Shown piece after piece: positions 1-64,000 of a stretch of DNA of 64,000 nucleotides (the stretch's first letter is position 1; each line of letters begins with the position of its first letter). The position numbers and the translations under genes are program-made. Location: assembly GCF_001897285.1 (NCBI RefSeq), contig NZ_MKSM01000111.1, forward strand, positions 278 through 64,277, in the 5' to 3' direction. The notes below the pieces were generated by a model. That model had not been told where the DNA came from. It saw only the letters and a program-made list of their open reading frames with translations, and searched no databases. Source of the stretch: Nitrobacter sp. 62-23. Lineage in GTDB: Bacteria > Pseudomonadota > Alphaproteobacteria > Rhizobiales > Xanthobacteraceae.

Positions 1-959
1 GATCCTTGAGAGCAGCGAGATTCGGCTTGCCGTTGAGCGGCGCGGGAGCGCCCTTCCGGCTGGCTATCGCCGCCGCCTCGGCCGCGCTCTTCAGATCCTG
101 CTCCATCTTGGCGATCAAGCCCTGCAGACTGTCGACCTGATGCGACAGTTCGACTGCGCGCGCGCCTTCCGCGGCCATATCCTTTTCGAAGCTGCTTTGC
201 TGCCGCTGCCGTTCGTCCACCAGCGTCGACAACCGGGTTTGTTCGGCCTTGAGCTTGTCGCGATCGGCTGCCATCCGGTCGCGTTCGGCGGCGATGGATT
301 TGCGCAGGCTGACGAGTTCATCGAGATCCGCCACGAGCCTTTCAGCGCGCCCGCGCATCTCCGGCACCACGGAGCCTAGCAATATCGCAGTCCGCAGGGA
401 TTGCAGCGCATCCTCCGGCCGCACCAGCAGAGCCGGCGGCGCGCGGCGGCCGACACGCTGCAGGGCAGCGAGCACTTCCACGATCTCCGAACGCCGCGAA
501 TCGAGCGAACCGCGGATTTCCTGCTCGCGTGCGTCGAGCGGCAGCAGGCGCGCTTCGGCCTCTGTAATCTTGGTTTCGATATCCCGAACCGCGGCGGCAG
601 TCTCGATCAACTGTTGATTGAGCTTGGCGCGGTTCTGGCCGATCGCCGCGATGTCGACCTTCAGCCGCTCCTGGAGTTCGGCGGTGCTCTTCTGCTGTGC
701 CCGCACCGCCTCCAACTCCTGCTCGCGCTGCTTGATATCGTCGGCAGACGGGACGGCGGCGGAGGGCGCGGGCGTTCCCGCTGCCTGCGCCCTCGCAGCG
801 GATAGAGCCGCGGACGAAACGCCGGCGAGCAGACAGGCCGCAAGGACCAGCACGGCAGACGGTTGTCCGTCGCGCGCGGCCACTTGTCTTGAAACGATGC
901 CTCGTGTCACGTGGGTCAATCGCATGTCAGGCAATCGGCGCTCGTCTGCTTGCACCATG
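1..959 (-). CDS. EnvC-like murein hydrolase activator / M23 peptidase, N-terminal part (runs off the window)
   Basis: Open minus-strand frame from ATG at 959 to the window edge, missed by the ORF track. Coiled-coil translation (...ADDIKQREQELEAVRAQQKSTAELQERLKVDIAAIGQNRAKLNQQLIETAAAVRDIETKI...) and synteny rsfS-rlmH-envC. Confidence 0.75.
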
Positions 960-1044
960 TCGATCCAATCAGGCCGGCATATAACGATTCGTCAAACTCG
1001 CCGCCGTCGCCATCTGGCTTGGATAGTTAAATCGTTCGTACCGC

Positions 1045-1527
1045 CTAGCCGCGGTGATAAGGATGGCCGGCCAGGATGGTCGCGGCCCGGTAGATCTGCT
1101 CCAGCAACATCACGCGCACGATCTGATGCGGCCAGGTGACCGCGCCGAACGCAACGCTCAGCTTAACCCTGCGCCGCAATTCGGGCGAAAGTCCGTCCGC
1201 ACCGCCCACAACAAAAACCGTGTTCGCCACCGACTCATCCCGCCAGCGGCCGAGATGAGCCGCAAACGCGGCGCTGTCGATGTTCTTGCCTCTTTCATCC
1301 AGCGCCACCAGAAGCGCTTCCTGCGGGATCAAGGCGAGAATCGAAGCAGCCTCTTCGCGAATGCGTTGTTCGGAATCGCGGGCGCGACTTTCCGGAATTT
1401 CATGGACGTCGAGGCCGCGAAATCCCAGCCTGCGGCCAATGTCATCGAAGCGTCCGCGGTAGCGGTCGGAAAGCTCCCGCTCCGGACCCTGCTTGAGACG
1501 GCCAATGGCAATGACGGCGAGTCGCAT
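1045..1527 (-). CDS. rlmH: 23S rRNA (pseudouridine1915-N3)-methyltransferase RlmH
   Basis: MRLAVIAIGRLKQGPE...FVVGGADGLSPELRRR...LLEQIYRAATILAGHPYHRG is the RlmH (SPOUT) signature. Confidence 0.97.
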   Translation of the reverse strand: MRLAVIAIGRLKQGPERELSDRYRGRFDDIGRRLGFRGLDVHEIPESRARDSEQRIREEAASILALIPQEALLVALDERGKNIDSAAFAAHLGRWRDESVANTVFVVGGADGLSPELRRRVKLSVAFGAVTWPHQIVRVMLLEQIYRAATILAGHPYHRG

Positions 1528-1703
1528 CCGCGCAAGTTACAGCGTTCTCAAGCGCTCCTCGGGTTGCCCCGGGAACGGCGTCGTTGGCGTGACGAAAACG
1601 CGTCACACCAAAATCATCGAAGGTCACTTCCGATACCGTCAGAAGCGGAAAAAGCACTCGCTCATTGAACGGAGCGACCGACCGTTGGCAGAGCGGCGCC
1701 GGC

Positions 1704-2237
1704 TCAGACCGTCTTCGCCGTCGCCGTGTTTTGTACCCACAACCTCTCCAGATTGTAGAATTCGCGAACCTCGGGCCTAAAGACGTGCAGGATCACATCG
1801 CCGGAATCGATGAGCACCCAGTCACAATTGGGCAGGCCCTCGACATGGACCTTCTTGATCCCGGTTTCCTTGAGAGCCTTGGCGACGTTTTCGGCGACCG
1901 CACCGACATGCCGGTTGGAGCGACCGGTCGTAACGACCATGTAGTCTGAAAAAGCCGATTTGCCGCGCAGGTCGATGGTGACCGTATCTTCCGCCTTCAT
2001 ATCATCAAGGCGGGAAAGGATCAGCTTGAGGGTCTCCTCGACGTCGGGTCGCGCCTTTGAGGCGACGGCGTCCGGCGAAGCCTTGTCTGCGTCCGACTTG
2101 ACAGTCTTCGATGCCGCTCTCTTCGAAGACGACCTGGGCGATGAGGACCTGGACGAGGAGGACCTGGGCAATACAGATGCGGTCAGGGACGATTTCCTTT
2201 CGCTGTATCGGACACGCCGAATCCCGGCGGCAGCCAA
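1704..2237 (-). CDS. rsfS: Ribosome silencing factor RsfS
   Basis: LRGKSAFSDYMVVTTGRSNRHVGAVAENV...DWVLIDSGDVILHVFRPEVREFYNLERLW; next to nadD. Confidence 0.95.
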   Translation of the reverse strand: MAAAGIRRVRYSERKSSLTASVLPRSSSSRSSSPRSSSKRAASKTVKSDADKASPDAVASKARPDVEETLKLILSRLDDMKAEDTVTIDLRGKSAFSDYMVVTTGRSNRHVGAVAENVAKALKETGIKKVHVEGLPNCDWVLIDSGDVILHVFRPEVREFYNLERLWVQNTATAKTV

Positions 2238-2269
2238 TAGACTATATTACGCATGTAGGCGGGAGGGTT

Positions 2270-2962
2270 TCAATATTCCAGTGGTGCGGCGGCCTCATGT
2301 TTCCCGGCCACGCTTTTCCATGTTCCATCTCCGTTCCGCAGCCCGGTCGAGGACAAACTCAACTTCATTCCGGTGAGGAAGACCCAGGCGGGCGGGAGAC
2401 GGGTCGCCAGCCGGGTGGCCTCGGCCTCAGGCAGACGCCACCTCGCCAAGGCCTGGCCGGCGGGCGCCGCGAGGGCACGGAAACTCTGCGGCGGGCGGTC
2501 GATCACTGCGATCGGCACCTCAGCGGCGATCCGCTGCCAGTTCTCCCAGCGATGGAACTGCGCCAGATTGTCAGCGCCCATGATCCAGACAAAATGCACA
2601 TTGGCGCACCTGCGCCGCAGATAGGTGATGGTATCGACGGTGTAGCGCGTTCCGATGACAGCTTCGAGACAACTGACATCGATCCGCGGATCCCCGGCCG
2701 TCGCCCGCGCGGCTGCGGCGCGTTCGGCGAGATCGTACAGCGAGCGCCGGTCCTTGAGCGGGTTGCCGGGCGAAACCAGCCACCAGACCCGATCGAGTTT
2801 CAGCCGCTTCAAGGCATACAGGCTGACGGCGCGATGCGCGGCATGAGGCGGATTGAACGAGCCGCCGAACAGACCGATGCGCATGCCGTCGGAATGAAGC
2901 GGGAGGGCGCACGACGAAGCGACTGAACGCAGCCCCAAGTCAGTCTCCGCGCAAGCAGGCAC
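2270..2962 (-). CDS. nadD: Nicotinate-nucleotide adenylyltransferase (true start possibly 2884)
   Basis: [20 protein letters not shown] and [16 protein letters not shown] motifs. Confidence 0.96.
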
Positions 2963-3024
2963 GTGATCCGCCGTAGCGCCTGCGGTTTGGCGAAAGCATC
3001 ATGCGCGCCCAAATGACATTGCGC

Positions 3025-4317
3025 TCACGGCCGGGTCTGTCCGGCGCCGTGAACGCGATATTTGAAACTGGTGAGTTGCTCGGCGCCGACCGGCCCGCGC
3101 GCATGGAATTTGCCGGTCGCGATGCCGATTTCGGCGCCAAAGCCGAATTCGCCGCCGTCGGCGAATTGCGTCGAGGCGTTGTGCAGCACGATCGCCGAAT
3201 CCACTTCGTCAAGAAACCTCGCGGCAATCTTTGAATCGTCGGTCACGATCGCATCGGTATGGTGCGAGCCGTGGCGCTGGATATGATCGATCGCCTCGCC
3301 AACGCCATCGACGACGCGCGCGGCGATGATCGCAGCTTCATATTCGGTATCCCAGTCGTCATCGGTTGCCGGCTTGACCCGCGCATCGACGCCCTGCACG
3401 GCGGCGTCGCCGCGCACCTCGCAGCCCGCATCGATCAGCATTTCGACCAGCGGCTTGAGCGCCTTCGCCGCGCCGGCGCGATCGACCAGCAGCGTCTCGG
3501 CCGCGCCGCAGATGCCGGGACGGCGCATCTTGGCGTTGAGCACGATCGCCTTCGCCATCGCGAGATCAGCTGCGCCATCGACATAGACGTGATTGACGCC
3601 TTCCAGATGCGCGAACACCGGCACGCGCGCCTCGGCCTCGACGCGCGCGACAAGGCTCTTGCCGCCGCGCGGCACGATCACGTCAATGCCGCCGTTCAAC
3701 CCGCCGAGCAGCAAGCCGACCGCGGCGCGGTCGCGCGTCGGCACCAGCGTGATCGCCGCTTCGGGCAGGCCCGCCTCGCGCAAGCCCTGGACCAGACAAT
3801 CATGGATCGCACGGCATGAGCGGAAACTGTCGGAGCCGCCGCGCAGGATCACGGCATTGCCGGATTTCAGGCACAGCACGCCGGCATCGGCGCAGACGTT
3901 GGGGCGGCTCTCGAAGATCACGGCGATGACGCCGAGCGGTACGCGCACGCGCTCGATCGTCATTCCATTGGGGCGCTGCCAGCTTTCGGTGACGCGCCCG
4001 ACCGGATCGTCGATCCCGCGCACCACCTTGACGCCATCGGCCATCGCATCGATGCGCGCCTGCGTCAGCGTCAGACGATCGAGGAACGCGGAAGCAGCGC
4101 CGCCGGCGCGCGCCTCGGTGACGTCCTCGGCATTGGCCTTGAGAATCGCGGCCGCATGGCTACGGATCGCGCGCTCGATCGCATCGAGCGCCTGATTCTT
4201 CTGCGTCGTCGATGCGAGGCCGAGCACGCGCGCGGCGGCGCGCGCCTGCGTTGCAAGCTCGCTCATCAAAGCGGGCAGATCGGCCGAGGCGCCGACCGCC
4301 TTCAGGGAGGCCGTCAT
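3025..4317 (-). CDS. proA: Glutamate-5-semialdehyde dehydrogenase
   Basis: [50 protein letters not shown]; next to nadD. Confidence 0.97.
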
Positions 4318-4364
4318 GTCAGGCAGAATTCCTGGCGGTTCAGTTTTTCTCTTATAGTCATGTC

Positions 4365-4531
4365 CTAGTGTGGTGGTTCAGAAGTTCGCTTCGGTGCTCA
4401 ATCAAGTCCGTCAAGCGAACTTCTGAACCTAAACCACACTAGAATCATAAAGTTGCTAGTGTCCCTTTGATTCCGAAGTTCGCATCAGAGGTTGCTGCAA
4501 GGGTATACGAACTTCGGAATTGGGACACTAG
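4365..4531. repeat. Twin-hairpin palindromic repeat, copy A (hairpins 4365-4442 and 4456-4531, each bounded by CTAG)
   Basis: CTAGTGTGGTGGTTCAGAAGTTCGCTT..AAGCGAACTTCTGAACCtaaACCACACTAG, then CTAGTGTCCCtttgATTCCGAAGTTCG..CGAACTTCGGAATtGGGACACTAG. Confidence 0.9.
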
Positions 4532-4550
4532 CACACTTGCGACCGGCCGG

Positions 4551-5279
4551 CTATTGAGCAGCCAACTCAGCCTGGCCGGTCGGTCTTGCACCAGCCGGCG
4601 CGAACGTGCTGAGCGCGAACCATGACCGAAAGGCCGCCACGTCTCGGCGCGCTCCGTCGAGGCGAAGCCGGTCGTCGCGAATGGCGCGGTCGATCGCGAT
4701 GTGGCCGAGCCAGATCTCGGTCAGCAAGCGCAGGCTGGCGGCCACGAACAGGTTCACCTCGAAGCCCGGATCCTTGTAGCAGAGATCGACGGCGTCGCCC
4801 TCGAACACCAGCCAGTAACAGCGCTGGTTGGCCGGCACCCCGGACAGCCGGAACTCGGTGACGTGACGGCGGTCGTGATGGGGAATTCTGGCCGCGACAT
4901 TGCGCCGGACATCCCACATCAAAAGATTCGGATCGAGATTGCCTGCATCCACCAGATCGCGGCGCAGCCAGCGCTGCGCCCACAGTCCCATGCCTTCGAT
5001 GACCGGAAACAATTCCTTGCCCGCGGGCGTCAGATGATATTCGGCGCCGCCGTGCAAGCCGGTGCGGCGCTCGATGATGCCTGCGTGCTGCAATTCCTTC
5101 AGCCGCCGCGCCAGCAGGGCCGACGACATTCGCGGCACACCGCGTTGCAGATCGTTGAAGCGGACACTGCCACACAGGAGTTCGCGGATCACGAGCGGCG
5201 TCCATCGTTCCGCCAGCACCTCGCTGGCAATGGCGACCGGACAGAACTGGCCGTAACTCCGTGCTTCGCGCATGGACAA
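4551..5279 (-). CDS. HxlR-family winged-helix transcriptional regulator
   Basis: YGQFCPVAIASEVLAERWTPLVIRELLCGSVRFNDLQRGVPRMSSALLARRLKELQHAGIIER is typical HxlR. Confidence 0.93.
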   Translation of the reverse strand: MSMREARSYGQFCPVAIASEVLAERWTPLVIRELLCGSVRFNDLQRGVPRMSSALLARRLKELQHAGIIERRTGLHGGAEYHLTPAGKELFPVIEGMGLWAQRWLRRDLVDAGNLDPNLLMWDVRRNVAARIPHHDRRHVTEFRLSGVPANQRCYWLVFEGDAVDLCYKDPGFEVNLFVAASLRLLTEIWLGHIAIDRAIRDDRLRLDGARRDVAAFRSWFALSTFAPAGARPTGQAELAAQ

Positions 5280-5380
5280 ATCTTATCCCCGGGCCTCACG
5301 CCAGGCAACTTCACATATTGAAGTTGAAATTCGACGCCACGGGCGCACGATCCCTCCACGTCCAGCATCAGGAGCCGGTT

Positions 5381-6511
5381 ATGACAGGGTATCTCGACCT
5401 TCAGGCGCTCGTGCAGATCATCGGCCCGCGTTTTGCCGAAGGCGCCGCGGAGCGCGATGCGGGGGATATTTTCGTCGCGGACCACTACGATGTGCTGACG
5501 CAACACAAGGTGTTCTCCGCGCTGGTGCCCAGGGAGTTCGGCGGTGGCGGCGTTGCGTACAGCGCCATGTGCCGTTTCCTGCGCGAGCTTGCACATTACT
5601 GTCCCTCGACGGCGCTTGCGCTGTCGATGCACCAGCATCTCGTCGCCGCGGCTGTCTATAATCACCGCCAGGGCCGGCCGGGGCGGAAGCTTTTGGAACG
5701 GGTCGCAGCGTCCGAACTGGTGCTGATCTCAACGGGCGCCGCCGACTGGATGGAATCAAACGGTCTGGCGCAGCGTGCCAATGGCGGCTTCCGGGTCAAT
5801 GCACGAAAGCCCTTCGGCAGCGGCTCGCCCAAAGGCGGCCTGCTGATGACATCGGCGCCGTTCGAAGATCCTGACGAAGGCTGGCAGGTGCTGCATTTCG
5901 CGGTGCCGTTCGATGCGCCGGGCGTGTCACTTGGCGACGACTGGCAGACGCTCGGCATGCGCGCGACGGGATCGCAGACCATCGTTCTGGAGAACGTGTT
6001 CGTACCGGATGACGCGGTCGCGCTGCGGCGGCCGCGCGGCCATTTTCATCCCGCTTGGAACGTGATCCTGACGGTCGCGATGCCCCTGATCATGTCGGTC
6101 TATGCCGGCATCGCCGAGGCAGCGGCGGCGATCGGCACCGGGCTTGCAAAAAAGCGCATGAACGATCCCACAGTGCCTTATCTTCTGGGCGAACTCGCCA
6201 ACGAACTGACCAAGGTTCAACTCGCGATCGACGATATGGTCCGCCTGACCAACGACTTCGACGTCACGATGGGCCTGGAGGTGACCGGTCCCATGCTGGT
6301 GCGCAAGACCATCGTCGCAGACGGTGTGCTGGCGACCGTGGAGAAGGCGCTGGAAGTGGCCGGCGGCGCCGGCTTCTATCGCAAGGCCGGGCTCGAACGC
6401 CTGCTGCGCGACGCGCACGGCGCGCAATTCCACCCGCTCCCGGCGAAACGGCAGCAGCGGTTCACCGGCCGCGTCGCTCTCGGTCTCGATCCGATCGCGG
6501 ATGCAGCGTAA
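5381..6511 (+). CDS. Acyl-CoA dehydrogenase family protein
   Basis: ACAD-type fold motifs (LVPREFGGGGVAYSAMCRFLRELAHYCPSTALALSMHQH, MRATGSQTIVLENVFVPDD, EVAGGAGFYRKAGLERLLRDAHGAQFHPL). Confidence 0.9.
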   Translation: MTGYLDLQALVQIIGPRFAEGAAERDAGDIFVADHYDVLTQHKVFSALVPREFGGGGVAYSAMCRFLRELAHYCPSTALALSMHQHLVAAAVYNHRQGRPGRKLLERVAASELVLISTGAADWMESNGLAQRANGGFRVNARKPFGSGSPKGGLLMTSAPFEDPDEGWQVLHFAVPFDAPGVSLGDDWQTLGMRATGSQTIVLENVFVPDDAVALRRPRGHFHPAWNVILTVAMPLIMSVYAGIAEAAAAIGTGLAKKRMNDPTVPYLLGELANELTKVQLAIDDMVRLTNDFDVTMGLEVTGPMLVRKTIVADGVLATVEKALEVAGGAGFYRKAGLERLLRDAHGAQFHPLPAKRQQRFTGRVALGLDPIADAA

Positions 6512-6817
6512 GCCACGGCCAGACGTCTTTCGGCTGTTATGAATCAGGCTCGGCGGGACGCGTCCGGGCCATCGATCCTTTCAAATGAAGACAGGCCGCG
6601 CAAGTCGCGCGCGCCAGCCGGGTTCACGGCATCACGCGCCGTCGCATCCGTCCAATTCTTCGTGAAAGCGAAACCCGCCGAGTTCGACGCCGTTTTATAT
6701 TCGTACGGCTGGCTAGCTCAATGCAGGTCGCGCCAGTCCCTCTTGACGCGGCGTGGCGTCCCGCCACCTCAACCCGCCAAGCCCGCATTGCGCGCCATCT
6801 CAAGAAAGGCATTCTCC

Positions 6818-7252
6818 ATGACTAGAGAAATTGTCGCTCATGATCACCCGGCGAACGAGACGTACACTCAGCTTCACTCCACGATTCCAAAGATCGCCGC
6901 AGGCTTCGTCACCTGGTTCGTCCTGATGGCCTGGCTGTTTTTCGACAGGCAGAGCCTCGTCGCACTTCCGCTGGCCTTCATCACCGTTCTGTTTCTGGTG
7001 GCTGGCCTGTGTTTCAGTGCGTCGTTCCTGGTGTGGTACAGACATCAGCCCGACTACGACAGACATCCGAACGAGGTCCCGTTCCGGGATTGGATCTCGG
7101 GAAAATTTGCGGTCTGGGGCAGTCAGCAGAGCGCCGGGCAGGCAGCCACCGAGATATTGTTGCCGATGGCGGCCGCCGCTTTTGGAATCACCGCGATGGG
7201 ACTTATCTACACGATCTCCGGCTCTATGATTGGCTCCAGCATGGTTAGCTGA
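6818..7252 (+). CDS. Hypothetical membrane protein
   Basis: Hydrophobic segments in MTREIVAHDH...FVTWFVLMAWLFF...LPLAFITVLFLVAGLCFSASFLVWY; ATG at 6818 in the frame of ORF 6539-7252. Confidence 0.65.
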   Translation: MTREIVAHDHPANETYTQLHSTIPKIAAGFVTWFVLMAWLFFDRQSLVALPLAFITVLFLVAGLCFSASFLVWYRHQPDYDRHPNEVPFRDWISGKFAVWGSQQSAGQAATEILLPMAAAAFGITAMGLIYTISGSMIGSSMVS

Positions 7253-7347
7253 ACCGTCTTCCACTTAGCCGGAAAATACTCCAGGACTCGTCATGGCCCG
7301 GCATAAAGCCGGGCTTGACGATTCAATCAAACCTGATCCGCTCCCAT

Positions 7348-8487
7348 CTAGCCAGCGTCGCCGCGTTGCCCGCCAACCACGAGATCGTCGCGGTGGATCA
7401 TTTCGGCCCGGCCGCTGATGCCGAGGATCTGCGCCGCATCGGAGGACGAGCGTCCCTTGATCTTCTCGGCGTCGTCGGCGTCGTAGGCAACGAGACCGCG
7501 GCCGATCTCATGCGTATTCGGGCCGCGCACGATGACGGCGTCCCCTCGCGCGAATTGCCCGTCGACCCGGATCACGCCGGCAGGAAGCAGGCTCTTGCCG
7601 GCACGCAGCGCCGCGACCGCGCCGGCATCGATGATCAGCGTCCCTTTCGGCTCCAGCGAACCGGCGATCCAGCGTTTACGCGCCGTGACCGGATTCGCCG
7701 GCGTCAGAAACCAGGTGCAACGGCCGCCGTCCATGACGGCCTGCAGCGGATGATCGATCTTGCCCGAGGCGATCAGCATGTGGATGCCCGAGGTGGTCGC
7801 GATCTTCGCCGCCTCGATCTTGGTCCGCATGCCGCCGCGCGACAATTCGGAGGCGGCGCTCCCCGCCATCGCCTCGATGTCGGCGGTGACGCGCTTCACA
7901 AGCGGAATCAGTTTCGCATCCGGATTGAGATGGGGCGGCGCGTCGTAAAGCCCGTCGATGTCCGACAGCAGAATCAGCAGGTCGGCGCTCGCCATGGAGG
8001 CGACGCGCGCGGCGAGACGGTCGTTGTCGCCGTAGCGGATTTCGTTGGTGGCGACCGTGTCATTCTCGTTGATGACCGGAACAGCGCGCCATTCGAGCAG
8101 TTTCGCGATGGTCGAGCGCGCATTGAGATAGCGGCGGCGTTCTTCCGTGTCCTGCAACGTCACCAGAACCTGCCCGGCGCCGATGCCGTGATCGCCCAGC
8201 ACCTTCGACCAGATCCGCGCCAGCGCGATCTGCCCGACCGCGGCGGCGGCCTGGCTCTCCTCCAGCTTCAACGTGCCGCGCGGCAGCTTGAGCCGGCTGC
8301 GGCCCAGCGCGATCGAGCCCGACGAAACGATCAACACGTCGCGTCCCTCGCCATGAAGACCGGCGATATCAGCGGCCAGCGCCGTCAGCCACGCTGCGCG
8401 GACCTCGCCGGCATCGGAATCGATCAAAAGCGACGAGCCGACCTTGACGACGATGCGGCGAAATCTCTTGAGATGCAGGCTGGACAT
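7348..8487 (-). CDS. proB: Glutamate 5-kinase
   Basis: [17 protein letters not shown]...[15 protein letters not shown]...[24 protein letters not shown]...[14 protein letters not shown]-terminus. Confidence 0.97.
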
Positions 8488-8761
8488 GGTGGTCGGCGAT
8501 CAATCGAGCGAAGGCGCCGCTTTCATCACATGAAAGCGACGCCTTGGAAAGCGGAATGCCGGTCCGGGTCAGTTTCCTTCGAAGCGCCAGTTCGTGACTT
8601 TGCCGGAATGACGGACAACCCGGCCACGGGATCGTCTAAAGCGTTTTTGCGCGAAGCATGTCCTCGGGCTCGACCCGAAAATGGAAACCGGTTCGCGAGA
8701 AGAAAAGGCGTCGAATCAAAATCATAGACCCCGCTTCCGATTCCATGAGAATCGGAAGGCT

Positions 8762-9847
<1,086 letters not shown>

Positions 9848-9959
9848 TTAGGTAAGTTACGCGCGGTCGCGAGGCAACCGCCGCGACGCACCATCAATTC
9901 GTCATGCCGGATTGACCCGGCGCTCAATTGCATCGTTCGTGCCCTAACGGGTTCGGCTG

Positions 9960-10562
9960 TTACCGTTCGCGGCGCGCGGCGCTGCTCCAGTTCTTCAACG
10001 ACGACCAAACGCCTCGCGACAGGCGGAAGCGATCGACCGGCGTCGACGATCCCAGCGCCCTGGAGCGATGCAGTTCGACACCGGTCCACTGGAAGCCGCA
10101 CTTCTCCAGCACGTTACGCGACGCCGGATTGACCACGCGCGCACCGGAGCGCAACTGGTCGACCGCGAACGCCTCGAAGGTGTAATCGATCACCGCGCGC
10201 GCCGCCTCGGTGGCGAAACCCCGGCCCCAGTAGTCGACGCCGACCCAGTAGCCAAGCTCGGGCGCGTCCGGCTCGCTCCAGTCGACGCCAGCCACCCCGA
10301 CGGGAACGTGATTGTGCTCGATCAGAAACACGGTCTCGCTGCTGTCGCCGGCGACGGCGTCGACAAAGCGAACCGCCTCCTCCTGCGTGTAGGGGTGCGG
10401 CAGGCGGCGCGCCATCTCCGCGATCCGGCGATCGTTGGCGAGAGCGGCAATGACCCTGGCGTCGGCCAGCGTCGGTTTGCGCAGGCTCAGCCGCTCGGTC
10501 TCGAGAATGAACGGCCGCGTCTGGCGCAGCGCGAGGGTCGGGGTCGGAATGTCCTGCAGCAT
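9960..10562 (-). CDS. GNAT family N-acetyltransferase
   Basis: RLSLRKPTLADARVIAALAND...LGYWVGVDYWGRGFATEAARAVIDYTF...NPASRNVLEKCGFQ; start placed at ATG 10562. Confidence 0.92.
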   Translation of the reverse strand: MLQDIPTPTLALRQTRPFILETERLSLRKPTLADARVIAALANDRRIAEMARRLPHPYTQEEAVRFVDAVAGDSSETVFLIEHNHVPVGVAGVDWSEPDAPELGYWVGVDYWGRGFATEAARAVIDYTFEAFAVDQLRSGARVVNPASRNVLEKCGFQWTGVELHRSRALGSSTPVDRFRLSRGVWSSLKNWSSAARRER

Positions 10563-10699
10563 GGTCGGCTCCGTGATGCGAACGCAGGTCCATATGCAAA
10601 CGCAAACTAAAAAGGGAGGCCGGTTTCCCGCCTCCCCATCGAAGCCGTTCATGCTCCGCCGGTTCAACAGGGACCGGCGGACGCAATATCATCCACCGT

Positions 10700-10972
10700 C
10701 TACTCGGCCGCGGCTTCCGTCATCGGGACCACCGATACGAACGTGCGGCCGCCGGCCTTCGCACGAAACGCAACGCGACCTTCAACCTTGGCAAACAGCG
10801 TGTGGTCGGTGCCCATGCCAACATTAAGGCCGGGATGCCAGGTGGTGCCGCGCTGGCGGGCGATAATGTTACCGGGAATCACGTGCTCGCCGCCAAACGC
10901 CTTGATGCCAAGGCGCTTGCCGTGCGAATCGCGTCCATTCCGCGAAGAACCGCCTGCCTTTTTGTGAGCCAT
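10700..10972 (-). CDS. rpmA: 50S ribosomal protein L27
   Basis: [48 protein letters not shown]. Confidence 0.99.
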
Positions 10973-11057
10973 CGCTCGTCTCCAGTCTCGTCCGTATCTC
11001 TAGATCATTTCCGTGACAGAAGCATTCACTTTTTCTCACGGAGATTTTTAATCGCTC

Positions 11058-11588
11058 TTATTCGTCGCTTTTCGCCTTCTTGGCCGCGGTTTTTTTGGCC
11101 GCCGGCTTCTTGGCGGCCGCCTTCTTCGCCGGCGCCTTCTTCACGGGCGTCTTGGCCGACGTCTTCGAATCGGCCTTCTTCTCCGCGGCCTTGGGCGCCT
11201 CGTCGCCGTCGCTCTCGCCTCCGGCCGGCTCGACGACCTTTTCCTTCTTGGGGCGCGGTCCGATTGTCGGGGCCTTGCCGTCAGCCAAGATCTCGGTGAT
11301 CCGCAGCACCGTGATCTCGTCGCGATAACCGCGCTTGCGTTTCGAATGCTTGCGGCGGCGCTTCTTGAACGCGATCACCTTCGGACCGCGCTTGTGCTGC
11401 AGCACTTCCGCAGCGACCGAAGCGCCGGCCACCGTAGGCGCGCCGAGCACCGGCGTGTCGCCGCCGAGCACCAGAACCTCACCAAGCTGCACGATCGTTC
11501 CGACCTCGCCGGTGATCTTGCCAATCTCGAGCACATCATCCGGAACGACGCGATATTGGCGGCCGCCGGTTTTGATGACTGCGAACAT
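11058..11588 (-). CDS. rplU: 50S ribosomal protein L21 with long Lys/Ala-rich C-terminal extension
   Basis: MFAVIKTGGRQYRVVPDDVLEIGKI...; C-terminal KKAPAKKAAAKKPAAKKTAAKK tail. Confidence 0.97.
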   Translation of the reverse strand: MFAVIKTGGRQYRVVPDDVLEIGKITGEVGTIVQLGEVLVLGGDTPVLGAPTVAGASVAAEVLQHKRGPKVIAFKKRRRKHSKRKRGYRDEITVLRITEILADGKAPTIGPRPKKEKVVEPAGGESDGDEAPKAAEKKADSKTSAKTPVKKAPAKKAAAKKPAAKKTAAKKAKSDE

Positions 11589-11956
11589 CGTTCTATTCCT
11601 TCGTGTTCGATCCCGGCCTCGGACAAGTCCGGGCCGGCTTTTTATCAGTCGCTAGGTCAAGAGCATTTTCGAACGACAAACCGGATGCCGCTTTGCCCAG
11701 AAATGCCCGATGGGTTTTTCACGTAACCGGGGACATGCCCCTGCGGTCACACAAAAACAAGCGGCGCCAAGGGTACCCCTGCGCCGGCTGCGCGACTTAT
11801 AGCCGCCAAAGGCGGGGAGTCAAGGCGCGAGGCGCGGGAAGAGCCGATTATCAGCGATTCGGCGCTCATCCTTCCCGCTTCCGGTTCGATCGCCATGAAA
11901 CAAAAAGGTTCCCTGACCGTTGATCCCCGCCAAAACGACCAGGGAGCGGGGCAACG

Positions 11957-13078
11957 ATGGCAGAAGACACCTTGACGACGGCGGGTATCGGCAAGCATGG
12001 GGTTCTGCGGCTGCCATCGGTGGATGTCGACAGCTACAACATCGAATTGAAAGACGACGAGGGCTTTCTCGGCGACCGCGCCTGCAAGGGCGCCTTCCGC
12101 AGGATCCTCGACGGCCTGCGCAAACCGCTGAAGAAAAACGGCGACGACCCGCTCGGCAAGACCCCGTCCCAAGCAATCGCCAAGGGCTCGCTGGACGAGG
12201 CGCTGATCGGCGACGATATCGAGGCCGCCGCCCTGGTGCATGGCGCCATCGAGGAGTTCGCGCAGGAGCTCGCCTATGTGACGGGACGCTTCCTCAAGAC
12301 CAAGGCATGGGCCGATACCGAGTGCATCGTGGTCGGCGGCGGCTTCCGCAAGAGCCGGGTCGGCGAGATCGCGATCGCCCGGGCCGACCTGTTGCTGAAA
12401 AGCCAGGGTCACAAGGTCCATTTGATCCCGATCCGCTTCGATCCCGACGAGGCCGGGCTGATCGGCTGCCTGCACCTGGCGCCATCGTGGATCTTCGAGG
12501 CGTTTGACAGCATCCTGGCGGTCGACATCGGCGGCACTAACATCCGCTGCGGCGTGGTCGAAACCCGCTGGAAAAAGGCCGCCGACCTCTCCAAGGCCGG
12601 GGTGTGGAAATCCGAACTGTGGCGTCACGCCGACGATGAGCCGACCCGCGAGGGTGCGGTGAAGAAGCTCGTGAAAATGCTGAAGGACCTCATTTCGCAG
12701 GCGGACAAGGAGGGACTGAAGCTCGCGCCATTCATCGGCATTTCCTGCCCGGGCGTGATCGACGAGGATGGATCGATCGAGAAAGGCGCGCAAAATCTTC
12801 CCGGCAACTGGGAGAGCAGCCGATTCAACCTGCCGGCGTCGCTGATCGAGGCCATTCCCGAGATCGGCGGCCACGACACCACCGTGCTGATGCACAATGA
12901 CGGTCTGGCGCAGGGCCTGAGCGAAATGCCCTACATGCAGGACGTCACCCGCTGGGGCGTCCTGACCATCGGCACGGGCCTCGGCAACGCGCGTTTCACC
13001 AATCGCAAGAAGGACAACAAGAAAGACAAGAAGTCCGACGACGGCAAGGACAAGAAGGACAAAAAAGCGAAGGACTGA
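11957..13078 (+). CDS. ROK-family sugar kinase-like protein
   Basis: ILAVDIGGTNIRCGVVETRW, IGISCPGVIDEDGSI, VLTIGTGLGNARF; Lys/Asp-rich C-terminus. Confidence 0.82.
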   Translation: MAEDTLTTAGIGKHGVLRLPSVDVDSYNIELKDDEGFLGDRACKGAFRRILDGLRKPLKKNGDDPLGKTPSQAIAKGSLDEALIGDDIEAAALVHGAIEEFAQELAYVTGRFLKTKAWADTECIVVGGGFRKSRVGEIAIARADLLLKSQGHKVHLIPIRFDPDEAGLIGCLHLAPSWIFEAFDSILAVDIGGTNIRCGVVETRWKKAADLSKAGVWKSELWRHADDEPTREGAVKKLVKMLKDLISQADKEGLKLAPFIGISCPGVIDEDGSIEKGAQNLPGNWESSRFNLPASLIEAIPEIGGHDTTVLMHNDGLAQGLSEMPYMQDVTRWGVLTIGTGLGNARFTNRKKDNKKDKKSDDGKDKKDKKAKD

Positions 13079-13495
13079 CAAACCGCCCGCGCGTGGCCCT
13101 TTCGGTGCCTGGCCGCCGCGCTCGGATATGCCACGACGCGGACGGCGCTGTCCCGACAAAGTAACCTTGATTGGTGAGGTTAAAATCAGGATCGCATTGC
13201 CGGTTTTGCAAAGACCGCTACGGTCGCATGGTCGCGCAGGTGGTCCGCGAAGCCGCACTTCCGGCCACGATTTTAATGACGCGGCACGGGACCGCCGGTT
13301 ATTATCGCGTCCGGCGGTCCCACTTTTCCAGAACGCCGGGCGGGCCCCTCCACGGCCCGCCGAACCAGCCCGGTCATGTTTGGGTTTTGCATTTGAACGG
13401 GCGGCGATGTATCAAGGCGCGCGTTTCTTCATGCGAGCCGGTGTCCGCTTCCCCGAAACCGCGCTAAAGGCGATCCACCGCCAGCATGCACCTTA

Positions 13496-13585
13496 GGAGA
13501 GGTGGCAGAGTGGTCGAATGCACCGCACTCGAAATGCGGCATAGGTGCAAGCCTATCGGGGGTTCGAATCCCTCCCTCTCCGCCA
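13496..13585 (+). tRNA. tRNA-Ser (CGA)
   Basis: GGAGAGGTGGCAGAGTGGTCGAATGCACCGCACTCGAAATGCGGC...GGTTCGAATCCCTCCCTCTCCGCCA; cloverleaf with long variable arm, anticodon CGA, encoded CCA. Confidence 0.96.
13571..13585 (+). repeat. Putative attL core (15-bp direct repeat with 26325-26339)
   Basis: CCTCCCTCTCCGCCA, identical to 26325-26339; coincides with the tRNA-Ser 3' end. Confidence 0.82.
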
Positions 13586-13743
13586 AAAATAGCACCTAAA
13601 CGATTGTTTTTCTAGATGCTTTTTGAAGGCCGGTCTGGGTCAACCCTACCGTTTATCCGTCCCTCCCAAGGGCTTAGAATCGGCCGCGTAGCAGGCTTTC
13701 AGCCGCGCCGGGCTCGATCCGGCCCGGCTCGCCCACAGGGCCG

Positions 13744-14241
13744 CTACGCGCCGAGAAAGCGGCGGATGAACTCTTTCGGGCGCATCGGGGGCCGCTCCAC
13801 GGTCAGACGGCCTTCGCGGCACACCTCAACCCTTACAGGATCGGTCGCGGCGGAATTGACGTGCAAGTCAAAATCGCGATGTTGCCCCCGCACCGACAGC
13901 GAAAAGCCCGGCCGATCGTCTCTATTGCGGACGGTCAGGCGGCCAGTTGAATCCCGAAAGCGCGCTGTCATCACGCCGCCGCGAAGGCTGGCGCTCTCGA
14001 AACGCCATGCCCCAAACCGGCGACGCCCGAGCCAACTCAGAACCGAATAAGAAGGAACACACCCCGACGCCGTGCGGCGGGAACGGAGCGCGGCGAGCGC
14101 GCCAGCGAAATCGCGGAATCGAACTGTCTGATCCATATGGTTAACTCCTGTTTCAGCCCGTCCAAGGCGATCTAGCCACGGGCTGAAACAGGAGTCAAGT
14201 ATTTGATTTTGCTTACTTATTTTCGAAAACAGGTAACCCAA
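13744..14241 (-). CDS. Hypothetical protein of the element (likely start near 14136, MDQTVRFRDF...)
   Basis: Open minus frame, last gene of the element; no recognised family. Confidence 0.45.
   Translation of the reverse strand: MGYLFSKISKQNQILDSCFSPWLDRLGRAETGVNHMDQTVRFRDFAGALAALRSRRTASGCVPSYSVLSWLGRRRFGAWRFESASLRGGVMTARFRDSTGRLTVRNRDDRPGFSLSVRGQHRDFDLHVNSAATDPVRVEVCREGRLTVERPPMRPKEFIRRFLGA
14144..14195. repeat. 18-bp perfect inverted repeat (14144-14161 / 14178-14195)
   Basis: ACTCCTGTTTCAGCCCGT ... ACGGGCTGAAACAGGAGT with a 16-nt spacer. Confidence 0.9.
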
Positions 14242-14266
14242 AATCGAAAACAGGTCGCACGGCCCT

Positions 14267-14599
14267 TCAGTTCAAGGGCCTAATGTAGTCGGCAAACTCG
14301 GCTCGCAACGCGTCATCGCCAAAACGATGCAGCAACGCGCCAGCAGCCTCCCGGCTTACCACGGGCAGAACCTCCAAACCTTGTTCGAGGCCCGCGCGTT
14401 TCACGCGCTTAACGGTCAAAAAGCCGATTCCAGATTCTGCTTTCTCATCAGGCCAGAGCGCCAACACGAGGGCGCACGACGCGAAGCTACGCTCGAAAAA
14501 ACCGGGGTCGCGCTTGGCCAAATGGCTGATGGCCGCAGCCCCATTTGTCAGAGCGCGCATCAACATTGCAAAGCTCAAAACTTCAATGCTCTCGCTCAT
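14267..14599 (-). CDS. Hypothetical phage-element protein
   Basis: 110-aa ORF directly downstream of the tape-measure gene, same strand. Confidence 0.55.
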   Translation of the reverse strand: MSESIEVLSFAMLMRALTNGAAAISHLAKRDPGFFERSFASCALVLALWPDEKAESGIGFLTVKRVKRAGLEQGLEVLPVVSREAAGALLHRFGDDALRAEFADYIRPLN

Positions 14600-14602
14600 G
14601 AT

Positions 14603-16786
14603 TCACGCTCCCTTCCAAGACGGAGCCCTGCCCGTGCTGATGATTTGAGACCTTGTGGCAAATTTCTGCAATTCAATGACTGCATCGGGCGTCGCCGTAA
14701 GGCCTTCTATGATTTTATTACCCGGCAGGTGTATCTGAACGGGATGCCCGCTCGCGCCCGACCCGACCGCCGGGACCGACACGAGACCGCCATTTCGGAA
14801 ACCGGTCATCGGAGGTGTGAGCGCAGACGCGATGCCGCCGCCGACGCCCGCGAAGCTCGCGAGAAGATCGCGCGGGATTCGCATACTCTGCAAAGCGCGC
14901 ATGATACCGACACCATAATAAGACACGGCCTTGAAGGGCTGCACAAACTCGCCGTTCGAGAGCCGTGCAGGAATCGAGTCGCTCGTTCCGGTGCCCGCTC
15001 CACGGACGTAGCCGCCGCTGGCAAAGCCGGGCGCACCATCGCCGCCGCCGACTACCGAAGCAATCGCGCTTGCCGCGCTCTGCGCTTTCGCGACGACGCT
15101 CGCGATAAGATCAATCAGGCCGCTGAAATAGCCCTTCACGGTAGCGACAGCAGAATTGAATTGATCGACGACCCAATCGGCTGCGGCGCTCACGCCGTCT
15201 CTTACGGCCTGCCACGCTCCATTTGCAGCGTCCACGAGACCGCTAAACAGTGAGCTAACAAAATCAAGCGCACCACTAAACGCGTCGCTGATGGCCTGCC
15301 CGACTGCCGACGCCGCTTCCGATAGCGAGCCCATCCGAATCGCAGACGAGACGATAAAGGCCCCTATCGCGACTCCCAACGCTGCGGCTCCAATCGTCGC
15401 AGCCCCGAAGATAGAGATAAGTCCGCCGAACACTGTGACGACGGTTGAGATAGACGACGCTAGCAGCGTAAACGATCCGACGAGTTTCGCGATGACGAGC
15501 GCCGCCGCAATCTCAGTCCCGGTCAAATTCGTGCCGAAAATCGTGTTGATGCCTGTAGCGACCGTGTTGAACACTGACATCAAAGCACTGAGCGCCGGGA
15601 TGATGATATTAGTGACGGCGTTCGAAACAGCGGTGCCGAAAGCCACGACCGACTCTCGCGCGCCGCGAAGCATGTCAGATTTCACATCCGCGTCACGGCC
15701 TTCGAGCACCGCGACCAAATCGTCAATGACAGGCTTCACCTTCGCCGTAATGTCCGCCACGAATAGAACAAGCGCCGTGCGATTCTTGGCGATGAATTCC
15801 GTGAGGCCGTTCAAACTCTGCGACACCAAGGGCGCGAGCGTCGCGGCGATCGAGTCCTTCGCGGATGTTGCGGCTGCGCCGAGTCGGGCGAACGCTGTTG
15901 AGACCGCGAGCAGATTCTTGCGCCCAAGTTGATCCAGCGGCGGCGCGATCCGTTGCGCCTCCAAAGTGAACGCCGCGATGCCGCGCGAACCTTGATTCAT
16001 AAAGCTAACGAGCGAACTACTCTTCGTCCCAAACAACTCCATGGAAAGCGCGGCCTTCGTCGCGCCGTCCGGCAACTCGCGAAAGGCGTCTGCCAAACCC
16101 TCAAATGCTTGCTTCGGATTCTTCAGACTGCCGTCAAAATTGCGCGTGGAAACACCGAGTCGCGTAAATGCGTCCTGCGAATCCGACGCGTTCTGATTCA
16201 ACTTCTGCATTGACGTGCTAAATTGCTGGAAATTTATCTGTCCGCTGGCAAGCTGACGCTTCAAGTCGCGAACGCTGTTATTATACTGCTCATTTCTTTT
16301 CACTGACTCGTCGAGCGCGCGGCTTACGCCGGTTATCGACTTGGCGAAGTCATCACCGGACACGCCCGCTTGTGCTGCCGCATTCTTCAGATTCTCATAT
16401 TCCTTTGCCGAGAGTCCCGCCGCGTCGGCCGCATCTTGGATATTCTTTTGGTTTTGTGCCGATCCCTTCACGAAAGCCGCGACGCCAACTCCGACAGCCG
16501 AAAAGGCGGCGGCCACGGCGGTGACCTTCACGGCCACGTCGCTGAGCGTTGATTTTAAGTTGCTGAACACCTCACGGCCTTTATCGATTTCGGCCCGGAC
16601 TTGTTGCGCTTTTTCCTGCACGGACTTCAGGGAAACGCCGAGCTTGTCCAGAGTCGAATTCGCACTCGCCGCGCGCTCCAAATCTTCGAACGCCTTCTTC
16701 CCGGATGATCCGATGTCTTGAAGCTGCTTCTTAATATCCACTCCACCGGCTAGGGAGATTCGGACTGTAAATGATTTACCAGCCAT
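14603..16786 (-). CDS. Phage tail tape-measure protein
   Basis: Long coiled-coil/Ala-rich protein (DAADAAGLSAKEYENLKNAAAQAGVSGDDFAKSITGVSRALDE..., hydrophobic central segments, FASGGYVRGAGTGTSDSIPARLSNGEFVQ C-terminal motif typical of tape-measure proteins). Confidence 0.88.
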   Translation of the reverse strand: MAGKSFTVRISLAGGVDIKKQLQDIGSSGKKAFEDLERAASANSTLDKLGVSLKSVQEKAQQVRAEIDKGREVFSNLKSTLSDVAVKVTAVAAAFSAVGVGVAAFVKGSAQNQKNIQDAADAAGLSAKEYENLKNAAAQAGVSGDDFAKSITGVSRALDESVKRNEQYNNSVRDLKRQLASGQINFQQFSTSMQKLNQNASDSQDAFTRLGVSTRNFDGSLKNPKQAFEGLADAFRELPDGATKAALSMELFGTKSSSLVSFMNQGSRGIAAFTLEAQRIAPPLDQLGRKNLLAVSTAFARLGAAATSAKDSIAATLAPLVSQSLNGLTEFIAKNRTALVLFVADITAKVKPVIDDLVAVLEGRDADVKSDMLRGARESVVAFGTAVSNAVTNIIIPALSALMSVFNTVATGINTIFGTNLTGTEIAAALVIAKLVGSFTLLASSISTVVTVFGGLISIFGAATIGAAALGVAIGAFIVSSAIRMGSLSEAASAVGQAISDAFSGALDFVSSLFSGLVDAANGAWQAVRDGVSAAADWVVDQFNSAVATVKGYFSGLIDLIASVVAKAQSAASAIASVVGGGDGAPGFASGGYVRGAGTGTSDSIPARLSNGEFVQPFKAVSYYGVGIMRALQSMRIPRDLLASFAGVGGGIASALTPPMTGFRNGGLVSVPAVGSGASGHPVQIHLPGNKIIEGLTATPDAVIELQKFATRSQIISTGRAPSWKGA

Positions 16787-17039
16787 GATTGCTTGCCTCC
16801 AATAAATTTGATTCCCACGGGCCATGACTCACGACAGCCGCGAGCACATCAGGCTCGTCGGGATTCCACCACGCGCGAAATACGATTTGCCCGTCCGCTT
16901 CAATCCGCAGCCAGCTTGCTCCAGCGTGATAATCGGGATCGATGCCAGCGGTGATAAGCAACTCGCCACGGCGCGCGGACGGGAGGTCCGCGCATCGTAA
17001 GATATAAAGTGCTGCATCGCGGATTTTCGAAGCGGTCAT
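16776..17039 (-). CDS. Hypothetical protein, overlaps the upstream RHH gene stop (ATGA)
   Basis: MTASKIRDAALYILRCADLPSARRGELLITAGIDPDYHAGASWLRIEADGQIVFRAWWN... Confidence 0.55.
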   Translation of the reverse strand: MTASKIRDAALYILRCADLPSARRGELLITAGIDPDYHAGASWLRIEADGQIVFRAWWNPDEPDVLAAVVSHGPWESNLLEASNHGW

Positions 17040-17206
17040 AACACAGCCTCCTCTCGCTCAAGGCCGCGAGCGACGAGGCGGCGAAGAACGATGGCGCGGG
17101 GCGTGCCATAAATCGCGAGGGCATCAACGCGGGAAAGCATCGCGCCGGGTAGACGGACGCTCACCTTCTCCGTGAGGGGCGCACGACGTTTCAGATTCCG
17201 TTTCAA
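17036..17206 (-). CDS. Small ribbon-helix-helix-like protein (TTG start; not in the ORF track)
   Basis: Translation (M)KRNLKRRAPLTEKVSVRLPGAMLSRVDALAIYGTPRAIVLRRLVARGLEREEAVL*; RHH-like strand-helix-helix pattern; TGA overlaps the next ATG. Confidence 0.6.
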   Translation of the reverse strand: MKRNLKRRAPLTEKVSVRLPGAMLSRVDALAIYGTPRAIVLRRLVARGLEREEAVL

Positions 17207-17684
17207 AGCCGATCTCCATTTTGGATGGAGTATCGGCGGTCAGACGCGCGGCGTCAGCCAACGAATTGTCGGACAACGGCGGACAAATCAAAAGGGCCAG
17301 CGGTGTGATGCGCTGACCCTTTCTGAGGAAGTTAATGGCGCGGGACGTTTCGACGCCATCAACCGATCAAATGATAGCACTCTCAGACTCGAGCGCAAAC
17401 GCACGGAGAAAAATATTTTCAGCCGCTTTACCTACCTCCGTGAAAAATTTTTATCATAGCTGCGAAGAGTCCGACCCCGTGTCTTGCCCGCATTACTTTT
17501 TGGCCCGGAAGGACCCGAAAATTTTTGGGAGGACTCAGGCGTGGGCTTCGAAGAGAATGTTCTTCTCTCTTTATCTCAACTCGAAAATTTTCAGCGTCGT
17601 GCGGATATCGAGATAGATGCACTTGCATGTAAATAGGTGGCGACACGGGCGCTTGCGGGAAATGGGGGCGCACCAAGGGTGAGG

Positions 17685-17873
17685 GTAGAGTCGTAGAGGG
17701 GTAGACCCCTGCCGCCATATTCCCCCCCCCCCCGGATTGCATGAGCTACACAGCCCTAAATACCCCCCCCCTTTATAGTATATGACTCTACGACTCTACC
17801 AATGAAGGAAACAACTGTGCTGCAAGGGTTTCTGCGGTAAAGTCGGCGGTAGAGGCTGACTCTACGCCTCTAC
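17685..17873. repeat. Octamer array GTAGAG(T/G)(C/G): candidate iterons or operator of the element
   Basis: Tandem octamers at 17685-17708 (x3, +), 17784-17799 (x2, -), 17849-17856 (+), 17858-17873 (x2, -); two poly-C tracts (17722-17733 and 17763-17771) between them. Confidence 0.8.
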
Positions 17874-19531
17874 CCTTGTGTGCTTTTTACAAACCCCGCT
17901 CGATTCTGCCCGAAAATTTTTACCTGACGGCGGTGCTCCCACCCCATCGACTCCATCGTGGTGCGCAATCGCTGCGCCTGCCCCGTTGACCTCTGAGCTT
18001 TGGGTATATCGAGAGCATTCATCAAATCATCCGCATGAACCCGATCGGGCGGCGGCGGTTCGTCGTCGTCTTCATCCTCTGATAGGTCGAAGTTGCTATT
18101 GTAACGTACGTGGTCGCGCTCTCGCTGCTCAAGAAAATCAGCGATGGTATCTTCCCATGGGTTATCCGCCGTCTCATTCTTTTGAAGCTCAGCGGCTACC
18201 GACCACAACGATTCCGGCAACGTAAGAGGCTCGCGGCGCTCTTCTAGCACTGACGCCTCTGCCCACAATTGGTCCCGATCGCGCGCCAGCTTTGACACGT
18301 CGATAGCTGTGCGCAGTTCGAGAGGCCAGAAGCGACGGCCGCCGGTCGCGTCCTTAAGATATCCGGACTCGTTGACCGTGGCGGCACACACGCTGCGACG
18401 CGGGACTTCACTCAGCATTCGGTCGTACGGGTCGCGCTGACGGTCCACCGCCCGACTCAGGAAGGCTTTCAAGGTATCAGCGTCGGCGCGGGTCAATGAT
18501 CCGATCTCCGCGAACTCTTGGAGCCAAATACCCCGGAGCTTCATCGCGGCGTCCTTGTCGCGAAGGTTGCCCAAATCAGCGTCCGAAAACCACTCATCCC
18601 CAAACAGGACGCGCAATGCCGTCGATTTGTAATAGCCTTGCGGTCCCTTCAGGACGGGCATCGTATCGAACTTGCAGCCCGGCCGCCGTTGGCGACGCAC
18701 GGCCCCAACCATGAAGCAGCGGGAGACCGCGCGCGTGTATTCGGAATCATCGCATTCGAAATAATTGGAGAACAACCCATCGACGCGCGCCACGCCATCC
18801 CACTTCAGCCCGTCAAGGTACTCGATAATGGGATTAAACTTGTTCTGGTAGGCGAGCGTCTTTATCACCTCACCTAGGTGGTGGATATCGGGCGTGTATG
18901 CTGCGGCCTTGTATTGCTCATGCATGTACTTCCGTGTGAGCCGCATTACTTTGTCGTCAAGCACGCGGCCGAAATCGTCCGGCCAAGGCAGAGACTCAGT
19001 GCGGAACTCATAGTTCTGTTTCAACTCGTTCCATGCAGGCTTGAGGTCCGCCTTCAACACCGCGTATTCCGCGTTAGCATATGTGTCGGGCGCAACGTTC
19101 GTCTTCCGGTTCATCTTGAATCCGCGCGCAATGATAAGCTCGGTGGATTCATCGCTGCCTTCCATCCAGTCGTCGGATTCGTCATCGTCCGGCAGTGGTT
19201 CGGGCAACGGCGCGCGCGAGTTGCGGCCGGGAACGTTACCTTTATCAGATTTGGAGGCGTAAGCGCGATAGACGATATCGATGACGGCAGTGCGCGAGAC
19301 CTTTGGTGAGCCGTACTCGCAAATAATATTAGCGGCCGACTCTGGCGTTACGCCCCAATCGAAGAAGTCTTGGGCTGTGTTCCATAGCAGCCGCAACCCT
19401 TCTTCGGTCTTCCGATATAGCGACGCGTTCTTGATGCAGCGTTGCTTTGCGTCCTCAAGATCGATTTGATTATCCCATCCTCGGCGCGGTGCTGGTATAT
19501 TTGTTGGTTGAGCAATACTATTATCAGTCAT
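17870..19531 (-). CDS. Virulence-associated E (VapE)-family helicase/primase
   Basis: VLKGPQGYYKSTALRVLFGDEWFSDADLGNLRDKDAAMKLRGIWLQEFAEI...DRMLSEVPRRSVCAATVNESGYLKDATGGRRFWPLEL. Confidence 0.93.
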   Translation of the reverse strand: MTDNSIAQPTNIPAPRRGWDNQIDLEDAKQRCIKNASLYRKTEEGLRLLWNTAQDFFDWGVTPESAANIICEYGSPKVSRTAVIDIVYRAYASKSDKGNVPGRNSRAPLPEPLPDDDESDDWMEGSDESTELIIARGFKMNRKTNVAPDTYANAEYAVLKADLKPAWNELKQNYEFRTESLPWPDDFGRVLDDKVMRLTRKYMHEQYKAAAYTPDIHHLGEVIKTLAYQNKFNPIIEYLDGLKWDGVARVDGLFSNYFECDDSEYTRAVSRCFMVGAVRRQRRPGCKFDTMPVLKGPQGYYKSTALRVLFGDEWFSDADLGNLRDKDAAMKLRGIWLQEFAEIGSLTRADADTLKAFLSRAVDRQRDPYDRMLSEVPRRSVCAATVNESGYLKDATGGRRFWPLELRTAIDVSKLARDRDQLWAEASVLEERREPLTLPESLWSVAAELQKNETADNPWEDTIADFLEQRERDHVRYNSNFDLSEDEDDDEPPPPDRVHADDLMNALDIPKAQRSTGQAQRLRTTMESMGWEHRRQVKIFGQNRAGFVKSTQG

Positions 19532-19584
19532 AATTCCGTTCCGGACGGTTTGCCTCACTGTCCTTTTCTTCGACTGTCTCCTTG

Positions 19585-19623
19585 AACCCGCCGGGCTTCA
19601 CTGCTCGGCGGGTTTTTCTTTTG
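19585..19623 (+). terminator. Plus-strand intrinsic terminator-like hairpin
   Basis: aaCCCGCCGggcttcactgctCGGCGGGTTTTTCTTTT; the U-tract follows only in the + direction. Confidence 0.65.
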
Positions 19624-19628
19624 TCGCG

Positions 19629-20210
19629 TCATCCGAAGTCATCAACCGGCGCTTGTTCATATTCGATGCTGTACATAATGTAGCCGTCGTCGCGTTGCCA
19701 TATGGTTGCATTAAGAATTGAATCCGGCGGCGTCGGCGGGATGCGCTTACGCTCATCAGCGTCGCTGCATTCGCGGATCACGTTGCGTAGAGCGTTGCGC
19801 AACGTGCCGCGATCTTCGTGAATCGGCGTGGGCGCGCGTGGCGGTTGCTCTCTCAACTTTGGGAAATCACCGCCCATAGTCCAACGGCGGATATCGTCGC
19901 GATGAAGCCAGAGTGTTTGCCCTGTCCGCAATACTCGAAAACCGAGACCAAATGGTGTGCGACATTGACTGACAAGTTCGTCGTCATCCCACTCTTGGGC
20001 GGTAAACGGGTCGTCCGATTCGCCCATTGTGCGACCGAAGTATTCGATGGCGTTGGGCGGAAACTTGATGATTTTCGCGCCATGATCGAAAGAGGCGCAC
20101 ACAGGGCCACCTTGCCCCTTGCGCTTCGGTCGGAAAAGGCAAAAGTCCATGGACGCTGCACGTTTAGTCATGCGCGAGAGCATAGACGGCACGGTGTGCG
20201 TTGGTGTCAT
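19629..20210 (-). CDS. Hypothetical protein of the element
   Basis: Minus frame with start MTPTHTVPSMLSRMTKRAASMDFCLFRPKRKGQGG...; no recognised family. Confidence 0.55.
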   Translation of the reverse strand: MTPTHTVPSMLSRMTKRAASMDFCLFRPKRKGQGGPVCASFDHGAKIIKFPPNAIEYFGRTMGESDDPFTAQEWDDDELVSQCRTPFGLGFRVLRTGQTLWLHRDDIRRWTMGGDFPKLREQPPRAPTPIHEDRGTLRNALRNVIRECSDADERKRIPPTPPDSILNATIWQRDDGYIMYSIEYEQAPVDDFG

Positions 20211-20235
20211 CTTTATGGGCACGTTTCGTCTCCTT

Positions 20236-20646
20236 CTAAATTTGCTCCAAGCCGGGAAACTCCCATCCGTCTTCCTCATCAAGCCACGCGCGAAAAGCCG
20301 AGCGACGTATTTTGTACTTATCTCCGGATGAGAGGTTGAAGTAGATGGCGTCCACCATGATTTTAACGGAAACATCATCACTCAAAGGCATGGGCAAGGC
20401 TTCGGCCCAATCTACAGCCATCGGGTCGCCCTCTTTCAATGTGCTAAACGCGTATCTGTAGAGAAAACCTCTAGCGAGCGTGATTCGAATCTTGCCGTAA
20501 TTCAGAACTACACAAAAATCGGCATCTTCAGCCCGAAACGTGTATACGTCGAGATTGCGTGCCTTTAGCAAACAACCTTCGACCGTCAGAATCTTGTCTC
20601 CGTTGTCTTTACTCATCTGACTCGCCTCGAAAATATCAATTGCCAA
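20236..20646 (-). CDS. Hypothetical protein of the element
   Basis: MSKDNGDKILTVEGCLLKARNLDVYTFRAEDADFCVVLNYGKIRITLARG...; no recognised family. Confidence 0.6.
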   Translation of the reverse strand: MAIDIFEASQMSKDNGDKILTVEGCLLKARNLDVYTFRAEDADFCVVLNYGKIRITLARGFLYRYAFSTLKEGDPMAVDWAEALPMPLSDDVSVKIMVDAIYFNLSSGDKYKIRRSAFRAWLDEEDGWEFPGLEQI

Positions 20647-20713
20647 CTGCCGTCCGGTCGCCGCCAGTACGTTCGGACAACGCCGTAACGATCCTCAACT
20701 CGTTTGAATCGTT

Positions 20714-20956
20714 TCACTTGCCACGGCGGCGCTTCGCTCGCGTTGTGCGGCCGTCCACGCGCGTCCGATAGAAATGCTGAACCGCGCGAGAGTCCCACAC
20801 AAGGCGGCCGAGAAATTTGCCTAGCGGTTTCGGGAATGTCTTCCAGTGAATGTGCGCGTAAACCGTGGGCAGCGCGACGCCGCCGATAGCAGCGATGTTC
20901 TCTGCAATGATTCCGTTTTTGGGAAATTTCATTTTTGACTCCAACGTTTCAATCAA
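20714..20956 (-). CDS. Small AlpA/HTH-like DNA-binding protein (paralogue 3)
   Basis: MKFPKNGIIAENIAAIGGVALPTVYAHIHWKTFPKPLGKFLGRLVWDSRAVQHFYRTRV; HTH followed by a FPKP..LVWD..AV wing as in AlpA/HTH_17 proteins. Confidence 0.6.
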   Translation of the reverse strand: MIETLESKMKFPKNGIIAENIAAIGGVALPTVYAHIHWKTFPKPLGKFLGRLVWDSRAVQHFYRTRVDGRTTRAKRRRGK

Positions 20957-21249
20957 TACTCCCAGTATCGGTTTGTTATTTTCGTTTCTAAACCAACGAA
21001 ACGATCAAGCTCCGCACGCAGCCAGCGCGGCTCCATGCCGATCATTATTGGTTTGGGGAATTTCGGATCGCGGCGCACGGCGCGGATGGAGCGCAGGCCC
21101 AAATGCGCGGCGGCCTCATGGGCGTCGGCCGTCTGGCACATGACAGCGTGGAACAAAGCCGCGCGACTGGCGGAATCGACATATGCGGAATCGGCGGTCA
21201 CGTCGATCGTGCCACCGATTCCGTGATCTATGTTGAAGAGCAACCGCAC
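20953..21249 (-). CDS. Small AlpA/HTH-like DNA-binding protein (paralogue 2)
   Basis: TADAHEAAAHLGLRSIRAVRRDPKFPKPIMIGMEPRWLRAELDRFV; HTH plus FPKPI...RW wing; start overlaps neighbours. Confidence 0.6.
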   Translation of the reverse strand: MRLLFNIDHGIGGTIDVTADSAYVDSASRAALFHAVMCQTADAHEAAAHLGLRSIRAVRRDPKFPKPIMIGMEPRWLRAELDRFVGLETKITNRYWEY

Positions 21250-21252
21250 CGA

Positions 21253-21432
21253 TCAACCCTCGGGCGGCGGCCAATTACGCTCAAACCAGTGCGCTACCGC
21301 TTTTTTGTCCCAAATATTATCTCTGTAGATCGGTGCCGGGAAACTCTTACTGTTTACAATTTGGCGAGTCCTTTCGAGCGAAAGGTTCATCCGGAGACTG
21401 ATCTGGAAAAGGCTAATCGTACTATACGCCAT
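21253..21432 (-). CDS. Small AlpA/HTH-like DNA-binding protein (paralogue 1)
   Basis: MAYSTISLFQISLRMNLSLERTRQIVNSKSFPAPIYRDNIWDKKAVAHWFERNWPPPEG; start overlaps the clpP-like stop by 11 nt. Confidence 0.6.
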   Translation of the reverse strand: MAYSTISLFQISLRMNLSLERTRQIVNSKSFPAPIYRDNIWDKKAVAHWFERNWPPPEG

Positions 21433-21958
21433 GGCCCCAAACCTTCGCCGCGATGTCATCGAACGAGCGCGGCTTGAAGTCCACCGCCATCTTGCGCAGG
21501 GCAAGCGGCGTGTTCAAGAATCTGGAGGTGTTGACGCGCGCCGCCATCTTGCGCGGTTCTTCAACCCGATCCGCGAAGCCCATATCGACCGCTTCTTGAG
21601 CGGAGAGCCACGTCTCGCGGGACATCATCGTAAGCACGTCGTCCATCGGTTGACCGGACCGCGCAACATATGTTTCCGCGATTGTGTCACGCATCTTCGC
21701 GAGCGCTTCACCGAAGGAAATCAATGTCTCGGAGTCGCCGTTGACCGCCCCCCACGGGTTATGAATCATGAGCATCGAATTCGAAGGCATCACAATCTCG
21801 TCGCCCGCCATCGCGATGACCGAAGCCATGGAAGCAGCAAGGCCATCAACCGTCACGATTTTCTTCGCCGGGTGCCGATCCAGCATATTGTATAGGGCGA
21901 AGCCTGAAGGGATATCGCCGCCAGCGGATGCGCGCATTGAAAACCACGACTTAGCCAT
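21422..21958 (-). CDS. ClpP-like (S14) phage prohead protease with shortened N-terminus
   Basis: SAGGDIPSGFALYNMLDRHPAKKIVTVDGLAASMASVIAMAGDEIVMPSNSMLMIHNPWG retains the ClpP nucleophile (ASMAS) and histidine (IHNPWG) regions. Confidence 0.87.
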   Translation of the reverse strand: MAKSWFSMRASAGGDIPSGFALYNMLDRHPAKKIVTVDGLAASMASVIAMAGDEIVMPSNSMLMIHNPWGAVNGDSETLISFGEALAKMRDTIAETYVARSGQPMDDVLTMMSRETWLSAQEAVDMGFADRVEEPRKMAARVNTSRFLNTPLALRKMAVDFKPRSFDDIAAKVWGHGV

Positions 21959-22117
21959 GATGAAAAACCTTTCATGGAGAGAATGGGCCGGTCCCGCTTG
22001 GGGCTGAACGGGACCGGCGGCACCGCCGATGACTTCGGTTAGGAGAATCGGCGGCGCAGCACGCGGCGGGCAGAAAGGTCTTTTCGGAAACCCGCCCCAC
22101 CGCCGCGCGATCTCGGG

Positions 22118-23185
22118 TTAGGCTGACGGCGCTTCCGCGATCACGCCACGACAAAGCGTCTGCGGACGCAAGCACAGCGGCAGCGGTGCTGATTCCACAA
22201 GAATGCTGACGCTTCTGCCGTGGTTGTTGTCATCCTGAACGCTCGCATAACGCGGAAGACCAATCGTGTTGGCTTGCGGTATGAAATCAGCGGGCGCGTA
22301 GTATTCCACATAGAGACCCGGAACCCCGCTTAGGAAGAAACGGCATTCGTCCGGTGCGATGATGACGGTCGAATTGTCGTCGGTCCCTTGGTAATTCTCC
22401 CAAAAGACGCCCCCGTACTCAAAAATATCAAACGTATAATTTCCGCCGAGCGCGGCTTGCGCTGCCCCGTAACCGTCATACGTGCTGCGGACGGATGGGT
22501 GCTCCAGCAACTTGTCGAAAAAGTTGTCACCGCAGAAGGCCCAAATCTTTGCGTTCGCCGGGATGTTGGTTTTCGCCTGACGCTTCATATAGCGCTTGAC
22601 GGCTTGGCACTGAATCCGGATTGCATTGCCCACGCCGACAGCGCCGTAATTATCGAGCGAGAACTCGAATTCTTCGGCCGCTGCGATGCCATCCGAATTC
22701 AGGAATCCGAACTCTGAAAACAAGTCGCAAAGAGTCGAACCGTCCGCATCCTTAATGACGCCGCGAAGTGCACCAAGCCTGTGATGCTCCAACGTCAGGT
22801 CAAGACGGAGGTTCATCTTCTCCATCTGCTTGTTGATGACGCTATCCGCGCTTTCCAACTCATTCGAACCGAACGCTCGAACATTCTGAATTGAGTCGGC
22901 AAAGATAGAATCTGTCAGTTGGATGAAGGGAATATCCAGCTTCAGCATTGATCGCTTGTCTTTGGTTTCCACCGGTGCGGGTGCACCGCGAAGCGAAGTC
23001 GGAATGAGCTTCAGGCCCTCCGGCAGCGACTCGATTGTAACTGAAGTTGTCGCGACGCCTTCGCCCACACCTTCAAAGGCGAGCGTTCCCGCACGGCCTG
23101 GAACCCAGTCCAATTCATTGATCGCCGCAGTTGTCTGAACGACATCGAAAACGTCAGATGAGAATGCATCAACCATGTTAGCCAT
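22118..23185 (-). CDS. Phage major capsid protein, lambda gpE-like family
   Basis: C-terminal SVSILVESAPLPLCLRPQTLCRGVIAEAP and central ALRGVIKDADGSTLCDLFSEFG match the capsid-E family pattern. Confidence 0.88.
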   Translation of the reverse strand: MANMVDAFSSDVFDVVQTTAAINELDWVPGRAGTLAFEGVGEGVATTSVTIESLPEGLKLIPTSLRGAPAPVETKDKRSMLKLDIPFIQLTDSIFADSIQNVRAFGSNELESADSVINKQMEKMNLRLDLTLEHHRLGALRGVIKDADGSTLCDLFSEFGFLNSDGIAAAEEFEFSLDNYGAVGVGNAIRIQCQAVKRYMKRQAKTNIPANAKIWAFCGDNFFDKLLEHPSVRSTYDGYGAAQAALGGNYTFDIFEYGGVFWENYQGTDDNSTVIIAPDECRFFLSGVPGLYVEYYAPADFIPQANTIGLPRYASVQDDNNHGRSVSILVESAPLPLCLRPQTLCRGVIAEAPSA

Positions 23186-23221
23186 AAGAAAGACTCCAAA
23201 ATTTTTGGGTTGTGAAAATGT

Positions 23222-24154
23222 CTAAGCGGTCCGCATCGAGAGAACCGCAAGAACAGAAATATCGGGACGATGAAATGCAGTGCCGCCATCGGCTATGACG
23301 GCTTCAACGGCTGCTGCTTCGATGCGCTCGGCCTCGTCGATGTCAGCGGCAAGCGCTGCAATACGCTTGGCGCGTTGACCAATGGAGAGCGTTCCGGCTA
23401 CATCGGCATAGCTGTCAATGAGCCCATCCAGCTTTTCAATAAGCTCTTTTTTGAACATGAAAGCGAGCAACGCCGCCGCATCTATTTGCAGGTTGTAGTT
23501 CGCGCCCACTTTCGCCGGGTTTTGGATTTTAGGCCAGTCAATGCCGCCGCCCGCGAACATCTGCTGGACCATCGGCACGCCCCGCGCCGCAAGGCGATTA
23601 ATCTGGCGTCGCGCGACTTCCTTCACGTCAATAGCATGAAGCGGCTCGTTTTCCGCTGATCGCTTCGCGGCCTTCGCTAGACGGACATTTTCGCGGAATC
23701 TCGGCAACGCGTCAGCGATATCCCGCTCTCCATCGATCAAGATGACTTTCGGCCGTGCGCACTCCTCCAGAATCGAAGACGCTAGGCGGTCCAATTCTGA
23801 AAGGATGCGAGATGCGGTCAGACATGCAGGCGGCACTTCGGCTTCCATCTTCGCGATTTGCGAGTCGAAGCGATCGATTTCAGCATTACACCCGTCAACC
23901 ATCCGCCGAAACTCTTTATCGGCGTCGCGCTCGGGCGCACTGTTGTTCAGCTTCTGCTTGTGGCTGCCTTTCCGCTTAAACACAGCGTTGGCGAGGAGAC
24001 GGTCACGGAGGCGAACTACGTGCATCCGATCTTGTCGAAGCTCTTGGCTTTCTTTGAGTCGGGAGCGGCTTCGCACAAGCCGTTCCGCATCTTGAATCTG
24101 ATGGCGAGTAATGATCGCCTGCGCTTCGGCGGGTAGCGATGTAATATCGAACAT
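23222..24154 (-). CDS. Hypothetical coiled-coil protein of the element
   Basis: 310-aa ORF upstream of the capsid gene, rich in charged helical segments; no recognised family. Confidence 0.6.
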   Translation of the reverse strand: MFDITSLPAEAQAIITRHQIQDAERLVRSRSRLKESQELRQDRMHVVRLRDRLLANAVFKRKGSHKQKLNNSAPERDADKEFRRMVDGCNAEIDRFDSQIAKMEAEVPPACLTASRILSELDRLASSILEECARPKVILIDGERDIADALPRFRENVRLAKAAKRSAENEPLHAIDVKEVARRQINRLAARGVPMVQQMFAGGGIDWPKIQNPAKVGANYNLQIDAAALLAFMFKKELIEKLDGLIDSYADVAGTLSIGQRAKRIAALAADIDEAERIEAAAVEAVIADGGTAFHRPDISVLAVLSMRTA

Positions 24155-24229
24155 GCTAAAATCTTCGCTCTGTAAAAATGATGCTGCGAAGATAACGGCC
24201 GCACGCGCGAGAAGTCACGTGACCAATTC

Positions 24230-24619
24230 TTACGGTAAGAATTTCGTTCGATGATACCCGCGTCGCTGATGATGCCCCATTTCTTCAAGGGCTATCGTCA
24301 CGCCTTGACGATTGCGCTTTTCAAGGTAGCTGGCGACGATGTGTGGACTCACGCCAGCGGCGGCACATGCGGCGGATAGCGTCGCCGTGGAATAGGACAT
24401 GCCTGCGGGCGTCGCTTTCTCGATATCGCGAACGGCGCGAGCGATGCGTCTGTCATTGTCGGAAGGTCCGCGCTTCGGAATTCTGCGAAGAACAGCGCGA
24501 GTCTGCTCGTGGAATTCGAGAGGAACGGATTCGAGAATCAAGGCAAGGAGCAGCGATGCGTCGCCATTCTTTTCCGCCGCAAACGCCGTACGCCAATCAC
24601 TGTCGGTTGAATCGCCCAT
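24230..24619 (-). CDS. Hypothetical protein of the element
   Basis: MGDSTDSDWRTAFAAEKNGDASLLLALILESVPLEFHEQTRAVLRRIPKRGPSDNDRRIARAVRDIE..., with an HTH-like C-terminal part. Confidence 0.55.
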   Translation of the reverse strand: MGDSTDSDWRTAFAAEKNGDASLLLALILESVPLEFHEQTRAVLRRIPKRGPSDNDRRIARAVRDIEKATPAGMSYSTATLSAACAAAGVSPHIVASYLEKRNRQGVTIALEEMGHHQRRGYHRTKFLP

Positions 24620-24636
24620 TGTATGGTACGAAACAA

Positions 24637-24822
24637 TCAGTGAGAGGCGCGAGCAACGAACGCGGCCAGTTCACCGCCGCTGAACAGGGTGCGAGTGCCG
24701 ATGTGGAAAGGGATCAGCTTGCCTTGTTTGATAAGCGCGTAAATGGTGACTCGCGACACGCGCAAGTGGGCGGCAGCTTCAGGGACGGTAAACACACGGT
24801 CGGAGAATTCAATGTCGGACAT
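24637..24822 (-). CDS. Excisionase/AlpA-family helix-turn-helix protein
   Basis: FTVPEAAAHLRVSRVTIYALIKQGKLIPFHIGTRTLFSGGELAAFVA is a typical excisionase-family HTH_17. Confidence 0.92.
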   Translation of the reverse strand: MSDIEFSDRVFTVPEAAAHLRVSRVTIYALIKQGKLIPFHIGTRTLFSGGELAAFVARASH

Positions 24823-24867
24823 AGCGGGCGCTCCAAATAAATGAACGCCCGCTAATGTTCACATGCG

Positions 24868-26097
24868 TCAGGCCGCCTCAACCAACGAAGCGAGGTTACC
24901 GGTCTCACCATTCAAGAATCTGCACCAAGCCTCCAAAAGCTTCCGGCGCTTGGCGAGCGCATCACCACGGCGATAGGCGGCTTCGGCCTTGTCACCCTTG
25001 ACGTGCGCCAAACAAAACTCGCGAGCTTCTTCCGAGAAGGAAGAGCAATCGCCGCACCAGTCCGAGAACGCGCTACGGAATCCATGAACCGTGATTCCGG
25101 GATGTATTCCGCGAAGCGCTTGCAGCATTGCCATGCCCGAAAGTGGTTTTCCTTTGCGAGCGCCGGGAAAGACGAAGTCGCACGGCCTCACTTTTGGCGG
25201 TCGCACCAAGTTCAGAATCTCAAGCGCCCGATCCGAGAGCGGTACACGATGTTCGCGAGCCGCCTTCATGCGAAAGGCAGGCAATGTCCAGAGCTTTTGT
25301 GCGAAGTCAATCTCTGCCCACGTCGCACCTATGGTTTCGCCAGTGCGAGCCACGTTCAAGATTGTAAATTCGAGCGCGAGCGTAGAGACGCTTTTCAGCT
25401 TCCGCAAATCGATCATGAACGCGGGCATCTTAGGATAGGCTAATGCGGCGTGGTGAGCCTTCGGCCCTTTCCGCTTGCCTAGAAGCTCCTTCAAGTGACC
25501 TTTCCATCGCGCCGGGTTATCGCCGGTACGCAAACCCTTGGCGCGCGCGGCGTCAAGGATTCGCTCTATACGCCCCTGCGTCCGCTTGCCGGTCTCTGGC
25601 GTCTTCTCCCATAGGGGCTCTAGCACCCGAAGCACGTCTTCAGTCGTGATAGTGTCCAGACGCAACGGCCGAAGCGACGCGGCGTGAGTCTCGATCGATA
25701 ATTTCCACTGGCCCTTGTGGGTTTCGGACTTAAAGCCGCCGGAAACGTTGGTGACGTAGGCGTCCGCGAACGGGCCGAACGTCTCAGTCGTGGCGGCAGC
25801 CCGCGCCGTGCGCTTTTCCGTGAGCGGGTCTAGGCCGTTCCAAAGCATCCGGCGCGCTTCTGCCGCCTTTGCCCGAGCGTCTGCAATGCTCACGCCGTGC
25901 TTATCTGGACCGGGCGCAGGCCCGAGTCCCATTTCCTTCTTTCGCTGAGTCTGGCGATCACGGTAGATGAAAACCCAATTCCGCATACGGCCGTCGATTG
26001 CGAGAAAGAGCCCGCCGCCATCAGCGTGGCGGGCCTTGCGTGTGAGGGTTAATATGCTTTTGGCGGAAAGCCGGTTGATGAGACGAGTCTGCGTCAT
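24868..26097 (-). CDS. Tyrosine-type site-specific integrase (P4-like)
   Basis: KARHADGGGLFLAIDGRMRNWVFIYRDRQTQRKKEMGLG..., TGETIGATWAEIDFAQKLWTLPAFRMKAAREHRVPLSDRA, VHGFRSAFSDWCGD. Confidence 0.96.
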   Translation of the reverse strand: MTQTRLINRLSAKSILTLTRKARHADGGGLFLAIDGRMRNWVFIYRDRQTQRKKEMGLGPAPGPDKHGVSIADARAKAAEARRMLWNGLDPLTEKRTARAAATTETFGPFADAYVTNVSGGFKSETHKGQWKLSIETHAASLRPLRLDTITTEDVLRVLEPLWEKTPETGKRTQGRIERILDAARAKGLRTGDNPARWKGHLKELLGKRKGPKAHHAALAYPKMPAFMIDLRKLKSVSTLALEFTILNVARTGETIGATWAEIDFAQKLWTLPAFRMKAAREHRVPLSDRALEILNLVRPPKVRPCDFVFPGARKGKPLSGMAMLQALRGIHPGITVHGFRSAFSDWCGDCSSFSEEAREFCLAHVKGDKAEAAYRRGDALAKRRKLLEAWCRFLNGETGNLASLVEAA

Positions 26098-26324
26098 ATG
26101 GGGCTCCAAACAATCGGAGATTCGAACCCGGCCGAATCTGCTGTTGAACCCGCTGCGTCGGATTCGCCCTCTCGTAAACCCGACCATCTTTTGGCACAGC
26201 AAACGAATTTAGGCGAACTGTCGTGAACAACGTTGAACACTGCGATGCGAGGAAAGCCTTGCGGCGCAGTCGTTTCTTTACGTCAAACCACAACAGAAAA
26301 CAGCAGCGAAGAGGGCTGCCGTCG

Positions 26325-26339
26325 CCTCCCTCTCCGCCA
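26325..26339 (+). repeat. Putative attR core
   Basis: CCTCCCTCTCCGCCA, exact copy of the tRNA-Ser 3' terminus (13571-13585). Confidence 0.82.
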
Positions 26340-26379
26340 CTTGCCGGAAAAGCCCTTATTTCCGGAGAGGATAAGGCAA

Positions 26380-27160
26380 AACAAGGACTTAGTAACGCTC
26401 ATTCACCAGCCGCCTCACCGCGCACAAGCGGGACGTCGCCGTCTTCGTCCACGGCTTCAACACTAATTTTCAGGAAGCAGTGCTCCGGATTACGCAGATC
26501 GCCGCCGATACCCAAACGGACTACACACCAATCTTGTTCGCATGGCCATCCGAGGCTCGCGCGACCGCCTACGCGGCGGACGAGGACGCGGCCACCTTCT
26601 CGCGCGACCATCTCGCCGATCTCCTCACCAGCCTCGCTAGCAATCCCCGCATCGGGCGCGTGGCGGTCGTCGCCCATAGCATGGGCGGGTGGCTCACGAT
26701 GGAATCGCTTCGGCAGTTGCGGCTCGCCGGCAAGAATTCCGTCCTCAACCGGCTCAGGGTCGTGCTGGCGTCACCCGACATCGACGTCGACGTGTTCCGC
26801 CAGCAGATTGCGGTGCTGGGCCCGATGGAGCACCCGATGACCATCCTGGTCGCCGACGACCGCGCGCTTGCGATATCAAGCTGCCTCGCAGCGTCAAGGC
26901 CGCGTGTCGGCGCGCTGAATGTCAACGACCCACGGGTGGTGGAAGCAGCGCAGAAAGCGCACGTCCGCATCATCGACATCTCAGCGCTGGACACATCGGA
27001 CGCTTTCAGGCACGACCGTCACGTCCGGCTCACCGCGCTCTATCCTCAGATGGAAAGCGCAAGCGCGACCGCAGATCAGTCCGGAGCCTTCGTTCTGGAC
27101 GCCATCGGTACAACCTTGAATCCGCTCGGCATAGCGCTCGCGGCACCGGCCGGCCGTTGA
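26380..27160 (+). pseudogene. N-terminally truncated alpha/beta hydrolase (DUF900-like esterase)
   Basis: ...TAHKRDVAVFVHGFNTNFQEAVLRITQIAADTQ...VAVVAHSMGGWLTMESLRQ. The frame opens right after a TAA with no ATG before the first conserved motif; only a GTG at 26480. Confidence 0.7.
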
Positions 27161-27299
27161 AATCGGCCTGTCGCCGATGCCCCTTGCGCGAACGATCTCG
27201 CCATGAACTCAGACCGCCGCTCGAATGGATTTTTATCTCTCGTCGAACAGATCGATTAGGCGGCTCGCGAAGGGAGGTTCCGGCTCATCGGGTTAGAGT

Positions 27300-27500
27300 T
27301 TAAGCGGCCTGCAGTCGATGCAGCAAGCGGCGGTTGGCGATATTGGCAAGCTTGATACGTTTGCGTTCGGCGAGGATCGTCTCAGATCTACCGAAGTAAA
27401 CGTCGGCAGGTGTAACGTTGTCGATGCTCTCGTGGCAGCGGACGTGATAGCAGCGCCCGACGAAGGCGCCGATCTGCGAGGACGCCAGGGCAATTATCGT
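27300..27500 (-). pseudogene. IS3-family transposase (integrase core) C-terminal remnant
   Basis: QIGAFVGRCYHVRCHESIDNVTPADVYFGRSETILAERKRIKLANIANRRLLHRLQAA* is typical of IS3-group OrfB ends; rest of gene absent. Confidence 0.8.
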
Positions 27501-27790
27501 CGCAACCGTCATTGAGGACCCCCGCGATGTTCGTCGTGACTCTTGCTGCCAAAAGCACAGGCTGATCAAATCACAACTTCATCGACGGGCTGATAACGCC
27601 AACAGCGAGGAAACGCTGAGAACAGAGATCTTCACAAGCTTGTTCGCTTACTCATGGAGGCGCTATAGCTGGAATTGATCAAGCGGAGGCGTAAAGAGCT
27701 CCGCGAGCATTATCGCTCGTGGACGCTCCCGTCGCGGGCGAGCATTGCGGACGATGCGGCGAGTTTAGCTCTGGAAACGGGGGCAAAAGA

Positions 27791-28834
27791 ATGCGGAGCG
27801 ATACAGTCATCACGGCTTCAACAGTCATCCTCGTCTCTGTCGCCGTCGGCTTCGTCGCCTACCAGGCAGACGTCGTGTTGGCCCCTCTGACGCTCGGTCT
27901 TTTCATCATCGCCATTGTCTGGCCATTGCAGAACGCCTTGCAGAAGCGGGTGCCGGCGCTGCTCGCGCTGGCAATCACTATGGTCGCGACCGTCGCGACC
28001 ATAGTGACCTTCACATCCCTAGCAGTCTGGGGCTTCGGGCGTGTAGGTCACTCTATCGTCACCGATTCAATGCGCTACCAGGCGATCTATGCTCAGTTCG
28101 TGAACTGGTTGGACGAACATGGCATTTCCATTGCGGGCCTGTGGGCGGAGCATTTCAATGTCGGGTGGCTATTGCGACGAGCGCAGGCGATCACGGGCCG
28201 TCTCAACGGCACGCTGAGCTTCTGGCTGATCACGCTCCTTTACGTAATTCTCGGGCTGATGGAGGTCGACAGCCTGCAGCGGAACGCGAAAGCTTTCCTC
28301 CCGCCTGAAAGCTCGCGGGCACTGCTGTCAGCAAGCGCCGAAACCGCGCGAAAGTTTCGCAAGTACATGGAAGTGCGCACGCTGATGAGCCTCGCTACCG
28401 GAGCGCTCGTCGGGATTTTCGCTTGGGGGGTGGGTCTTCCATTTGCACTGGAATGGGGCGTGATCGCCTTTGTGCTCAACTATATCCCTTTCATTGGTCC
28501 GTTCGTCGCCACCCTATTTCCGACTTTGCTCGCGATGACCCAGTTCGACAGTTGGCAGGCGGTCGTCGCAATCTTTGCCTCCCTCAACGTCATCCAGTTC
28601 GTCATCGGTAGCTACCTGGAGCCGCTCGTCTCGGGCAGAGTATTGGCGATCTCACCCTCCCTCGTGCTGCTCTCCGTTTTCTTCTGGACCTGGATCTGGG
28701 GGCTCTATGGAGCCTTCATCGGCGTGCCGATCGCGCTTGCGATTCTGACGTTCTGTGCGCACTATCCTTCAAGCCGTTGGATTGCTGACCTGTTTGGCGG
28801 GTCCGCTCCACAGGAGTCAACTGAGGGGTCATGA
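27791..28834 (+). CDS. AI-2E family transporter / PerM-like permease
   Basis: Multiple TM segments; LLYVILGLMEVDSLQRNAKAFLP..., LNYIPFIGPFVATLFPTLLAM, VLNVIQF..SYLEPLVSG-type pattern. Confidence 0.88.
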   Translation: MRSDTVITASTVILVSVAVGFVAYQADVVLAPLTLGLFIIAIVWPLQNALQKRVPALLALAITMVATVATIVTFTSLAVWGFGRVGHSIVTDSMRYQAIYAQFVNWLDEHGISIAGLWAEHFNVGWLLRRAQAITGRLNGTLSFWLITLLYVILGLMEVDSLQRNAKAFLPPESSRALLSASAETARKFRKYMEVRTLMSLATGALVGIFAWGVGLPFALEWGVIAFVLNYIPFIGPFVATLFPTLLAMTQFDSWQAVVAIFASLNVIQFVIGSYLEPLVSGRVLAISPSLVLLSVFFWTWIWGLYGAFIGVPIALAILTFCAHYPSSRWIADLFGGSAPQESTEGS

Positions 28835-28941
28835 AATATCCACCCGTTTGGGCTCCGGGATTTGCTACGCAATTCTCCCTTCACTCCGGAGATTGAATCA
28901 CGCCTTAAATCCAAACGGAATCCACTTTATAGGTTCGTGAT

Positions 28942-29111
28942 CTAGTGGAGTGAATTTGACATTCGCTACCCACTTTGCAGCGAACGTGTCAGGCGAATGT
29001 CAAATTCAAAACTCCACTAGAAACCTGATAGTTGCTAGTGGTCCTTTGATTCTAACATTTGCAAGAACTCCCTGCCGCAACGGGATGCAAATGTTAGAAT
29101 TGGACCACTAG
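28942..29111. repeat. Twin-hairpin palindromic repeat, copy B (hairpins 28942-29020 and 29035-29111)
   Basis: CTAGTGGAGTGAATTTGACATTCGC..GCGAATGTCAAATTCaaaACTCCACTAG, then CTAGTGGTCCtttgATTCTAACATTTGCA..TGCAAATGTTAGAATtGGACCACTAG. Confidence 0.9.
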
Positions 29112-29941
29112 TGCGACATGAAAACAGGAACTGTCATCGCCGACAGTATGCCGAGTGTTGCTCCGCCAAGTATGAATTCGCGCAGACGGGAATGTCCGTA
29201 GCCGCCCATCACGAGCATGCTCGCCGAACTGTCGGCAACATGCGATAGAATGATGTTCGGCACATCGATATCAGCGGCAGGCGTCCTTCTCACTTCGATC
29301 TTGATATCGTGCCGGGCAAGATGCCTGCCGATTTGAATGCCGCCGCCGACGCTCTCATGAGCGGTCTTCTCATTCTCGACGATAAGCAGTTCGACGACGT
29401 TGGCTTTCCTCAACAACGGCAGCGCATCATTGACGGCACGCGCTGCGGCCCGACTTCCATCCCAACAGCACACGACCCGGTCGAGCTTCAACATCTCCTT
29501 CTGGATATAGGGAACGACAATGAGCGGCCTGCCAGAATCAAACAGCGTTGCTTCGATCAGGTCGCTGTTATTGACGCCACTATAATCGTCCGATTGCATG
29601 ATGATGCTGAGATCGAAACACCGCGCCATCTCCGAAAACGCGTTGGGCGGCCCGAATTCGGTCTGCAAGACCAGCCGCGGCTCAGCCGAAAGACCGCCAC
29701 GCTTCACAGCCGCCTCAAAACGGTTGATTGCGCCACGCGCTGCCGTTTCACTTGCAGCGAAGAGATCGGCAAGCACGCCTGCCGGGAAGTTCGGAACGAT
29801 ATAATTCGGAATGCCTGCCGCAAAGGCAAAGGACACTCCCGTCAGATGAGCGCCAAACAGGTCGGCTGCCGAAGCCGCAAAGTCGCGAACGATATCCCGG
29901 GCTGGATCTCGCTCCAGATGGAGAATGATGTCCTTGATCAT
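29108..29941 (-). CDS. Universal stress protein (tandem UspA-like)
   Basis: MIKDIILHLERDPARDIVRDFAASAADLFGAHLTGV...SSASMLVMGGYGHSRLREFILGGATLGILSAMTVPVFMSH. Confidence 0.93.
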   Translation of the reverse strand: MIKDIILHLERDPARDIVRDFAASAADLFGAHLTGVSFAFAAGIPNYIVPNFPAGVLADLFAASETAARGAINRFEAAVKRGGLSAEPRLVLQTEFGPPNAFSEMARCFDLSIIMQSDDYSGVNNSDLIEATLFDSGRPLIVVPYIQKEMLKLDRVVCCWDGSRAAARAVNDALPLLRKANVVELLIVENEKTAHESVGGGIQIGRHLARHDIKIEVRRTPAADIDVPNIILSHVADSSASMLVMGGYGHSRLREFILGGATLGILSAMTVPVFMSH

Positions 29942-30000
29942 CTGGCTTCTTTCAATCGGTATATTTTGCGGAAATGATAGGGTGCTGATATCGGATCGAT

Positions 30001-30014
30001 TTGACGTATCTCAA
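30001..30014. promoter_or_regulatory. FixK/FNR-like box TTGACGTATCTCAA
   Basis: TTGA-N6-TCAA, 60 nt upstream of the USP start (29941). Confidence 0.55.
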
Positions 30015-30044
30015 AGCTGGCGGTGGTTTTAGGGCTTCGACGCC

Positions 30045-30058
30045 TTGACCTTGGTCAA
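30045..30058. promoter_or_regulatory. FixK/FNR-like box TTGACCTTGGTCAA
   Basis: TTGA-N6-TCAA palindrome, 70 nt upstream of the cytochrome c gene. Confidence 0.65.
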
Positions 30059-30128
30059 CAAGACCAAGGCTACGCTCTGTTAAAATATCCGCCATCGGCA
30101 AATTTTAACCTTTCCCGCAGGAACGGTA

Positions 30129-30455
30129 ATGCGCATTTCCAACTCATCTCTGCTTCTGGCGTTGTCCGTAAGCTTCACCTTGGGATCAGCGCAACGCATG
30201 GAGGCCGCCAATATCGAGCAAGGCCGGCGGCTGGCGCTGCTTTATTGCGCCAGATGCCACGCCATCGACAAGGTGAGCCCCAGCCCGCTTCGGATTGCGC
30301 CGCCATTTCGCAGCCTGCACAAGCGCTATCCCGTCGAAACGCTTGAGGAAGCGCTCGCCGAAGGAATCATGACCGGGCATCCGAGCATGCCACAATTTCA
30401 GTTCGAGCCTGACCAGATCAATGATTTCATCGCGTTTCTAAAAACCTTGGAATGA
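30129..30455 (+). CDS. Small c-type cytochrome
   Basis: Signal-like N-terminus, CARCH heme motif, MTGHPSMPQFQFEPDQINDFIAFLKTL. Confidence 0.9.
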   Translation: MRISNSSLLLALSVSFTLGSAQRMEAANIEQGRRLALLYCARCHAIDKVSPSPLRIAPPFRSLHKRYPVETLEEALAEGIMTGHPSMPQFQFEPDQINDFIAFLKTLE

Positions 30456-30649
30456 TTCGCGCCGCCACCTGCAACGTGACGCATGTTCATCTGTCGATAA
30501 ATTCACCGCGAGGTTGCGAAACCGGTTAAGCCGTCTACGACATCACCAGCGCGGCAGATAACACTGTCTCATCGGCCAAGACGGCTTGCATAGACGCTGC
30601 ACCTTCCGATGAAAATTACTAAATCCAAAGAGAGCCTGCCGCGGCGACC

Positions 30650-31117
30650 TCAAGGTTTCGTGGCAGGCTCGAATGTCTGGTTGCTGAATGGAGAAGACGT
30701 CGGCACCTTGATCACGATAAAGCCGCGGCCGATCGCCTGATGACAACCGTTGCATGCCGCCGTCAACTCAACAAAAGCGGCAGAGAACTTTCTGGGATCT
30801 TTCGCCTGGATAGCCTCGCCAAGCCGCCGAACCGGCTCCGCTACAATCGTCATGTCCGTAACCGGAATCCCGGGATAGAGCGTGGCCGCATCCTGAAAGC
30901 TCTCCTTGATCTGATCCAGTTCATAGGCGGCAAGCTCCCAATTCCGCAGCTTGCCCGCAAACGACAGCTTGATGTGGCGAAGCTGCGTCGCTCCCATGAT
31001 GTCGCCAAGATGCGGAATATAGTTTGACCTGGAAAATCCGCCCGGTGACTCCGCAGCAGCGAACGACGTCAGGATCGCTCCAGCGCACGAGAGGACGATC
31101 AGCATACGAAACCTCAT
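30650..31117 (-). CDS. Secreted c-type heme protein (CNGCH)
   Basis: MRFRMLIVLSCAGAILTSFAAA signal-like N-terminus; TAACNGCHQAIGRGFI. Confidence 0.82.
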   Translation of the reverse strand: MRFRMLIVLSCAGAILTSFAAAESPGGFSRSNYIPHLGDIMGATQLRHIKLSFAGKLRNWELAAYELDQIKESFQDAATLYPGIPVTDMTIVAEPVRRLGEAIQAKDPRKFSAAFVELTAACNGCHQAIGRGFIVIKVPTSSPFSNQTFEPATKP

Positions 31118-31171
31118 TTCACGCTCCATCCTGCCAACCTGCCGCTGCATGGCTTGCCGCTGCCACGCAGC

Positions 31172-31393
31172 CTATTCGACCACGAGATTCGTGAAGAATG
31201 GTTCGATGATGTCGTCGCTCGTTGTGCTTTCTTCTTCAAAAGCGTTCACAGTGACGAACTCATTCCTGCATTCGAGGCACTTCCAAAGCTGCTGAATCTG
31301 ATGCGGGTCAAGACGTTCCTCCCACTCAAGATTGATCAAGCGTGAACTACACCGCGTACAGGTTCCACGGTGATCTTTTGTGATCGATGCCAT
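31172..31393 (-). CDS. Small zinc-ribbon-like protein
   Basis: CTRC...CLEC cysteine pairs in a 73-aa ORF. Confidence 0.65.
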   Translation of the reverse strand: MASITKDHRGTCTRCSSRLINLEWEERLDPHQIQQLWKCLECRNEFVTVNAFEEESTTSDDIIEPFFTNLVVE

Positions 31394-31459
31394 CGTTGCG
31401 CTCCCTTTTATCTACCCCCCTTTCAGGTTATGAAGTTACGGGATCGGCTCGCCAGGATG

Positions 31460-31473
31460 CTGATTTAGGTCAA
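31460..31473. promoter_or_regulatory. FixK/FNR-like box (one mismatch) CTGATTTAGGTCAA
   Basis: Near-palindrome 66 nt upstream of the zinc-ribbon ORF. Confidence 0.4.
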
Positions 31474-31648
31474 AGGAAGCACAGCACCAACCCCAATGCA
31501 TTTTCCGGCGATCCCGGCCGTTGGACGCACGCTCTCAAGCATTTACGGCGAAAATAGAATCCACCTCCACTACCTGGCCTCTTTTTCCTGACTTGTCCTG
31601 ACGCAATTGCGAACGCACTCCGCTCCATGCGTTTGCCGAAATTGGTGT

Positions 31649-32758
31649 CTACAACGCCTTGGCGGTCCACGCGATCATATCCCTGGCGATGCGCCCGAAC
31701 GCATCGTTGAACGCTGCGCTGGCCGCTGCGGGCTCCATTTTATCCAGCTTTTGCTTTTCCTGGAACAGCCGCGCCGCAACCACCTTGCCGTCCTTGTTCA
31801 GGATTCGCGCCGACAACCCGATATCGGCAACCGCTTCGGGATCGGTCGAGATCTGGAAGCTCCGGATGTCGATCAGAAGTTGATAATCCGCCTGCACTCC
31901 ATCCACTGCGCGTAACGGCGCGTGGGCAATGTCGTAATTTTCGAAGCTCTCGAGCAGTTTCGCCTGAATCAGCTTTGGAATGTTGTCGGCCCACATCGCC
32001 TCGGCGAATTCCGGATATTCCTTGGCCGGCGAAAACAGGAAGCGCTGCGTATCGAGCTTGATCACCGCGGTCGGTTCCGGAATGACGAGCTTTCCCTTGA
32101 GAGTACGGCCGGGCGAGCTTGGAAAGCCGCTCGCCGCGCGGAGGTCATAAGTGATTTTCTGCGCTGCAGAAGTACCCGCTCCTGTCATGCGCTCAAGGCC
32201 AGCCACGATGCCATCGAGCTTGCCGGTGTTCCGCGCCAGCCCTTCGGAAAAGACCTGCAAATTTGCGATGGTGGTTTTCAGTGGCCCCGCATTTTCCGCG
32301 AGCACCGCATCGACATGCCGCAACGCATCGCGCGCCGCCTGTGTCATGCTTTGGCCTGCACCGGCTTCAGCGATCAATGTCGGAACCGGGCCGGCGGCGC
32401 CGAGCAACCGACCTCCTTCCAGCGCAACGACCGGAACGCCGGTCAGGCCCTGAAATTCGAGACCGACTTTGGTGTCGGACCGCACCGGTGTGGTCGACGT
32501 CACGGCGATCGCCGCATTGACGCGGCGCGGATCGTCCGGCGCGAGGCTGAGCTCGGTCACCTCGCCAACACGAATGCCATTGAAGAGGACGGCCGCACCG
32601 ACCAGCAGGCCGGGCACGGAGCCTTCGAACTGCACCTGGTAGGTCGTCCGCGGGCCGAGGCCGCCGGTGTTGTGCAGCCAATAGACGAAGCCGAAAACCG
32701 CGGCGATGGCCGCCAGCACGAAGGCGCCGATGATGACAAACGGGGCACGGGTTTCCAT
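31649..32758 (-). CDS. MlaD/MCE-domain protein fused to an ABC-transport auxiliary (PqiC-like) domain
   Basis: N-terminal MCE (YQVQFEGSVPGLLVGAAVLFNGIRVGEVTELSLAPDDPRRVNAAIAV); C-terminal YDIAHAPLRAVDGVQADYQLLIDIRSFQI...IARDMIAWTAKAL. Confidence 0.88.
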   Translation of the reverse strand: METRAPFVIIGAFVLAAIAAVFGFVYWLHNTGGLGPRTTYQVQFEGSVPGLLVGAAVLFNGIRVGEVTELSLAPDDPRRVNAAIAVTSTTPVRSDTKVGLEFQGLTGVPVVALEGGRLLGAAGPVPTLIAEAGAGQSMTQAARDALRHVDAVLAENAGPLKTTIANLQVFSEGLARNTGKLDGIVAGLERMTGAGTSAAQKITYDLRAASGFPSSPGRTLKGKLVIPEPTAVIKLDTQRFLFSPAKEYPEFAEAMWADNIPKLIQAKLLESFENYDIAHAPLRAVDGVQADYQLLIDIRSFQISTDPEAVADIGLSARILNKDGKVVAARLFQEKQKLDKMEPAAASAAFNDAFGRIARDMIAWTAKAL

Positions 32759-32761
32759 CTC

Positions 32762-33541
32762 TCAAATCGCTTTCGGTTGCAGCATCAACGAACGCTTGCC
32801 ATGGAAATAGGCTCTCACCCAAGGATGTTCGGATTGCAGCAGCTCACGCATCGGCCCGATGGCGACGATCTTGCCGTCCGCCAATGCCGCGACGCGGTCG
32901 CAGACGGTGTTCAGGCTGGCGAGATCGTGCGTCACCATGAACACCGTCAGGCCGAGTGTTCTCTGCAATGTCTTGATCAGCGTATCGAAGTCGCCGGCTG
33001 CGATGGGATCGAGACCGGAAGTCGGCTCGTCTAGAAAGACGATCGCCGGATCAAGCGCCAGCGCCCGCGCCAGTGCCACGCGCTTGGTCATGCCGCCCGA
33101 CAGTTCGGAGGGAAACTTGTCGCCGTCTTCCGGGGTCAGGCCGACCATCTCCAGCTTGGCAGTCGCGATCTCCTCCAGCAGCGCGTCCGACAGGGCAAGA
33201 TTTTCGCGCAAGGGAAACTGGATATTCTGCCGCGCGGTCAGCGAGGAGAACAGCGCCCCCTGCTGGAACAGGATGCCCCATTTGCCCGCGGCCATCTGCG
33301 TTCCGCGATCATGGGTCGAGCCGATCGTGGCGCCCATCACCTCAATCTCGCCGCTCCGTCGCGGAATCAGACCGATGATGGTGCGCATCAGCACCGACTT
33401 GCCGCCGCCCGAGGCGCCGACCAGGCCGAGGATCTCGCCACGGCGCACATCGAGCGAAAGATGATCGATGACGATGCGGCGTCCAAAGCCCACGACGAGG
33501 TCGCTGACCCGAATGGCGAACTCTCCAGCCGATGCATCCAT
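32762..33541 (-). CDS. ABC transporter ATP-binding protein (MlaF-like)
   Basis: GLVGASGGGKSVLMRTIIGLI, LSGGMTKRVALARALALDPAIVFLDEPTSGLDPIAAG. Confidence 0.95.
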   Translation of the reverse strand: MDASAGEFAIRVSDLVVGFGRRIVIDHLSLDVRRGEILGLVGASGGGKSVLMRTIIGLIPRRSGEIEVMGATIGSTHDRGTQMAAGKWGILFQQGALFSSLTARQNIQFPLRENLALSDALLEEIATAKLEMVGLTPEDGDKFPSELSGGMTKRVALARALALDPAIVFLDEPTSGLDPIAAGDFDTLIKTLQRTLGLTVFMVTHDLASLNTVCDRVAALADGKIVAIGPMRELLQSEHPWVRAYFHGKRSLMLQPKAI

Positions 33542-33543
33542 CG

Positions 33544-34710
33544 CTACATTCCAATCGATGCAAAGAACACTGCGAACAGTCCATCCAGCACGATCACCAG
33601 GAAGATCGACTTCACCACCGAGGTTGTCGTCTGCTTGCCGAGCGATTCGGCGCTGCCCTTGACGCGCAGCCCCTCGCTGCAAGCCACGATGCCGATCACC
33701 AGCGCCATGAAGGGCGCCTTGATCATGCCGACCTCAAAATGCGTCACGGAAACGGCGTCGTGCAGCCGCGCGATGAAGATGGCCGGTCCCATTCCGCCGT
33801 AGAACCATGCGACCAGGCCGCCGCCGTAGAGGGCAGCCATCGATCCGATGAATGTCAGGATCGGCAGCGCACAAACCAGCGCCAGGACGCGCGGCAGGAT
33901 CAAAACCACGACGGGGTCAAGACCCATGGTGGAGAGCGCGTCGATCTCCTCGCGCATCTTCATGGATCCGATCTCGGCGGTGTAGGCGCTGCCGGAGCGG
34001 CCGGCGACCATGATCGCGACGATCAGCACGCCGAGTTCGCGCAGCACGAGAATGCCGACCATGTCGACAACGTAGGAATCGGCGCCGAACTTGCGAAAAT
34101 GAAAAAATCCCTGCTGAGCGATGATCGCGCCGATCAGAAACGTGATGAGCAGAATGATGGGAATTGCCTGCCAGCCGACTCGATACAGTTGATAGACCAA
34201 CGACGTGAGCCGCAGCGAACGCGGCCTGCGAATGATGCCGAGCAATGCGACGCAAAGGGAGCCGAGCATATGCAGGAACACGGCGACGTCTTCGCGGGAA
34301 TCCCAGGCGGTGCGACCAACCTCCTCCACTTTGGCGATCAAGGGATTGCGCGCCCCGGGTGGCGAAGGGTTATGCCGGTTGACGTGCCTGACCTCCTCGA
34401 TCAAGCCGGCGTGGTTTTCGGAGACACCGACAACTTCGACCGGACGGCCGGCGATCGCTAGTCGCCGCGACAATTTTTCGAGCAGCCAGGCTCCCAGCGT
34501 GTCGAGTTCGCTCACGCCGCTCATATCCATTTTCAACGCCTTCGCCCGCTCGACCTGCGGCGCGGCGGTCTCCGTGAGCGCTTCCAGGGTGGCGACATTC
34601 ACCGCGATCCAGGAACCGTCCGGGCGAAGCTCGAGAGCATCGCCTCTCGGGGTGGCCGCCAATTGGGGTATCGTCACCAATGCAAAACCTCCGGCTCGCC
34701 CATTCTCCAT
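33544..34710 (-). CDS. MlaE-family permease with N-terminal STAS-like domain
   Basis: GRSGSAYTAEIGSMKMREEIDALSTMGLDPVVVLILPRVLAL; STAS-like LKMDMSGVSELDTLGAWLLEKL. Confidence 0.94.
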   Translation of the reverse strand: MENGRAGGFALVTIPQLAATPRGDALELRPDGSWIAVNVATLEALTETAAPQVERAKALKMDMSGVSELDTLGAWLLEKLSRRLAIAGRPVEVVGVSENHAGLIEEVRHVNRHNPSPPGARNPLIAKVEEVGRTAWDSREDVAVFLHMLGSLCVALLGIIRRPRSLRLTSLVYQLYRVGWQAIPIILLITFLIGAIIAQQGFFHFRKFGADSYVVDMVGILVLRELGVLIVAIMVAGRSGSAYTAEIGSMKMREEIDALSTMGLDPVVVLILPRVLALVCALPILTFIGSMAALYGGGLVAWFYGGMGPAIFIARLHDAVSVTHFEVGMIKAPFMALVIGIVACSEGLRVKGSAESLGKQTTTSVVKSIFLVIVLDGLFAVFFASIGM

Positions 34711-34732
34711 AAAACTGTACTGGGGAAGGACG

Positions 34733-34791
34733 TTGACTTGCCTCAATCCGCCATCATGGCAGTTCGCCCAACAGGCATTGATGCAAGTCAA
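34733..34791. promoter_or_regulatory. Two FixK/FNR-like boxes: TTGACTTGCCTCAA (34733-34746) and TTGATGCAAGTCAA (34778-34791)
   Basis: TTGA-N6-TCAA, upstream of the mlaE-like gene and the divergent ORF 34920. Confidence 0.6.
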
Positions 34792-34919
34792 CGGAACGAG
34801 CCGCCGCTTGTGTAGATTTTCGCCTGGTTCAGAAGGGAAGATGACCCTGATCAGTTATGAGGAAGCCAAGCCGGATTGGTCCATCGTCCGAAAGTCCCTC
34901 AGACACGAGGATTATGATC

Positions 34920-35321
34920 ATGCCTCTCAAACCGATCCTGAATACGTCCCTGCCGCTGCAATTCCGTCAGATTCGTCTCGAGCTGGCGCGTGAACCCGGT
35001 CACCCCGAAGGAGACAGCGGCATCGGCTACATCGTTATCGCCCCGCTCTTCCCTGATGGCCGCATCGATCATGAGTTATGGAAGGAACATCGCGAGGCGT
35101 GTCGCGTGACACGCTTGCGGCCGGACGGGGATGACGATGTCGGTCATCTCGTTCACCGTCCCGGCGGCACCTGGGCATTCCGTTACGACGATGCGGCCAA
35201 GCTGCCCGACGAAGCCGGCTATCACTTCGCGGACGAGCGCTTCGTGCCGGGTGAATACGTTTCAATCAACGAAGACGGCACCATGCACACCTATCGCGTC
35301 AGATCGGTTGCCCATCTGTAA
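34920..35321 (+). CDS. Conserved hypothetical protein
   Basis: MPLKPILNTSLPLQFRQIRLELAREPGHPEGDSGIGYIVIAPL... Confidence 0.7.
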   Translation: MPLKPILNTSLPLQFRQIRLELAREPGHPEGDSGIGYIVIAPLFPDGRIDHELWKEHREACRVTRLRPDGDDDVGHLVHRPGGTWAFRYDDAAKLPDEAGYHFADERFVPGEYVSINEDGTMHTYRVRSVAHL

Positions 35322-35346
35322 CATGCCGAACGATTGAACGCCCCGG

Positions 35347-38040
35347 CTAAAGCGCAAGCCTGACATGGCAGATATCGCGCTCGACGGGATCGTCCACGAT
35401 TTCGAAACCGAGATCCCGGCACATCGCCAGCATCACCGTATTCTCCGCCAGCACATCGCCGGTGATGAACTTCAACCCCTCGGACCGGGCATACTCGATG
35501 ATCAATTGCATCAGTCTCCAGCCCAGTCCCCTGCCCTTCAAATCCGAGCGAACCAGTATCGCATACTCACCGGTCTCATAAATCGAATCCGAATGGATTC
35601 GAACGACGCCAACCATCTCGTCGGTGGCCTCGTCGAAAGCCACGAAAGCCATCGCGCGGGCGTAATCGAGTTGCGTCAGCCGCACGATAAATTCATGGCT
35701 CAGCGGCTTCGTGGCGGCAAAGAACCGGAGCCTCAAATCCTCCTTGGTGACGTGGCGCAAAAAGCCATAGATCGGCGTTTCATCGTCAGGCCGGATCGGC
35801 CGGACCATGATCCGCCAGTTATCCTTCAGCTCAAGGTGCCGCAGCCACTGCGACGGATACGGCCGAACGGCAAAGTTGGCATTACCCGGACCGACGAATT
35901 TTCGCACCGGAGGCCCGATCGCGATACGGGCATCGACGGTCAGAACCCCGGTCTCGTCGGCAAGCAGCGGATTAAGGTCCAGTTCACCGATCTCGGGGAT
36001 ATCCGCCGCAAGTTGCGCCAGCTTCACCAACGTCAGAGGTATTTCGTCCTGCTTGACGGGAGGTACGTCGCGATAGGCGCGCAACAGCCGGGAAACGCGG
36101 GTGCGCTCGACAAGATCGCGGGAGAGCCTGAGATCGAGCGGCGGCAGGGCCAGCGCCTTGTCGTTGATCACCTCCACGGCCGTGCCGCCGTGGCCAAAAA
36201 CGATGACGGAGCCGAACGTCGGATCGCTGGCGATTCCCAGAATGAGTTCACGAGCTTTCGGCCGCAGGATCATCGGCTGCACCATGAAGCCATCAATCCT
36301 CGCATCCGGGCGCTTCGCCTTGGCGCTCGCCAGAATGCTGCGCGCCGCGGCGCGAACCGCATCGACACTTGTCAGATTGAGAACCACGCCGCCGACGTCA
36401 GATTTGTGCGAGATATCACGCGAGAGCACCTTCATAACGATGGTCGCGCCTTGCGCGAACAGGGCTTGCGCATGAGTGGCGGCCTCTTCGACATCGGCAG
36501 CCGCCCGCGTCGGCACGCCGGCAATCCCGTAAGCATTCAGCACGCCCATCGCCTCGATCGGGCCAAGCCATCCCCTGCCTTCTGCCACCGCCGACTCGAC
36601 GATGCGTCGCGCCGCCGCGACATCTGGCACGAACTCATGTGTCAGGCTTGGCGGCACCGCGGCAAGCGATTCAACCACCTCGCGGTGATGAACGAGATGC
36701 ATGAATCCGCGCACGGCATCATCTTCCGTCGGGAAATCGGAAATGCCTGCATCGGCAAATGTTCTCGAGATATTTTCGTCACCGCCGACCCATACCGCCA
36801 GCGCCGGCTTCGCGGAATCAGCGTGCTTGCGCCGACCGGCGTCAACGGCTCGGGTGACCGCCGTGGCGACAGCGCCTGAATCGGCAATCGCCGTTTGCAC
36901 ATTCATGACAAGGACGGCATCGCTATCTCGATCCTCCAGCAGTATCTCGAGCGCGGCGGCGTAACGCGCCGGATCGGCGTCACCGATGATGTCAACCGGA
37001 TTGGAGCCCGACCATGTCGCCGGCAGAACAGCATCGAGTCGTTGTCTGACGATGGGATCAAGCACCGACGGCATCCCACCCAGTTCGACAAGCCGATCCA
37101 CCGCAAGAACACCCATGCCGCCTCCATTGGTGAGGATCGCCAACCGCTTTCCGGCCGAAACCTTGACCCGGCTTAGCGTCTGCGCACAATCGAACAACTC
37201 CCGAAGGTCGAACACCCGCAATATGCCGGCGCGACGAAATGCTGCGTCATAGACGGCATCCGAGCCCGCCAGCGCGCCGGTGTGGGTTGCCGCCGCCCTG
37301 GCTCCTTGCGCCATCCGTCCTGATTTAACAACGACGACCGGCTTGACCCGCGCCGCCGCCCGCGCCGCCGACATGAACTTCCGGGCGTCCTTGATCGCTT
37401 CGATGTACATCAGGATCGCCTTGGTCTCGGTGTCGAGCGCAAAGAAGTCCAGCAGGTCTGCGATATCGACATCAAGCTGATCACCGACCGATATGATCCC
37501 GGAAAATCCGACGTTGCGATGTGCCGCCCAATCCACCATCCCGGTTGCTATTGCACCGGACTGGGAGATCAGCGCCAGATTCCCTGCGCGCGGCATATGA
37601 GCCGCGAAACTCGCGTTCAGATTTATCGTTGGCATCAGGATGCCGAGGCAATTGGGACCGATCAGCCTCATATGAGAGGCACGCGCCGCGCGATCGGCGG
37701 CTTCCGCCAATGAGCCCGCACCATGGCCGAGGCCAGCGCTGATAATGATCGCTCCGGCGGAACCAAGCTGTCCGGCTTCGGCAACGATCTCGGGAACCGT
37801 CGGCGCCGGCGTGGTGACAACGACCAGTTCCGGGACAAACGGAAGCTCGGATAAACGTCTGACCGTCGGTATGCCGTCGATCTCCCGATAACGCGAATTG
37901 ACCACACCGAACGGACCTTCAAACCGGGATGCGCGGATGTTGCTTATAATCGCTCGCCCGACCGATCCGCTACGCGGGCTCGCGCCGACCAATGCCACCG
38001 AGTTCGGCGCGAGCAGGCTGTTCAATCGATAAGTCGACAT
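35347..38040 (-). CDS. Acyl/acetyl-CoA synthetase (NDP-forming) fused to GNAT acetyltransferase (Pat-like)
   Basis: SVALVGASPRSGSVGRAIISNI, ISQSGAIATGMVDWAAHRNVGFSGIISVGDQLDVD, ATP-grasp KSDVGGVVLNL, GNAT VRSDLKGRGLGWRLMQLIIEYA. Confidence 0.93.
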   Translation of the reverse strand: MSTYRLNSLLAPNSVALVGASPRSGSVGRAIISNIRASRFEGPFGVVNSRYREIDGIPTVRRLSELPFVPELVVVTTPAPTVPEIVAEAGQLGSAGAIIISAGLGHGAGSLAEAADRAARASHMRLIGPNCLGILMPTINLNASFAAHMPRAGNLALISQSGAIATGMVDWAAHRNVGFSGIISVGDQLDVDIADLLDFFALDTETKAILMYIEAIKDARKFMSAARAAARVKPVVVVKSGRMAQGARAAATHTGALAGSDAVYDAAFRRAGILRVFDLRELFDCAQTLSRVKVSAGKRLAILTNGGGMGVLAVDRLVELGGMPSVLDPIVRQRLDAVLPATWSGSNPVDIIGDADPARYAAALEILLEDRDSDAVLVMNVQTAIADSGAVATAVTRAVDAGRRKHADSAKPALAVWVGGDENISRTFADAGISDFPTEDDAVRGFMHLVHHREVVESLAAVPPSLTHEFVPDVAAARRIVESAVAEGRGWLGPIEAMGVLNAYGIAGVPTRAAADVEEAATHAQALFAQGATIVMKVLSRDISHKSDVGGVVLNLTSVDAVRAAARSILASAKAKRPDARIDGFMVQPMILRPKARELILGIASDPTFGSVIVFGHGGTAVEVINDKALALPPLDLRLSRDLVERTRVSRLLRAYRDVPPVKQDEIPLTLVKLAQLAADIPEIGELDLNPLLADETGVLTVDARIAIGPPVRKFVGPGNANFAVRPYPSQWLRHLELKDNWRIMVRPIRPDDETPIYGFLRHVTKEDLRLRFFAATKPLSHEFIVRLTQLDYARAMAFVAFDEATDEMVGVVRIHSDSIYETGEYAILVRSDLKGRGLGWRLMQLIIEYARSEGLKFITGDVLAENTVMLAMCRDLGFEIVDDPVERDICHVRLAL

Positions 38041-38101
38041 GGATCTGTACGACGAAAGACGTTGGCGCTGTTCAGTGCGGCGAACAATTTTCTGACGGAT
38101 T

Positions 38102-38554
38102 TTAGAGAGTACGCTTCTCGCCGCGCATGCAGTCTCGTATGGCCTGCATGATATTCTCGCGCGAGATGATGCCGACCAGGCGCTGGTCCGCATCCATGAC
38201 CGGAATGCTGCGAAGCTGATGCTCGATCATTAACTGCAACACACGCACCAACTTCGTCGTTGCGCCCACATAGATAAATTCGTGGATCATCACATCTGAA
38301 GCGGTTCGCTTCATAAGTTCGTCATAGCGCGGAGCCATCGAACCCAGCGCAAGGGCAAAACATTTGAGGACGTCGAACTTTGTCACCAGGCCGACGACCT
38401 CCAACTGGTCGACAACCGGATAGGCATTGAAATCATCGCTGGCGAACAGATCGTTGAGTTCGCCCATCGTGGCATCACACGATACCGTCTTGACCTTGCG
38501 CGTCATGTAGCGGTCGACGATCTGTTCGGGAAATTGGTGCAAGATACCACCCAA
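38102..38554 (-). CDS. CBS domain-containing protein
   Basis: VDRYMTRKVKTVSCDATMGELNDLFASDDFNAYPVVD..., LRSIPVMDADQRLVGIISRENIM. Confidence 0.9.
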   Translation of the reverse strand: MGGILHQFPEQIVDRYMTRKVKTVSCDATMGELNDLFASDDFNAYPVVDQLEVVGLVTKFDVLKCFALALGSMAPRYDELMKRTASDVMIHEFIYVGATTKLVRVLQLMIEHQLRSIPVMDADQRLVGIISRENIMQAIRDCMRGEKRTL

Positions 38555-38632
38555 TCCGCTACATCTGACTTATGGCGAGCCGCGGCTCCTACGCGCGCAG
38601 TCTTCCGCGCCGCGCACGCCCGACTTCTCAAT

Positions 38633-39103
38633 TCAACCGGCCGCCTTGACCTCGATTGTTTTCGCCTGCGCGGGCGGCGGCTTCGGTACCGTGACCTTCA
38701 GAACACCCTTCGACATCACCGCTTTGATGCTGTCGAGGTTCACGCCCGGCGGCAGTTCGATCGTCCGCACGAAAGAACCGTAGTTCCGCTCGACGAGATG
38801 ATAATCCTTTTCTTTTTCCTCCCGCTGGTTCTTCTTCTCGCCGCGTATCGTCAAATGATTGTCCACGACGTTCAACTGTACGTCTTTCTCCTCCATTCCG
38901 GGAAGTTCCGCGGTTAATTCGATCTCCTCGTCCGTCTCGGCAAGATCCATGCTCGGCATCAGCGTCCGTGACGACAGACCGGTAAAGCTTTTGCTGAAGC
39001 CATCGAACAGCCGGTCCATCTCTTGCTGCAACATCGTCAACGGGTTTGCTTCGGTACGCGCCAGGGAACTATCCCGGCCTATCGGGATGAGCGGCTTCAC
39101 CAT
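38633..39103 (-). CDS. Hsp20/alpha-crystallin family small heat-shock protein
   Basis: MDLAETDEEIELTAELPGMEEKDVQLNVVDNHLTIRGEKKNQREEKEKDYHLVERNYGSFVRTIELP. Confidence 0.96.
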   Translation of the reverse strand: MVKPLIPIGRDSSLARTEANPLTMLQQEMDRLFDGFSKSFTGLSSRTLMPSMDLAETDEEIELTAELPGMEEKDVQLNVVDNHLTIRGEKKNQREEKEKDYHLVERNYGSFVRTIELPPGVNLDSIKAVMSKGVLKVTVPKPPPAQAKTIEVKAAG

Positions 39104-39164
39104 GGTCGATCCTCCAGCAATGAGCCCTGAGTGGAGTATTTCACCATGCGCCAGCCGGAAGATT

Positions 39165-39178
39165 TTGATCGAGGTCAA
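39165..39178. promoter_or_regulatory. FixK/FNR-like box TTGATCGAGGTCAA
   Basis: TTGA-N6-TCAA between divergent hsp20 (39103) and ADH (39271). Confidence 0.65.
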
Positions 39179-39270
39179 ACAGCAGCGGCTATTGCACTGC
39201 AAGGAATACCCGCGTTACCTTCCAGGCTGATCTGACGTGCTGCACCGCCGGCCTTGTCAGGAGGCATTTC

Positions 39271-40254
39271 ATGCGCGCGATGGTGCTCTCGGCTCCCGCT
39301 ATGCCGCTCCGAATGCAGGAGCGCCATGATCCAGTTCCCGGCGATGGAGAGATCCGCGTTAAGATCAGTGCGTGCGGGGTTTGCCGCACCGACCTCCATG
39401 TCGTTGATTCGGAACTCCCCGGCATTCGCTATCCGATCATTCCCGGCCATGAAATTGTCGGCCACATCGACCTGGTGGGTATCGGCGCAACCGGCCATCA
39501 AATTGGTGACCGCGTCGGTATCCCCTGGCTTGGGTACACCTGCGGCGTTTGCCGCTATTGCCGCCTTGGTCAGGAGAACTTGTGCGACCGCCCGCTTTTC
39601 ACCGGCTATACTCGCGATGGCGGCTTCGCAACCCACACCATCGCCGATGCGCGCTATGCGTTTGCGATCGGCGAAGCCGGCGACGATGTATCGACCGCGC
39701 CGCTATTATGCGCCGGCCTGATCGGCTGGCGATCGCTGGTCATGGCGGGTGACGCCGAGCGGCTCGGTATCTACGGATTTGGCGCGGCGGGTCACATCGT
39801 CGCTCAAATCGCCGCCTGGCAGGGGCGCTCGGTGTTTGCCTTCACCCGCACCGGTGATATCGCGGCGCAGGACTTCGCCAGGCAACTTGGCGCCGTCTGG
39901 GCCGGTGCATCCGATCAGCAACCGCCAGACGAACTGGATTCCGCCATTGTCTATGCGCCGGCCGGTGAATTGATCCCGCTCGCCCTGCGCGCGGTTCGCA
40001 AAGGTGGCCGCGTTGTCTGCGCTGGAATCCACATGAGCGATATTCCGTCGTTTCCGTACAGTCTTCTTTGGGAGGAGCGGCAGTTGATGTCTGTTGCCAA
40101 TCTGACGAGGCAGGACGGCATCGACTTCTTCAGGATTGTTCCTCGGGCCGGAATTCACATCCGTACCACCACCTTTCCCCTCGACAAGGCAAACGACGCC
40201 ATTGCCATGCTGAGGGCAGGACAATTGCTGGGAGCGGCGGTGCTTCAACCCTAG
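39271..40254 (+). CDS. Zinc-dependent alcohol dehydrogenase family protein
   Basis: CGVCRTDLHVVDSELPGIRYPIIPGHEIVGHIDLVG, GVCRYCRLGQENLCDRPLFTGY. Confidence 0.94.
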   Translation: MRAMVLSAPAMPLRMQERHDPVPGDGEIRVKISACGVCRTDLHVVDSELPGIRYPIIPGHEIVGHIDLVGIGATGHQIGDRVGIPWLGYTCGVCRYCRLGQENLCDRPLFTGYTRDGGFATHTIADARYAFAIGEAGDDVSTAPLLCAGLIGWRSLVMAGDAERLGIYGFGAAGHIVAQIAAWQGRSVFAFTRTGDIAAQDFARQLGAVWAGASDQQPPDELDSAIVYAPAGELIPLALRAVRKGGRVVCAGIHMSDIPSFPYSLLWEERQLMSVANLTRQDGIDFFRIVPRAGIHIRTTTFPLDKANDAIAMLRAGQLLGAAVLQP

Positions 40255-40439
40255 AACCGTGTCGCCTCTGATGAAACAGAAGCGGGCTCCAGGACTTTGA
40301 TGTGATGCGTTTTTGTCACGAGAGCCAACATCCTCCCCTGGTCAAGCCCGAGGATATGCTTCGCTCGAAAATGCTATAATCAAAAGGAAAAGCCCTGTCG
40401 CGACTGAAACCGGTCTCTCGCCAAGCCACTGGACCCGCC

Positions 40440-41375
40440 ATGACTGGCTCCCGAAAATTTCACCCGCGCAGCCCACGCTTCGAACAGCGACAGGACAGGT
40501 ATCGCCGCTATAAAACGCCGCGATTGACCGCAACCATGACATGTCAGGAAGCGTTTCGCACGATCGCACGCGGCTGTCTCGACGATCTGGCGGCAAATCA
40601 CCAGGCCACATGCGGGGAAGACCGGGAAGCGCTGCACCAGATGCGAATTGCCCTGACCCGGCTGCGGGCCGCTCGATCTTTTTTCTCCTCTTGTGTTCCA
40701 TCCTCAGAATGGCCCCACTTGAAGGGTGAATTGAGATGGTTGAACAAACACCTGAGCCGGGCGCGGGATCTGGACGTCGCGCTTAAGCGGCTTTCCTCAG
40801 CCCATGACACGAGCCCGGAACAATCGCCCGATCGCCTCTGGCGAAAAACCTGGAGCGCCAGCCACCGGGAGCTCAGCCGGGCGCTCCGCTCAAGACGATA
40901 CCGGATCCTGCTACGCGACATGTCGATCTGGATTGACGGAAGCGGGCCGTCCGGCAACGTGAAGCCACCAACCTCGCTCACGACCTATTCCAGCCGCAAG
41001 CTTGATCGTTGGTACAAGAAGCTGGTCAAAAAGAGCCGCGCCCTAGAGGATATGAACGCAAGTCAGCGCCATCAGCTCAGGATCAAAAGCAAACGATTCC
41101 GTTATGCACTCGAAATGCTCGAGCAGCTTTTTCCAAGCAAGTCTCACGCAGGAGTGAAGGAGTGTCTTAAGTCTCTACGCAGGATTCAGAAACACCTGGG
41201 GCAGTTGAACGACGCTGAGCAAGGCCGCGTTATCGCAACAGCTTTGGCAAAATCGACGCGGGACGATGTAACGAGATGGAACTCGCTATTCCCGACAGGC
41301 CAAAAGGCCAGGAAACGGATCATCAAGGCCGCCGCACTCACCTTCCGGGAGCTGGCGGAATTGAAGCCGTTCTAG
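40440..41375 (+). CDS. CHAD domain-containing protein
   Basis: EDREALHQMRIALTRLRAARSFF..., QRHQLRIKSKRFRYALEMLEQLF. Confidence 0.9.
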   Translation: MTGSRKFHPRSPRFEQRQDRYRRYKTPRLTATMTCQEAFRTIARGCLDDLAANHQATCGEDREALHQMRIALTRLRAARSFFSSCVPSSEWPHLKGELRWLNKHLSRARDLDVALKRLSSAHDTSPEQSPDRLWRKTWSASHRELSRALRSRRYRILLRDMSIWIDGSGPSGNVKPPTSLTTYSSRKLDRWYKKLVKKSRALEDMNASQRHQLRIKSKRFRYALEMLEQLFPSKSHAGVKECLKSLRRIQKHLGQLNDAEQGRVIATALAKSTRDDVTRWNSLFPTGQKARKRIIKAAALTFRELAELKPF

Positions 41376-41513
41376 CCAGATTCATCCCTTTTAAGATCAA
41401 CTCACGAATGGGACGATTGAGAGTTGACGTCCTATCCGCGGGCTGACTTGACGTCCGTCACGACGAAGGCCGTATCTCACCTTGGCCGAAACAGCCGCGA
41501 TATCAGGTGAAGC

Positions 41514-42353
41514 TCAGCGCGATAGCAACACGCAGCGCGTCGATTCAGAGGCAAGATACTGCGTCACGCCACCGAGCACCCACTGACGCAATCGCGAATG
41601 GCCGTAGGCGCCCGCAATAACCAGGCCGGCTCCGACGCTGGACGCGATCCTGTCCAACGCAGCTGCCGCATCCCGCGTCGAACTCTCTTCTTGAACAAGC
41701 GCGTTTGCTGCGATGTCATGATGTGACAGCCACGTAACTACGTCATGAGTACGGTTCAATGCAGCCTCGCGGCTGCCACCGCCCTCGATAATCTCGGCGA
41801 CCGTCACGTTCTTCGCTCCGGCCAGCAATGGAAGCGAATCGACGATTGCCCGCCGTGCCTCAGGCGTATCCTTCCAGCCGACCAGCACACTCCGCAAATC
41901 GAGCCAGCCAACCGCCTCGGGAACGACGAGCATGGGCCTGCCCGCCTGCATCACCAGATCGCTCGGATCGACCCTGGCAAACGGGTCTGTAAATGCCCTG
42001 CCTCGACTTTGCCCGATCACGATAATATCGGCGGCACGCGCTTCGCGCGAAACGAACCGAAGAGGGATCTCCATGTCGGAGCGCCATTCGACCCGTTTCG
42101 CGTCTCGGTTCATCATCACCTTTCGAAACTCGGTCTCGAGTTCAGACAACCGCGCTTTTATGGCATCCCGACCTAGCTCAATCATTTTGTCGGCCTGCTC
42201 GCCCGAGGTGAAATAAAGCGGCGGACTGAACTCCGCGGCCGCGATTCCGACCACTCGTGCGTCAAATCGCTCGACCATTTCGCCGGCAACAGCGAGACAC
42301 CACTCGTTCGGCTGATCGGATGCAAGGCTCACCATGATCGTCGCGTAGGTCAT
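41514..42353 (-). CDS. Universal stress protein
   Basis: MTYATIMVSLASDQPNEWCLAVAGEMVERF...VGAGLVIAGAYGHSRLRQWVLGGVTQYLASESTRCVLLSR. Confidence 0.92.
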   Translation of the reverse strand: MTYATIMVSLASDQPNEWCLAVAGEMVERFDARVVGIAAAEFSPPLYFTSGEQADKMIELGRDAIKARLSELETEFRKVMMNRDAKRVEWRSDMEIPLRFVSREARAADIIVIGQSRGRAFTDPFARVDPSDLVMQAGRPMLVVPEAVGWLDLRSVLVGWKDTPEARRAIVDSLPLLAGAKNVTVAEIIEGGGSREAALNRTHDVVTWLSHHDIAANALVQEESSTRDAAAALDRIASSVGAGLVIAGAYGHSRLRQWVLGGVTQYLASESTRCVLLSR

Positions 42354-42429
42354 TTTCTTCTCCTGATGCGGCCCAATCGAAAACCTCAAGCGGCATCCAG
42401 TATGCATGGGACCTGGATCGTTGAGCGAA

Positions 42430-42443
42430 ATGATTCAGGTCAA
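42430..42443. promoter_or_regulatory. FixK/FNR-like box (one mismatch) ATGATTCAGGTCAA
   Basis: Near-palindrome ~77 nt upstream of the USP start. Confidence 0.45.
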
Positions 42444-42522
42444 GAAACCTGCAAATGATGCTGTCGTTGGACCGATGAGCAATCCTCCGAACCAGACCGG
42501 AACCCGGTCGCGCCCGCCGCGC

Positions 42523-42536
42523 TTGACCCAGGTCAA
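42523..42536. promoter_or_regulatory. FixK/FNR-like box TTGACCCAGGTCAA
   Basis: TTGA-N6-TCAA 63 nt upstream of the CBS-BON gene. Confidence 0.65.
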
Positions 42537-42598
42537 GCCATCTCGGTGAATTGGCGATATGATTCAAACAGCTTTATCCACGATCTTGGAACCTCGCC

Positions 42599-43327
42599 AT
42601 GCGCGCCCATCAGATCATGACCAGGCAGGTCGTCACGGTCAGCCCTGACACGACCATCGTCGACGCCGCGAACACCATGCTTGAACGACACATCAGCGGT
42701 CTCCCGGTAATCGGCGCAGCAGGAAAGCTGGTCGGCATCGTTTCGGAAGGAGATTTCCTTCGCCGCGCCGAAATCGGTACGGGGCGCAGGAGGGCGCGAT
42801 GGTTGAAATTCCTGCTCGGCGCCGGCAGAGACGCGTCGGACTTCGTTCATGAGCAAGGCCGCAAGGTCGGTGAAATCATGACACCTAATCCCTACACCGT
42901 GTCAGAAGATACGTTGCTGGAAGACATTGTGGCAATGATGGAGAAAAACAGCGTCAAGCGGCTGCCCGTGATGCGGAGCGACCGGATTGTCGGAATTGTT
43001 ACCCGCGCCAATCTGCTGCAGGTTGTCGCAGAGCTTGCCCGCGAGATTCCCGATCCGACCGCCGATGACGACCATATTCGCGATCGCATCGCGACATCCA
43101 TTGAGACAAGCGACTGGTGTCCATTCGGCCTGAGCGTCATTGTCCGTGGCGGCATCGTTCATCTCAACGGGATCATCACCGACGAACGGGCCCGGCAGGC
43201 TGCCATTGTCGCGGCGGAAAATGTCGTCGGCGTGAAGGAAGTCCACGATCACCTTTGCTGGGTCGATCCCATGTCCGGATTGTACTTGAATTCTCCCGAA
43301 GATGACAAATTGGCAGCGGCCGGCTGA
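42599..43327 (+). CDS. CBS-pair protein with C-terminal BON domain
   Basis: MRAHQIMTRQVVTVSPDTTIVDAANTMLERHISGLPVI...; BON IVRGGIVHLNGIITDERARQAAIVAAENVVGVKEVHDHL. Confidence 0.93.
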   Translation: MRAHQIMTRQVVTVSPDTTIVDAANTMLERHISGLPVIGAAGKLVGIVSEGDFLRRAEIGTGRRRARWLKFLLGAGRDASDFVHEQGRKVGEIMTPNPYTVSEDTLLEDIVAMMEKNSVKRLPVMRSDRIVGIVTRANLLQVVAELAREIPDPTADDDHIRDRIATSIETSDWCPFGLSVIVRGGIVHLNGIITDERARQAAIVAAENVVGVKEVHDHLCWVDPMSGLYLNSPEDDKLAAAG

Positions 43328-43385
43328 CCGTTTCTTGAAGAGTACGACACAAACACGCAGCCGCCGTCGACGATGAAGGGAAACC

Positions 43386-43781
43386 ATGATGACGTATTAT
43401 TTTGGCAAGACCCTGACGGTCGGGTTCGACGAGGCCGTTCGGCAAACGATCGACGCTCTCAAAGGTGAAGGATTCGGCATCATTACCGAGATCGACGTCA
43501 AGAAAACCTTCAAGGAAAAACTCGGCGTCGAGTTTCGCAACTACCGCATCCTCGGGGCATGCAATCCCAAGCTGGCTTATGATGCACTTCAACTGGAGGA
43601 CAAGGTCGGCACCATGCTGCCCTGCAACGTCGTCGTCAACGAGATCACTCAAGATCGCACCGAAGTCGCAGCCATCGATCCCGTCGCTTCCATGCAGGCC
43701 ATCGACAACCCGCAACTCAAGCAGTCGGCGGAACGTGTCCGGGCCTTGCTGCAAAAAGTGATCGAAAACCTCAAAGCCTAA
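43386..43781 (+). CDS. DUF302 domain-containing protein
   Basis: TVGFDEAVRQTIDALKGEGFGIITEIDVKKTFKEKLGVEFRNYRILGACNPKLAYDAL...LPCNVVV. Confidence 0.93.
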   Translation: MMTYYFGKTLTVGFDEAVRQTIDALKGEGFGIITEIDVKKTFKEKLGVEFRNYRILGACNPKLAYDALQLEDKVGTMLPCNVVVNEITQDRTEVAAIDPVASMQAIDNPQLKQSAERVRALLQKVIENLKA

Positions 43782-44160
43782 GCAATTCCGGCAAAAGCGC
43801 GCCGCGATTTTGCGTCCGGAAATTGCATCAGAATTCAAGGGATGGAGCGGCGATCCATTCGCCGGGAAGTCTCTCGTTTCTCCGATCAGGTCGTTATGAA
43901 GGTTTGCGGTGCGCCCGCCGCTGCAAGCGGCGCCACTGAAGCGGAAAGCAAACCAGCCCCCTTTAACGGAAGACCCCGCGCCGGCCGGGACAGGCTGCAA
44001 CGGATCGTATTTTTTATGGTGTTTTTGGCCGGACAAGGTCTTATTCTTCGATCCTTGAGCCCAGGGGCCCTGCCTTAAGTAGCGGTCGTGATCCCGGATA
44101 GCCTCATTAGCCGGGAATACGAGAGGCTCACGAAGCTTTCCTTGCCGTGCGGGACGAACC

Positions 44161-45693
44161 GTGACGAGTGACGATCTGCCATCCTCAAGCCTGTTCCGTG
44201 ACGAGGAGTTGCAACGCGTAATTGACAAATCCGGGGTTGGCATCTGGGATCTCGATCTCTCGACGCGAAAACTGTTCTGGTCCAGCCCGACACGCAGGCT
44301 TTTCGGCGTCCCGGAAAACGCTCCGGTCAGTTACGATTTTTTCCTCTCCCTGCTCCAGCCGGAAGACCGCGACCGCACGGAATCGGCCATTCAGCGCTCG
44401 ATCAAGACGGGACGCAGATTCGATATTCAGTACCGGATCCGCGGGATACCGGAAGGGAGCCGTTGGGTTCGGGCGCGAGGCGGCCTCGTCATCGGCGAAA
44501 ACGGCGTAGCGCAGCGCCTGAGTGGCGTGATGCTCGATATCAACGATCAGAAGCTGATCGAAGAAGCCCTGCTTGCGCGCGAGGACCACTTGCGCTCGAT
44601 TCTCGATACGATTCCCGACGCGATGATCGTTATTGACGATCACGGCATCATGCAGCATTTCAGTACTGCGGCCGAACGCCTGTTCGGCTATTCAGAACAT
44701 GAAGCCATTGGCCAGAACGTCAGCATTTTGATGCCTGAACCGGATAGCAGCCGACACGATGGCTATTTGGCCCGTTACCAATCCACCGGCGAACGGCATA
44801 TCATCGGCATCGGACGGATTGTCACCGGGAAACGCCGGGATGGGGCCACTTTTCCAATGCACCTATCCGTCGGTGAGATGCATTCGGGTGGAAAGCGGCA
44901 TTTTACCGGATTTGTTCGTGATCTTACGGAGCATCAGCAAACCCAGGCAAAACTTCAGGAACTGCAATCCGAACTGGTTCACATGTCTCGCCTGAGCGCG
45001 ATGGGTGAAATGGCCTCGACCCTCGCTCACGAATTGAACCAGCCTCTCACCGCGATCAGCAACTACATGAAAGGTTCGCGCCGTCTTCTGGCGGCAAGCA
45101 CCGACCCCAACATCGCCAAGATCGAAACGGCGCTGGATCGCGCCGCCGATCAGGCCATCCGCGCCGGCCAGATTATTCGGCGGTTGCGCGATTTTGTTTC
45201 CCGGCGGGATTCAGAGAAGCGCATCGAAAGCCTGGCAAAGTTGATGGAGGAAGCCGGCGCTCTCGGTCTCGCCGGCGCCCGCGAACAAAACGTCACGCTG
45301 CGGCTTGAGCTGGATGCCGACTGCGACCGCATCCTGGTCGACCGCGTGCAGATCCAGCAGGTTCTGGTCAATCTCTTTCGAAACGCACTGGAGGCGATGA
45401 CCGCGTCGCCAAAACGGGAACTTACCGCCTCAAGCAAGAAAACTTCAGACAATATGGTCGAACTGTCCATATCGGATACAGGCCACGGCTTCAGCGAGAT
45501 CGCCGCTGCAAACCTGTTCGAGACCTTCTTCACGACCAAGGAAACCGGCATGGGCGTGGGGCTCTCGATCAGCCGGTCGATCGTGGAAGCCCACGGCGGC
45601 CGAATGTGGGCCGAAACGAACGATTCCGGCGGCGCCACCTTCCGACTGACGCTACCCATCGTGTCGACCTGGGATTTACCAGATGTCGCATAA
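44161..45693 (+). CDS. fixL: Oxygen sensor histidine kinase FixL (GTG start)
   Basis: Two PAS domains; heme-PAS signature [44 protein letters not shown]; His[27 protein letters not shown]. Confidence 0.92.
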
Positions 45694-46300
45694 GGGAAAT
45701 GTCTACGTCATCGACGACGATCCCGCGATGCGGGACTCGCTCGATTTCCTGCTTGGCTCCGCAGGCTTCAACGTCACGCTGTTCGACACGGCCGCCGACT
45801 TCCTCGACGCTCAAGCCGGTCTTCGTTTCGGCTGTGTCGTGTCCGACGTTCGCATGCCCGGTATCAATGGAATGGACCTGCTTCAACGTCTCAAAGCCAA
45901 CGCCTCGCCCCTGCCCGTCATCATCATGACCGGACACGGGGATATTCCTCTCGCTGTTGAAGCGATAAAATTGGGAGCACTCGATTTTGTCGAAAAGCCG
46001 TTTGAGGATGAACGGCTGATCGGAATAATCGAGGCCGCGCTCCAGCAAAGCCCCGATCATGCGAAAAGCGACGCCCTCTCGGCCGAGATCGCATCGAGGA
46101 TCGCAAGTCTCAGCCAGCGCGAACGCCAGGTCATGGAAGGACTCGTCGCAGGGCTTTCCAACAAGCTCATCGCCCGCGAACACAATATCAGTCCCAGGAC
46201 GATCGAGGTTTACCGGGCCAACGTCATGACCAAAATGCAGGCGCACAACCTGTCCGAACTGATACGGCTTGCGCTGCGCGCCGGCATCTTGAACGATTGA
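45683..46300 (+). CDS. fixJ: Response regulator FixJ
   Basis: [20 protein letters not shown]...[16 protein letters not shown]...[34 protein letters not shown]; LuxR-type HTH; overlaps fixL. Confidence 0.93.
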
Positions 46301-46310
46301 GCTAGATCAA
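46297..46310. promoter_or_regulatory. FixK/FNR-like box TTGAGCTAGATCAA, overlaps the fixJ stop codon
   Basis: TTGA-N6-TCAA 60 nt upstream of the RR gene at 46370. Confidence 0.62.
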
Positions 46311-46369
46311 ATCGCCGCGTTCCCACCATTGTATAGTGCGGAGACAGCTATTGGAATTCGCGACGCCAG

Positions 46370-46765
46370 ATGACAGACCCAGCCACGACAAAGCACAAAA
46401 TCTGCGTTCTCGATGACGATCCTGCCGTGCGTCAGTCGCTGCGATTTCTTCTCGAAACCCATGGATTCAAGGTTCGCACATTCAACGCCGCCGTGACGCT
46501 ATTGACTTCCATCGAGCGGGACGACGTCGATTGCCTGGTGATCGATTACAGATTGCCCCACATGGATGGACTGGATGTGGCGGCTCGCCTGCGTCAACAA
46601 CAAGTCGCAGCGCCGATTGTCCTTATGACCGGCTATCCCAACCAGCATATGGCGGAGAAGGCCGCGGCCGCCGGTATAGACTATATTTTGTTCAAGCCTG
46701 ATCTGGAAAACAGCCTCGTGATGCGCGTTCGGGAGGCCATTTCCCGCCAGCATCCGGCCCCTTAA
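46370..46765 (+). CDS. Single-domain response regulator (CheY-like receiver)
   Basis: KICVLDDDPAVRQSLRFLLETHGFKV...VDCLVIDYRLPHMDGLDVAARL. Confidence 0.93.
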   Translation: MTDPATTKHKICVLDDDPAVRQSLRFLLETHGFKVRTFNAAVTLLTSIERDDVDCLVIDYRLPHMDGLDVAARLRQQQVAAPIVLMTGYPNQHMAEKAAAAGIDYILFKPDLENSLVMRVREAISRQHPAP

Positions 46766-46770
46766 GCTCC

Positions 46771-46874
46771 ATAGCGTTTTCAAGCGAAGTGGATACCGGT
46801 TCGCGTCAAGAAAACGCATCAGACCAAGACGCTAGAGTCTTTCATCGTTTCCATGAAACGGTGAAAGACTCTAG
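46771..46874 (+). repeat. Composite repeat: AGCGTTTTC..GAAAACGC module plus CTAG-bounded palindrome (46832-46874)
   Basis: AGCGTTTTCAAGCGAAGTGGATACCGGTTCGCGTCAAGAAAACGC...CTAGAGTCTTTCATCGTTTCcatGAAACGGTGAAAGACTCTAG; second copy inverted at 52570-52674. Confidence 0.88.
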
Positions 46875-48121
46875 GCAGCCACAACGAGACCTCCGGCAAG
46901 CGCGGCGGCGCTAATCCCCCCCACCAGAAGCCCGACCCTCCGGTTTCCCACCCAACCCGCCATAACGGTCTTGGAGACGGTGTTGACTGCGATCGCGATC
47001 ATGATCGCACGCGCTGCCGTATTGAAATCCACATCGGCTCCCGCCATGCGAGCGATCGAGATCGTCAGGGCGTCGACATCCGCAACTCCGGAAAGCGCGG
47101 CGACAACAAGGATGCCGACCCCGCCGAACATTTGACGCACCAGTTCTGCGGCCAGCATCACGGCTGCGAGCAACGCTACCAGCTTGACCGCAGTTCCAAC
47201 AGCAAGAGGATTGCTGATCCGAAGTTCAGGCGACTCCTGCTCGACATTTCTGAACCACAGGATGGCGGCCCCGATGCCAAGCACCGCGGCGGTGGTCAGC
47301 AGCGCGGGCAAAAGCGACGTCAGCAGGGCGCGGTTGAGCGCCACTGCGATGATGCCCGCGCGCAGCATCATGACGACACCCGCCACCAGAATACCTGCGC
47401 TCAACAACCCCGACGATGACGGATGCTCACGAGCAAGCCTTGCCAGCGCGAGCGTGGTGGCCGTGGACGAAGCCAGCCCTCCCGCGACAGCCGCCATGAA
47501 AACCCCGAGCCGGTTTCCGAATGCCTTCACCGCCACGTAGCCGGCGAATGAAATTACCGCGATCATGATGGCGAGAAGCCATATCTGATAGGGATTGATC
47601 GCTTTCCACGGATCGATCGGTCGATCAGGCAGCAACGGCAACAGCAGGAACGACATCGCGAGCAAAGTCAGGACGGCACGAATTTCCTGCAGGTTCAGCG
47701 AGTCGATCCATCGATGCAGCGGCTCGCGCAGCGCCAGCAGAACCGTCATGCCGACGGCGCAGGCGATGGCAAGTTGCAGATCTCCGACGACGGCCATCGT
47801 TCCGAGCAGGAAGGTGAGCATCCCCGCGACAACGGACGTCACGCTGGCACGGCCCTCGTTCCTGGCTTCCAGCCAGTGAAAGGCCGTGAATGCTGTAATA
47901 TATCCCAGGAAGACCCACCCGATGACCGAAGCGGTCGTTCGAAGCGCGATGAGGCCGGTGACCCCACCCAACAGCCCGGAAAGCGCGAACGTACGAAAGC
48001 CGGCGGCTCGCCGATTGTCCTCCGCATCGCGCGTTTGCCACCCGCGCTGAAGGCCGACAAGAAGCCCGATGGCCAGGGACACCGTAAGGCGGCTCAGCGA
48101 TTCACTGTCCATGCCGGTCAA
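46871..48121 (-). CDS. MgtC/SapB family membrane protein with DUF4010 domain
   Basis: LTVSLAIGLLVGLQRGWQTRD...FRTFALSGLLGGVTGLIA; multiple TM segments. Confidence 0.9.
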   Translation of the reverse strand: MTGMDSESLSRLTVSLAIGLLVGLQRGWQTRDAEDNRRAAGFRTFALSGLLGGVTGLIALRTTASVIGWVFLGYITAFTAFHWLEARNEGRASVTSVVAGMLTFLLGTMAVVGDLQLAIACAVGMTVLLALREPLHRWIDSLNLQEIRAVLTLLAMSFLLLPLLPDRPIDPWKAINPYQIWLLAIMIAVISFAGYVAVKAFGNRLGVFMAAVAGGLASSTATTLALARLAREHPSSSGLLSAGILVAGVVMMLRAGIIAVALNRALLTSLLPALLTTAAVLGIGAAILWFRNVEQESPELRISNPLAVGTAVKLVALLAAVMLAAELVRQMFGGVGILVVAALSGVADVDALTISIARMAGADVDFNTAARAIMIAIAVNTVSKTVMAGWVGNRRVGLLVGGISAAALAGGLVVAA

Positions 48122-48163
48122 CTTTCGAGGCCGCCTAAAAACCGCCGCGGGAGATGGCGTTTT

Positions 48164-48177
48164 TGAGCCAGATCAAA
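48164..48177. promoter_or_regulatory. FixK/FNR-like box TTGAGCCAGATCAA
   Basis: TTGA-N6-TCAA 57 nt upstream of the small ORF 48234. Confidence 0.6.
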
Positions 48178-48233
48178 AACCTCTGCCATGAATTCCATAT
48201 CCTTGGTTTGTCGAAATCAAAAAGGGGATCGAC

Positions 48234-48353
48234 ATGCCAACCGATACAATCGTTGTCACTTTATTCGTTACCGCAGTTATAGCCGTATTTGCGCTGGCCA
48301 TAGCCTGGGGCGAGCGTCAGACCGAAGGCCACCGGCACGGAACCCCGAGGTAG
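48234..48353 (+). CDS. 39-aa single-TM small protein (not in the ORF track)
   Basis: ATG CCA ACC GAT ACA...TAG = MPTDTIVVTLFVTAVIAVFALAIAWGERQTEGHRHGTPR*; FixK-like box upstream. Confidence 0.6.
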   Translation: MPTDTIVVTLFVTAVIAVFALAIAWGERQTEGHRHGTPR

Positions 48354-48708
48354 CTCGCTGAATTGCATCAAACGCGATTGTGCTGCTGCGACCATCGGGA
48401 CCGTCGCATCAGGCCGGCATGAAGACGCAGGGCGACGGACAGCGCTTCGCTGTCCTCGCCGAGGGGCCGCCTGATCTTCAAGGGCGCGGCGCTGCTGGGA
48501 TCGAATCATCCCAACCGGTATCGAGATGGGATACCCAAGCTGAAAAATCAGTGATTTCAAACTCGATGATTTCAAACTCGGTCTTGGCAAATGGCGTCCC
48601 GGAAGGGGCTGAGACGAGCGAATAATATCAACATGTTAGCTTGAGACTCGGAGGCGTTCCACGGGGTCATTATGCTTTCCAATCCGTGTGGCTCACCTCT
48701 TGGCTCTC

Positions 48709-49668
48709 CTATGACAAATTCTTTTCGGCCTCCGCAAGGAAGAGCACCGTCGCCGCTGTCATGTGGAGCACATAAGATACTAATTCATTTGGTATGTCAG
48801 GTGACGGACCTGGACCTGCACCGTGACCCGCCTGTCTGTTGCGGGGCGTCGAAATTGCCGATTCCAGAACACTCCGTAGTCCGCCAAAATGAGTCTGCCA
48901 GTACGGCGGGATTAGACCGTTTGTGAGACATGACTCCACGAGGTCCCTGGCGCTAGCTCTCGGATCAAAGTGCCATCCCCGTTTGGTGCAGATCACCTTC
49001 ATTGTACTTTCAAAGCACTTGTAACAATCAACTAGTGCTTCCTGCATATTACCATGTCTGTAGTGTTCGTAGGCACTCAAAAACTCCTCGTGAGCGTTCG
49101 AGTATTCGGCACCACGCAACACGGTTAGCGCTGGCACCACCGCTTCCTGATGAATGAGTTGTGAGTCAACCCGAACAATCTCTCCATCCAAAAACTGATA
49201 ACCAACGCCGTGCTCTTTGAATCGGACGTTGATCTCAGAGAGAGCCTCATTCGCCACTTGCTCAGCATTCCGCCTGTTAAGATAGTAGGATCGGCTACAG
49301 CGATTTTTGATGCATCGGGCCGACAATTCAATCGCATCAAGCGCACGATCGGTATTCGAGTCATTCATGAACCATAGTGTGAGGTCTCGGTATGCATCCC
49401 CCTTGTCATGCATGTTGATGCCACGAGCACCGCTTAAGGTAAAAACGCTGTATTCTCGCCGCAAAACGCTAGCGATCGCAAAATATACTCCGTCCGATGT
49501 CTCACGTTCATTATGGTCGTAAAGAGTCTCAGGTACGCCTATCGCCTCATTCCAAATTTGTACGATTTGATTTCGTAAGCCTCCGGGAATTTCGTCGTAG
49601 GTGTAAACATCAGAGACAGTGCCGAGCGCGCGTTGCCTACGCTTTGAGAATATGTCGATTACAGCCAT
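48709..49668 (-). CDS. AbiJ-N-terminal-domain-like protein (STM4504/CBY_0614 family), putative abortive-infection factor
   Basis: MAVIDIFSKRRQRALGTVSDVYTYDEIPGGLRNQIVQIWNEAIG... N-terminus; C-terminal AEYSNAHEEFLSAYEHYRHGNMQEALVDCYKCFESTMKVIC. Confidence 0.72.
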   Translation of the reverse strand: MAVIDIFSKRRQRALGTVSDVYTYDEIPGGLRNQIVQIWNEAIGVPETLYDHNERETSDGVYFAIASVLRREYSVFTLSGARGINMHDKGDAYRDLTLWFMNDSNTDRALDAIELSARCIKNRCSRSYYLNRRNAEQVANEALSEINVRFKEHGVGYQFLDGEIVRVDSQLIHQEAVVPALTVLRGAEYSNAHEEFLSAYEHYRHGNMQEALVDCYKCFESTMKVICTKRGWHFDPRASARDLVESCLTNGLIPPYWQTHFGGLRSVLESAISTPRNRQAGHGAGPGPSPDIPNELVSYVLHMTAATVLFLAEAEKNLS

Positions 49669-49854
49669 ACCGAGTTTTTCCTTTGATTCGAGGCTGAATC
49701 TACACCGGATGATCTAGGGGCTCCGGCATTTTCAAGGGTCACAAATTCGAAGGGTAGGACGTGACGGCTGCGAACGGAGTTTCCCCCGTGCCCCGTCCGC
49801 GAGGCCCCGCCTTGAGCGGGACCCTGCGAGGTGCTGTGTGGAAAAACCCTGCCG

Positions 49855-50140
49855 CTAGGCCGCTGTCTGTTCCTGCCGCTTGGCCACCTTGGCAATCGTC
49901 GCGCGGCTGCATCCGGTGGCTTTCTGGATGGCGCTCCATGTCTGGCCAAAGGCGAGCATGCAGGCGATGCCTTCATTGCGCTCCGTGTCCTCAGGCAGTC
50001 CCTTTGTAGCGTCCCTCGGCCTTCGCCTTGGCTTGCGCTTGCCGCCGCCGCCTATCGTCATAGTCCTTGCGGGCGACAGCCGTGAGCATGTCTGGGCGAA
50101 TGAGGCGGAGGAGACGACGGTCAGCCCGACCCTTGGCGTC
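49855..50140 (-). pseudogene. Serine resolvase/recombinase C-terminal remnant with frameshift
   Basis: PDMLTAVARKDYDDRRRRQAQAKAKAEGRYKG in one frame continues as LPEDTERNEGIACMLAFGQTWSAIQKATGCSRATIAKVAKRQEQTAA in another; catalytic domain absent. Confidence 0.8.
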
Positions 50141-50340
50141 AAGCGCATCAAGCATGTTACCGATGGCCACCACACATGGACCGACGCGGAGATAGCGCAA
50201 TACCATTAAGTGCCACGCCATAGGCACCAAGGCCCGCCCCGTGTTTGACCTCTTGCGCTACCTCGCGTTCCGCCGTGAGGACGTACCGTGTGGGACAATT
50301 CGAGGAGAAAGACTAAAGAAAACAAGAGGCGAATTGGCGG

Positions 50341-50417
50341 TGGCGTCCCGGAAGGGAGTCGAACCCCTGACCCCAGGTTTAGGAAACCTGTGCTCTATCC
50401 AGCTGAGCTACCGGGAC
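50341..50417 (-). tRNA. tRNA-Arg (CCT)
   Basis: Reverse complement GTCCCGGTAGCTCAGCTGGATAGAGCACAGGTTTCCTAAACCTGGGGTCAGGGGTTCGACTCCCTTCCGGGACGCCA; anticodon CCT. Confidence 0.96.
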
Positions 50418-50743
50418 TGAGCGCCACATAACCTCGGTACTTATCCGGTACTCAGGCGCATCGGGCAAGCCCCCGGCGCATGATCTGAAAATGATCCGAA
50501 TCGCGTTTTGAGCTTCGAGGGCATCCGATCGGACATCGCTCGGCCGCGACATGACTCCGGCTTCGCGAAAACCCGCGCCCCTTACTTGGGCACCGCCATT
50601 CATCCCGCAGTCATTTTTGTTTCGATAGCAATAACGGCAATATGAAACGGCGGCGCCGGCACGCTCGCGGGATGTTTGCCTTGTGACCGTCATGTGGCGA
50701 CATTATCTTCGGCGACGGGGCTGGAGCGTAACAGGAGACGATC

Positions 50744-51337
50744 ATGGGTTTGCTCGACGTCCTCAACGGAATGCAGAACGGCCCGCGCGGTCCAAGCGAG
50801 CCCAGCGCGCCTAGCGCGCCAAGCGAAAGCGGCGGCGGGATGTCGCCAATGACATTGGCGATTCTCGCCTTGCTGGGCTACAAGGCACTGAAGCATTTCA
50901 CCGGAAGCCATTCTGAAGCCAGCCCGTCCGCGCCGCCGGCTCCCGCGCCGAGAAGCACGGTCAATGCCGGCCTGCCCGGCAGCGGCGGCGGCGGCCTCGG
51001 TGACCTGCTTAAGGGCGGGCTTGGCGGCCTGCTGGCGGGTGGCGCCGCCGGAAGCATTCTGAGCGGCGGTCTTGGCGACCTGCTGAACCAGCTTCAGCAG
51101 AAAGGCCATGGCGAGACCGCGAGTTCCTGGGTCAGTCCGGGTCCCAACAAGCAGATCGCGCCACGCGACCTCGCCGACGCGCTGGGCGCCGACCAGATCA
51201 ACGGCCTGATGGCACAGACCGGCCTGTCGCGGGAGGAGTTGCTCACCGGACTGAGCCAGCACCTGCCCGAGGTCGTCCACCACCTGACGCCCGACGGGCG
51301 CCTGCCAACCGAGAACGAACTGTCACGAATGCTTTGA
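50744..51337 (+). CDS. YidB-like (DUF937) protein
   Basis: MGLLDVLNGMQNGPRG...GLGDLLNQLQQKGHGETASSWVSPGPNKQIAPRDLADALG...GLSREELLTGLSQHLPEVVHHLTPDGRLP. Confidence 0.9.
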   Translation: MGLLDVLNGMQNGPRGPSEPSAPSAPSESGGGMSPMTLAILALLGYKALKHFTGSHSEASPSAPPAPAPRSTVNAGLPGSGGGGLGDLLKGGLGGLLAGGAAGSILSGGLGDLLNQLQQKGHGETASSWVSPGPNKQIAPRDLADALGADQINGLMAQTGLSREELLTGLSQHLPEVVHHLTPDGRLPTENELSRML

Positions 51338-51426
51338 TGGACTCGCTAGCCGTCGCGGAACCGGCCGCCTGGCCGGTCCCTGCGGAGGCTTCAAAGCCAC
51401 GGTTATTCTGAGGAAGGACTTTCATC

Positions 51427-51705
51427 ATGAGCGGCATTCTCTGGATTATTCTCGTCGGTTTCGTCGCGGGGATCATTGCACGGTTTCTGTCTCCCGGTCC
51501 GAACAAGCCGAGCGGATTCATCCTCACGACGGTGCTCGGGATTGCAGGCGCATTTCTCGCGACTTTCATTGGACAATCGATTGGTCACTACGGTCCCAAT
51601 CAGGGCGCCGGGTTCATCACATCGACCATCGGCGCGATCGTCGTGCTGTTCATCTGGAACCGGCTGGTCGCGGCCCGCGTCATCACCGATCCCGGATCAA
51701 GGTGA
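51427..51705 (+). CDS. GlsB/YeaQ/YmgE family membrane protein
   Basis: MSGILWIILVGFVAGIIARFLSPGPNKPSGFILTTVLGIAGAFLATFIGQSIGHY. Confidence 0.93.
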   Translation: MSGILWIILVGFVAGIIARFLSPGPNKPSGFILTTVLGIAGAFLATFIGQSIGHYGPNQGAGFITSTIGAIVVLFIWNRLVAARVITDPGSR

Positions 51706-51790
51706 CGAAAGCATCCCTCGAGCAATGTTCGAGGGCAAAAAGCAATCCGCGTGTCATCGCCGCGCGCAATGCGGCCGCTAAAGGTTGACG

Positions 51791-52573
51791 ATGACGACGC
51801 GGTTGTTTTGCACGTGCAATAATCTGCTCGCAGCAATGCTCTGCGGAATATGGTTCGGTGCCGCCGCGCCATCGCTCGCGGCCGGATGCCAGTTCGACAT
51901 CCAGGGTGAAGGCGTCGTAAGCGCCGTCGTCGACGCGCGGACGCTCCGCCTCGAAGATGACCGCGAGATCCGCCTCGCCGGCATTGAAGTCGTTGCGGGT
52001 AAGCCGGAGGATCGCGAATCCGCGCTGGCGGCGCTGATCGGCCGGCATGTGGTCCTGCGCGGCGAACGCGACGATCCGGATCGCTACGGCCGGCAATCCC
52101 TCTTCTTGTACCTCGAACCGTCCGCGAGTTCGGTCCAGAGCGATCTGCTGACCCGGGGCGAAGCGCTTATATCCGCCGATATCGTCGATAAAGCCTGCGC
52201 AACGGAACTGGCAACTGCCGAGGCCGCGGCGCGACAGGCCCGGCGCGGAGCCTGGGCGACTGACTCTATTGTCGAGACCGTTGAAGACCCGGCCGATATT
52301 TTGACCCGCGCCGGTCAATTCGCCGTCGTCGAGGGGAAAGTCGTGTCTGTCAGACAGGCGGGCGGAACAGTCTATGTCAACTTCGGCCGGCGCTGGACAC
52401 GAGACTTTGCTGCGACTATCCCAAAGCGCATGGTACCGGATCTGGAGGCAGCGGGCGTTACTCCGGCCTCTCTGAAAAATCGCCGCGTGCGTGTCCGCGG
52501 CTGGGTCGAACGCCGTGGCGGACCACGGATTAATGTGGTCCGGACCGGGCAGATCGAAGTGATCGGCGACTAG
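51791..52573 (+). CDS. Thermonuclease (SNase-like) family protein
   Basis: GEGVVSAVVDARTLRLEDDREIRLAGIEVV...AALIGRHVVLRGERDDPDRYGRQSLFLYLE. Confidence 0.85.
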   Translation: MTTRLFCTCNNLLAAMLCGIWFGAAAPSLAAGCQFDIQGEGVVSAVVDARTLRLEDDREIRLAGIEVVAGKPEDRESALAALIGRHVVLRGERDDPDRYGRQSLFLYLEPSASSVQSDLLTRGEALISADIVDKACATELATAEAAARQARRGAWATDSIVETVEDPADILTRAGQFAVVEGKVVSVRQAGGTVYVNFGRRWTRDFAATIPKRMVPDLEAAGVTPASLKNRRVRVRGWVERRGGPRINVVRTGQIEVIGD

Positions 52574-52674
52574 AGTCTTTCACCGTTTCACGGAAACGGT
52601 GAAAGACTCTAGGTTCTTGATCTGGCGCGTTTTCTCCACGCGAACCGGATTCCACTTCGCTGGAAAACGCTATA
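52570..52674 (-). repeat. Composite repeat, inverted copy: 20-bp perfect palindrome (52570-52612) plus GCGTTTTC module
   Basis: CTAGAGTCTTTCACCGTTTCacgGAAACGGTGAAAGACTCTAG followed by the reverse complement of the 46771 module. Confidence 0.88.
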
Positions 52675-52743
52675 GTGTGATGCTTCAGAAGTTCGCTTCA
52701 TTTCCCGGCAAGTCCGTAGCGAACTTCGGAATTGGGGCACTGG
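52672..52743. repeat. Hybrid/deleted twin-hairpin repeat, copy C
   Basis: TAGTGTGATGCTTCAGAAGTTCGCTTC...AAGTCCGTAGCGAACTTCGGAATTGGGGCACTGG joins hairpin-1 left half to hairpin-2 right half of copy A. Confidence 0.75.
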
Positions 52744-53146
52744 AGCAGGATTCCGAAGGGCCTGCCTCGGATGTGATCCGGGGTCGAAACCGGTTTCGGA
52801 TAAGATCGTGCTCGATCCAAAAGACTAAGACTAGAGTCTGATTCAACGCAGTTGAACCAGCCTTTAGAGCGGGATGAGGAAAGCGTGGTACGGTTTTCGC
52901 CCGCATCCTGCTCCAGATATTGGAATTCGATCATGTTCATGATTTTTGATCGAACCGATCAAAAATCATCGTGGTCCGGTATTTGCTGTGTGGAAAACTC
53001 GCCTCGAGCGAACTTCTGAAACCTTGGCCGCGCGGAATGGTAGGATGCTGGCGGTTTTCGGATTCCGTCATTCGCAAAACGAGCCGACCGGGAAGACTTG
53101 CGAATGAAGACTTGCGAATGTTGAATCCCGACGGTCGGGCGGAGAT

Positions 53147-54649
53147 ATGACGACGATGGCGTGGAGCGCGGAACGGCGCGGGACGGGAACAGGCCGCCGC
53201 CTTTTGGCTGCGACTGCCGTACTGCTGTGCGCGGCGCTCGCGCTTGCCGGCTGCGGCGACGTGAGCCGGTTCCAGACCGCAGCCCCTCATCCCGCCAAGC
53301 CTGCAAAACCGGCGCGGATGGCAGCTCCGACTCCGGCAGCCGAACACGAGCATGAGCGCATCCTCGCCTCTTACGGCGGCGCCTACGACGATCCTCGGCT
53401 CGAAGCACTGATCAACAAGACGGTCGAGCGGCTGGTCGCGGCGTCCGAGCGCCCCGATCTCACCTACAAGGTCACGATCCTCAATTCGGGCGCGGTGAAC
53501 GCCTTCGCGCTGCCGACCGGCCAGCTTTACGTCACGCGCGGCCTGGTCGCGCTCGCCAACGACACCTCGGAACTGTCCTCGGTGCTGTCGCATGAAATGG
53601 CGCACGTTCTGGCCAAGCACGCGGCGATCCGCGAGGATCAGGCGCGGCAGGCCGCTCTCGTCAGCCACGTCGTCACCGAGATGGGCACCGACCCCGATCT
53701 GACGGCGCTGGCGCTCGCCAAGTCCAAGCTGACGCTGGCGAGCTTCTCGCGCGCCCAGGAATTCGAGGCCGACGGCATCGGCGTCGGGATTTCCGCGCGG
53801 GCCCATTTCGATCCCTATGGCGCCGCGCGCTTCCTGGCGGCGATGGAACGCAATGCGGCGCTCAAGGCCGGCAAGCCGTCGCTGGACCCGCGCTCGCAGG
53901 ACTTCCTGTCATCGCACCCCGCAACGCCGGAGCGGGTCGAGAACGCAAAGGCCAATGCGCGGCAATACAGCGCGCCCGCGCAAGGCGAGCGCGACAGCGA
54001 AACCTATCTCGACGCGATCGACAACATCGTCTACGGCGAGGATCCGAGCGAGGGATTCGTTCGCGGCCGGCGCTTCCTGCACCCCAAGCTCGGCTTTACC
54101 TTCCAGGCCCCGGAGGGTTTTTCGCTCGACAATACGGCCCAGGCAGTGATCGGGGTGCGCGAGGGCGGAAGCCAGGCGATGCGCTTCGACGTCGTCCGCG
54201 TGCCTGCCGAGCAAAAGCTCACCGAGTATCTCAACTCCGGCTGGATGGAAAACGTCGATAAAGGCTCGACCGAGGAACTGACCATCAACGGTTTTCCGGC
54301 CGCCTCGGCGGTCGCCAACGGCGAGCAGTGGCAGTTCCGGGTCTACGCCTTGCGCTTCGGCAGCGACGTCTACCGCTTTATCTTCGCAACCCGCCACAAG
54401 ACCACGGAGAGCGAGCGCAACGCCCGCGAGACAGTCGCCTCGTTCCGCCGCCTGACGCTGGATGAGATTCAGGCGGCGCGGCCGCTGCGGATCAAGGTCA
54501 TCACCGTGCAACCCGGCGATACCGTGGAATCGCTGTCGCATCGCATGGCGGACGTCGATCATCCCGCGGAGCGTTTCCGCGTGCTCAACGGTCTCGATCC
54601 GCATGCGCAGGTCAAGGTGCGCAGCCGGGTCAAGATCGTGGTGGATTGA
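53147..54649 (+). CDS. M48 family metalloprotease lipoprotein (BepA-like) with C-terminal LysM-like region
   Basis: LLCAALALAGCGDVSRF lipobox-like; LSSVLSHEMAHVLAKHA (HExxH); ITVQPGDTVESLSHRM...VLNGLDPHAQVK. Confidence 0.94.
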   Translation: MTTMAWSAERRGTGTGRRLLAATAVLLCAALALAGCGDVSRFQTAAPHPAKPAKPARMAAPTPAAEHEHERILASYGGAYDDPRLEALINKTVERLVAASERPDLTYKVTILNSGAVNAFALPTGQLYVTRGLVALANDTSELSSVLSHEMAHVLAKHAAIREDQARQAALVSHVVTEMGTDPDLTALALAKSKLTLASFSRAQEFEADGIGVGISARAHFDPYGAARFLAAMERNAALKAGKPSLDPRSQDFLSSHPATPERVENAKANARQYSAPAQGERDSETYLDAIDNIVYGEDPSEGFVRGRRFLHPKLGFTFQAPEGFSLDNTAQAVIGVREGGSQAMRFDVVRVPAEQKLTEYLNSGWMENVDKGSTEELTINGFPAASAVANGEQWQFRVYALRFGSDVYRFIFATRHKTTESERNARETVASFRRLTLDEIQAARPLRIKVITVQPGDTVESLSHRMADVDHPAERFRVLNGLDPHAQVKVRSRVKIVVD

Positions 54650-54770
54650 TCCGCGCCGTCACGCATTCAAGGACAGTCCCCGGACGAAATCGCAAGGAAA
54701 CGCCGCTTCACCTCTCCGCATGCGGTGGGTCGAAGTCGCGCGGGTGGGGACTCATTTGTCGACCTGTAGC

Positions 54771-54830
54771 GTTTTCGAGCGAGATGGAGACCGGCTCGCG
54801 TCAAGAAAACGCGTCAAAATAAAACTATGG
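54771..54830 (+). repeat. GCGTTTTC..GAAAACGC interspersed repeat
   Basis: AGCGTTTTCGAGCGAGATGGAGACCGGCTCGCGTCAAGAAAACGCGTC, same family as 46771 and 52613-52674. Confidence 0.8.
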
Positions 54831-54936
54831 GAGCCTCGCTTCTGATTCCGTCAGAAACGAATGGGCTCTGTTCCTCCCACCTCTTTCCGACAAGGGAGAA
54901 GGAACTCGCATCGCTTCGACGAAGAACCTTCCAAAC

Positions 54937-54964
54937 AAAAACCCGGCCACTCGGCCGGGTTTTC
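54937..54964. terminator. Bidirectional terminator between convergent M48 and carD-like genes
   Basis: AAAACCCGGCCactcGGCCGGGTTTTC. Confidence 0.82.
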
Positions 54965-54988
54965 TTGTCCTTTGCAGTCGAAAGCCGG

Positions 54989-55984
54989 TTATGCAGCTTC
55001 GTCGGCGACCGCCGCGTCATCACCATCGGCGTCGGCGTCAATGTCGCCATCGGTCTCGGCGTCGGCCTCCGCCTTGGCGCCGCGGCGCGGGCTCCTGGCG
55101 AGTTGTCCCTCGATTTCCTTGACCGCCTCGGTTTCCGTCACATGCTGGACGACGGCGATCTCGCGCGACAGGCGATCGAGCGCGGCCTCATAGAGCTGAC
55201 GTTCGCTGTAGGATTGCTCGGGCTGCGATTCCGAACGATAGAGATCGCGCACCACCTCGGCGATGGCGACGATGTCTCCCGAATTGATCTTGGCTTCATA
55301 TTCCTGCGCGCGGCGCGACCACATGGTGCGCTTGATCCGCGCGCGGCCCTTCAGCGTTTCAAGCGCCCGCTTGACCAGAGCAGGCTCCGACAGCTTGCGC
55401 ATCCCGACATTGGCGATCTTCGCGGTCGGGACCCGCAACGTCATCTTGTCCTTCATGAAATTGATGACGAACAGTTCGAGCCTGGCGCCCGCGATCTCCT
55501 GCTCCTCAATCGCCAGAATCTGACCGACGCCATGGGCCGGATAGACCACGAACTCGTTGGTCTTGAATCCCTGACGCTGGGTCAGAACCTTCTTCGGCTC
55601 CTCGACCCGGAGTACGCCGGCCTTGGCGGGAGATTTCGCGGCGGTCTTGCCGGTCACCGCCGTTTTCGCAGCGGACTTTGCAACCGGCTTGACGGTTCTG
55701 GACGCGACCTTGGAGGACGATGCAGCCTTCAATGCGGCCGTCTTCATGCCGGCAGTTTTCGAAGCAGCGGTTTTCGAAGCAACAGTTTTGGCGGCCACTT
55801 TGGCGGTCTTGCTTGGCATCTCATCTCTTTTATGTCTTGAGGGTTTTCCGGCCGAGCCCTTGGCTGCCGTTCGGGTAGCAGCCGTCCGGGCGCTCGTGCC
55901 AGCGGTCCGGGCACGAACCCGTGTCGCTCCGCGACGAGCCGCGGATGTCCTGGAAGTCTTCTTTTTAGGCGGTTTCTGTGACAC
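54989..55984 (-). CDS. CarD-family transcriptional regulator with H1-like Lys/Ala-rich N-terminal extension (possible start 55820)
   Basis: GFKTNEFVVYPAHGVGQILAIEEQEIAGARLELFVINFMKDKMTLRVPTAKI; N-terminal AAKTVASKTAASKTAGMKTAALKAA. Confidence 0.94.
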   Translation of the reverse strand: MSQKPPKKKTSRTSAARRGATRVRARTAGTSARTAATRTAAKGSAGKPSRHKRDEMPSKTAKVAAKTVASKTAASKTAGMKTAALKAASSSKVASRTVKPVAKSAAKTAVTGKTAAKSPAKAGVLRVEEPKKVLTQRQGFKTNEFVVYPAHGVGQILAIEEQEIAGARLELFVINFMKDKMTLRVPTAKIANVGMRKLSEPALVKRALETLKGRARIKRTMWSRRAQEYEAKINSGDIVAIAEVVRDLYRSESQPEQSYSERQLYEAALDRLSREIAVVQHVTETEAVKEIEGQLARSPRRGAKAEADAETDGDIDADADGDDAAVADEAA

Positions 55985-56232
55985 AGCCTGCCGCGTGGAA
56001 ACGCCACGCCCTGTTCGATGTTTTCACGGAAGCCCGTCAGGGCCGTAAGCAGGTAAAACGCAGTCCAGCTCCGAAAACACCATTAGTATAGCGCATTTTC
56101 CGCGAAAATCAATGATTTAAACCCAAGGAGACGGATCAGGACCGCTTTCGGTGATCCCGCCCGCAAACAAGGTTAAAGCCGGCACGCCCCCAGCCCCGAG
56201 TTGCAGTAAAAACTGCCGTCCCTAAACCAAGT

Positions 56233-56571
56233 TCAGTCTCCGGAACCCGGAGCAGGAGAAAAATACTTCTCGAATTTACCTTCCACACCCTCGAACTCCT
56301 TGGCGTCCGGCGGGGCGTCCTTCTTTTGCGTGATGTTGGGCCAGCTTCTGGCGTACTCCGCGTTCAACTCAAGCCACTTCTCCAGTCCCGGCTCGGAGTC
56401 AGGCTTGATGGCCTCAGCCGGACATTCCGGTTCGCAGACACCGCAATCGATGCACTCATCGGGATGAATGACGAGCATGTTCTCGCCTTCGTAGAAGCAG
56501 TCGACAGGGCAAACTTCAACGCAGTCGGTGTATTTGCATTTAATGCAGGCATCGTTGACGACGTAAGTCAT
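56233..56571 (-). CDS. fdxA: Ferredoxin FdxA (7Fe type)
   Basis: [55 protein letters not shown]. Confidence 0.98.
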
Positions 56572-56658
56572 CCAGGGCTCCGGAAGGGTCAGATTTGCAG
56601 GCTGGGGTACCGCAGGAACAGCGCTGCCGCAAGCCGTGGAGACGCGCTATATGCGCGG

Positions 56659-56946
56659 TCAGCTTCTTCTGTCGGCGACATCAGACACCTCGTCATAAAG
56701 CGCTCTGGCGGCAGTCGCATTGCCGCGCCGTTCCGCAAATCCGGCGACCCTGAGAATGCGGACGCCGCGGTCCAGCCCGACCGTGAGCACGTCACCGACC
56801 TTGAGGAAATGCCCCGGCGATTTCTCGCGCGCGCCGTTGACGCGAACATGGCCGGCCTCGATCAGCGTCGCCGCATCGGTCCGGCTCCTGACCACCCGCG
56901 CATGCCACAACCATTTGTCGAGACGCTGACGCTCCGGGACTGCCAA
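56659..56946 (-). CDS. S4 domain RNA-binding protein (Hsp15-like)
   Basis: RLDKWLWHARVVRSRTDAATLIEAGHVRVNGAREKSPGHFLKVGDVLTV. Confidence 0.94.
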   Translation of the reverse strand: MAVPERQRLDKWLWHARVVRSRTDAATLIEAGHVRVNGAREKSPGHFLKVGDVLTVGLDRGVRILRVAGFAERRGNATAARALYDEVSDVADRRS

Positions 56947-56985
56947 ATAGCTTCACACTTATCGTGTTTTAGACTGTTCGCCCGC

Positions 56986-59900
56986 TCAATCCTTGCGGCC
57001 GGAAAGCTGCTCCTTGAGCGCGGCCAGTTTCGCAAACGGCGAGTTCGGGTCCAGCGCGCGCTCGCGCTCGCGCGGCGCGCTGCTGGCGTAGGGGCGGTGC
57101 GACGGTCCGGCGTCGGGGCGTCCCTCGCGGCCGCCGCCCTTGCGCGAGCCCTTAAACCGGCCCTTGTCCTGATCCCTGTCTCTGTCACGATCCCGGCCCT
57201 TGCCCTGGAAGCGCTCCCGCGGCGGACGTCCCTTGCCCTCGCGCGGCTCCCGGCCGGGCGCGCGCTCGCCCCCGGCGGACCCGGCTTCGGCTGGCGCATC
57301 GGCGGATCGCCTGTGGCGTCCTCGCCCATGCCGCTCGCGTCCCTGCGCTGCCTCGCCCGCTTCGCCATCCGCGCCCGCAGGTTGTTGCGCGCCATCCTGC
57401 CCCGCCTGATGCCGGCGATGGCGGTTGCGATCGTGGCGCGGACGCCGGTCGGCAGGACGGCCGCCGGGCCGCCAGACCTCGACCATCGCGGGCTCGACGT
57501 CACTCGCGGCGACATCCGCAGCATTCGCGGCGGATGTCTCGCCTTCCGGCGCGCTCGCCGCATCGACGGTCCCCGATTCGGCCTGCGCGGCATCGGTTGC
57601 TGTCGGTTCAGGAGCATCGGAAACTGGTGAGACCGCGACGTCGGACGACACCGCCGCCGGCGTCTCCTCGGCCGCACCCGCGGCTTCGGGCACCGCAGCG
57701 GTCCCGTCGGACAAATCCGCATCCGCCATCGGCGCCGGCTCCACAACCGATCCGACGTCCAGGGTGCCCGCGCTGTCCGCAGATTCCTGCCCTTCGGGCA
57801 CGGCGTCCGGCGCAGCCGATTCCTCCGATGCGCTCTCCGAGACTTCGGCCGACGCCGCCTCCGCGCCCTCGGTCGCCGGCGTGGGCTCTGTAACGAGTGG
57901 AGGCGTAACGGGTGGAGGCGCCGGACACCGCTCCATGCGATAGCCCAGCGCGCGCAGGATGGAGGCGAATTCCTCGCCGGCGGTTCCGACGAGCGACGTC
58001 ATCGCCTGGGTCACGACGAAGCCGCGGCCGTCGAATGCGCCGGCCGGCATCATGCCGAGCGCGCCTTTCCGCCACGCCAGCGCCGGCCGGATCAGGTCGG
58101 CCAGCCGTTCGAGGATATCGACCCGGACCACCCGCTCGCCACATTGCCGATAGCCGAGGGCACGATAGGCGTCCTGACCGAGCAGCTTGTCGGCCGGAAA
58201 CGAGGTGCGGCCGCTGGCAGCCAGATGCTGCGCGCTCGACAGCGCCGACAGATCGACATTGTCCTGCTTCTGCGCCCACAACAGCGAGGCCAGCGCACGC
58301 GCGGCCGGTTTGAGGAGCGCCGGGAAATAGATGTGATAGGCGCCGAAGCGCACGCCGTACTTGCGCAACGACGCGCGCGACGGCTGATCGAGATCTTTCA
58401 TCTCGGTGGCTATCTTCGACCGCTCCAGCACGCCGAGCGCCTCGATCAACTGGAACGCGATGCCGCGCGCGATGCCGGTGACATCCTCGGCCTTGGTCAG
58501 TTCGAACAGCGGTCCCAGCAATTTCTCGACGTGGGTCTTCAGCCACAGATCGAGCCGGGCCTGCACGGCATCGCGCGGCGCACCGGTCAGCCGCTCGTCG
58601 GAAATGATCCGGATCCGCGGCCGCAGCACATCATCGGCGGCGACCAGCCGCGCCACGGCGTCGCCGGTCCAGCGGATGGTGCCGTCCGAGGTCAGCACGA
58701 ACTGATCGTCCGGCGCGGCGGAGAGCTTTTCTGCGCGCGCTTCGATTTCGCCGGCCAAAGCCTTTTGGGCGATCGCCTGCAACGCCTTGGCTTCCGAGCC
58801 GGCTTCAGTCGCATCAGGCGCGAACGTAAAGCCGTCGAGACGGCCAATGACATGGCCCTCTACGATCACCTCGCCGGTCTTGCCGATTTCCGTTTCCAAC
58901 ATCGTGTTTTCCCGCAGGCGGCGCATCAATACACTGGTCCGGCGATCAACGAAACGCTCAGTGAGCCTTTGGTGCAGCGCATCAGACAATTTATTTTCGA
59001 CCTCGCGCGAAATTCCCTGCCAGTGGTCGGGGTCGGCGAGCCAGTCCGGCCGATTGGCGACGAAGGTCCAGGTCCGGATTTGCGCAATCCGCCCCGACAA
59101 GGTGTCGATATCGCCGTCGGTGCGATCGGCCTGCGCGACCTGAGCGGCGAACCAGTCGTCAGGAACGCGGCCCTTGCGCATCAGGAAGCCGAACAACGTC
59201 GTCACCAGTTCGGCATGGGCGGCCGGCGCGATCTTGCGGTAGTCCGGAATCTGGCAGGCGTCCCACAGTCTCTCCACCGCCGCCGCGCCTTGCGCCATCG
59301 CGCGCACCTCGACATCGCGCGCGGCGTGGTCGAGCACGCGCAGATCCTCCGCGATCGGCGCGCGGGTGAGCGCCTCGTGCGACGGCGTCAGCACCAGCGA
59401 CACCTGCAAGGCGCCGAGCGAGGAAAAATCCAGATCGGAATTGCGCCACTGCAGCGTCCTGACGGCCTCGAAAGTATGGTTTTGCAACGCATTGACGAGT
59501 TCGGGCTCGAACGGCGCGCAGCGTCCGGTGGTGCCGAAGGTGCCGTTGCGCGTGGCGCGGCCGGCGCGGCCGGCGATCTGGGCGAACTCCGCGGGATTCA
59601 GCCTGCGAAACTGGTAGCCGTCATATTTTCTGTCGGAAGCGAAGGCGACGTGATCGACATCGAGATTGAGGCCCATGCCGACCGCATCGGTGGCGACGAG
59701 ATAGTCCACGTCGCCGGATTGAAACATCGCGACCTGCGCGTTGCGGGTGCGCGGGCTGAGCGATCCCAGCACCACCGCCGCGCCGCCGTGCTGGCGGCGG
59801 ATCAGTTCGGCGATGGCGTAGACCTCGTCGGCCGAGAAGGCGACGATGGCGGTGCGGCGCGGCTGCCGGGTGATCTTGCGGTCTCCGGCGAACTCGAGCT

Positions 59901-60387
59901 GCGACAGCCGCGGGCGGGTGATGATGTTCGCGCCGGGCAGAAGCCGCTCGATGATCGGACGCATGGTGGCGGCCCCGAGCAGCAGCGTCTCGTCGCGGCC
60001 ACGTCGGTGCAGAATGCGGTCGGTGAACACATGGCCGCGCTCCAGATCGGCGGCAATCTGGATTTCATCGACGGCGAGAAAAGACACATCGAGGTCGCGC
60101 GGCATCGCTTCCACGGTCGAGACCCAGAAGCGCGGCTTCGACGGCTTGATCTTCTCCTCGCCGGTGATCAGCGCGACCGAATCCGCTCCCGCGCGGTCAG
60201 CGATCTTGTTGTAGACCTCGCGGGCGAGCAACCGCAGCGGCAGGCCGATGATTCCGGAGGAATGCGCCAGCATCCGCTCGATCGCGAGATGCGTCTTGCC
60301 GGTATTGGTCGGACCGAGCACCGCCGTCACGCCGGCGCCGGGCGCGCGGTCACTGCCTGGCGACGATATCGAAGATAAAGAGACCAT
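56986..60387 (-). CDS. SUV3/MgpS-like DExH helicase-related protein with low-complexity C-terminus
   Basis: VLGPTNTGKTHLAIERMLAHSSGIIGLPLRLLAREVYNK..., YLVATDAVGMGLNLDVDHVAFASDRKYDGYQFRRLNPAEFAQIAGRAGR. Confidence 0.95.
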   Translation of the reverse strand: MVSLSSISSPGSDRAPGAGVTAVLGPTNTGKTHLAIERMLAHSSGIIGLPLRLLAREVYNKIADRAGADSVALITGEEKIKPSKPRFWVSTVEAMPRDLDVSFLAVDEIQIAADLERGHVFTDRILHRRGRDETLLLGAATMRPIIERLLPGANIITRPRLSQLEFAGDRKITRQPRRTAIVAFSADEVYAIAELIRRQHGGAAVVLGSLSPRTRNAQVAMFQSGDVDYLVATDAVGMGLNLDVDHVAFASDRKYDGYQFRRLNPAEFAQIAGRAGRATRNGTFGTTGRCAPFEPELVNALQNHTFEAVRTLQWRNSDLDFSSLGALQVSLVLTPSHEALTRAPIAEDLRVLDHAARDVEVRAMAQGAAAVERLWDACQIPDYRKIAPAAHAELVTTLFGFLMRKGRVPDDWFAAQVAQADRTDGDIDTLSGRIAQIRTWTFVANRPDWLADPDHWQGISREVENKLSDALHQRLTERFVDRRTSVLMRRLRENTMLETEIGKTGEVIVEGHVIGRLDGFTFAPDATEAGSEAKALQAIAQKALAGEIEARAEKLSAAPDDQFVLTSDGTIRWTGDAVARLVAADDVLRPRIRIISDERLTGAPRDAVQARLDLWLKTHVEKLLGPLFELTKAEDVTGIARGIAFQLIEALGVLERSKIATEMKDLDQPSRASLRKYGVRFGAYHIYFPALLKPAARALASLLWAQKQDNVDLSALSSAQHLAASGRTSFPADKLLGQDAYRALGYRQCGERVVRVDILERLADLIRPALAWRKGALGMMPAGAFDGRGFVVTQAMTSLVGTAGEEFASILRALGYRMERCPAPPPVTPPLVTEPTPATEGAEAASAEVSESASEESAAPDAVPEGQESADSAGTLDVGSVVEPAPMADADLSDGTAAVPEAAGAAEETPAAVSSDVAVSPVSDAPEPTATDAAQAESGTVDAASAPEGETSAANAADVAASDVEPAMVEVWRPGGRPADRRPRHDRNRHRRHQAGQDGAQQPAGADGEAGEAAQGRERHGRGRHRRSADAPAEAGSAGGERAPGREPREGKGRPPRERFQGKGRDRDRDRDQDKGRFKGSRKGGGREGRPDAGPSHRPYASSAPRERERALDPNSPFAKLAALKEQLSGRKD

Positions 60388-60746
60388 GTTTTCCGAGAGT
60401 TTTCGCAGCGTTGGTGGAGCGGAGTCGGACCGCCGGGATCAAAGGTGTTTCACAATGCGACGCCTGCAGGACTACGGCTTAAGCTTTGGAACGAGTCCGG
60501 AACGAAACGCGCCCGAATCGCTGACTCCAAGCCTCTCCGGCTTCGTTCACCGCAACATCTCGCGCTTGATCGACATACCGCAACTAGATCAAGTTCTACA
60601 GTCGTCAACAAGAGCGGTTATGCCTCCCAAATCGTGAATCCGTAAGCGCAGGAATTCCGCAGCCGGAGTCAACAGGATTCCGTAGTGGCAAACTCAAGGC
60701 AGCGCATGACGGCCAAGCATCGGGCCTGACCTTCGCGGCTCGACGT

Positions 60747-61607
60747 CTACTGCGACTTGGCCGCGGTCTTCGGCGGCATGGCGGTCGTGATGAACTGGGT
60801 CGCCTCCAGCTTGCCGGTGCCGAGCGGCGTCGGTATCGTCAGGCGATACGGCACCAGCACCCGCGTACCGGCGATCGGCGCCAGCCAGATCTCCATGTCG
60901 CGCCGGGCGGCGAGATATTTGATCGCGAGGCGGTCGGGGACGTAGCCGGCGATCGGCGCGAAATAGATTGCACAGACCACCGCCGGACCATGATAGCCCT
61001 TTTCCAACTTCACCGTTTCCATGCGCTTGAAGTCGAGGCGCAGGTCGTAGCGCATGCGGCCGTCGAAGACCCCGGTCGCGGCATGGCAGGCTTCCGGACC
61101 GAGCGGATCGGCGGTGCCGGGCACGCGTATCAGCGTCGCGCTCATCGGATCGAACACACCCCGCTTCTGCACGTCGGTGACCGGAATGCGCTTGGTGTCC
61201 ACCGGCGGGGTCGGCTCGATGACGAAGTCCTTGACGTTGCCGCCGGCCAGCGACATGCGAATGGTCTCGGATTTCTTCGATGATGAAATGGTCGCGGTAT
61301 AGGTTGCGGGGGCCAGAGCGCCGTTGACGATGCGGCCCTGCGAGCTGCCGCTGCCGGTGCCATGGGCAAATGCCTTGAGAAGTCCGGTGGTGCCGCCGCT
61401 CGCGGCGGCCGAATACTGATCGTCGGAGATGTCGACCGCCCAGGCGCCGGTTCCCACGAGAATCCCGGCTAAAGTGACGTCATAATGGGCCTCGAGCTTG
61501 CCCTGCGCGGCCGCCGGAGCGGCCATCGTCAACACCGCTGCAAAAAAAACGAGAGGTGCGCAAGCCAGCGTCCGAACCGAACCGCGTATCGACCGGGGCA
61601 ACGTCAT
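60747..61607 (-). CDS. DUF3108 domain-containing protein
   Basis: Signal-like N-terminus; KLEAHYDVTLAGILVGTGAW...ACHAATGVFDGRMRYDLRLDFKRMETVK...WLAPIAGTRVLVPYRLTIPTPLGTGKLEATQF. Confidence 0.85.
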   Translation of the reverse strand: MTLPRSIRGSVRTLACAPLVFFAAVLTMAAPAAAQGKLEAHYDVTLAGILVGTGAWAVDISDDQYSAAASGGTTGLLKAFAHGTGSGSSQGRIVNGALAPATYTATISSSKKSETIRMSLAGGNVKDFVIEPTPPVDTKRIPVTDVQKRGVFDPMSATLIRVPGTADPLGPEACHAATGVFDGRMRYDLRLDFKRMETVKLEKGYHGPAVVCAIYFAPIAGYVPDRLAIKYLAARRDMEIWLAPIAGTRVLVPYRLTIPTPLGTGKLEATQFITTAMPPKTAAKSQ

Positions 61608-62095
61608 TCGGCATCAACTCACTTAAAGACGGTCCTGCCCGTCCACGGTCCGGGCCTCACGCGGCATTCAACCGGGCTTGCGGATCATTATCCGTTGTGG
61701 CGACCGATTGAGAGGCGGAAATCCTGGAACGGGCAAACAGGGCGAGCGGCCCACAGGGCAGGTCGGCAAGAGCCTCAGACTTTCGGTTTGGAACCAGCAA
61801 ATCCGGCCTCCGACCGGCAATCGGCGCGCGGGTCCGGTCAAGGGCCATGATGTCGGGACCGATTGCGCCCTTTATATGATGTATATGACATAGGCCGAAC
61901 GGTGGTTCGCGGAAAACGGACAGAAATGAAGCGATCGACGTCCATCCGTACCGCAAGCAGACCGCGATCGGCTCGCCATGCCTTGACGCCCCGCCGCTCT
62001 CCTCCTATACGTCCGCCGTTCCTGAAATGGACGCGATTTCGAACCCCCGAGCCCGCCCTGAGGGCCGATGCCGGGGACGACAGAGGATTTTCGCC

Positions 62096-62389
62096 ATGTC
62101 CCGGCGCTGCGAACTGACGGCCAAGGCTCCGCTGGTGGGCCACAGGGTCAGCCACTCCAACATCAAGACCAAGCGGCGTTTCCTGCCGAACTTGGTGAAC
62201 GTCACCTTCCTGTCCGAAGCGCTGGCCCGTCCGGTGCGGCTGCGGGTGTCGACCAACGCGCTGAAGAGCGTCGACCATCGCGGCGGCTTCGACGCCTTCC
62301 TGCTGAAGGCGAGAGACTCGGAGCTGTCGCCGAAAGCGATCGAGATCAAGCGCCAGATCGAGAAGAAGCAGGCCGCCAAAGCAGGCTGA
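62096..62389 (+). CDS. rpmB: 50S ribosomal protein L28
   Basis: [43 protein letters not shown]. Confidence 0.98.
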
Positions 62390-62446
62390 TGCTGGCGAGC
62401 CGTCATTCGCGCGCGGTCGCGCGACAGCATGACGCCCGCCGCCGCT

Positions 62447-63535
62447 TCAATCCTCGACCAGCGTAAACTGCAGCAGCAGCGTGCGCTGGATCAGCAAGAA
62501 GTTGTCATCGGACACAAGCGTCACGACGAGGTCGCCCTTGTCGTCGACGAACGCGTCAAGCCCTTCGAAATTGTCGATCTCCTGCCCGAGATCCGCGTCG
62601 AAAATCGAGGGGCCGTCCACCAGCGCGCCGGGCGCGACCGCGTTCATCGCAATGCGGCGGATGCGGATACCGATGCCGCCGGTCAGCGAGAATTTGCGTT
62701 CGAGGATCAACAGGTCGCCCGTGGTCGGCAGCAGGCAGGCATCGCTGATGTCGAAATTGTCGGTGCGGCGGATCGCGAACTGACCGGGCGACGGCCCGCC
62801 GATCAGGAACGCCACGATATTGCGGCCGGCATCGAGCCCGCGTTCGGAGATCGCGATCAGCGTGCCGCCGAGCGGCCTGCCGGGTGGAACGACCGCCAGC
62901 GCCTCCAGCCCCTCGTTGAACGGCAGCCTGCGCACGGCCGGCGGAGCCTCGACATCCTCGCCGCGCGCACGCGTAAAGTCCTTCGTGAAATCGAACCGCA
63001 TGATGCGGTTGACGCGCTCGATGCCGACATAGACGAACGATCCGTCGCGCGCGATCGACTCGGTGTCGAACCGGCCATGCGCGGTGATCGGCCGGCCATC
63101 CGGACCCAGGATCGGCGCGGCTTCGACATCGGCGAGCCCGGTCATCTCGCCGGCGGTCCCATAGACGATGCGTCCGGTAATCCAGGTGCCCTTGTCGCTC
63201 GCCGAGATGAATTGCCGCCCTTTCGGATCGAGCCGCAGGCTCGACAATCCTCCAAAGCCGGGAAACGACGAGGTCAGGATCAGGCCGCTGCGAAAGGCGA
63301 GCGCGCCGAAACGCGTGCGGGAGCGGTCGCGCAGGTCGAAGGAGGGGATCGGCCGCGCATTGACGGTGATCGACACCGGCGCCGGCGCCGTCAACTCGTC
63401 GGGTGGCGGCTGCGTCGGCGTGTGCGTTGCGAATTGCGCGCGGGCGGCGGCAGGAGCAACCGCGAGGGAAGCGGCCATCGCGCCCCATTTAAGCAGGGCG
63501 CGGCGACTATGCTGGCTTAACACTCGCTTTTGCAC
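62447..63535 (-). CDS. Esterase-like activity of phytase family protein
   Basis: GLSSLRLDPKGRQFISASDKGTWITGRIVY...NEGLEALAVVPPGRPLGGTLIAISERGLDAGRN...DNFEGLDAFVDDKGDLVVTLVSDDNF. Confidence 0.85.
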   Translation of the reverse strand: MQKRVLSQHSRRALLKWGAMAASLAVAPAAARAQFATHTPTQPPPDELTAPAPVSITVNARPIPSFDLRDRSRTRFGALAFRSGLILTSSFPGFGGLSSLRLDPKGRQFISASDKGTWITGRIVYGTAGEMTGLADVEAAPILGPDGRPITAHGRFDTESIARDGSFVYVGIERVNRIMRFDFTKDFTRARGEDVEAPPAVRRLPFNEGLEALAVVPPGRPLGGTLIAISERGLDAGRNIVAFLIGGPSPGQFAIRRTDNFDISDACLLPTTGDLLILERKFSLTGGIGIRIRRIAMNAVAPGALVDGPSIFDADLGQEIDNFEGLDAFVDDKGDLVVTLVSDDNFLLIQRTLLLQFTLVED

Positions 63536-63667
63536 GCCCGGCTTACCCCAACGTCATGGCCAGGACGTCTGCGCGAAGCGCGTCTTCGCGCAGATGTCCC
63601 GGCCACCCATCGTTCAAAATGAGATGGATGCGCGGGTCAAGTCCGTGCACGCCGTCAGGTATTGCCG

Positions 63668-64000
63668 CTACGAATGCAGCTTGCGCGGCCGCCTCACCGG
63701 CGCCGGCGGATCGTGCGTCTCGCTGAACAGTTCGGCGAGTTGTTCGGTGATGGCGCCGCCGAGTTCTTCGGCATCGACGATGGTCACCGCGCGGCGATAG
63801 TAGCGCGTCACGTCGTGGCCGATGCCGATCGCGATCAGTTCGACCGGCGAACGGGTCTCAATTTCCTCGATCACCCAGCGCAGGTGACGTTCGAGATAGT
63901 TGCCGGGATTGACCGACAGCGTGGAATCGTCGACCGGCGCGCCGTCCGAGATCATCATCAGGATCTTGCGCTGCTCGCCGCGCGCGAGCAGTCGCTTGTG
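63668..64000 (-). CDS. cobT: Cobaltochelatase subunit CobT, C-terminal part (runs off the window)
   Basis: [60 protein letters not shown]. Confidence 0.93.

Follow-up and report, generated by a model that had tools for sequence, protein, structure and literature searches.

A likely phage satellite of Nitrobacter with its own capsid and tape-measure genes, and its relatives across the Hyphomicrobiales

The genome of Nitrobacter sp. 62-23 contains a block of approximately 12.75 kb that is bounded by a tRNA-Ser gene and a 15-bp direct copy of the end of that gene. The initial annotation of the window (the whole stretch of 64,000 nucleotides analysed here) recognised genes for a phage shell and a tape-measure protein (TMP) in this block, but none for a packaging motor. 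This raised the question whether the block is a phage satellite or a heavily reduced prophage. Our analysis favours the satellite: no large terminase (TerL) or portal gene was found in related elements that share its marker gene, and full prophages with related capsids are devoid of the marker. We therefore consider the block likely to be a phage satellite in its integrated state, one that provides its own shell and tail ruler and borrows the motor, the portal and the rest, and to belong to a family whose architecture we did not find described in the open literature.

ARAGORN and a search for exact repeats placed the boundaries of the block where they had first been drawn, with all of its genes on the minus strand.

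13496..13585, plus strand: tRNA-Ser(CGA), the integration target (ARAGORN)
13571..13585: attachment repeat copy 1, the 3' end of tRNA-Ser (exact 15-bp repeat)
26325..26339: attachment repeat copy 2, beside the integrase gene (exact 15-bp repeat)

The 15-mer CCTCCCTCTCCGCCA, found at 13571-13585 and again at 26325-26339 just outside the integrase gene, was the only long exact repeat of the tRNA-Ser 3' end between window positions 14000 and 40000. This repeat is unlikely to have arisen by chance, since we estimate the expected recurrence of a given 15-mer within 26 kb on two strands at about 5e-5. At 15 bp it is short compared to the repeats of 45-48 bp in five relatives. The GC content of the block is 56.6%, as compared to 61.3% in the flanks, and with our choice of genes coding sequence makes up about 89% of its length, in line with the dense coding noted at the outset.

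An empty integration site was not found within the genus, as the matches lay mostly in a dispersed repeat and the fetched loci contained no tRNA gene. A dispersed repeat of ~220 bp is located at window positions 27254-27477, just outside the element. One genome of the same genus (G061) has over 30 copies similar to it and others have several, and it is probably a small non-autonomous mobile repeat. Elsewhere in the genome of Nitrobacter sp. 62-23, two stretches (G000:C141:38075-38108 and G000:C115:36904-36939) resemble the 3' end of tRNA-Ser; they may belong to other tRNA genes or be old copies of an att site.

Searches against Pfam and PHROGs agreed with the gene content that had been read from the sequence, namely an integrase, an excisionase-type HTH protein, a gpE capsid, a ClpP-like protease, VapE, a ribbon-helix-helix (RHH) protein and a TMP.

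24868..26202, minus strand: tyrosine integrase, 444 aa (Pfam, PHROGs)
24637..24822, minus strand: HTH_17 excisionase/AlpA-like regulator (Pfam 1e-13)
24230..24619, minus strand: ORF129, no family assigned (Pfam and PHROGs negative)
23222..24154, minus strand: ORF310, the family marker (homologues in at least 16 other elements)
22118..23185, minus strand: major capsid protein of the gpE family, full length (PF03864, Phage_cap_E, 7e-75)
21422..21958, minus strand: ClpP-type head protease, 178 aa (PHROG head maturation protease; Pfam CLP_protease 1e-29)
21253..21432, minus strand: small HTH protein (PHROGs 0.011-0.18)
20953..21249, minus strand: small HTH-like protein (weak PHROG HTH/excisionase matches)
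20714..20956, minus strand: small HTH-like ORF (from sequence only; no PHROGs family)
20236..20646, minus strand: ORF136, no family assigned (PHROGs negative)
19629..20381, minus strand: ORF of at most 250 aa, no family, overlapping ORF136, start unsure (Pfam and PHROGs negative)
17870..19558, minus strand: VapE-type primase/helicase-like replication protein (PF05272 1e-71; PHROG DNA helicase 5e-90)
17036..17206, minus strand: CopG/RHH-like repressor (PHROG 4738, 1.5e-6)
16776..17039, minus strand: ORF87, no family, overlapping the TMP start (PHROGs negative)
14603..16786, minus strand: TMP, 727 aa (PHROG tail tape measure 6e-33; best PHROG tail family 4e-33)
14267..14599, minus strand: ORF110, no family assigned (Pfam and PHROGs negative)
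13744..14241, minus strand: ORF165, no family assigned (PHROGs negative)

The integrase matches Arm-DNA-bind_3 (8e-15) and Phage_int_M (4e-18) in Pfam, and its blastp family is common to 15 of 17 elements. Relatives of the HTH_17 protein occupy the equivalent place in two related elements (L069 and L098), ORF129 has a weak counterpart upstream of ORF310 in the element L033 (blastp E 0.001), and the protein encoded at 21253..21432 very weakly resembles the HTH of the TerS of satellite L142 (blastp E 0.04). The capsid protein is 56% identical to that of satellite L033 and 53% identical to that of phage L005. The TMP frame is open to 16825, but homology to phage TMPs begins at 16786, so that this position is most likely the start, giving a predicted protein of 727 aa that is collinear with the 754-aa TMP of the Bradyrhizobium prophage L083. 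Its length is close to the 685-755 aa of most sister siphophages (L006, with 1084 aa, is the exception). A shorter TMP as a rule for satellites was not supported, the satellite proteins measuring 711-909 aa and those of a few phages from the same group 615-798 aa.

No ORF examined matched a TerL, portal, connector, tail-tube or lysis family in Pfam or PHROGs, which upholds the absence of these genes reported initially, and the small ORFs gave no match to a tail assembly chaperone (TAC) or a baseplate hub in the same collections. The unassigned ORFs had been named as places where a terminase or portal fold might hide. We rejected this, as the HMM searches of Pfam and PHROGs were negative, all of these ORFs encode at most 310 aa and the product of ORF310 was modelled as all-helical. 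The element is thus not a complete prophage. As expected of a satellite, it is integrated between att repeats, has an integrase and VapE, and carries a partial set of virion genes from which TerL and portal are missing.

ORF310 itself had no meaningful match in Pfam, PHROGs or the records of named phages. Its AlphaFold2 model (built from seven sequences; mean pLDDT 76, pTM 0.43) combines a long N-terminal coiled-coil hairpin with a conserved C-terminal helical part, and found no structural match in the PDB or in the viral structures of BFVD. In several members of the family ORF310 lies directly upstream of the capsid gene. This position, together with the helical and elongated form of the model, suggests a role in capsid formation, and we propose that ORF310 is a factor for shell assembly or for setting shell size. 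As it is also present in elements without a capsid gene, its action there would be on the shell of the helper.

Searches with ORF310 and with ORF310 profiles, also among relatives of the capsid drawn from collections of genomes and viruses, revealed at least 16 further elements marked by an ORF310 homologue, distributed over many genera of the Hyphomicrobiales. The marker search yielded L063-L067 (all in one genome), L068, L069 (the second element in the genome of L033), L070, L075 and L076. Those found among capsid relatives were L082 of Bradyrhizobium liaoningense, L094 of Agrobacterium genomosp. 13, L098 of Aminobacter sp. AP02, L100 of Aliihoeflea and L102 of Shinella granuli DSM 18401. 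One more, L142, lies on an isolate-derived contig of IMG/VR, where all ORF310 matches were to contigs of this kind. In a phylum-wide sample, 6 of 399 genomes had ORF310 matches, two of them outside the Hyphomicrobiales. The gene order of the window element recurs in L033, where an integrase, an HTH protein, a small ORF, the ORF310 homologue and the capsid are followed by a replication gene. The seven best-delimited elements, the present one (12.77 kb) included, span 12.5-14.9 kb between tRNA repeats; the other six are as follows.

L070: 12.5 kb, tRNA-Met repeat of 45-48 bp
L065: about 13.9 kb, tRNA-Ser repeat of 15 bp
L063: 14.5 kb, tRNA-Val repeat of 45-48 bp
L094: 14.5 kb, tRNA-Phe repeat of 45-48 bp
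L067: 14.8 kb, tRNA-Asn repeat of 45-48 bp
L066: 14.9 kb, tRNA-Val repeat of 45-48 bp

In addition, L100 has a candidate 19-bp repeat at tRNA-Pro. The five related satellites L063-L067 reside at different sites in genome G479. A tRNA gene (Val, Ser, Val, Asn) was within the stretch read for four of them, a gpE capsid was detected in none, and no GpA-type terminase was found in this genome. L033 and L082 share the same flanking chromosomal genes in two hosts (L033 12659-15088, L082 4147-8375), with no tRNA detected; judged by eye, the neighbours are a response-regulator-like and an ECF-sigma-like gene. A match to a homing-endonuclease repeat was seen once, in a relative only.

The members differ in the virion genes that they carry, and either the capsid or the TMP is missing from some ORF310-positive loci. 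TMPs, from two PHROG groups, are present in 10 elements, and PHROGs identified TerS in five. The richest member is L094, which encodes ORF310, two TACs (PF10109), a TMP, an S49 protease-scaffold, a capsid, a baseplate-hub-like protein (PHROG 52, 3e-58) and TerS. L142 has a capsid, TerS, a chaperone and a TMP, and L063, L064 and L066 have a TMP, TerS and a short scaffold-like protein without a capsid. Only a C-terminal remnant of the TMP is left in L033, so that this protein is not essential in every member.

HMMs for TerL and portal found neither in the ORF310 loci, and both were absent from every locus that combines a capsid with ORF310, mostly over 10 kb on each side. The same HMMs do detect their targets in 89 gpE-phage loci. 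Conversely, ORF310 occurred in none of these 89, each of which has a capsid, TerL and portal; not all loci of the set are independent. For 85 further ORFs of ORF310 elements, no terminase or portal was among the 25 Pfam families listed out of 29, the other four having E values above 3e-4, and none was among the PHROGs listed for these elements. Within the bacterial family of Nitrobacter, gpE capsids were found in 24 of 250 sampled genomes. The loci examined at the 20-kb scale had TerL and/or portal matches, except for the window element and L033 and for one short contig that could not be judged, and none of the gpE prophages had ORF310. Three other loci (L152, L166 and L175) combine a capsid with no detected TerL or portal, and their long runs of ORFs look phage-like.

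These results bear directly on the view that the block is a decaying prophage, i.e. a siphophage such as L083 or L005 that has lost its terminase, its portal and most tail genes. In favour of such an origin, the capsid, the ClpP and the TMP all have their homologues within one siphophage clade, ClpP is internally deleted, and the genome has no helper bearing a GpA-type TerL. However, the gene order is not that of a phage, as the capsid gene precedes the protease gene and the TMP gene lies beyond the replication gene, and capsid, TMP and VapE are full-length. Moreover, many genera contain ORF310 and the same architecture, combined with capsids that go back to at least five origins, and ORF310 was not found in full gpE-phage loci. 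The prophage L083 of Bradyrhizobium sp. Ec3.3, a gpE siphophage with 46% (capsid), 55% (ClpP) and 28% (TMP) identity to the window element, illustrates the difference: it has TerL, portal, ClpP, decoration and further downstream genes, and prophages of this type exceed 50 kb, as opposed to the 12.5-14.9 kb of the delimited ORF310 elements. A reduced prophage is therefore an improbable explanation of the block, and unlikely for the family as a whole. Nor is the block a unique deletion of a full-length prophage, which would have refuted the initial proposal.

The history of the capsids also argues for a satellite family. In a capsid tree of 92 rows, built by a quick method with the separations forced by starred branches, the eight ORF310-associated capsids occupy at least five separate places, which requires at least five changes. 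Elements of this one type must thus have acquired or exchanged shells several times. The capsids of the window element, L033 and L082 group together in one clade (96*), the neighbours of which are the siphophages L005 and L105 and the prophage L083. L033 and L069, which share a genome (G229), have replication proteins that are 92% identical (L033 6400-8277 and L069 13362-15248) despite different shell regions, suggesting recent exchange between co-resident satellites. Simple Nei-Gojobori counts on copies within one genome gave dN/dS values of 0.12-0.15 for TMP, 0.07-0.35 for TerS and 0.19-0.44 for ORF310; they concern related elements and not the window copy, and point to maintained function under purifying selection in these relatives. 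There is, in our judgement, about an even chance that these elements form an ancient satellite lineage of the Hyphomicrobiales, defined by ORF310 as a new fold with a proposed function in capsid assembly or size, that has repeatedly swapped in the shell and ruler genes of the phages it parasitises and never the motor or portal. With such a composition, its particles would be hybrid at both head and tail.

The shortening of ClpP had been taken as a sign of decay. For the window copy that suspicion was justified: the gene has an in-frame internal gap of ~58 codons relative to its closest relative, a 59%-identical copy in L069, and also lacks a C-terminal part present in phage homologues, although its Ser and His motifs are, by eye, still there. 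The window copy may therefore be decaying or inert. A special case of the satellite reading is that the block is an immobile relic of a real satellite family, which lost an essential function with ClpP and persists passively. The absence of close copies in its genus and the retention of only the TMP tail end in a related element would fit this. On the other hand, all other recognisable ORFs are intact, and L033 and L082 have a capsid and no recognised protease, so that the helper may provide this enzyme or the element may do without it. We regard an immobile relic as possible, though doubtful.

As had been noted, capsid plus TMP without TerL and portal fits neither of the textbook satellite plans. 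P4-like satellites and canonical PICIs hijack the capsid of their helper, and some SaPIs carry TerS. The window element resembles them in being integrated and small and in having its own replication protein, and some of its relatives have TerS as well, but it differs by its capsid and TMP genes. cfPICIs encode capsid, protease, portal, connectors, TerL, TerS and HNH (PMC10690885). The likeness to these lies in an integrated satellite with its own major capsid protein (PF03864, 7e-75) and borrowed tail parts. However, neither the window element nor the relatives examined have TerL or portal, Pfam and PHROGs detected no connector or HNH family in the window, and the unrelated marker ORF310 sets the family apart. 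The window element is thus not a cfPICI. With respect to the tail, putative tmp genes are indicated in other putative satellites, cfPICIs included, in one figure legend (PMC12987554, Extended Data Fig. 10), and in Vibrio cholerae, PLE satellites equipped with genes for a TAC, a TMP and a hub produce chimeric tails (PMC12987554). PLE11 puts its own TMP, TAC and hub into ICP1 tails, transduction fell by about 99.9% when its tmp was deleted, and the capsid protein in its virions is that of phage ICP1 (PMC12987554). The full-length TMP of the window element is comparable, as judged from genes, and the trio of TMP, TAC and hub recurs in L094, and TAC in L142. The differences are that the window element has its own gpE capsid gene, and that TAC and hub were not found in this copy.

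Partial sets of virion genes are also known in gene-transfer agents and in islands that interfere with phage assembly. A domesticated structure of either kind, rather than a transmissible satellite, could be imagined, especially since a TMP encoded by the element could compete with phage tails. We judge this very unlikely: gene-transfer agents retain TerL, portal and tail genes, and the integrase and att repeats, the replication gene, the patchy distribution and the five copies at different sites in one genome are those of a mobile element.

For the satellite that we favour, the following course of events can be envisaged. The satellite would integrate at tRNA-Ser, and its VapE-type protein would probably drive its replication in a cell with an active gpE-capsid siphophage. 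Both the gpE shell, for which ORF310 would act as an assembly or size factor specific to the satellite, and the TMP would be the satellite's own, and a helper would supply portal, TerL, connectors, tail tube and tail tip. The product would be a small-headed particle with a tail built around the satellite's own ruler. Helper dependence, chimeric tail, ORF310 function, small head and present mobility of this copy are all inferred. Weighing against this reading are the shortness of the att repeat, the failure to find an empty site in the genus, the ClpP deletion, the TMP remnant of L033, the ORF310-positive loci with no capsid or no TMP, and the restriction of IMG/VR matches to isolate-derived contigs, which leaves no virome record of ORF310. 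The genome of Nitrobacter sp. 62-23 contains no GpA-type terminase. Accordingly, the helper probably either does not reside in this genome or uses another type of terminase, and an infecting helper or one of such a type would be needed.

Previously described satellites either take the capsid of their helper or, in the case of cfPICIs, bring a whole head plus motor. A shell that comes without portal and motor, and together with a ruler, would require the portals and terminases of a helper to function with shells foreign to them, and would thereby put the specificity of head assembly to the test. The manipulation of tails by satellites, shown in 2026 for the Vibrio PLEs, would extend to another class of bacteria, where the tail-gene set of the ORF310 family looks independently assembled. 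ORF310 can be used to look for satellites that may escape tools based on markers of P4, PICIs, cfPICIs and PLEs. Altogether, soil-type alphaproteobacteria probably harbour a family of such similar elements, which are likely to be parasites of viruses.
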